Shown here in pieces: positions 1 to 34,680 of a DNA stretch of 34,680 nucleotides (positions within the stretch are counted from its first letter, which is position 1; each line of letters starts with the position of its first letter). The DNA lies in contig CAMJXZ010000002.1 in assembly GCA_946409855.1 (NCBI GenBank), forward strand, positions 1-34,680. Direction: 5' to 3'. Under the pieces are notes generated by a model. The model did no database searches and had not been told where the DNA came from. It saw only the letters and a program-made list of their open reading frames with translations. The translations under genes were made by a program, and so were the position numbers. This DNA is from an uncultured Clostridia bacterium. Lineage in GTDB: Bacteria > Bacillota > Clostridia > Christensenellales > Aristaeellaceae.

Positions 1-219
1 ATGGCTTTCCGCGGCAAAGCCAGAGGCCGCGGTCTGTCGCGTGAAGCTTTTCAGCTCATCAGGGATCTTTGCCTGTCATACCATACTGACGCGATCCGTG
101 TGGACACACAGGCAGAAAACAAAGTGATGCAGCACATACTCACCAGAGAAGGTTTTGCGTATTGCGGCCTGGTTCAATTTGATGGAGGTCCAAAGCTCGC
201 ATACGAATGGGACGGGTAA
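1..219 (+). CDS. GNAT family N-acetyltransferase, C-terminal part (5' end probably outside window)
   Basis: ORF open from base 1; 'VDTQAENKVMQHILTREGFAYCGLVQF...RLAYEW'-like GNAT C-terminal pattern (N...M...GF..CG). Confidence 0.7.
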   Translation: MAFRGKARGRGLSREAFQLIRDLCLSYHTDAIRVDTQAENKVMQHILTREGFAYCGLVQFDGGPKLAYEWDG

Positions 220-241
220 TTTCCAGTTTGTCAAAATGAAG

Positions 242-289
242 GGCGCACTTACTCACCACCTTACAAATGGTGAAAAGTGCGCCTTTTAT
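242..289 (+). terminator. Rho-independent terminator after GNAT gene
   Basis: GGCGCACTT...AAGTGCGCC stem with inner CACCA/TGGTG pairing, followed by TTTTATT. Confidence 0.7.
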
Positions 290-376
290 TGTTCCTCGAA
301 TAAGATGAAGATTTACCCTTGACAGCATGAATCTCAGTATCAAAATGATTGGTGGACAATTGCCGGCAAGTATGAT

Positions 377-392
377 ATGATACCGGTATCAT
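377..392. promoter_or_regulatory. Perfect 16-nt palindrome ATGATACCGGTATCAT, candidate operator upstream of fucO-like gene
   Basis: Exact palindrome just downstream of a TATGAT -10-like hexamer (371-376) and about 32 nt before the ATG at 424. Confidence 0.55.
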
Positions 393-423
393 CACAGCGA
401 ATTTTTTTATGGGAGGAAAAAAT

Positions 424-1568
424 ATGTCTGTCAACCGCTTTGTTCTGAACGGCATGTCGTTCCATGGCCACGGCGCGATCAGCGAGATTCCCGGGATCGT
501 CGCTTCCAGGGGGTTCAAAAAAGCCTTTGTGGCGTCTGATCCGGATCTGGTCAAATTCGGCGTAACGGCCAAAGTGACGGACCTGCTGGAAAAGAACGGC
601 ATCGCTTTCGAGCTCTATACCGATATCAAGCCCAACCCCACCATTGAAAATGTGCAGCACGGCGTGGACGCCTACCGCGCCTCCGGCGCCGACTTCATGA
701 TTACCATCGGCGGCGGTTCCTCCATGGATACCGGCAAAGGCATCGGGATCATTGTCAATAACCCCGAATACTACGACGTCCGTTCCCTGGAGGGCGTCGC
801 CCCGACCAAACACCGCACCGTTTTCACGATCGCGGTCCCGACGACCGGCGGCACCGGCGCGGAATCCACCATCAATTACGTGATCACCGATGTGGAAAAG
901 AAGCGCAAGTTTGTCTGCGTGGACCCCAACGACATTCCCGACGTGGCCGTGGTGGACCCGGACATGATGTCCAGCATGCCCAAGGGGCTGACCGCTTCCA
1001 CCGGTATGGACGCGCTGACGCACGCCATTGAGGGCTACACCACGAAGGCCGCGTGGGCGCTGGCCGACTGCCTGGATCTGGAAGCGATCAAGCTGATCGC
1101 GAAAAACCTGCGCAAGGCCGTCCAGAATGATCCCGACGGCCGCGAGGGCATGGCGCTGGCCCAGTATGTGACCGCGATGGCGTACTCCAACGTCGGCCTG
1201 GGCATTGCGCACTCCATGGCGCATACGCTCGGCGCGGTGTATGATACGCCCCACGGCGTGGCCTGCGCGATGATGCTGCCATCGTGATGGAGTTCAATCA
1301 GGAATACACGGGCGAAAAGTTCAGGGACATCGCCGAGGCCTTCGGCGTGGATACGAAGGGCATGAGCGAGTGCGAGTACCGCAGGGCCGCCATCGACGCG
1401 GTGCGTCAGCTGTCCGTGGATGTGGGGATCCCCACCAAGCTGGAAAAGCTGAAGGAAGAGGATCTGCCCTTCCTGTGCCAGTCCGCCGCTGCCGACGCCT
1501 GCGCGCCCGGCAACCCGCGGCCGGCAGCGCTTGCCGACTTTGAAGCCATGTTCCGCAAGCTGATGTAA
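424..1568 (+). pseudogene. fucO: Iron-containing alcohol dehydrogenase, lactaldehyde reductase (FucO)-like, split by a 1-nt frameshift near 1279-1281
   Basis: 292 aa plus 94 aa ORFs add up to a full-length Fe-ADH; 'GGGSSMDTGKGIGIIVNNPEYYDVRSLEG', 'INYVITDVEKKRKFVCVDPNDIPDVAVVDPDMM', 'TGMDALTHAIEGY', 'GIAHSMAHTLGAVYDTPHGVACAMMLP' continuing in another frame as 'IVMEFNQEYTGEKFRDIAEAFGV'. Confidence 0.85.
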
Positions 1569-1636
1569 GCGGTAAGCGTTCTCCCTGGCCGGCAGGGACC
1601 GGCCGGGGATTCATGCGATGAGGAGGAACGAATACG

Positions 1637-1939
1637 ATGCAATTCATCATCAAGGCCTATGACGGCCCGGACATGCTGGCCAAACGGATGGAAGTCCGCC
1701 CGCAGCACCTGGAGGGAATGGCGAAGCTCGGCAGGCACATCGTGTGCGCCGGCGGCCTGACCGATGAGGAAGGGAAGCTGAAAGGCTCCGCGGTCATCGT
1801 TGATTTCGACGACGAGGCCGGGGTGAAAGCGTATCTGGCCAATGAGCCTTATGTGGTCGCCGGCGTATGGCAGGAAATCACCTGCGAACCGCTCAACGTC
1901 GTGCTGGTGAACGGAGAAAAATACAGCCCGCAGAAATAA
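1637..1939 (+). CDS. YciI family protein
   Basis: 100 aa, MQFIIKAYDGPDMLAKRMEVRPQHLEGMAKL...GGLTDEEGKLKGSAVIVDFDDEAGVKAYLANEPYV; AGGAGG-type SD (GAGGAGGAACGAATACG). Confidence 0.85.
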   Translation: MQFIIKAYDGPDMLAKRMEVRPQHLEGMAKLGRHIVCAGGLTDEEGKLKGSAVIVDFDDEAGVKAYLANEPYVVAGVWQEITCEPLNVVLVNGEKYSPQK

Positions 1940-1969
1940 AAACCTCTGGGTCCGCAGATAGAAAGAAGA

Positions 1970-2010
1970 CCCCCGGACCGCATTGAAAGCGGTTCAGGGG
2001 CCTTTTTCTG
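1970..2010 (+). terminator. Rho-independent terminator
   Basis: CCCCCGGACCGC attgaaa GCGGTTCAGGGG stem followed by CCTTTTTCT. Confidence 0.7.
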
Positions 2011-2011
2011 A

Positions 2012-5000
2012 TTATCCCATGACCTGCTGCACTTTCCGCAGATACTTTGCCGGAATGGGCTTTTCCAGCCGCCAGAGGATGCTCATGGGCCGGCTGCCGG
2101 TGTGGCTGACATAGGCGGCCTGGCCCAGGAAGGTATAGGGTGCGGTGCCCAGGGCGTCCTGCCTGAACTCGCGGACGAAGAGCAGGACGCGGCTCCCCCG
2201 TTCGGCGTGGTGGATGTAGCGCCGGCCGGTGGGGGAATCGGCGGCGGTGGTGGACTGGCTCTGCCAGTGAAAGAGCGTGGGGCTGACGGCGTAGTCCTCG
2301 TACATGGTGGTGGGGGAGTAGTCCCGGTCGCTCTTGTTCAGGGTGATGAGGAAGACGTCGATGCCCTTGTCCTGCAGGTACAGCACGCCCTGGCGCATGG
2401 CGCTGAAGTTCCGGTAGTCCAGCGCCGCCAGCAGCTGGCGCTGGGTGTAGGTGCAGTGCACGTCCAGCGGACAGTCGAAGCCCAGATCGGCCGCGGAATC
2501 GATGAAATCGATGCGGTCGTACTGATACCGCAGCAGCGCCAGCAGCTCTTCCAGCATCACGGGGCTGTCCGCCAGGCTGTACAGATGTCCGAGCACCTCA
2601 TCGCTGTTCCAGTCCTCCGCCCAGCAGTCCCAGACGGTCATGTGGAACATCTGCAGCATCCGCCGCTTCAGGGGCGGCAGGGCGGCGAAATCCACATCGT
2701 TCAGCCGGGGCAGGATGTCCAGCAGGAACTGAATCCAGCGGCGGGAATCAAAGGCGGCGAAACGGTACATCACCCGGCTGAGGAGGGCCTCGGTTTCTTC
2801 ATTGAAATCCGGCCGGACACCGGCCTCCGCGCACAGGCGGGCGAAGGTGACGTTTTTGCCGTAGATATCCCCCGGCGTCAGGTGATAAAAGGAAAGGAAG
2901 CTGCTCAGGGTCAGTTCCTTCCCGGTGTCCTCCGCGAAGGTGCGGATGCGGCTGACCAGCTCGCCGTGACCGCGGAAAGAGCGGCTGATATTGTCCAGCA
3001 CGGCCCGGGCCGCCTTTTTTTCCAGTTGGATATAGCAGCCCCGGGGCGCGCCGGTGAAGCCCCGCTCGATTTCCTCCCGGATGCCGCGGTGACCGTCCCC
3101 CAGCAGGGCGGCGAACTTTTCCGCAAAGTTGTAGCGGCGGTTGGCGGCGCCGATAAAGTCCAGCACCGTCAGGCAGTCCTTGCCCTCGCTGAGGCGCAGG
3201 CCGCGGCCCAGCTGCTGCAGGAAGATGGTCAGGGATTCCGTGGGCCGCAGGAACAGCACCGTGTTGATCTCCGGGATGTCCACGCCCTCGTTGTACAGGT
3301 CCACCGCGAAGATGACCCGGACATCGCCGCGGACCAGTCGCTCCCGGGCTGTGCGGCGTTCCTCGTCGCCGGAACGGCTGTCCAGCGCCATGGCGGGGAT
3401 GCCGGCGGCGCAGAAATGATCCGCCATGAAGCGGGCGTGCTGCACCGACACGCAGAAGCCCAGGGCCTTCACCTCGTCCATGTCGGCGGCGTACCGGATG
3501 AGGCTCTGCGCCACATGATCCGCCCGGCGCCGGGCAACCGCCCCAGAAATGGTGTAGAGGTTGCTGAGCTCCGTGCGGTCGTAGCCGCCCCGCACCCACT
3601 TCAGTTCGTCCAGGTCCACCGTGTCCGACACGCCGAAATACTGGAAGGGGCAGAGGAGCTTGCGGTCAATGGCCTCCGGCAGGCGGATCTCCGCGGCGAT
3701 GCGGTGGTCGAAAAAGCGCAGGATGGACTTGCCGTCCATGCGTTCCGGAGTGGCGGTCAGGCCCAGCAGCACCCGCGGCTCAAATGCTTCCAGCGCCTCC
3801 GCGTAGGAGTCCGCCGCCGCGTGGTGGGTCTCGTCGATGACGATGTAATCATAATAATCCTTCGGCAGCCGCTTCCACAGGGCCTGGGCGTTTATCGTCT
3901 GCACGGAAACAAACAGATGATTCAGGTTTTCCGGCCGGCGGCCGCCCACCCAGAGGTTTCCGAAGTTGACGTCCTTCAGCACGCCCTGGTAGGTGGCCAG
4001 GCTCTGCCTGAGGATTTCTTCCCGGTGGGCGATGAACAGCAGCCGGTTCGGCGCCTGCGGATGGGCCTTGCGCCAGCCGCGGTAATCCAGCGCCGCGATG
4101 ACGGTTTTGCCCGTGCCGGTGGCGGCCACCACGAGATTCCGGTATGAACCCCGCACTTCCCGCTCCGCCCGGAGCTTGTCCAGGATCGCCTGCTGATAGG
4201 GCCAGGGGCGGATGTCGAAGAGGAACGCCTGCCGCTCCCCCTGCCGGCGTTCGCCCTTCAGGGCTTCCGCCAGGCGGGGATGGGCCTCGGGCGTGTAACG
4301 TTCGAACTCGTCCGAATGCCAGTAGCTGTCAAAGGCGGCGTGGATCTTCCGCAGGGTGTCGGGCTGATCCATGGCGGTGAGCTTCAGGTTCCACTCCAGG
4401 CCGCTGCTCATGGCGGCGCCCGAGAGGTTCGAGGAGCCCACATACGCCGTGGTAAAGCCGGTATCCCGGCAGAACACATAGGTCTTGGCGTGCAGCCGCG
4501 TGCGGGCGGTGTCATAGCTGACCCGGATCTCCGTGTTCGGCAGGACGGCCAGCTCGTCGATGGCCTTGACCTCCGTCGCCCCCATATAGGAAGTGGTGAT
4601 GACCCGCAGCAGCCCGCCCCGTTCCGTGAACGCCCGCAGGGCGTCGATGATCAGCCGCAGCCCGCTCCATTTGACAAACGACACCAGCATGTCGATCCGG
4701 TCTGCGCTGGCGATCTCCTTTTGCAGCTCCGAGTACATCTGCGGCTCGCGGGCCGCGCCGGTGAACAGGCTGCTCACCGCCATGGGCGTCTCCGGCCGGG
4801 GCATCTTCGCGGCGGTCAGGCCCGTGACACGCCCGGGCGCGTCCTCCCGGAGGATCTGCAGCAGCTTTTCCGCCGGTTCGTCCACCGTCTTCCCCGCGAT
4901 GTCCTCCCGCCGCTCCGCCAGCACCTGGAGCACGCGGTTGACCAGTTTGATCCGCTCCTCCGTCTCCTCCGGCATGGCTTCCAGCGCCGAGCGCACCGCC

Positions 5001-5140
5001 TCCGCCACATAGCCCGCCAGGGCCTGCGGGGCCTCCGCCGGGTCCAGCCGCTCCACATGCTTGCAGGCGTCGGAAACGGGCGCCAGCTCCCGCGCGAGGG
5101 CTTTGCTGATGATCTGCTCGTAGAGGCCGGGTGTCAGCAT
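2012..5140 (-). CDS. Superfamily II helicase with N-terminal phospholipase D-like (HKD) domain, DUF3427-type C-terminus
   Basis: PLD motif 'HAKTYVFCRDTGFTTAYVGSSNLSG'; Walker A 'AATGTGKTVIAA'; 'VIDETHHAAADSY'; 'LGLTATPERMDG'; 'LYNEGVDIPEINTVLFLRPTESLTIFLQQLGRGLR'. Start MLTPGLYEQ chosen because AAAGGAG precedes it. Confidence 0.88.
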   Translation of the reverse strand: MLTPGLYEQIISKALARELAPVSDACKHVERLDPAEAPQALAGYVAEAVRSALEAMPEETEERIKLVNRVLQVLAERREDIAGKTVDEPAEKLLQILREDAPGRVTGLTAAKMPRPETPMAVSSLFTGAAREPQMYSELQKEIASADRIDMLVSFVKWSGLRLIIDALRAFTERGGLLRVITTSYMGATEVKAIDELAVLPNTEIRVSYDTARTRLHAKTYVFCRDTGFTTAYVGSSNLSGAAMSSGLEWNLKLTAMDQPDTLRKIHAAFDSYWHSDEFERYTPEAHPRLAEALKGERRQGERQAFLFDIRPWPYQQAILDKLRAEREVRGSYRNLVVAATGTGKTVIAALDYRGWRKAHPQAPNRLLFIAHREEILRQSLATYQGVLKDVNFGNLWVGGRRPENLNHLFVSVQTINAQALWKRLPKDYYDYIVIDETHHAAADSYAEALEAFEPRVLLGLTATPERMDGKSILRFFDHRIAAEIRLPEAIDRKLLCPFQYFGVSDTVDLDELKWVRGGYDRTELSNLYTISGAVARRRADHVAQSLIRYAADMDEVKALGFCVSVQHARFMADHFCAAGIPAMALDSRSGDEERRTARERLVRGDVRVIFAVDLYNEGVDIPEINTVLFLRPTESLTIFLQQLGRGLRLSEGKDCLTVLDFIGAANRRYNFAEKFAALLGDGHRGIREEIERGFTGAPRGCYIQLEKKAARAVLDNISRSFRGHGELVSRIRTFAEDTGKELTLSSFLSFYHLTPGDIYGKNVTFARLCAEAGVRPDFNEETEALLSRVMYRFAAFDSRRWIQFLLDILPRLNDVDFAALPPLKRRMLQMFHMTVWDCWAEDWNSDEVLGHLYSLADSPVMLEELLALLRYQYDRIDFIDSAADLGFDCPLDVHCTYTQRQLLAALDYRNFSAMRQGVLYLQDKGIDVFLITLNKSDRDYSPTTMYEDYAVSPTLFHWQSQSTTAADSPTGRRYIHHAERGSRVLLFVREFRQDALGTAPYTFLGQAAYVSHTGSRPMSILWRLEKPIPAKYLRKVQQVMG

Positions 5141-5376
5141 GATGTGTTTTCTCCTTTGACGTGCAAGTCTGTCCCTGCCATTATAGCACAGGGGACGGGG
5201 CAGGCAAAGCGTGCCGGGGCAAAAAACTGTCTGTTTGAAAGCGCGGCACGCACGGAAAAATTTTTTCCGGCGCCGCTGACAGCCCGCCGGATGAGCCGTA
5301 TATAATTCCGGTGACACCGAAAACGGTGCCGCGGAAAACAAAACATTTTTAAAAAAAGAAAGATGAAAGAGGTATT

Positions 5377-6270
5377 ATGATTATGAAAAAGATGCTTTGC
5401 CTGGCGCTCGCCGCCGTTCTGGCCCTGTGCTGCGCCGTTCTGCCCGCGCTGGCTGACAGCCATCCGCTGATGTATAAGGTCACCGACAAGGACGGCCACT
5501 CCATTTACCTGCTGGGCACCCTGCACATCGCTTCTCAGGACACCCTGCCTGTGGCGCGCCTGGACGAGACCCTGGGACAGGTGGACCGCGTCATCTTCGA
5601 ACTGAGCGAAGCGGACATGCAGAAGCTGGCAGGCGGCAGCATGAACGACGCGGACGCGGGCCAGGCCGGCCTTGCGATGCAGGTGGAGGACAACGGCCTG
5701 ACCGATGAAACCATCGGCCTGGTTGCCGGCTTCCTTTCCGCCGCCTACGGCCAGACCGTGGACCCCATGATGCTCAAGCAGCTGGCCCTGCCGGTGCTGG
5801 CGCAGATGCTGCAGGCCCAGTTCATGACCCTCGCCGGCTATGACGCTTCCGGCCACGGCGTGGACCTGGAGGTTTTCAGAAAAGCGAAGCAGCTTGGCCT
5901 GAAGATCGAAGGCGTGGAAACCCTGCAAGACCAGATGGGCGCGCTGAACGCCGAAGCCGCGGACGCGGCCGTCACCGAAAAGCAGATCCTGGAGATGATG
6001 AATAACCCCGCCCAGTTCAAGGAACAGATGGACGCCATGATCAACGCGTACAATACCGGCGACAAGGACGCGCTGCTGAAGATCTTTACTGCCGAAGGCG
6101 TCCGTTCCAGCGCGGACGCGGGACGCAACGCCCGGTTCCTCGAAGCGGCGGAAAAGGCCCTGAAGGACGGCGGACGCGCTCTGTTCGCGATCGGCGTCTA
6201 CCACATCATCGCCGAGGACGGCCTGGTCAACGCCCTGACGCAGGCGGGCTGCACGGTAGAGGCGATTTGA
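5377..6270 (+). CDS. TraB/GumN family protein with signal peptide
   Basis: Signal peptide MKKMLCLALAAVLALCCAVLPALA; 'LYLLGTLHIA' and C-terminal 'LFAIGVYHIIAEDGLVNALTQAGCTVEAI' typical of the family. Confidence 0.88.
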   Translation: MIMKKMLCLALAAVLALCCAVLPALADSHPLMYKVTDKDGHSIYLLGTLHIASQDTLPVARLDETLGQVDRVIFELSEADMQKLAGGSMNDADAGQAGLAMQVEDNGLTDETIGLVAGFLSAAYGQTVDPMMLKQLALPVLAQMLQAQFMTLAGYDASGHGVDLEVFRKAKQLGLKIEGVETLQDQMGALNAEAADAAVTEKQILEMMNNPAQFKEQMDAMINAYNTGDKDALLKIFTAEGVRSSADAGRNARFLEAAEKALKDGGRALFAIGVYHIIAEDGLVNALTQAGCTVEAI

Positions 6271-6329
6271 GGCTGACAGACCGGAAAAACCGTATATGCC
6301 GCCGCGAATAAGAAAAACGCGGTGCATTC

Positions 6330-6369
6330 AAAAAAGCGGAGCCTTCCGACACGGAGGTTCCGCTTTTTT
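6330..6369. terminator. Bidirectional hairpin terminator
   Basis: AAAAAAGCGGAGCCTTC...GGAGGTTCCGCTTTTTT, A-tract and T-tract on both sides, between convergent genes. Confidence 0.85.
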
Positions 6370-6523
6370 GAGGTTCCCGGACGGGCCGGCGCTGGGATGA
6401 ATGATGTCTTCCTGACAAATAGCCGAAAACCGTCTGAATCGCCGTCCGGGGCGGCATAAAGCGTGTTATGAACATGCTGACGGAAAGAAGCGTCATCTCC
6501 GCTGTTCTGGGGAAGCGGGCGTC

Positions 6524-7867
6524 TCATGCTGGTGCGGTTTTCAGGGTGCCGGACGCTACGCCGTCATAGAAGTCTGTCAGCGGGTCGTGGGAGCGGAAGC
6601 ACTGCACCGTGGCGGTGCCGTTCCGGAGGCAGAGCAGCATCTCGAACCCGCAGGGGGAGGTGCCGGCGGCGTGGCAGCGCAGGCGCAGCTGGCCCGGGTC
6701 TGTCCATCCCGCGGTGACGACAGCGGGCACTTCCGGCTTTCCGGGCCATCCGGTTTCCAGGATATCCCCGGGCAGAAACGGAAGCACCGCGGCGGAATCC
6801 CCGCGTTCCAGGATCAGGCTGTTTCCCCGGAGGGCGAGTGTCCTGAGCCCCAGGGGGTTCCCTTCCGGAAAGGCAAAAGGCCCGGCAGAGGCGGCGCGGT
6901 ATTCCGGGATGTCCGGCAGGGTCCTCACCCGGAGGGAGAAGGTTTCCGGCGCCATGTCCTCCGTATCGGTGTAGGGAAGCACTTCCTCAAAAAACGCGTC
7001 GTAGATCTTCTGCACGCCGAAGGGGTCCAGCCGCGTGTCCGCAATCGTCGTGAGGAGCGTTTCCTTTTCCGGGCAGGCGATGACCATCTGGCCGCCCAGG
7101 CCGTACATGGACCAGCCGTTCCGGGTCTGCCAGCACTGCCAGCCGTACCCGTACTTTTCTTCGTCCGCCTGGCGCTGCCAGGTGGCGATCTGCCGGCGGG
7201 TCATTTCCCGCACGTACCATCCGGGCACAAGCCCCCGGCCGCCGTCCATCAGGCAGAGAGCGGTCCTGTTCAGGTCCCGCAGGCTCATGCACAGGCCGGT
7301 CCCGCCCTGGCAGCAGCCGGACGGATCCTTCAGCCAGAAGCGTTCGTCTTCCAGCCCCAGGGGCGTAAACAGCCGCTGCTCCAGAAAATCCATCACCTCC
7401 ATGCCGCTCAGCCGCCGGACCAGCGCGGCCAGCACCTGGGACGCACCGGTATCGTAGTGGAAAACCGTGCCGGGTTCATGGCTCGGCTGCCCGGTAAAGA
7501 AGGGCCGGGTCCAGTCCCGGTCCTCCCGTTCCCGATAGGCGGTCTGGGCATAGCAGGTGGCCATCCGCAGCATGTCCCGGATGGTCTGGCGGAGGACGCG
7601 CCCGTCCGGACGCTCCGGCAGCAGGTCCCGGAAATAGTCCGCCACGGGCCGGTCCAGGTCCAGCTTTCCCTCATCCGCCAGCATGCCGACGGCCAGGCCG
7701 GTCATCGTTTTGCTGACGGAATACATCCGGTGGGGCTGTCCCTCCCGGAAGGGGCGGTAATAAGCCCCGGCTTTGAAGCTGCCCCGGACCGTCAGCAGGA
7801 AGCCGTGCATATTCACGTCCCCCTTTTCCAGGCGCTCAATCATGGACAGAACGCGGTTTCTCAGCAT
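6524..7867 (-). CDS. Serine hydrolase, beta-lactamase class C / penicillin-binding-like family
   Basis: SxxK motif 'MYSVSKTMTGLAVGMLADEGKLDLDRPVADYF', 'FHYDTGASQVLAALVRRLSGM', 'LFTPLGLEDERFW', 'YGLGGQMVIACPEKETLLTTIADT'; GGAGGG SD before MLRNRV. Confidence 0.85.
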   Translation of the reverse strand: MLRNRVLSMIERLEKGDVNMHGFLLTVRGSFKAGAYYRPFREGQPHRMYSVSKTMTGLAVGMLADEGKLDLDRPVADYFRDLLPERPDGRVLRQTIRDMLRMATCYAQTAYREREDRDWTRPFFTGQPSHEPGTVFHYDTGASQVLAALVRRLSGMEVMDFLEQRLFTPLGLEDERFWLKDPSGCCQGGTGLCMSLRDLNRTALCLMDGGRGLVPGWYVREMTRRQIATWQRQADEEKYGYGWQCWQTRNGWSMYGLGGQMVIACPEKETLLTTIADTRLDPFGVQKIYDAFFEEVLPYTDTEDMAPETFSLRVRTLPDIPEYRAASAGPFAFPEGNPLGLRTLALRGNSLILERGDSAAVLPFLPGDILETGWPGKPEVPAVVTAGWTDPGQLRLRCHAAGTSPCGFEMLLCLRNGTATVQCFRSHDPLTDFYDGVASGTLKTAPA

Positions 7868-7912
7868 CGCGCGGCCCTCCCTTTGATCAGTCAATGCCAT
7901 GATAACATGAAT

Positions 7913-7937
7913 GGGGCCGCCCTGCAAGGACGGCCCC
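7913..7937 (-). terminator. Hairpin downstream of solute-binding protein gene
   Basis: GGGGCCG...CGGCCCC stem; T-tract weak. Confidence 0.4.
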
Positions 7938-7955
7938 CGGATCTGCGCAACGGGA

Positions 7956-9506
7956 TTACTTGGTCGCGGAAGCGAAGCGGTCGTACTGAGCCTGGCGGAT
8001 CTTCAGCATTTCGCCGATCTGCATGCTTTCCAGCGTGGCGATGTACGCGTCAAAGTCGGCTTCCAGGTTCTTGGTCCCGATGATGAAGGCGATGGCGTTT
8101 TCATCCACATAGGTCTGGATATCCACCTGGTACATGCCGGAGATTTCGGCTTCCTCTTCGGTGGAGTAGACTTCCGGATAGGGAGCGCGGATAAAGGGCT
8201 CTTCAAAGTCGCGGTCGTTCTGCACGTGCCAGGCGGCGAGCAGCACGTCCGTGGCCGGGACAGACTGCTGGGAAGGCATGTTCGGCGCGTTGATGCCGAG
8301 GCCCTGATACCAGATGGTATCCTCGGTGCACCTGGGCAGGAAGTGACGGACACCGTCCGCGTCCACTTCGTAGGTCAGGCCTTCCATGCCCCAGACGTAC
8401 AGGTCCTGGGCTTCTTCGCTCATGGCGTAATCCAGGAACTTGATGGCCAGTTCCTTGTTGGCGCTCTTGGCGTTGATGCCGAAGATGTTGCTGATGGGGT
8501 TGCGGCCGATGTAGGCGCCCGCATATTCGCCGGACAGCGGGGCGGCGCCGGCGATCACGCCCTTGGAGGGGTCAGCCTTGTAGCTTTCATACTGCGCGCT
8601 GTACAGGGTGCTCATCTGCCAGGAGAAGTCGAAGGTCACGCCGGTGGTGTCGTTGGCGCAGCGGGCGACGATCTGGTCGCGGTCCAGGGAAGCGAATTCC
8701 TGCTCCAGCAGGCCTTCGTTGTACAGGCCGTTGAGGAAGGTCAGGTAAGCCTTGTAATTTTCCTTTTCATAGGGGCCGTAGTGAACGACGCCCTGGTCGT
8801 CCGCGTAGTAGCCGGAAACCAGGTCCATGCCGAAGGCGGGGCCGAAGGCATAGGGCAGGAAGGCGTTCATCAGGGACATGGGGATCTCGTCCGCTTCGCC
8901 GTTGCCGTTCATGTCGGTTTCCTTGATCTTGCGCAGGTAATCTACGAACTCGTCCAGGGTCTTCGGGGCTTCGATGCCCAGCTTCTCCAGCCAGGGCATG
9001 TTGTACATGAGCACGGGCTGGTAGTTGTTGGTCACCACGGTCTGGGGCACATAGTAGATGTGGCCGTCCACAGCGGTCAGGGAGCCCTTGATGATCGGGT
9101 TCTTTTCCAGGAAGGCGGTGTAGTTGGGCATCAGGTCAAAGTGCTCGTCCAGGGGCTCCACCAGGCCGGAGCTCAGATAGTCCATGTTCAGGTCCTTGTC
9201 GGGCATCATGATGATGTCGGGCAGGTCCTTGCCGGAAGCGAGCATCGGGCTCACGGAATCAGCGTAGCTGGAGGGGTCGATCAGCGTCCACTCGATGGTG
9301 ACGCCGGCGCGGTCGGCGATTTCCTTGAGCAGGGTCGCGTCCCGCAGGTCCACGTTGGAATAGTAGGAGTTGATGGCCAGGATGCTGACGGTCGCGCCGG
9401 CCTCGGTGGTGAGGGGCAGGGCGGCGAGATTTTCGGCGGTGGCGGGGATCAGGCCGAATACCAGGGCCAGGGCCAGGACCAAGGACAGGATACGGGTCTT
9501 CTTCAT
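7956..9506 (-). CDS. ABC transporter extracellular solute-binding protein (LplA-like, family 1)
   Basis: 516 aa with signal peptide MKKTRILSLVLALALVFGLIPATA; 'DLPDIIMMPD', 'DGHIYYVPQT', 'DMNGNGEADEIPMS'; adjacent permeases; GAAAGGAG SD. Confidence 0.92.
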   Translation of the reverse strand: MKKTRILSLVLALALVFGLIPATAENLAALPLTTEAGATVSILAINSYYSNVDLRDATLLKEIADRAGVTIEWTLIDPSSYADSVSPMLASGKDLPDIIMMPDKDLNMDYLSSGLVEPLDEHFDLMPNYTAFLEKNPIIKGSLTAVDGHIYYVPQTVVTNNYQPVLMYNMPWLEKLGIEAPKTLDEFVDYLRKIKETDMNGNGEADEIPMSLMNAFLPYAFGPAFGMDLVSGYYADDQGVVHYGPYEKENYKAYLTFLNGLYNEGLLEQEFASLDRDQIVARCANDTTGVTFDFSWQMSTLYSAQYESYKADPSKGVIAGAAPLSGEYAGAYIGRNPISNIFGINAKSANKELAIKFLDYAMSEEAQDLYVWGMEGLTYEVDADGVRHFLPRCTEDTIWYQGLGINAPNMPSQQSVPATDVLLAAWHVQNDRDFEEPFIRAPYPEVYSTEEEAEISGMYQVDIQTYVDENAIAFIIGTKNLEADFDAYIATLESMQIGEMLKIRQAQYDRFASATK

Positions 9507-9579
9507 GGGTTTTCTCTCCTTTCAAAATATGCTTAAGCGCTTTTATATCCAAGCGCGTTGAGCCGGAATTGCCCGATGC

Positions 9580-10509
9580 TTATCCCTTGACGGCACCCAG
9601 CATGGTGCCGGAAACCAGGTATTTCTGCACAAAGGGGGTGATCAGGAAGATCGGCACGGCCGAAAGCACGATGCAGACGTAGCGGATCTTCAGCGTGTTT
9701 TCCGCGGCGGCGGCCGCTGCCTGGCCGCCGGCAGACTGAAGCACTTCGTTGGACGCCTGCAGCAGCACCCGGCGCAGGAAAATCTGCAGCGGCTGCAGGT
9801 CCGTGTTCCCCAGGTAGAGCATGGCGTTGAAGAAATCATTGTACCGCGCCACCGCGTAGTACAGCGTCAGCACAGCCAGCGTCGGCTTGATCAGCGGTAC
9901 GGCGATGCGGAGCATCATGTAGAACTCGTTCGCGCCTTCCAGCGCGGCGTTCTCGAACAGGTCCTGCGGGACGCTGGACATCGCGCTGCGGCAGATCATC
10001 AGGTTATAGGCGCTCACCAGCACCGGCAGGATCATCGCCAGGCGGCTGTTGTACAGCCCCATGCCCGTCACCACGATATAGGTGGGGATCAGGCCGCCGG
10101 AAAAGTACATCGTAAAGGCCACATAGAAGTTCAGCGGGCGGCGGAGGAAAAAATGCGAACGGGAAAGCGGGTAGGCGCCCAGGCAGGTAAAGGCGATGTT
10201 GGCCAGCGTGCCCGCGATGGTGTAAAAGAATGTGTTGCCGTAGCTGACCCACAGCTGGCGGTTGCCGGTGACCATCCTGAACGCGTCCAGCGAAAAGCCT
10301 TTGGGAAACAGCACCACGCTGCCCTTGGCCACCGCGGACCCCTCTGAGATCGACACGGAAATGACGTACAGGAAGGGATACAGGGTGACCAGCGCGGCGA
10401 AGATCACCAGGATCCAGATCACGATGTCCAGGAACTTGTCCCCGGCGGACGCTTTCAGGAAGGAATGCGGATTGGAGACCCTGCGGCGGCGCAGCGTTTT
10501 ATCAGTCAT
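9580..10509 (-). CDS. Carbohydrate ABC transporter permease (LplC/MalG-like)
   Basis: Six-TM-type protein with EAA-like loop 'FENAALEGANEFYMMLRIAVPLIKPTLAVLTLYYAVARYNDFFNAMLYL'. Confidence 0.92.
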   Translation of the reverse strand: MTDKTLRRRRVSNPHSFLKASAGDKFLDIVIWILVIFAALVTLYPFLYVISVSISEGSAVAKGSVVLFPKGFSLDAFRMVTGNRQLWVSYGNTFFYTIAGTLANIAFTCLGAYPLSRSHFFLRRPLNFYVAFTMYFSGGLIPTYIVVTGMGLYNSRLAMILPVLVSAYNLMICRSAMSSVPQDLFENAALEGANEFYMMLRIAVPLIKPTLAVLTLYYAVARYNDFFNAMLYLGNTDLQPLQIFLRRVLLQASNEVLQSAGGQAAAAAAENTLKIRYVCIVLSAVPIFLITPFVQKYLVSGTMLGAVKG

Positions 10510-10522
10510 GCCTGCTCCCTCC

Positions 10523-11461
10523 TTACCAAAGCGACGAGCCGGTCACCCTGCGCGCCAGATAGTTGGAGCTGACCACAAAGGTGAACCCGACGGCGGAATA
10601 GAACAGGCCGACGGCGGCCGCGTAGCCGTATTTATGATTCTCGATGCCCTGACGGTACACGTAGGTGGAGATAACGTCCCCCGTTTCGTACACCGCCGGG
10701 GAGTACATGAGGTAAACCTTCTCAAAGCCGACGTTCAGCAGGTTGCCCAGGGTCATGATCAGCAGCAGGATCACGGTTTCCGAGATCCCGGGCAGGATCA
10801 GGTGGACGATCCGCTGCCAGCGGGAGGCGCCGTCCACCTCCATCGCCTCGTAAAGAGACGGATCGATGCCCATGATGGCCGCCACAAAAATGATGGAGTT
10901 GAACCCGAAGGACTGCCAGGAACCGGAGATGACGTACAGCTTTCTGAACCAGGAGGGGTCCGACATGAAATTGACCGGTTTTCCCCCGAGCCGGGAGATG
11001 ATCTGGTTGATGATGCCGGTGGAAGGGGAAAGGAAGTTGGTCATCATGCCTACCACCACCACCGTGGAAATAAAGTAGGGCAGATAGGTGATTACCTGGG
11101 CCGCCTTGGCGACCCGCCGGGAGCGCAGCTGGGTGATGGCCACCGCGAAAATGATCGGGATCGGGAACCCGAAAATCAGCGAGTAAAAGGACAAAAGGAA
11201 GGTATTCCGGATCAGCCGGAAAGCGAAGGGGGAGCGGAAGAACTGGTTGAACCATTTCAGCCCCACCCATTTGCTGGTGAACAGGCCTTCGAACCCGCTG
11301 CCCATGCGGAAATCTTCAAACCCCATGACCAGGCCCACCATCGGCAGGTAGGCGAAAATCAGGTAGTAAAGGAAGACCGGCAGGAACATCAGCAGCAGGT
11401 ATTTGTCCCGGACGATCAGTGCGCCCAGCGGCTTGCGGTTTTTCGGTGTCAGCGTCGTCAT
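10523..11461 (-). CDS. ABC transporter permease (LplB-like)
   Basis: 'YLPMVGLVMGFEDFRMGSG', EAA-like loop 'YEAMEVDGASRWQRIVHLILPGISETVILLLIMTLGNLLNVGFEKVYLMYSPAVYETGDVISTYVYRQG'; start MTTLTPKN after GGAAAGGAAG. Confidence 0.92.
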   Translation of the reverse strand: MTTLTPKNRKPLGALIVRDKYLLLMFLPVFLYYLIFAYLPMVGLVMGFEDFRMGSGFEGLFTSKWVGLKWFNQFFRSPFAFRLIRNTFLLSFYSLIFGFPIPIIFAVAITQLRSRRVAKAAQVITYLPYFISTVVVVGMMTNFLSPSTGIINQIISRLGGKPVNFMSDPSWFRKLYVISGSWQSFGFNSIIFVAAIMGIDPSLYEAMEVDGASRWQRIVHLILPGISETVILLLIMTLGNLLNVGFEKVYLMYSPAVYETGDVISTYVYRQGIENHKYGYAAAVGLFYSAVGFTFVVSSNYLARRVTGSSLW

Positions 11462-11678
11462 GGATCGCCAGCTTCCTTTCCCTGCTTTTTTTGATTGTAT
11501 TCCATTCGGATCCTGCCGGGAAGATCCGGAAGATTCCGGACCATATCGGACCTCTTTTCGAGGAAAATGATAAAAAAACCGCAAAAAAAAGGCAAGCATC
11601 AGTTTTTCCCGGGGTATTTTTTGATGCTTGCCCTGTATTTTTCCTCATTTTTCGGGGCTTTTGAAAAGCCGGCGCTTT

Positions 11679-13877
11679 TCAGGTTTTGCGGTAATCGCTG
11701 GGGTTGATGCCCATGCTGGCCTTGAAATTTCTCCGGAAGATCAGGAGGTTGGTGAACCCGCACTGCTCTGAAATCTCCTCCAGGGACAGGTCGGTGGTCT
11801 GCAGCAGCCGGGTGGCGTGCTGGATCTGGCAGTCCCGGACGTACTGGAGGAACGTTTTGCCGAAGCGGTCCCGGCAGACCGTCCCGACCATCTTGCTGGA
11901 GACGCCGAAATGATCCGCGACGGAGGTCAGGCTCAGGTCCGGACTGAGCACATTGGCGTTGATATACCCGCAGATCTCGTCCTGCAGGCGGCTTCGTCCC
12001 TCGTCCCCCGCCACTTCCGCCTGGTAGGTGATCAGCGCCTGATTCAGCACGCTGCGGAAATAGGCGAAGATTTCCTCGATGGTGGCCGGTTCGCTCATCC
12101 GCTCGATTCTCAGGTGCGTCGTGCTGTTTTCGCTGATCTGGCGCAGCGCCGCGCTGATGCAGGAATGCATTTCATCCACCAGCCGGCGCACCGCGTCCGG
12201 CGGCAGGGAGGATTTCTGGAAGTTCTTTTCCCAGATCTGGTCCATCAGCTGGTCCAGCTTGTCGGGCTGGTTTTCCGTCAGAGCCCGCACGATTTTCTCC
12301 TGCGCGTCCTTCGGAAACCAGAAGTCCCGGTCTTTTTCTTCCTGTTCCTTTTCGGCGAAGTATACGCTGCCGCGCCCGCCGGTGATCATATTATCCAGCG
12401 CCGCGGCCGCGTCCAGGCACGCGCTCCGCAGGCGTTCCAGGTCGGTTTCGGGGCAGCTCACGCCGATGGTGACCGCCACCGACGGATTGTCAATGGCTTC
12501 CTCGATGGCCTTAAGCATGGTGTAGAACAGGTCCGTCAGCTTTTCGGACCGGTCCCCGTTTGCCACGACGTAGAGGTTCCTCGCGTCCCGCGGGATGGTG
12601 ACGACCGGATATTCGTCGTCGGAAAGGGCGGCGCACGCGTGGGCTGCCAGCGCCCGGGCGTCCAGGAACTGCTGCTCGGTGGCGGTCTTTTCTCCCGTCA
12701 TTGCCAGGTTGACCAGCCCCACCATGTAGGTATCCCGGCGCAGGAACCAGAAATACTCCTCCTGCAGCGCGCTGACCTGCGCCTGGTTGATGTTGCCGCT
12801 GATCAGCTGGTGCAGCGCGCCGTGGCTGGCGTAGGGCGATACGGTGATCATTTTTTCCCGGTATCCGTTTCTTTCGCCGATCAGGGCCGAAATGCCCTTC
12901 AGCACAGCGTCCAGGTCGCCGCGGGCGGCTGTGCCCGGTTCCTCCGTGGCGACCATTTCCGTGATCGCGCCGATGGGCGCGTATCTGTGCTTCAGGTAAT
13001 GATAGCAGCCGTACAGGGACATGAGCCCGATCAGCGCCATGATCAGCAGGGGCAGGAAAGCCTTCAGGGGAAAGGATATCCGGAACACGGCCGGATCCAG
13101 CTCAAACCGGTAAACCAGGTTCCGGCTGACCAGGCTGGCTATTTCCAGCATGTCCTCCGGGTTTGGCTTTTCGCCGCAGGAATAGATTTCTTTCGCCCCG
13201 TTCCGGATGGAGATGCGGCCGAACCGGCGGCTCAGCTCCTTCGACCTGTCCTGCAGCGGCGCAAGCTCCATCAGCACGACGGCAATCCCCCGGGCGCTGC
13301 TGTGGGCGGCGCTGCCGGTATAGGCGTCGGCGTAGACCAGAAATTCACGGTTCAGGATCATGTTGGCGTTGCCCGTCAGGTTCAGGAGGGACACCGCGTT
13401 CGTCACCTCCATCCACGGCGTCACCGGCAGCGCCCGGACCGGCTCGTCCAGGGCGATGACCCGGCCGGGGGCGAACAGGCGCTTGTCCCCCTCAAACCCC
13501 AGCAGGATGGCGTAGACCTCCAGGCTTCCGGAGGAGGCTTTGATCCGGCTCAGCTCGGACTGGGAGCGGTACAGCAGCATGGAGTCCGGCGTTTTCTTCT
13601 CGATGCAGATGGACTGGTACATGGTCCGCAGGCTTTCGGAAGAATTCATGGCGCCCGTCAGGCTCTGGGCGATCAGCAAATTCTGGTCCGTCCTGGTGGC
13701 GAAAGCCGTTGCCTGCTGCCGCGCTTCGTTCTGTGCCGCTGATTCGCTGGTGGTCCTGTAGGAATAAAGGTACCACAAACAGAATATGGCGATGGAAACC
13801 AGGATCAGCAAAACATAGGAGAGGAACAGCCTGCGGAAAAAAGAGCTTCTGAACAGCTTCTCGTTTTTGCTTTCCAT
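11679..13877 (-). CDS. Membrane-anchored AraC-type (helix-turn-helix) transcriptional regulator
   Basis: N-terminal TM 'LFLSYVLLILVSIAIFCLWYLY', second TM 'FLPLLIMALIGLMSLYG', C-terminal AraC HTH 'VLSPDLSLTSVADHFGVSSKMVGTVCRDRFGKTFLQYVRDCQIQHATRLLQTTDLSLEEISEQCGFTNLLIFRRNFKASMGINPSDYRKT'. Confidence 0.92.
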   Translation of the reverse strand: MESKNEKLFRSSFFRRLFLSYVLLILVSIAIFCLWYLYSYRTTSESAAQNEARQQATAFATRTDQNLLIAQSLTGAMNSSESLRTMYQSICIEKKTPDSMLLYRSQSELSRIKASSGSLEVYAILLGFEGDKRLFAPGRVIALDEPVRALPVTPWMEVTNAVSLLNLTGNANMILNREFLVYADAYTGSAAHSSARGIAVVLMELAPLQDRSKELSRRFGRISIRNGAKEIYSCGEKPNPEDMLEIASLVSRNLVYRFELDPAVFRISFPLKAFLPLLIMALIGLMSLYGCYHYLKHRYAPIGAITEMVATEEPGTAARGDLDAVLKGISALIGERNGYREKMITVSPYASHGALHQLISGNINQAQVSALQEEYFWFLRRDTYMVGLVNLAMTGEKTATEQQFLDARALAAHACAALSDDEYPVVTIPRDARNLYVVANGDRSEKLTDLFYTMLKAIEEAIDNPSVAVTIGVSCPETDLERLRSACLDAAAALDNMITGGRGSVYFAEKEQEEKDRDFWFPKDAQEKIVRALTENQPDKLDQLMDQIWEKNFQKSSLPPDAVRRLVDEMHSCISAALRQISENSTTHLRIERMSEPATIEEIFAYFRSVLNQALITYQAEVAGDEGRSRLQDEICGYINANVLSPDLSLTSVADHFGVSSKMVGTVCRDRFGKTFLQYVRDCQIQHATRLLQTTDLSLEEISEQCGFTNLLIFRRNFKASMGINPSDYRKT

Positions 13878-14229
13878 AACTGTCCTCCGGAATCGGTCAG
13901 AATCAGAACAGGCCTATTATACCGGACGTACCGGGAAAATTCAAGGGAACAACGCATTGCCCGAAAAATCGGGCTCTGCGGGCTTCGGCCTGTTTTCGGG
14001 CGCCTGCTTCCGTTTTCTTTCCGGGGAACTGTCCCGCCGTCATGCACCGGCGGATGGTGATCCCGCAGTCTTTCTTCGCCTCGGTCCGGTCAGGCGGGCG
14101 AAACATTATGTGCTTAAATTCGTACAGATATACTGCCGCCATGGCCGGGATCTGCGTATATATTCATGACGGAGCAAAAAGTTCCGATACGAAACAGAAA
14201 ACAGCGCGAAAGCGAAGGAGGAAAACATA

Positions 14230-14382
14230 ATGAATACCAATAAGAAAGAGAACAATATGAACGAACTGAACATCAGCGAAATGGAACAGGCCAATGGCGG
14301 AATCCTGCCGATTCTTTTAGGACTCGGCACCCTCGCACTGGGCGGAGTCATCATTGCCGTGATGCCTGACAAGAAGAAATAA
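14230..14382 (+). CDS. Small peptide with double-glycine leader, bacteriocin-like (50 aa, not in ORF track)
   Basis: MNTNKKENNMNELNISEMEQANGG|ILPILLGLGTLALGGVIIAVMPDKKK; AAGGAGG SD 9-10 nt upstream; GG-type leader pattern ELxxxEMxxxxGG. Confidence 0.75.
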   Translation: MNTNKKENNMNELNISEMEQANGGILPILLGLGTLALGGVIIAVMPDKKK

Positions 14383-14460
14383 TACTGTGCAGCCGGAGAC
14401 AGCGGCGCTGAAACAGGCGCCGCGGAGCTGAAAACAACACAAACGCGAAGAAGAAAAAAC

Positions 14461-14700
14461 ATGATGAATACGAAAACAGCGGAACTGAGTCTGAATCAAA
14501 TGGAAATGGTGAACGGCGGCGCGGATCCGATCCAGACCGCGGCGGCGGCCGGCGCCGGCGGCATCGTCGGGGGAGCGTCGGGCGGAGTGCTCGGGATTTG
14601 CCTCGGCCTGGCGACCGGTCCGATCGGCTGGATGGCCCTCGGCGGAGCGATCATCGGCGGCGCCGCGTACGCCACCTACTACACGCTGACATCAAAATAA
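14461..14700 (+). CDS. Small glycine-rich peptide with double-glycine leader, class II (two-peptide-like) bacteriocin candidate
   Basis: MMNTKTAELSLNQMEMVNGG|ADPIQTAAAAGAGGIVGGASGGVLGICLGLATGPIGWMALGGAIIGGAAYATYYTLTSK; multiple GxxxG motifs, hydrophobic core. Confidence 0.78.
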   Translation: MMNTKTAELSLNQMEMVNGGADPIQTAAAAGAGGIVGGASGGVLGICLGLATGPIGWMALGGAIIGGAAYATYYTLTSK

Positions 14701-14721
14701 AAGATACTGTCTTATATAAGT

Positions 14722-14759
14722 AAGGGGATGCTGCAGGCTTCATTCTGCAGCATCCCCTT
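14722..14759 (+). terminator. Strong hairpin after the peptide pair (terminator candidate; poor T-tract)
   Basis: AAGGGGATGCTGCAG gcttcatt CTGCAGCATCCCCTT, perfect 15-bp stem. Confidence 0.6.
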
Positions 14760-14769
14760 CCGCATTATG

Positions 14770-14930
14770 TTGCTCCACCAATGAATTCATGAAGCCGGAT
14801 GCTGGGGCAGAAGGGGTGAGAGACACGGAATGAAAGCGCAGGCGTACCCGTAGGCACATAAAGCTTTCATGACGCAGTATATCGCCCCATATGACGCTGC
14901 GGATGCTTCACGAATCTGTTGAGGGAACAA
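14770..14930. repeat. 161-nt palindromic intergenic repeat, copy 1
   Basis: TTGCTCCACCAATGAAT...GAATCTGTTGAGGGAACAA; same length as copy 2 at 21371-21531, about 16 mismatches by eye; whole element is an imperfect inverted repeat. Confidence 0.9.
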
Positions 14931-15005
14931 TAAATGAAAGAACATTGTCGGCAAATCAGGATGCATCCGGTTCCGTTCAGTCAGAGAGATATTTCTGAAT
15001 ACCGG

Positions 15006-16265
15006 TTATTTCCCAAGCGCTTTGAACATCCAGCCCTTATACGCTTCCACACCGGGCTGATCGAAGGGGTTGATCCCGAGGATTTCGCCTGAAAGATAAC
15101 AGGCGAACTGGAAGAAATAGAACAGCTGCCCGAAGTGATATGCGTCCAGCCGGCCGATACCCAGGATCAGGCAGGGCATTTTCGCGCTGTGGGCCTTGAG
15201 GGTCGCCTCGAAGGCCGCCCGGTTGATATCCCCAAAATCCTTCCCGTCGAGATAATCGAAATCATCCCGCCTGCCGTCCGGATGGATGACCAGACTGCCG
15301 GTGGGTTCCCGGACGAACAGGAAAGTTTCGAACATCAGCGGCGCGCCGTCCTGAAGATACTGGCCGACGGCGTGGAGCTCTTCGGAATACTCCGCGGCCG
15401 CAGGAAAGATTCCTTTGCCGTCTTTTCCCTCGCTTTCCGCGAAAAGCTGCACCCACCATTTGCTGAACCAGCGGAACTGAGGCTCAAAGGAGGCCAGGAT
15501 TTCCATGACATACCCACGCTGATGATACAGATTTCTCAAAACCGCGTAGCGAAGGGCGGGATTGGTTTCAGCCCCGGTTTCATGGAGCAGCTTTTCCATA
15601 TCCTTTCCGCCCCGGACCAGCGCGCGGATGTCGATCCCGGCGCAGGCCATCGGCAGCAGGCCCACGCAGGAAAAAGCGCTGTAGCGGCCGCCCACATCCG
15701 TCGGGAAAGGAACGAAGGTGTAGCCTTCCTGTTCACACAGTCTTTCCAGGGAAGAACCATATGTGCCCGTGCAGATGGTGCGGCGGGCCGCTTCTTCCGG
15801 GCTGTACTTTTTCGCCATGGCTTCCCGCAGGATGCGGAAAGAGGAGCCCGGCTCCAGGGTTTCAAAGTTTTTGGCAATGCAGTCAATGGCGTAATCCTTG
15901 CCTTCCAGGCTCTGAAGCATCCTGTTCAGCGCATGAGGCGACAGGGTGTTGCCCGCATAAATAATCTCCGTCCCGGTACCGTCCGAAAGCGCCTCGATCA
16001 CACTGCGGGCGGCATTATTGCTGCCCCCCACGCCGATGACCACAAAGGCGTCGCATGTCTTTTTCACGTTTTCGGCAATGGCTTCGATCTGTTCCAGCCA
16101 TTGGTCTGAAGCCCATTTGTCCAGGTTCAGCCATCCCTGGCTGTCCCTGTATTTTTCCTCTCCGGCCTGAGCCCTGGCAAGGACCGGCGCGGCTTCTTCC
16201 AGCGCCCGCGAAAGCGCTTCGCCCGTGACCAGGTTCTTCTGATCCCTGACAGTGATGTCCAGCAT
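15006..16265 (-). CDS. pgi: Glucose-6-phosphate isomerase family protein (PGI-like)
   Basis: 'VVIGVGGSNNAARSVIEAL', 'FVPFPTDVGGRYSAFSCVGLLPMACAGIDI', 'QLFAESEGKDGKGIFPAAAEYSEELHAVGQ', 'GINPFDQPGVEAYKGWMFKALG'; but SGTTTE loop replaced (see findings). Confidence 0.88.
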   Translation of the reverse strand: MLDITVRDQKNLVTGEALSRALEEAAPVLARAQAGEEKYRDSQGWLNLDKWASDQWLEQIEAIAENVKKTCDAFVVIGVGGSNNAARSVIEALSDGTGTEIIYAGNTLSPHALNRMLQSLEGKDYAIDCIAKNFETLEPGSSFRILREAMAKKYSPEEAARRTICTGTYGSSLERLCEQEGYTFVPFPTDVGGRYSAFSCVGLLPMACAGIDIRALVRGGKDMEKLLHETGAETNPALRYAVLRNLYHQRGYVMEILASFEPQFRWFSKWWVQLFAESEGKDGKGIFPAAAEYSEELHAVGQYLQDGAPLMFETFLFVREPTGSLVIHPDGRRDDFDYLDGKDFGDINRAAFEATLKAHSAKMPCLILGIGRLDAYHFGQLFYFFQFACYLSGEILGINPFDQPGVEAYKGWMFKALGK

Positions 16266-16269
16266 GACG

Positions 16270-17436
16270 TTATACTCCTTCCCGCAGATCGATCAGCCTG
16301 GGCAGCGGCCCGCCAAGCAGCGGACGGCACCATTCCCTGAACGCCTCTGTCACGCCGTTGCCCGCATCGTTGATGAATTCATCGGGCATCTTGCGTTCGG
16401 TCATCATCACTTCCCGGATGTCCGCCAGAAAGGTTTCGCCGGCGTAAGAGGGACCTTTCTTTCTCCGGATCGCGATCATTTTTGCTGTTTCCCCGGCGAC
16501 AGCGGCCCGCACCGCCATCCGGCCGCATGCTTCCGCCTCTTCGCGGTCCACGCTGCTCTGCCAGGGGATGGAAGCCCTGCCCAGCAGGCCGGGCTTTTCC
16601 GAGCGGGCTTTATAGCCCAGTTTTTTGGTGATCAGCTGGGCCAGATGAGAAGAAACGTCCCCGAAATAGGTCGACCGGCCCACTGTAAAAACAGGCTCCA
16701 CAATGGGCTTTCCGTCCGCGTCGTGCAGGCCTTCGCTGGCCACGACGACGCCGCACCCTTTTTTGTCGATCAGCTTCTGTACATCCGACAGAAACTGTTC
16801 TTCATCAAAGTTTCTTTCCGGAAGAAAAATCAGGTCAGGTCCGGCCCCGTAACTGTCCGCTGCCAGAGCGGACGCCGCCGCCAGCCATCCGGCGTTCCGG
16901 CCCATCGCTTCCACCACCGCGATATGGATCGGCAGGCTGTTCACATCACAGCACACCTCCGCCACGCTGCCGGCGATATACCTGGCTGCACTGGCAAAGC
17001 CCGGGGCATGATCCGTAACCGCCAGATCGTTGTCAATGGTCTTGGGGATGCCGATGACCCGGATATCTGTTCCTTCACATTTCTTCTGCAGTTTTCCGCA
17101 GGTATCCATGGTGCCGTTGCCGCCGTTCATCAGCACGTAACGGATCCCGTATTTCTGAAGGACCGGGATCATGGCTTCATATTCCGGAGCTTCCATAGCA
17201 TCCCGGGAGGTGCCGATGGCGGAAGCGGGACTGCGCATCAGGGCGTCCAGCACGTCCCCGGGAAGATCGGTGACATCCCGAAGCCGCTCCCTGAGCAGGC
17301 CGCCCGTGCCGCCGATGGCCGCATAGATCCGGCCCACCCGGTCACAGGCCTGCGCTTCCCGGATGGCGCCGCAGAGCGAGACGTTGATCACAGCCGTAGG
17401 GCCGCCGCCGTGGATGATGATCAGGTTATTATCCAT
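16270..17436 (-). CDS. 6-phosphofructokinase family protein
   Basis: 'LIIIHGGGPTAVINVSLCGAI', 'VLMNGGNGTMDT', 'IRVIGIPKTIDNDLAVTDHAPGFASAARYIA', 'VVEAMGRNAGWLAAASALA'. Confidence 0.9.
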   Translation of the reverse strand: MDNNLIIIHGGGPTAVINVSLCGAIREAQACDRVGRIYAAIGGTGGLLRERLRDVTDLPGDVLDALMRSPASAIGTSRDAMEAPEYEAMIPVLQKYGIRYVLMNGGNGTMDTCGKLQKKCEGTDIRVIGIPKTIDNDLAVTDHAPGFASAARYIAGSVAEVCCDVNSLPIHIAVVEAMGRNAGWLAAASALAADSYGAGPDLIFLPERNFDEEQFLSDVQKLIDKKGCGVVVASEGLHDADGKPIVEPVFTVGRSTYFGDVSSHLAQLITKKLGYKARSEKPGLLGRASIPWQSSVDREEAEACGRMAVRAAVAGETAKMIAIRRKKGPSYAGETFLADIREVMMTERKMPDEFINDAGNGVTEAFREWCRPLLGGPLPRLIDLREGV

Positions 17437-17451
17437 AAGGTGGTTTCTCCT

Positions 17452-18018
17452 TTACATAAGGCCCAGCAGGCCCAGGGCCAAACCGCCCGCGCCGCACAGC
17501 GCCATGGTCAGGATCGGGTTCAGCCTGAATTTCCTCAGGGAGAAGAAAGCGCCTGCAAACAGCGCCATCGCGGCCCACTGCGCGTTTTCCGGGCTGATCT
17601 GCTGACGCCCGCCGAAGGCTATCTGCAGCAGCATATTGAGTCCGGCCGCGCCAATCAGGGCTACCACCGCCGGACGCAGAGACGCCAGCACACCCTGCAG
17701 CATGGGCAGTTCCCGGTATTTGCGGTAAATGTAAGCCAGCAGCGACGCGATAAACAGGGAGGGCAGGATGCAGCCGAAGGTTGCGATGACCGCGCCCGGC
17801 AGCCCGGCGACTCTCATGCCCACAAAGGTCGCCCCGTTCAAAGCGATCGGCCCGGGCGTCATCTCCGCGATGGTCGCCAGGTCCATGAACTGCTCCGCCG
17901 TCAGCCAATGATGCAGATCGACCGTCTGGCTTTGGATCAGCGGGATCGCCACATATCCGCCGCCGATGGAGAACAGGCCGATCTGCACGAAGCTCAGAAA
18001 CAATTGCGGCAATATCAC
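17452..18018 (-). CDS. Chromate transporter (CHR) family protein, half-size subunit 2
   Basis: 'LFLSFVQIGLFSIGGGYVAIPLI...WLTAEQFMDLATIAEMTPGPIALNGATFVGMRVAGLPGAVIATFGCILPSLFI'; GTG start overlaps upstream stop (GTGA). Confidence 0.9.
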   Translation of the reverse strand: MILPQLFLSFVQIGLFSIGGGYVAIPLIQSQTVDLHHWLTAEQFMDLATIAEMTPGPIALNGATFVGMRVAGLPGAVIATFGCILPSLFIASLLAYIYRKYRELPMLQGVLASLRPAVVALIGAAGLNMLLQIAFGGRQQISPENAQWAAMALFAGAFFSLRKFRLNPILTMALCGAGGLALGLLGLM

Positions 18019-18587
18019 GCCTGTCCGCCCCCTTTCCGGCTGTACAGCACCAGCACGGCACCCACGACGGCGGCGGCCAGGATGATCCAGATCACGTTCA
18101 CCCTGAAAAAGAAAGTGGCGGCAAAGGCGGCGGCCATCACCGCATAATGCGTCCACTGCCCGGATTTCAGCACATTTTTGCCCAGGCTCAGGGATACGTC
18201 CAGGATCACTGCGGCCACCCCGCATGCCATGCCCTTGAGCACCAGGGTCACGAAGCGGTTTTCGGCAAACAGGTTATAAAACAGTGAAATGACAGATATA
18301 ATCACGACCGGCGGGATCACAGTGCCCAGCACCGCCGCCGCCATGCCTGCAAAGCCGCCCACTTTCCAGCCTGTCAGGATGGCCGCGTTGACAGCGATCG
18401 CGCCGGGGCTGGACTGGGCCAGGGCAGTCATATCCAGCATTTCCTGCTCGTCGAGCCAGTGCAGCTCATCCACGAACTTCCGTTTCATAAAAGTCACAAT
18501 CACAAAGCCGCCGCCGAAGGTAAAGGCGCTGATGTACAGCATGCTGAAAAACAGCGTCAGCAGGCGTTTTCTGCGGGATTGTTCCAT
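18015..18587 (-). CDS. Chromate transporter (CHR) family protein, half-size subunit 1
   Basis: 'LFFSMLYISAFTFGGGFVIVTFMKRKFVDELHWLDEQEMLDMTALAQSSPGAIAVNAAILTGWKVGGFAGMAAAVLGTVIPPVVII'. Confidence 0.9.
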   Translation of the reverse strand: MEQSRRKRLLTLFFSMLYISAFTFGGGFVIVTFMKRKFVDELHWLDEQEMLDMTALAQSSPGAIAVNAAILTGWKVGGFAGMAAAVLGTVIPPVVIISVISLFYNLFAENRFVTLVLKGMACGVAAVILDVSLSLGKNVLKSGQWTHYAVMAAAFAATFFFRVNVIWIILAAAVVGAVLVLYSRKGGGQA

Positions 18588-18597
18588 GCGTTTTCCC

Positions 18598-20094
18598 TCA
18601 GCCTCCGCAGGGATGCGCCGGGGCGTCATCACGGAAATGACTGTTTTCCTCCGGATTTTTCATGCAAAGATGCACCGCGGCCGTAGTAAATGTTCTGGGC
18701 AGCGCCAGGATATTCGGGTTTTCGCCCACGATCTTCCGTTTGGCGTCTTCCAGGGCTTCTTCCACCGTGGCACGTGTTTTTAAGCCCATGCTCCTGGCGA
18801 TGCCAGGTTCCCTCGCGCCGACGATATAGATGGCGCTGGTATGCATCTCCGCCAGATGACCGCAGCTCATCATGGAGAAACCGTGGAAGGGATGGAAAGC
18901 GTTCGCGAAGCGGTATCTGCGGATATATTCCCCGTTCGTGGCAAAATATTCACCGTAGCGGTTCATGTCCGGCAAAATCTGCATGTAGTCGTGCTGGAAC
19001 ATGCCGTAGAGCTCGCGGAGATACGGCCAGCGCTCCTCATGAAACCAGCCGTCGCAGATGGAAGGAACGATGAACACGCAATGATCGCTGAGCACCCGCT
19101 TATGCCGGATCACCTGGGCGGACAGAGCCTGCATCATCTGGATCGGGTTGGTGCCCATGCCCGCGCCGTAGTGAAAGTCGGTGGGCATGCCGAATACCAC
19201 GACATCGTATTTCTTTTCGGCCCAGTGCACGTAGGTACGCTTGTCAGCGGTCTTCCAGGAGACGGGCTGCATTTCCTTCGCGTATCCGGAATTGATCTCA
19301 ATCTGCCGGGATCTGGTATCCAGCACGGCGTCGCAGCAGAAGAATTTCTTGCCCATCTTCTCTTCCATCCACATGCCCTGCTGGTCGAACTTGTCCCGCA
19401 TCAGACTGCCGGTGGACACCGGCACGAAATCAGGCCGGTGCATGACCTGGGGCACATGGTGGGCGGCAATGCTCCGCCAGTGGCTGATGCCGGTGGCGCA
19501 GTGCTTATACCCGCCGGAATAACCGCCGTAGGGGTTGCCCTGGGTGTGGCCGATCAGAATCGCCACATCGGCATCAAAGACATATTTGTTCATGATCACG
19601 TGGTCTCCCTGGGGCGTAAAGCCCAGGTCCGCCAGATGGTTATAATCCTCGCTGTCGTGGCTGGTGATCTGACCGGAATACCAGAACTCATTGAACAGGT
19701 CATCCCCCAGGATCTGCCTGGCCTCGTTCATCGGCGTGCGCGGATGGAGGCCGTTGCTGAACAGAAGCAGGATGTCTTCCTTCCGGATGCCGGCTGCGTA
19801 CAGCTCGTCCAGACAGGCCCGGATGGCCACTTTGCGGTGGCTGGCGGCCTGGCAGCCGCCCTTGACGATATCCGGAATCACGAACACCACGGTTTTTTTG
19901 CCGCGGGCCAGATCCGCCAGCGGCTCCATGCCGATGGGATGGCGGATGGAGTCGAGCGTGGCGGTATACAGGCTGTCCCAGTCCTGCGGCAGACAGGGAG
20001 GATCGGGCACCGTTTCGCCCGGGATGAACACGTCGGTACTGTCGGGCAGATTGGCGCTCATGAAGCCGTGGCCGTATTCAAACTGCAGATTCAT
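18598..20094 (-). CDS. LarA-like nickel-dependent 2-hydroxyacid racemase/epimerase family protein
   Basis: 'ILLLFSNGLHPRTPMNEARQILGDD', 'ITSHDSEDYNHLADLGFTPQGDHVIMNKYVFDADVAILIGHTQGNPYGGYSGGYKHCATGIS' aligns with the LarA GHxxxxxxxGYSGGxK region. Confidence 0.8.
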   Translation of the reverse strand: MNLQFEYGHGFMSANLPDSTDVFIPGETVPDPPCLPQDWDSLYTATLDSIRHPIGMEPLADLARGKKTVVFVIPDIVKGGCQAASHRKVAIRACLDELYAAGIRKEDILLLFSNGLHPRTPMNEARQILGDDLFNEFWYSGQITSHDSEDYNHLADLGFTPQGDHVIMNKYVFDADVAILIGHTQGNPYGGYSGGYKHCATGISHWRSIAAHHVPQVMHRPDFVPVSTGSLMRDKFDQQGMWMEEKMGKKFFCCDAVLDTRSRQIEINSGYAKEMQPVSWKTADKRTYVHWAEKKYDVVVFGMPTDFHYGAGMGTNPIQMMQALSAQVIRHKRVLSDHCVFIVPSICDGWFHEERWPYLRELYGMFQHDYMQILPDMNRYGEYFATNGEYIRRYRFANAFHPFHGFSMMSCGHLAEMHTSAIYIVGAREPGIARSMGLKTRATVEEALEDAKRKIVGENPNILALPRTFTTAAVHLCMKNPEENSHFRDDAPAHPCGG

Positions 20095-20106
20095 CGTGCT
20101 CCCCCC

Positions 20107-20949
20107 TTATTCCGCGCAATGGGTCATGTAGATGCGGACGATTTCGAGATATTCGTCCGGATAAAAGCCGATTTCTCCCTGGAAGCGGGTCAGGGCAATC
20201 AGACCGCCGTCCATTTCAGGGATGGAAGCCAGCATGGCCGCGTTGTCCTGTTTGAGACCGCCCCCGTATACCACCGGCATGCCGCCCGTCCGCTCCTTGA
20301 TGAAACGGGCGATGGGGGAGATGACCTCCGCGCCGGGCGGGGTTTTGCCAGGACCGATGGCCCAGATGGGCTCGTAGGCGATGATCACATTTTCCAAAGC
20401 GATCCCGTCCAGACCGACGGACAGCTGCTCGCTGAGCACTTCCTGCCAACGGTCCCGCTCCTCCGCCTTTTCACCGATGCAGTAGGTGACCGTCATGCCC
20501 TGACGCACCGCACAGCGGATTTCTTTGTTCAGCAGCCGGTTCACGGCTTTCGTATCGGTGACGCCCGCTTCCTGCAGGACGCCCAGCTTGTCCGCCCGCT
20601 CCTCGCAGTGACCGATGATCGTGCTTTTCACGCCCAGCGCCTTCATGGCGGCCGCCGGACGGTTGGCGGTATAAGCCCCGAAGCTGACGCCCGGCGCCAC
20701 ATCCGCCCGGTATACGCTCTGACAGCCCACTTCGATCATGCTGCCTTCCCCGGCAGCCTGTACCGCCGGGATCACATGGGCTTCCGGGAAATACATGGGA
20801 AAACGGGCGGCTCCGCGGTACTGCTCAAGCTCCGTTTTCGTACGGGAGATGATTGTCTCCGCCCAGCCTGCGCCTGCCGCCAGGCGGTTCACCCCGCCCA
20901 TTTCCGCCGGCACGTCGAAACGTTTGAGATTCAGGCAAAGATGTTTCAT
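20107..20949 (-). CDS. Triose-phosphate isomerase family protein (divergent paralog)
   Basis: 'STIIGHCEERADKLG' in place of GHSERR, 'IIAYEPIWAIGPGKTPPGAEV', 'MPVVYGGGLKQDNAAML'. Confidence 0.85.
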   Translation of the reverse strand: MKHLCLNLKRFDVPAEMGGVNRLAAGAGWAETIISRTKTELEQYRGAARFPMYFPEAHVIPAVQAAGEGSMIEVGCQSVYRADVAPGVSFGAYTANRPAAAMKALGVKSTIIGHCEERADKLGVLQEAGVTDTKAVNRLLNKEIRCAVRQGMTVTYCIGEKAEERDRWQEVLSEQLSVGLDGIALENVIIAYEPIWAIGPGKTPPGAEVISPIARFIKERTGGMPVVYGGGLKQDNAAMLASIPEMDGGLIALTRFQGEIGFYPDEYLEIVRIYMTHCAE

Positions 20950-21093
20950 GATCAGATTCCCTCCTTCTTATACCTGTCCGCCATCTGTTCGGGCGTGACC
21001 GGCTCAATCGCGCGTCAGGGCCGCATTGCGTTCCCTTTCTCTGTGGTCTTTTTTCCGGAAAAAAGCAGGGATCGGGATCGCGAAAAGCGGTTG

Positions 21094-21140
21094 TTAATTA
21101 ATTCAATTAAATAATTATCATACTATCCCGCGGTTGTCAA
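21094..21140 (-). promoter_or_regulatory. Promoter and AT-rich inverted-repeat operator candidate of the minus-strand TIM/LarA/CHR/PFK/PGI operon
   Basis: Minus strand TTGACA (21135-21140) - 17 nt - TGA TAATTA (21112-21117); TTAATTAATTCAATTAAATAATTA follows. Confidence 0.5.
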
Positions 21141-21370
21141 GTCCTTTGACAAAAAAGTTGATTCTGCCGTGTATGATCTGCTGTTCACGTCTCTCCCTGC
21201 CGGATAAGCGGTTTTTGCAGGATACAGGCGAACCGGATTCATCCGCGGTCCCCCGGCAGGCATAGGAGCGTCTGCCCGTCTGGTCCGCCGGCTTCCCCGT
21301 CAGCGTGATGGCCTTCCGGTCTGTGATGTCCATACTGCTTACGACCGGCATGAGCGCCTGAAAAGTGATA

Positions 21371-21531
21371 TTGCTCCACCAATGAATGCTTGAAGCTGGA
21401 TGCTGCGGCAGAAGGGGTGAGAGACAAGGAATGAAAGCGCAGGCGTACCCGTAGGTACGGCAAGCTTTCATGACGCAGTATATCGCCCCTTATGACGCTG
21501 CAGATGTTTCAAGAATTTGTTGGGGGAGCAA
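21371..21531. repeat. 161-nt palindromic intergenic repeat, copy 2
   Basis: TTGCTCCACCAATGAATGCTTGAAGC...GAATTTGTTGGGGGAGCAA; core GAATGAAAGCgcaggCGTACCCGTAGGTACGgcaaGCTTTCATGAC is palindromic; same length as copy 1. Confidence 0.92.
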
Positions 21532-21627
21532 TAATACAGCTGCGGCACGGTGGATCCGAGGAGAAAGCGATTGGGGCACAGGACTGTCCGCCCGGATCCA
21601 GGGATTGGTATGCATTCATTGATTCAT

Positions 21628-21656
21628 TTGACAAACAAACGAAACCGTTTTATGAT
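21628..21656 (+). promoter_or_regulatory. Sigma-A-type promoter of ROK regulator
   Basis: TTGACA (21628-21633) - 17 nt - TATGAT (21651-21656). Confidence 0.65.
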
Positions 21657-21700
21657 AGCGTCAGGAATATTTCCGTTTATTCATGAGAGGGGCACAACAC

Positions 21701-22966
21701 ATGGCAGCAACATCCGGGCGGAACAGCGGCACCGTAAAACAGGAAAACCTGGAAGCCGTAAAACTGATGCTGTATCGTCAGGGGCCCATTTCCCGTGCTG
21801 AAATTGCCGTTCAGCTGGGGCTGACCCCCGCCACCATCACCAATATCACAGCAGACCTGATTGCCCGAAACTTTGTGGAAGAGGTTCAGAACGAAGACGC
21901 CTCCGCGCAGCCCCGCGGAACCGGACGCAAACCCATTCTGATTGATCTGAAGCGGGACTGCTTCACCGTGCTTGGCGTCTCCCTGGGGCGGGACAGTACC
22001 AGATTCTGTCTGTGCGATATGCGGGGCAAGGTACTGGCCAGCGGCATCTATGAGGTCATGAGCGATGATTACAGCGTCATGCTGCATCAGCTGCAGGGAA
22101 TTCTGAGCCTGATCCGCCAGCGGCATGAGGACCTGTGGAACAGGCTGCTGGGGATCGGCATATCGACGCCCGGCGTTGTCAATTCCCATCGGGGCCATGT
22201 GAAAAACCATATCCTGGAACGCCAGTCCTGGCGGGGAAAACCCCTTGCGGAGGAAATCAGCCGCTTTACCGGGCTTCCCGTGCGGCTGGAAAACAACGTG
22301 AAAGCCCGCAGCACCGCCATCACCTTATTCTGGCCGGAACTGCTGAACGGAGAGACTACTTTTGCCCTGTGCCATGTTTCCTTCGGCATCGCCTGTCCCT
22401 TTGTGCTGGGCAGCCGGGTTTTCGAAGGGGAAGACGCCGCCGCCGGCGAGATCGGCAAGATGATTCTGGAGCCGGACACCGCCCAGAAAACATCTGTTTT
22501 CGCGCCCGGCAGCAGGGAAGACGCCGCTTTTGCCCTGCCGGGCAGCCTGGAAGCCCTGTCCAGCGTGAATGCCATTCTGACTCAGTGCAGGAAACACATC
22601 CGTGAGGGAGAAGACACCATGCTTACCTCCCTCTGCCCGGACAGTGAAACCCTGCAATTATCCCATGTGCTGGAAGCCCAGCGTTCCGGCGACCCGATGG
22701 CGTGCCGGGTCATGGATCAGGCCATGTTCTATGTCGGCATTGCGCTGGCGAATATTGTGGACATTGTCAATCCCCACCTGGTCCTGCTCAGCGGACCGGT
22801 TTTTACCAATCGGCAGAATGCGGACACTGTGGAAAAGGCATTGATGCGCTACGCATTTCTGCCCGATGACGATGTACTGCACGTTCTGCCGGTTGATATG
22901 GGCGAATACGCCGGGGCGATCGGCGCGGCAGCCAGCTGCATCGAAAAGTATTTCCTGCGCTCATAA
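21701..22966 (+). CDS. ROK family transcriptional regulator
   Basis: HTH 'PISRAEIAVQLGLTPATITNITADLIARNFV', 'GRKPILIDL', 'GIGISTPGVVNSHRG', 'PVRLENNVKARS', 'GEIGKMIL'; start MAATSGRN (21683 also possible). Confidence 0.92.
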   Translation: MAATSGRNSGTVKQENLEAVKLMLYRQGPISRAEIAVQLGLTPATITNITADLIARNFVEEVQNEDASAQPRGTGRKPILIDLKRDCFTVLGVSLGRDSTRFCLCDMRGKVLASGIYEVMSDDYSVMLHQLQGILSLIRQRHEDLWNRLLGIGISTPGVVNSHRGHVKNHILERQSWRGKPLAEEISRFTGLPVRLENNVKARSTAITLFWPELLNGETTFALCHVSFGIACPFVLGSRVFEGEDAAAGEIGKMILEPDTAQKTSVFAPGSREDAAFALPGSLEALSSVNAILTQCRKHIREGEDTMLTSLCPDSETLQLSHVLEAQRSGDPMACRVMDQAMFYVGIALANIVDIVNPHLVLLSGPVFTNRQNADTVEKALMRYAFLPDDDVLHVLPVDMGEYAGAIGAAASCIEKYFLRS

Positions 22967-23159
22967 CGAAGACCGTTATTTCCGGATGCAGCCGTCCGGC
23001 AGCGTTCACAGGTTTCTCCGCAGCGCAAACGATTCAGCCGGGCCGAAGCGCCCGGTTTTTTGCTGTGTCTGATCGCCGCCCCTTTCATTATTGTTCAGAA
23101 AACCGCTGTCCGCAAACGCGTGTACACAAATGTGTATCATATAATTTGTGAAATGTGAC

Positions 23160-23188
23160 TTGACATTTGTACAGATCAATGTTAATAT
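23160..23188 (+). promoter_or_regulatory. Promoter of MalEFG-type operon
   Basis: TTGACA (23160-23165) - 17 nt - TAATAT (23183-23188); palindrome TACACA-AA-TGTGTA upstream at 23123-23136. Confidence 0.6.
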
Positions 23189-23273
23189 ACACTCGTATTT
23201 ATAAAGTGCGTGTTCCATGACGATCAATTTCAAAAAAACTGACTGTCCGTCCGAAGAAGAGGAGGAAAACACC

Positions 23274-24557
23274 ATGAAAAAACTGCTTGCTCTGCTGACT
23301 GCTTTGATCATGCTGCTTTCTGCCGGCGCCGTGATGGCGGAAGAGAAAGAACCTGTCACCATCCGTTTCTACAATTATGCGCTCTCGGAAACCGCCAAGG
23401 CGGACTGGTGGAAGAACACGATAGCCGCCTTTGAAGCCGCCAACCCCTGGGTGACGGTCGAAAGCGTTACCGTGGATTACAACAGCATGATCCAGACCTT
23501 TACCAACGACCTGGGCTCCGGCCTGAGCGTCGACCTGATCCTGGGCGAAGTCAGCTGGATCCCGGCGCTGGTGGAAGGCGAATTCATTCAGCAGCCCAAA
23601 GATGTGATCGACCCGGATTTCTATGCCGGCTACTACGATTACGTGCTGGATCAGATGTACTATAAAGACGGCGTGTACGCCGTGCCGCACTATTACACCA
23701 ACTCCGTTGTTTTCATCAACAAGGATCTGGTGGAAGCCGCCGGCATGGACGCAGCCGCCTTCCCGGATACGCTGGACGGCCTGAAAGCCTGGATCGAAAG
23801 CCTGGACGCCTTCTATAAGGACAGCGGGAAAGTTTCCACCATCTTCGGCCTGACCACCGCGGAAGTCCCGGCCACCGGTTCCAATATCAACGCCATGTTT
23901 ACCGCCTTCGGCGGGCAGCTGCTGACCGACGACGGCAAACTGGCCGATCTCAAGGCGGAGCCCAACGCCACCGCCATGGCTGAAATGCTGGACTTTTACA
24001 AATACCTGATCGGCAACGGCTACACGCAGGAAAACCTGAAGCTGAAAGATTACCGCGCGGCTTTCGGCGCCGGCAACGTGGTCGCTTATGTGGACTCTTC
24101 CTGGGGCTATGCCCAGATCGGCGAAGTGGATCCGAAAGCCGCTGAATTCACCGTCACTTCTTTCCTGCCCACCACGATGGGTACTTACGGCAAGGGCGAA
24201 TCCCTGGTGGAATCCCACTGCTTCCTGATCGGCGACGGCCTGAGCGACGGGCAGAAAGAAGCGATCAGCCTGTTCATCCAGCACTGCACGAGCACAGAGA
24301 ACCTGGAGGGTTATCTGAACAATATCGGCCTTGCGTTTGTGGCGCATGAAGGACTTTCCGGCTGCCGGATTTCTCCCATCCTGGAAGGCGCCGCCAAGGG
24401 CGTATCCCATGTGCGCAAACAGACCCAGATCGGCCCCATGGTCAGTGTTCAGAAGCAGCTGGCGACCATGGTGCTGGATTATACGGTCAACGGCGCCAGC
24501 ATGGAAGACGCCGTCGCCGGCTACATTGCCCAGGCTGAATACTACATCGATCAGTAA
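23274..24557 (+). CDS. ABC transporter extracellular solute-binding protein (MalE-like, family 1)
   Basis: Signal peptide MKKLLALLTALIMLLSAGAVMA; 'FEAANPWVTVESVTVDYNSMIQTFTNDLGSG.SVDLILGEVSWIPALVEGEFI'; GAGGAGG SD. Confidence 0.92.
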   Translation: MKKLLALLTALIMLLSAGAVMAEEKEPVTIRFYNYALSETAKADWWKNTIAAFEAANPWVTVESVTVDYNSMIQTFTNDLGSGLSVDLILGEVSWIPALVEGEFIQQPKDVIDPDFYAGYYDYVLDQMYYKDGVYAVPHYYTNSVVFINKDLVEAAGMDAAAFPDTLDGLKAWIESLDAFYKDSGKVSTIFGLTTAEVPATGSNINAMFTAFGGQLLTDDGKLADLKAEPNATAMAEMLDFYKYLIGNGYTQENLKLKDYRAAFGAGNVVAYVDSSWGYAQIGEVDPKAAEFTVTSFLPTTMGTYGKGESLVESHCFLIGDGLSDGQKEAISLFIQHCTSTENLEGYLNNIGLAFVAHEGLSGCRISPILEGAAKGVSHVRKQTQIGPMVSVQKQLATMVLDYTVNGASMEDAVAGYIAQAEYYIDQ

Positions 24558-24575
24558 TGCTTTCATGATGCTTCA

Positions 24576-24608
24576 GGGGGTGGCGCGCGATGCCCACCCC
24601 CTTTCTTT
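24576..24608 (+). terminator. Intra-operonic hairpin (attenuator-like) between solute-binding protein and permease
   Basis: GGGGGTGG cgcgcgatgc CCACCCCC TTTCTTT. Confidence 0.6.
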
Positions 24609-24625
24609 CAAAGGAGACGGTCATC

Positions 24626-25576
24626 ATGCGTTCCGCTTCTTCCTCTTCATCCCGCCGCTTTCCCGTCCTCCGCAGTTCCCGGAAGCGGCAGGATCTGCTT
24701 TTCTGCCTGTGCCTGCTGCTGCCGGCCGTCGTGCTCTGTACGGCGTTCATCCTCATCCCGATCATAGACTCCGTCGTGATGAGCTTTACCAATTATAAGC
24801 TCGTCAACCTGACCAAGAACCGGCCGGGGGAGTGGAATGATTTTGCCAATTACACGAGGCTGTGGAAGGCGGGAAAGCTGCAGTCGGCCATCCTCATCAC
24901 CGGACAGTTTGTGTTCTGGACGGTCAGTCTCACCTTCCTGGTCAGCATGACGCTGGCCCTCATCCTGAACACCGACCCTCCCGGAGCCCGGTTTCTCCGC
25001 AGCGTCATGATGATCCCGTGGGTTATCCCCACGGTGATCACCGGTCTGCTGTGGGCGTGGATCTATGCCAACCCCTACGGCCTGGTCCAGTATCTGGTCC
25101 ATCTTTTTTCCGGAGGCAGGATCACGGATTTCGGCATGCTGAACGGAAAGGGTACGGCGCTGTGGGGCATCATTCTCGCCGGGCTGTGGAAACAGGTGCC
25201 GCTGATGACGCTGCTCCTCCTGGCGGGCATGCAGAACGTCCCGGAAGATATCATGGAAGCGGCCAGGATCGACGGGGCAGACTATTTCACCCGGCTGATC
25301 CATATCCTGATTCCGTATATGCGCAGCGTCATTGCCGTATCGGTCTCCATGTGCATCATTGAGAACTTCAAGCAGTATCCGCTCTTCGCCACCCTGACCA
25401 ACGGCGGCCCCGTCGGCGCCACCACCACCCTGGCCGTTCTGTCTTATGACGAAGCCTTTGTGAACAACAATTACGGTTCCGGCGCCGCGGTGACGACCGT
25501 ATGGCTGCTGGTCATGATCGCCGCAGTCGCTGTGTTCAGGCTGATTTTCCAGCGAAACAAAGGAGAGACGGCATGA
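24626..25576 (+). CDS. Sugar ABC transporter permease (MalF/UgpA-like)
   Basis: 'PEDIMEAARIDGADYFTRLIHILIPYMRSVIAVSVSMCIIENFKQYPLFATLTNGGPVGATTTLAVLSYDEAF'; AAAGGAGA SD. Confidence 0.92.
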   Translation: MRSASSSSSRRFPVLRSSRKRQDLLFCLCLLLPAVVLCTAFILIPIIDSVVMSFTNYKLVNLTKNRPGEWNDFANYTRLWKAGKLQSAILITGQFVFWTVSLTFLVSMTLALILNTDPPGARFLRSVMMIPWVIPTVITGLLWAWIYANPYGLVQYLVHLFSGGRITDFGMLNGKGTALWGIILAGLWKQVPLMTLLLLAGMQNVPEDIMEAARIDGADYFTRLIHILIPYMRSVIAVSVSMCIIENFKQYPLFATLTNGGPVGATTTLAVLSYDEAFVNNNYGSGAAVTTVWLLVMIAAVAVFRLIFQRNKGETA

Positions 25577-26409
25577 AAAGCAGACATCACGCGGTCGCCC
25601 TGGCCGCCAAGTATCTTGTGATTCTTTTCCTTTTCGCTTTTCTTCTTTTTCCGGTTTACTGGATGCTGGTGACATCGCTGAAGACAAATGTGGAATCCTA
25701 CCGGATCATCCCTTCCCTCTGGCCGGAAAAGGTTTCCGCCGGCGGTTATCAGACCTTGTTTCAGGACGGCAAATTCCTGGTGTATTACGGGAACAACCTG
25801 ATTGTTTCCGCCCTGGCGGCCCTGCTGATCTGCCTGATTTCCATCATGTCCGGCTATGCCCTGAGCAGGTTTCATTTCCGGTGGAATGTGCTTCTGCTGG
25901 CGACCTTCTCTTTTTCCCAGATGATGCCGGTCATCAGCCGGCTCATCTCCCTGTACGGGATCCTGCGGCGTCTTGGGATGACGGATACCCGCCTGGGTCT
26001 GGTGCTTGCCATCAGCGCGACGCAGGTGCCGTTTTCCGCCACCCTCATGGCTTCCTTCTTTGACGGCATTCCGCGCGACCTTGAGGAGGCCGCCTGGACC
26101 GACGGCTGCGGCAGGATGAAAACCCTTCTCCGAATCATTATGCCGCTGGTCGTTCCGGGCATTCTGGCGGTCGGTATTTACAGCTTCCTGATGACCTGGG
26201 ACGATTATCTCCACGCCGTCACACTGGTCCGTTCTCCTGCGCTGTGGACATTATCGCAGGGACTGAAGCTGACCTATCTGGGCGAGGTCAGCGACTGGCA
26301 GCTCATCAATTCCGCCTCGATCCTGGGCGCGCTGCCGATGATTTTCGTGTTTTTCTTCTTCCAGAAATATATGGTCAAAGGCCTCGTGGCCGGGGCGGTC
26401 AAGGGATAA
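25573..26409 (+). CDS. Carbohydrate ABC transporter permease (MalG/UgpE-like)
   Basis: 'LFPVYWMLVTSLK', 'PRDLEEAAWTDGCGRMKTLLRIIMPLVVPGILAVGIYSFLMTWDDYLHAVTL'; ATGA overlap with previous gene. Confidence 0.92.
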   Translation: MKSRHHAVALAAKYLVILFLFAFLLFPVYWMLVTSLKTNVESYRIIPSLWPEKVSAGGYQTLFQDGKFLVYYGNNLIVSALAALLICLISIMSGYALSRFHFRWNVLLLATFSFSQMMPVISRLISLYGILRRLGMTDTRLGLVLAISATQVPFSATLMASFFDGIPRDLEEAAWTDGCGRMKTLLRIIMPLVVPGILAVGIYSFLMTWDDYLHAVTLVRSPALWTLSQGLKLTYLGEVSDWQLINSASILGALPMIFVFFFFQKYMVKGLVAGAVKG

Positions 26410-26429
26410 CCGGACTTCCGGAAACGGGC

Positions 26430-26474
26430 AAGCGGTCCGATCAATCTGCCGTGCGCAGAACGATCGGACCGCTT
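26430..26474. terminator. Long hairpin between convergent genes
   Basis: AAGCGGTCCGATC...GATCGGACCGCTT perfect 13-bp stem with inner TCTGC/GCAGA stem. Confidence 0.6.
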
Positions 26475-26501
26475 TGCTGATGCTGTCAGGCAACGCTCCC
26501 G

Positions 26502-27527
26502 TCAATGATCCCATTCCTTCAGGCTGTTCAGATACCAGTCGGGCATAGATGCTTTCACCGGCCGCGTTTTCTCTTTCCCGGCCACGGCCTGATAATCCTC
26601 CAGGCTGTAGACGCTGCCGTCCTCATGAAAAAGCCCGTTGAACGTGCCGTTTGGGCGCTGGGCCATCAGATAGGCCGGCTTGACCATCAGGGACCAGAAG
26701 AAGCTGCCCGTACCGGAGCCGTATACCGTGGGCGCCAGGGTGGCCAGAGCCGGCACGGTATATTCCTGCGGGATGGATTTCACGTCCCATCCGGGCCCGG
26801 CTTCCCTCACCCGCTGCCACTCTGTCAGCCAGCAGGGCTTGCGGATCAATTCCTGCACAGCCTTTGCCTCCCGGATCACCCGGGCGAGGTTTTCCGCGCT
26901 CTGCGGGAAATTATCGTGATACTGGTATACATCCAGTTCATCCCTGAAGTACAGGTTGTGCGGCAGCGTAATACAGCCGATCGTCAGCGGCACGCTGCCG
27001 TGATAGCTTTTCGCCAGCGCGACGATGTGCTGGGCAAAGGGGACATTGCCGCTCTCCCGGTGAGGCTCGTTCATGCACTCGATGGCCAACAGTCTTTCAT
27101 CGCTGCCGAAGCGGCGCATAAAAGCGTCCACAAAAGCATGCACTTCCACCCAGCGGGCAGGATCTAGCTGAATCGCCCGGCAGGGGGAACAGACACAGAT
27201 GGCCGTGTGGGGGTTTTTGTTTTTCCTGTTCTCTTCCGTATTGTCAGTTCCGCAGTCCTCAAACAGGACCGGCATGATCCGGATGCCGTGCTTTTCGGAA
27301 AGGGCAATCACCTGTTCGAACCGTTTAAAGAACTCTTCCGGCCGCTCCTGCCAGTATTCAAAGCTCACGAACATGCGCAGCGCGTTGATGCCGGCGTCTT
27401 CCGCATAACCGAAATCCCGGTCGATTTCCTCCGGATTCAGCTCATTCCAGGTTTGCCACGCGTTGTAAGCGCGGGAAGGAAAATAGACAGCGCCGCGGAT
27501 TCCTTCAAAGTAAGACGCATCCAGCAT
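26502..27527 (-). CDS. GH5-like glycoside hydrolase (TIM-barrel, cytoplasmic, no signal peptide)
   Basis: 'GRFGSDERLLAIECMNEPHRESG'-type acid/base NEP motif (IECMNEPH) and nucleophile-like 'CWLTEWQRV'; barrel-type spacing. Confidence 0.72.
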   Translation of the reverse strand: MLDASYFEGIRGAVYFPSRAYNAWQTWNELNPEEIDRDFGYAEDAGINALRMFVSFEYWQERPEEFFKRFEQVIALSEKHGIRIMPVLFEDCGTDNTEENRKNKNPHTAICVCSPCRAIQLDPARWVEVHAFVDAFMRRFGSDERLLAIECMNEPHRESGNVPFAQHIVALAKSYHGSVPLTIGCITLPHNLYFRDELDVYQYHDNFPQSAENLARVIREAKAVQELIRKPCWLTEWQRVREAGPGWDVKSIPQEYTVPALATLAPTVYGSGTGSFFWSLMVKPAYLMAQRPNGTFNGLFHEDGSVYSLEDYQAVAGKEKTRPVKASMPDWYLNSLKEWDH

Positions 27528-27558
27528 AGACAGCTCTCCTTTCAGTCAGTCCAGAAAT

Positions 27559-27570
27559 TACACGTGTGTA
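27559..27570. promoter_or_regulatory. Candidate LacI-family operator TACACGTGTGTA upstream of GH5-like gene
   Basis: TACAC-GT-GTGTA palindrome about 32 nt upstream of start; shared with 31189-31200. Confidence 0.55.
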
Positions 27571-27616
27571 TACATGCAGGAAGAAATCCCCGTACCTGTC
27601 CGGTACGGGAAAAATG

Positions 27617-28630
27617 TTATCTGGTGGTATCCCGGATCACCATGCTGGTGGTCAGGTGCTGATCCTCCGGGGTCAGGCCGCCGATCATAGCCCCGATCAG
27701 GGACAGCGCCGCTTCGGCGATCGCTTTCTGATCCGTTGCGACGGTGGTCAACGCGGGCCGGATGATCCTGCTGGTATCGGAGTTGTCAAAGCCGATTACG
27801 GAGATGTCCTCCGGCACTTTCTTTCCGCAGGCGAGGACGGCGTTGAGCACCACGCAGGCCAGCCCGTCGTTGCGGCAGACAAAACCGTCCACGGGAACGC
27901 CGCTTTTCACCCGGCGGCAGACCGCCCCGAACAATTCATCATAATCGGCGCATCCCGTAATGAAGGAATTGCCTGACAGCGGGCAGCCGAGGGCTTCCAT
28001 CTGGTTGCAGAAACCGCGGTACCGCAGGTCCTGCCGGCTGGAAAAATGGCCGTTGCGGCTGACCCTGTCCACATGCACCAGATTCCTGCAGCCGGTTTCA
28101 TACAGCAGCCGGACCGCCGCCATGATGCCGCTTTCGATGCCGGTATAGATCCTGGCCACACGGCCGTGAACCGTGGCGTAATCCCGGGTCATCAGGAGGA
28201 CCACCGGCAAACCGCTGTCCACCAGGTCCTGCACACAGCTTTCGGCCAGGCTGGAGGAAGAGATGATCACCGCGTCCACCTGGCGGGAGAGGATCCGGCT
28301 GACAAAATCGCGGTCACTCTTGGCGCTCATCAGGGAAACCAGGTATCCCTTGTCGTACGCCACGCCGTCCAGTTCCTGAAGCAGTCTTCCGAAATAGTTA
28401 TTGGCTACATTATCCGCGATAAAGAGGATATGGCTGTTGCCCTTGCCTTTCAGCGCGCGCGCGATGGAATTGGGCCGGTAATGCAGTTTTTCCACCGCTT
28501 CCATGACCCTTTTTTTCTTGTCTGCGGAAACATAGCGGTTGGCATTCAGCACATAGGAAACGATGGTTTCCGAAACACCGGCCAGATCCGCAACATCCTT
28601 GCGGGTGGGCGTGTTCGATTTCCTCGCCAT
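27617..28630 (-). CDS. LacI family transcriptional regulator
   Basis: 'TRKDVADLAGVSETIVSYVLNANRYVSADKKKRVMEAVEKLHYRPNSIARALKGKG', 'DISVIGFDNSDTSRIIRPALTTV'; AAAGGAGAG SD before MARKSN. Confidence 0.95.
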   Translation of the reverse strand: MARKSNTPTRKDVADLAGVSETIVSYVLNANRYVSADKKKRVMEAVEKLHYRPNSIARALKGKGNSHILFIADNVANNYFGRLLQELDGVAYDKGYLVSLMSAKSDRDFVSRILSRQVDAVIISSSSLAESCVQDLVDSGLPVVLLMTRDYATVHGRVARIYTGIESGIMAAVRLLYETGCRNLVHVDRVSRNGHFSSRQDLRYRGFCNQMEALGCPLSGNSFITGCADYDELFGAVCRRVKSGVPVDGFVCRNDGLACVVLNAVLACGKKVPEDISVIGFDNSDTSRIIRPALTTVATDQKAIAEAALSLIGAMIGGLTPEDQHLTTSMVIRDTTR

Positions 28631-28653
28631 ACCGTACTCTCTCCTTTCCGTGG

Positions 28654-28692
28654 ACATGTGTACAGTATATCATGGAGCGGTCTTCAAGTCAA
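28654..28692 (-). promoter_or_regulatory. Promoter of lacI-type gene with overlapping operator-like ACATGTGTA
   Basis: Minus strand TTGACT (28687-28692) - 17 nt - TATACT (28664-28669), operator-like site at 28654-28662. Confidence 0.6.
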
Positions 28693-28746
28693 TTCTGTTT
28701 TATCTCCCTCTGCCTGAGCAAATCAAGATGAACACGATGTTTATCT

Positions 28747-28776
28747 TGACACGAAATAAAAGGATATGATATACTT
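28747..28776 (+). promoter_or_regulatory. Promoter of aldolase gene
   Basis: TTGACA (28747-28752) - 18 nt - TATACT (28771-28776). Confidence 0.55.
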
Positions 28777-28806
28777 TTTATACTACATACGAGTAATTAT
28801 TTCGGT

Positions 28807-29682
28807 ATGTCAGAAAGGGTGATCCATTTGCTGTGTACGAATCTTGAACAGATGCGGCGCGCCAGGCGCGAAGGCTATGCCATTCCCGCCATCAACACCC
28901 AGGGCGGCAATTATGATATTATCATGGCCATCTGCAGAGCGGCGGAAGAGATGAAATCGCCGGTGATCCTGGCGCATTATGTCGCAACCGGCGCGTACAG
29001 CGGGCACGACTGGTTTTATCAGGTGGCGAGATGGTGCGCCGAAAAAGTTTCCGTTCCCGTATCCATCCATCTGGATCACGGGGCGGATTTCGCCATCTGC
29101 ATGGAAGCGCTCCGCCTGGGCTTCACCTCGCTGATGATCGACGGATCCGCCCTGCCGGTTGCAGAAAACGCGGCGCTGACCGAAAGCGTCGTCCAAGTCG
29201 CCCGGTGCTTCCATGTGCCGGTGGAAGCGGAAATCGGTGAGCTTCAGCGCCTGGACGCCGAGGGGGCGGTCCTGGAGAACAAGAACATCGCCGACCCTCA
29301 GCAGGTCCGGGAATTTCTTTCTCTCTGCCATCCGGACACGCTGGCCATCGGCATCGGCAACGCGCACGGTTTTTATAAGGGAAAGCCGGATATTCATCTG
29401 GAAGTGCTGGAACAGGTACGTTCCTTCTGTGATCTGCCGCTGGTGCTGCACGGCTGTACCGGCATGGACGAAGCGATCATCCGGAAGGCCGTCCGGGAGC
29501 TGGGGATCGCAAAAATCAATTTCGGTACGGAAATCCGCTGGAAATACATCGAACATCTGGAAGAGGGCCTCAGGATGGACCATCAGGGCCACAGCTGGAA
29601 AGTGAGCCAGTACGCAAGCGGAGCGCTGACGGAAGATGTCAGGCACATTATCCGCCTGTCCGGGTCAGAAGGAAAGGCGTAA
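28807..29682 (+). CDS. Class II fructose/tagatose-bisphosphate aldolase family (ketose-bisphosphate aldolase)
   Basis: 'SIHLDHGADFAICMEALRLGFTSLMIDGSALP', 'VPVEAEIGEL', 'AIGIGNAHGFYKGKPDIHLEVLE', 'LPLVLHGCTGMDEAIIRKAV'. True start may be TTG at 28828, preceded by AAAGGGTG. Confidence 0.92.
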   Translation: MSERVIHLLCTNLEQMRRARREGYAIPAINTQGGNYDIIMAICRAAEEMKSPVILAHYVATGAYSGHDWFYQVARWCAEKVSVPVSIHLDHGADFAICMEALRLGFTSLMIDGSALPVAENAALTESVVQVARCFHVPVEAEIGELQRLDAEGAVLENKNIADPQQVREFLSLCHPDTLAIGIGNAHGFYKGKPDIHLEVLEQVRSFCDLPLVLHGCTGMDEAIIRKAVRELGIAKINFGTEIRWKYIEHLEEGLRMDHQGHSWKVSQYASGALTEDVRHIIRLSGSEGKA

Positions 29683-29703
29683 CAGGAGAAGGGAGCAGAA
29701 AAC

Positions 29704-31053
29704 ATGCCTGAAAAGCTGAATGTAGGCCTGATCGTAACCCTGTCCGGCCGCTGGCCCAGGGAACTGCCGGTGCGCCGGCATGCCGAGTATACGGCCTGGG
29801 CGCGCGAGAACCTGAAGGACATGAACCTGGTGATGCCCCCGCAGGTGCTGACCACCCCGGAAGAAGTGAATGAAGCCATCCGCATGATGCGCCGGGAGCA
29901 GACAGACGCCGTAGTCATGGTGTACGGAGCTTTCACCGGGGACGACATTGCCGCCTCCATTGTACAGAAAATGAACGTGCCGCTGATCCTGTGGGCGCCC
30001 TATGAGCCGCCGTATGAACGTGAGGAGAGGTTATGGGCCAACGCCCTGTGCGCGATGACCATGAACGCCGCCGCCCTGGGGCGTCTGGGGTATCCGTGCC
30101 ACACGGTATACGGCAGCAAGGAGGATGAACGGGCCGCCGGAAAAGTGATGGGGCTGCTGCGCGGTTACGCCGTCAAAAAAGCCCTGGCGGGGATGACGAT
30201 GGGCATTTTCGGCTACCGTCCAACCAACTACTATGTCAGCACTTTTGACGAAGCCGCCATCCGCCGTACGTTCGGCATCGCCATGAACGCCACGGAGCTG
30301 AAAACGGTTTTTGACGATATGGCCGCGTTGCCCGAGGGGGAAGTGCGCGCAGATATGGACGCCGTGGCCGCCCGGTGGGACCCCGCTCTTCTGCCGCCCG
30401 GGCATCTGGAAAACCATTCCCGGCTGTACCTGGCGCTGAAGAAACGGATCAAAGCGGACGGATATGACTTCGGCGTCATCAAATGCTGGCCGGAAATGGG
30501 CGCGGCGCATACGCAGCCCTGCGCCGTGCTGGGCAGGCTTCTGGACGACGGCATCTCCATCGGATGCGAAGGGGACGTCGACGCGGCCATCACCCAGAGG
30601 CTGGCCATGCTCCTTTCCTCCGGGAACGCGCCGTTCATCACGGACATGATCGACCTGAACGAGGCAGAAAACACGCTCTGCTTCTGGCACTGCGGGAACG
30701 CGGCTCCTTCCCTTCACAACGAAAAATACCGTCCTGAACTGCGCAACCACCCGCTGGTCGGCCAGGGGACGGCATTCTGGACGGCGCTGAAGCCGGGCAG
30801 GGTGACGATAGCCAGGCTGCACAATGATCACGGGCAGTACAAACTGGCGCTCATGCGGGGAGAAGCGCTGGACCGCGACAGGATCACCCGCGGAAGCATG
30901 ATCCAGGTCAAAATGGAAGCTCCTGTCCGCCGGACAGCTGAAAGCCTGATCGAAAACCGGATCCCCCATCATTATGTTCTGGTGTGGGATGATATCTATG
31001 ACAAGCTGAAGCAGACAGCTGCCCTGATGGAGATCCCCGTGATCGAACTGTAA
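29704..31053 (+). CDS. L-fucose/L-arabinose isomerase family protein
   Basis: 'VGLIVTLSGRWPRELP', 'AVVMVYGAFTGDDIAASIVQKMNVPLILWAPYEP', 'GISIGCEGDVDAAITQRLAMLLSSGNAPFITDMIDLNEAENTLCFWHCGNAAPSL'; GGAGAAGGGAG SD. Confidence 0.8.
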   Translation: MPEKLNVGLIVTLSGRWPRELPVRRHAEYTAWARENLKDMNLVMPPQVLTTPEEVNEAIRMMRREQTDAVVMVYGAFTGDDIAASIVQKMNVPLILWAPYEPPYEREERLWANALCAMTMNAAALGRLGYPCHTVYGSKEDERAAGKVMGLLRGYAVKKALAGMTMGIFGYRPTNYYVSTFDEAAIRRTFGIAMNATELKTVFDDMAALPEGEVRADMDAVAARWDPALLPPGHLENHSRLYLALKKRIKADGYDFGVIKCWPEMGAAHTQPCAVLGRLLDDGISIGCEGDVDAAITQRLAMLLSSGNAPFITDMIDLNEAENTLCFWHCGNAAPSLHNEKYRPELRNHPLVGQGTAFWTALKPGRVTIARLHNDHGQYKLALMRGEALDRDRITRGSMIQVKMEAPVRRTAESLIENRIPHHYVLVWDDIYDKLKQTAALMEIPVIEL

Positions 31054-31182
31054 GGGTTTTTTAAGGAAGCTGATCTCCTTTGGAAACGCCGGATTTCCCT
31101 GCTGCCGATATACATGCATTCTTCTATATGTATATTAAAATAACATATATATTGATATAACAATAAATCGGGTGATTTCTTG

Positions 31183-31211
31183 TTGACAAACACGTGTGTA
31201 TATTCTATAAT
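31183..31211 (+). promoter_or_regulatory. Full-consensus sigma-A-type promoter with operator in the spacer
   Basis: TTGACA (31183-31188) - 17 nt containing ACACGTGTGTA - TATAAT (31206-31211). Confidence 0.85.
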
Positions 31212-31266
31212 GAGAACAAATGAATGGGCGCGTTTCGCCCCGGATGAAAAAAGGAGGAACTGAGTC

Positions 31267-32805
31267 ATGACGAAAAAAATCCTGTGCCTCGTTCTCGTGC
31301 TGTGCCTGGTGCCGGTCTTCGCGCTGGCGGACAGCAAGGACGTGCTGAACACGGAAGGCGAACTGCCGATCGTGAAAGAACCCATCACCCTGTCGATCTT
31401 CGGCAAGCAGGGAGCCATTCACGCGGAATGGTCCACCATGGATTTCTTCAAAAAATATCAGGAACTGACCGGTATCACCCTTGAATTCAATCAGGCGCCT
31501 TCCCAGGGGTATGACGAGTCTAAAGCCCTGATGTGGACCAACGACACCTATGATGACATGCTGGTCGCTCCCGCCCTGAGCGGCACGGAAATCATCAAGT
31601 ACGGCGACGAAGGCGTCCTGCTGCCGCTGGAAGATCTTCTGAAAGAATATGCCCCCAACTATACCGCGCTGATGGAGAAATATCCGGACATTAAAGGCCG
31701 CATCACCGCGCCGGACGGCCATATCTATGCCCTGGCGGCCATCATCGCCGTCAATGCCGCCCGTACCGAAAAAATCTGGTGCAACAAGGCGTGGCTGGAC
31801 GCCTGCGGACTGGCTGTGCCCACCACCTTTGAAGAACTGGAGACGGTTCTGCGCGCCTTCAAGGAATACGACGCCAACGGAAACGGAGAAGCGGACGAGA
31901 TCCCGATCGCGGCAGCGGACCTCAACTTCTGGTTTGACACCATGGCCGGCATGTTCGGCCTGCAGTATCAGTTCGGCCAGGAAATGAACCTGAGCGAGGA
32001 CGGCAAGACCCTGACCTCCTGGCTGACCAGCGACCAGTTCAAGGCGCTGCTCCAGTGGAGCAACAAAATGTATGAAGAGGGCCTGATGGATCCCGACCTC
32101 TTCACCCAGGAGTACTCGAAGTTCAACGCCAAGATGAGCGGCCAGATGATGGGCATCTTCTTCAATCAGGCCGACGACGCTTTCGATTCCACCAATTATG
32201 TCGGGATCGCTCCCATGGCCGGCATGAGTGATAAGCTGTATGTGCAGAGCGGCCCTGTGGCCCGCGATATGGGTACCTTCGCCATCACCTGCGACTGCGA
32301 TTATCCCGAAGCCGCCGTCCGGTGGATCGACTATCTGTTCAGCGAGGAAGGCAGCTACCTGATGCGCTACGGCATCGAAGGCAAGACCTGGACCCGGGAC
32401 GAAAACGGCTATCCTGTCTATGTGGACGGCATCCTGAACAATCCTAACGGCTCCGGCCCCACCATTGCCCAGTTCTGCATCTGGCCCGGCGGCGGTTCCC
32501 CCCAGTACCTGAATGACCGCAACTGCATCGCCGTATGCTCTCCCACCACCCAGGCCGCTCAGGCCGCGCTGGATCCCTATATGGATTACGTCCTGTATGC
32601 CGAACCCCTGTTTGACGCGGACGTGAACGAACGGCTGCAGATTCTGGATACCGATATTTCCACCTACATGAAGTCCTGCGCCGCCAAATTCATCCGGGGC
32701 GAAATGAGCTTCGACGAATGGGACACCTACTGCCAGACCCTGGAAGGCATGGGCCTTCAGGAGTGGGTAGGGATCTATCAGGAACGTCTGGACAGCTACC
32801 AGTAA
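31267..32805 (+). CDS. ABC transporter extracellular solute-binding protein (LplA-like)
   Basis: Signal peptide MTKKILCLVLVLCLVPVFALA; 'YDDMLVAPALSGTEIIKYGDEGVLLPLEDLLKEYAPNYTALMEKYPDIKGRITAPDGHIYAL', 'EYDANGNGEADEIPIA'; GGAGGA SD. Confidence 0.93.
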   Translation: MTKKILCLVLVLCLVPVFALADSKDVLNTEGELPIVKEPITLSIFGKQGAIHAEWSTMDFFKKYQELTGITLEFNQAPSQGYDESKALMWTNDTYDDMLVAPALSGTEIIKYGDEGVLLPLEDLLKEYAPNYTALMEKYPDIKGRITAPDGHIYALAAIIAVNAARTEKIWCNKAWLDACGLAVPTTFEELETVLRAFKEYDANGNGEADEIPIAAADLNFWFDTMAGMFGLQYQFGQEMNLSEDGKTLTSWLTSDQFKALLQWSNKMYEEGLMDPDLFTQEYSKFNAKMSGQMMGIFFNQADDAFDSTNYVGIAPMAGMSDKLYVQSGPVARDMGTFAITCDCDYPEAAVRWIDYLFSEEGSYLMRYGIEGKTWTRDENGYPVYVDGILNNPNGSGPTIAQFCIWPGGGSPQYLNDRNCIAVCSPTTQAAQAALDPYMDYVLYAEPLFDADVNERLQILDTDISTYMKSCAAKFIRGEMSFDEWDTYCQTLEGMGLQEWVGIYQERLDSYQ

Positions 32806-32839
32806 TCCCCGCTCGTCCATTCGTATATCAGGGATGACG

Positions 32840-32868
32840 AAGGGAGAGGGCGAACCCTCTCCCTTTTT
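32840..32868 (+). terminator. Intra-operonic terminator/attenuator hairpin
   Basis: AAGGGAGAGGG cgaa CCCTCTCCCTT TTT between solute-binding protein and permease genes. Confidence 0.75.
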
Positions 32869-32892
32869 GCTTCCCAAGGAAGGAATGATCGT

Positions 32893-33837
32893 ATGACTGT
32901 TCATCCCGCCCCCCGGCTTTCCGGCACGCGCTGGTTCAAAAAACGGGTGCTGTCTCACTGGCAGCTGCTGGCGCTTCTCCTGGTCCCGCTGGCATGGTAT
33001 ATCATCTTCTGCTACATCCCCATGTTCGGCGTTCAGCTCGCTTTTAAAAACTATAAGGTCCGGCTGGGTATCTGGGACAGTCCCTGGGCCGAACCCCTGC
33101 TGCGCCATTTTGCCCGGTATTTCTCGTCCTACTACGCGTGGAGTACCATCTGGAATACCCTGGCGATCAACCTGGGCTGCCTGGCCATCGGCTTTCCTGC
33201 GCCGATCCTGCTGGCCCTGATGCTCAATGAGATCAACAGCCTGCGCTTCCGCAAAGTGCTGCAGAACATCACCTATATCCCGTATTTTCTCTCCATCGTC
33301 GTGGTCGTCAGCATGCTCAAGCTGTTTACCGATCAGCGGTACGGCCTGATCAACATCATGATCCGCGCCATAGGCATGCAGACGCTTCCGCTGATGGAAT
33401 CGGAAAAGTATTTCAGACCCCTGTACGTGCTGAGCAACGTGTGGCAGAACATGGGCTGGAACGCCATCATCTATATCGCCGCGCTGGCCGGCGTGGATAC
33501 CGCCCTGTACGAGGCGGCTACGGTGGACGGAGCTTCCCGGTGGCAGAAAATCATTCACGTCTCCCTGCCGTGCATTCTGCCTACCATCGTCACCATGTTC
33601 ATCCTGCGCATCGGCCAGCTGATGACGATCGGGTTTGAAAAAGCCCTGCTGATGCAGAACGACCTGAACATCGGCACCAGTGAAATCATCTCCACGCTGG
33701 TATACAAGAACGGCATCCAGAAGGGCGATTACAGCTATGCCACCGCCGTAGGCCTGATGAATTCCGTAGTCAACCTGATTCTGATTGTGACCGCCAACAC
33801 GGTGTGCCGCAAAACCCTGGACCAGAGCTTATGGTGA
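32893..33837 (+). CDS. ABC transporter permease (LplB-like)
   Basis: 'YIPMFGVQLAFKNYKVRLGIWDSPWAEPLLRHF', 'YEAATVDGASRWQKIIHVSLPCILPTIVTMFILRIGQLMTIGFEKALLMQNDLNIGTSEIISTLVYKNG'. Confidence 0.93.
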   Translation: MTVHPAPRLSGTRWFKKRVLSHWQLLALLLVPLAWYIIFCYIPMFGVQLAFKNYKVRLGIWDSPWAEPLLRHFARYFSSYYAWSTIWNTLAINLGCLAIGFPAPILLALMLNEINSLRFRKVLQNITYIPYFLSIVVVVSMLKLFTDQRYGLINIMIRAIGMQTLPLMESEKYFRPLYVLSNVWQNMGWNAIIYIAALAGVDTALYEAATVDGASRWQKIIHVSLPCILPTIVTMFILRIGQLMTIGFEKALLMQNDLNIGTSEIISTLVYKNGIQKGDYSYATAVGLMNSVVNLILIVTANTVCRKTLDQSLW

Positions 33838-33847
33838 GGTGGGAAAT

Positions 33848-34680
33848 ATGACAATCCGGACTGCACATCATCCTTCCCATATCAAAGAATCGGCCGGCGA
33901 TCGGATTTTCCAGGCTGTGATCCTGTTTTTCAGCGTCCTTCTGATGCTGATCGTGGCATACCCCCTTTATTTCACCGTGATCGCGTCCTTCTCAAAGCCT
34001 GAGGACGTCCTGCTGGGCCGGGTCATCTTCTGGCCGAAGAACATTTCCTTTGAAAGCTATCAGATGGTCATCGCGGAGAGAAGCATCTGGATGGGCTACG
34101 GCAATACCATTCTCTATACCGTGCTCGGCACCCTGATCAACCTGGCGCTGACCATCATGATCGCCTACCCGCTGAGCTGCAAGGAAACACCCTGCCGGGG
34201 AATCCTGACCTTTGTGGCGTCCTTTACGATGCTCTTTTCCGGCGGCCTGATCCCGACATATCTGCTGGTCCGGCAACTGGGCATGTACAACACCATCTGG
34301 GCCATGCTGCTGCCTTCCGGCATCACCACCTACAATATGCTGGTCATGAAAAACTTCTTCCAGTCCAGTATCCCGGGTGAACTCAAGGAAGCCGCCTGTC
34401 TGGACGGATGCACCGACCTGCAGACCCTGCTGCTGGTGGTGCTGCCCCTGTCCGGTTCCATCATCGCGGTCATGGTGCTGTTCTACGCGGTCGCGCACTG
34501 GAACGAGTATTTCAGCGCCCTGATTTACTTAAAGGACCGTTCCCGAATGCCGCTCCAGGTCATCCTCCGGGAGATCCTGCTGCAGAACCAGGAACTGGCG
34601 CAGGGGGACGGCACCGGCCTGTATGAAAAAATGATGGCGGCGGAAACCATGAAATACGCCATCATCATCATCGCCAGCGT
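33848..34680 (+). CDS. Carbohydrate ABC transporter permease (LplC-like), truncated by window end
   Basis: MTIRTAHHPSHIKESAGDRIFQAVILFFSVLLMLIVAYPLYFTVIASFS...'GELKEAACLDGCTDLQTLLLVVLPLSGSIIAVMVLFYAVAHWNEYFSALIYL', open at window end. Confidence 0.92.
   Translation, partial: MTIRTAHHPSHIKESAGDRIFQAVILFFSVLLMLIVAYPLYFTVIASFSKPEDVLLGRVIFWPKNISFESYQMVIAERSIWMGYGNTILYTVLGTLINLALTIMIAYPLSCKETPCRGILTFVASFTMLFSGGLIPTYLLVRQLGMYNTIWAMLLPSGITTYNMLVMKNFFQSSIPGELKEAACLDGCTDLQTLLLVVLPLSGSIIAVMVLFYAVAHWNEYFSALIYLKDRSRMPLQVILREILLQNQELAQGDGTGLYEKMMAAETMKYAIIIIAS

Follow-up and report, generated by a model that had tools for sequence, protein, structure and literature searches.

Two intergenic repeats of 161 nt lie within the 34,680-nt stretch of an uncultured Clostridia bacterium that was analyzed here (hereafter, the window), and they raise the question of whether such a sequence is a mobile DNA element or a structured nucleic acid maintained for its fold. 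A sequence-only reading had offered the two as alternatives, a MITE-like element or a family of long-hairpin RNAs. We find that they are not exclusive: mobility is shown, and so is selection on the hairpin of one strand, whereas it remains undecided whether the selected molecule is RNA or single-stranded DNA. The center of the element also proves to be common far outside this genome, including in the Correia repeats of Neisseria, which goes beyond anything the sequence-only reading had proposed.

Results

The Two Copies and Their Surroundings

The segments at 14770–14930 and 21371–21531 (copies 1 and 2; Table 1) are both 161 nt long and identical at 145 of 161 positions with no indels, so the similarity claimed by the sequence-only reading held exactly. 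Its description of each repeat as one large imperfect inverted repeat held as well, the end sequences that it quoted being those of copy 2; each copy is a single long imperfect palindrome. The predicted fold of copy 2 has an energy of −83.3 kcal/mol (z −9.3 relative to dinucleotide shuffles) and that of copy 1 an energy of −58.7 kcal/mol (z −3.7). The 20-mers flanking the two copies agree at 4–9 of 20 positions, which is chance level, and because the flanks are unrelated the copies do not represent a segmental duplication. The finding that would have refuted a mobile or RNA family, namely only two copies within a segmental duplication, was thus checked and not borne out: the repeat is multi-copy and its flanks are unrelated.

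A small Gly/Ala-rich open reading frame of 79 amino acids without a Pfam match (14461–14700) lies upstream of copy 1 and is followed by a terminator-like hairpin (14716–14765) that stops approximately 5 bp before the copy. Copy 2 is flanked on two sides by divergent promoter-like sites; the predicted promoter of the ROK gene is located about 100 bp downstream, and copy 2 is therefore probably outside the ROK transcript. A terminator-like site was looked for inside the element, and none was detected. From the promoter-like sites and the terminator-like hairpin we infer that both window copies are likely to fall outside host transcripts.

Table 1. Features of the Two Repeat Copies and Their Immediate Surroundings in the Window
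Feature	Position	Strand	Evidence
Terminator-like perfect hairpin GGGGATGCTGCAG/CTGCAGCATCCCC, separate from copy 1; probably terminates the small gene upstream	14716..14765	+	Fold −30.5 kcal/mol
TG left of copy 1, probably derived by mutation from a TA target duplication	14768..14769		Sequence
Copy 1, family A element (older, partly decayed)	14770..14930	+	145/161 identity to copy 2; model R3 48.2 bits, E 4.2e-12
Conserved core with two internal loops, copy 1	14810..14890	+	R3 match on + strand
TA right of copy 1	14931..14932		Sequence
TA left of copy 2, target duplication	21369..21370		Sequence; TA rule from interrupted genes
Copy 2, family A element (recent)	21371..21531	+	160/161 and 158/161 identity to C11 and C125 copies
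Conserved core, copy 2: CAAGG...GCAGG-CGTACC-CGTA-GGTACG-GCAAG...TGACGCAG	21411..21491	+	R1 (family A left out of training) 59.9 bits, E 1.4e-17; R3 76.1 bits
TA right of copy 2, target duplication	21532..21533		Sequence
Sigma-70-like promoter of the ROK gene, TTGACA-17-TATGAT	21628..21656	+	11/12 consensus match

Family A Is Mobile

The genome to which the window belongs (G000; 3.1 Mb in a fragmented assembly) contains many further copies of this repeat, which we designate family A. The copies on contigs C11 and C125 are nearly identical to copy 2 (Table 1), indicating that the family moved recently; others, on C26 and C65, are decayed. Truncated copies are found at the ends of contigs C10, C96, C215, and C351, where the assembly broke, which points to additional repeats that the assembler failed to span. 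Family A is present in all eight genomes of the genus (G000 and 7 of 7 congeners searched, whose records include rumen or deer-forestomach Clostridia and "Christensenella sp. UBA4379"), and at the DNA level in none of 32 more distant relatives; the genomes searched were mostly metagenome-assembled genomes (MAGs).

The element comprises 161 bp running from TTGCTCC to GGAGCAA and duplicates TA, a dinucleotide found on at least one side of almost every copy. One copy (L033, on G001:C59) interrupts an AraC-family gene, and deletion in silico of 161 bp plus one TA yields an uninterrupted HTH_18/HTH_AraC domain over the junction (HTH_18, 7.8e-18); another (L026) interrupts a long membrane-protein-like open reading frame that is restored in the same way. 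Restoration of reading frames by removal of exactly 161 bp and one TA indicates insertion at TA with a 2-bp duplication. Of the checks that the sequence-only reading had proposed, the one for a target-site duplication is accordingly answered by TA, backed by two restored frames, and the one for an empty site is not, since the region upstream of the ROK gene in G007 lacks the element but cannot be aligned over the copy 2 junction. Near-identical copies at unrelated sites, together with exact TA duplications within interrupted genes, establish that family A is mobile. It fulfills criteria for a MITE in being multi-copy and shorter than 500 bp and in having terminal inverted repeats, a target-site duplication, and no transposase gene; that of an autonomous insertion sequence with matching ends was not fulfilled in the genomes searched (see below). 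Mini elements of roughly 42–64 bp that consist of family A ends alone, with TA-like flanks, were also observed (L154, L155, L156, and L157).

Sister Families with a Common Core

Via a short match, the genus was found to harbor three further families, B, C, and D. They have the ends TACTGATTTTC, TACTAATATCTGG, and TACTAATCTCAGG, respectively, and are usually 159 bp long. A 3-bp TNA duplication (TTA, TCA, TGA, or TAA, equal on both sides) borders 30 of the 38 rows in a list that was compiled automatically and includes a few spurious rows. Their arms are unrelated to those of family A. Only the middle is common to all four families, a core of about 80 nt with two internal loops that runs from CAAGG through a stem to CGAAAGCGTACC, over a 4-nt loop to GGTACGGTGAGG, and through a stem to ACGC. 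In some family B copies (L141–L143 and L145–L149) from G003 and G000, longer structured inserts, of two types unrelated to each other, take the place of the apical loop, as though the tip of the core hairpin were exchangeable.

The Core Beyond the Genus

An exact pattern, GAAAGCGTACC-(3-5)-GGTACGGTGAG, scanned over species genomes, matched in the genus itself, in a termite-gut clostridial MAG, and in several soil betaproteobacterial MAGs, every match being embedded in a long palindrome whose arms differed. A BLAST search of a betaproteobacterial element against plasmids added one true core, on a plasmid of Embleya (Actinomycetota); the other plasmid matches were mainly coding noise. A covariance model (R1) was built from the elements found by scan and BLAST, with family A left out. 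Because the seed was the exact pattern, some of the conservation in R1 is built in, and the E-values of all such models are rough. R1 recognizes copies of the window family at 56–69 bits (E 1e-16 to 1e-20) and is positive in 10 of 300 Bacillota genomes, among them new long-hairpin families; one match (L242), a plain perfect palindrome, was rejected as false. With the further models R2 and R3, the core was detected in 81 of 399 Pseudomonadota genomes and 37 of 399 Bacillota genomes, respectively, and R3 also detected it in several other genera of the window organism's family and order. Its consensus is CAAGGcg...cG[CA]AG-stem-[CT][AG]AG...[CA or TG]ACGC.G, and what is conserved between families is the center, not the ends. 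Covariance models show this core in many Bacillota and Pseudomonadota and in Neisseria Correia repeats (see below), within elements whose arms and ends are unrelated, and BLAST places it on at least one actinomycetotal plasmid.

The core was not found in phage and viral collections, nor did the literature searched contain anything relevant to its sequence motifs. Rfam 15 gave no match at gathering threshold in the window, and related elements had only chance-level matches up to E 10. Loci in proteobacterial genomes (L269, L272, and L275) carry two inverted cores about 25 nt apart, a paired arrangement resembling that of REP sequences. Genomes G022 and G008, of other genera in the same family, have 31 and 12 core copies, many of them about 20 nt from contig ends, which suggests very high copy number and a broken assembly. 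In two proteobacterial genomes, core elements (L278 and L279) adjoin what seems to be the same gene end and differ by compensated stem changes, and they were possibly retained in place.

Relation to Correia and Other Known Repeats

Correia elements have been under study since 1988. According to PMC2649163, the repeat is known from Neisseria only and its mobilizer is undetermined. Against R2, whose training had included no Neisseria sequence, a real Neisseria Correia copy scored 36 bits (E 3.6e-10, 345 bp searched), and the match extended along the whole model. The part of the Correia element (CREE/NEMIS) that matches is CAAGGCG...GCAG..GTAC..GTACGGCAAG...GCAACGC. Correia and window elements are also alike in having a TA target, inverted-repeat ends, no genes, and a long RNA hairpin. 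The ends differ, being TATAGTGGATTAAC in Correia and the unrelated TATTGCTCC in the window elements, from which the ends of Correia sensu stricto (TATAGTGGATTAA) are absent. Because elements with unrelated arms, Correia among them, have this core in common, we place the window element in a Correia-like superfamily that is apparently undescribed, and of which it forms a new branch.

Other known repeats resemble the window element less closely. ERIC/IRU of enterobacteria is likewise a long imperfect palindrome with a TA target, intergenic, and without a known transposase; an Escherichia coli copy (L203:101–227) has a similar fold and, by eye, comparably placed motifs (ACAAG/AACGC and GAA/TGAG). 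ERIC was rejected as a member of the superfamily, since neither R1, R2, nor R3 recognizes it (best score 8.5 bits, not significant), and the likeness could possibly reflect either distant kinship or convergence, which we cannot decide. RUP of Streptococcus pneumoniae is also small, non-autonomous, and TA-targeting (PMC2229807), but IS630-Spn1 has been proposed as its mobilizer. BRE is a short repeat found across many betaproteobacteria (PMC3110155) but consists of tandem units of about 90 bp.

Selection on One Strand

In the family A alignment, 95.7% of cells are paired, compared with 89.6% in shuffles, and double-sided changes number 68, compared with 25 ± 3 after shuffling (0 of 500 shuffles as high) and at most 6 when the partners are slid. 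Some of the changes convert C-G to G-U or G-C to U-G and so preserve pairing on one strand only. The + strand of family A folds better than its complement in 19 of 20 copies, by about 25 kcal/mol, as it does in 28 of 28 elements of families B–D and 26 of 26 proteobacterial elements, the last set being partly biased because the strand was picked by a model. Over a strand-neutral set of pairs, G-U outnumbers A-C by 108:36 in family A (3:1) and by 139:31 in families B–D (4.5:1). Covariation and strand polarity together show that the hairpin of the + strand is under selection. What selection acts on is a single strand, because neither a cruciform nor a symmetric palindrome of DNA would give such polarity.

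Whether that strand is RNA or single-stranded DNA is undecided, because the polarity persists under DNA energy parameters and a replication-strand bias was seen in one genome only: in G007, 13 of 14 copies are carried by the strand opposite to the G-rich strand, a skew not reproduced in G776 (8:4), G787 (6:4), or G817 (1:3). Orientation relative to neighboring genes is without bias (8:12 and 15:18); this, with the probable location of both window copies outside host transcripts, argues against a role in host mRNA alone. Our inference is that the fold serves the element itself, in its propagation or its processing; transcription was not tested.

The Search for a Mobilizer

The absence of an accompanying transposase, noted by the sequence-only reading, held, and a search for the same ends elsewhere likewise revealed no partner. 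Pairs of ends 1–3 kb apart, as expected of a transposase-bearing relative, were found neither in the genus, where the MAG genomes are incomplete, nor in three betaproteobacterial MAGs (searched with a more degenerate pattern). Two complete genomes had no such pairs either, and in one of them there are more than 20 end matches of its own family. As no end pairs were found, a DDE transposase acting on the element ends is inferred only. Such an enzyme, working in trans, would be the simplest source of the 2- and 3-bp duplications, but it has not been identified.

Discussion

The reading that best joins these results, and that we consider likely, is one of non-autonomous elements that target TA or TNA and in which a structured single strand is selected during the element's own propagation. 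In this hypothesis, inferred from the duplications, a transposase supplied in trans and cutting at TA (2-bp duplication) or TNA (3-bp duplication) would move the element DNA, and the folded single strand, either the element's own RNA or exposed single-stranded DNA, would be recognized via the core in propagation or processing. By analogy with the Correia elements, for whose RNA processing by RNase III is reported (PMC2649163), the same processing would be a plausible fate of any transcript of the element. A bolder reading, for and against which we find the case evenly balanced, is that the core of about 80 nt is a pan-bacterial structured RNA or single-stranded DNA module defining an unrecognized class of mobile elements, of which Correia is one branch, and that a common unidentified factor recognizes it and lets elements with unrelated ends and differing target duplications spread.

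Among alternative explanations, it remains possible that the element moves as single-stranded DNA that is folded and recognized through its core, on the pattern of IS200/IS605 or attC systems. It is supported by the polarity under DNA parameters, by the lack of a transposase-bearing partner with the same ends, and by the strand skew in G007; against it are the absence of that skew elsewhere and the presence of 2- and 3-bp target duplications in these elements. IS200/IS605 enzymes are not known to make such duplications.

It is unlikely that the elements are ordinary MITEs, that is, internally deleted insertion sequences whose arms are only long terminal repeats and whose folding merely follows from the palindromic DNA. 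The TA/TNA duplications, the terminal inverted repeats, and the end-only mini forms of about 42–64 bp favor this explanation, yet a DNA palindrome is strand-symmetric and the elements are strongly polarized, their interior pairs covary, and conservation between families lies in the center and not at the ends.

We likewise doubt that they are host-beneficial, cis-acting RNA hairpins (mRNA stabilizers, RNase III sites, or terminators) that spread by regulating their neighbors. RNase III and regulatory roles have been reported for Correia elements (PMC2649163, PMC10969869), and the structure is selected on one strand, but the elements favor no orientation relative to the genes on either side, divergent promoter-like sites enclose copy 2, a terminator-like hairpin immediately precedes copy 1, and the element has no detected terminator-like site. 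Least credible is SINE-like spread, in which an RNA copy is used by a trans-acting reverse transcriptase that recognizes the core; the RNA-like polarity and the retention of the core over unrelated arms would suit it, but precise inverted-repeat ends and constant 2- and 3-bp duplications fit a cut-and-insert enzyme better.

The shared core places Correia in a superfamily found in roughly one-fifth of the sampled Pseudomonadota genomes and one-tenth of the sampled Bacillota genomes. The superfamily opens up numerous further systems in which the shared factor might be found, among them complete genomes whose copies are nearly identical. It also raises the testable question of why a DNA element preserves a folded core specific to one strand when its arms and ends are free to change.
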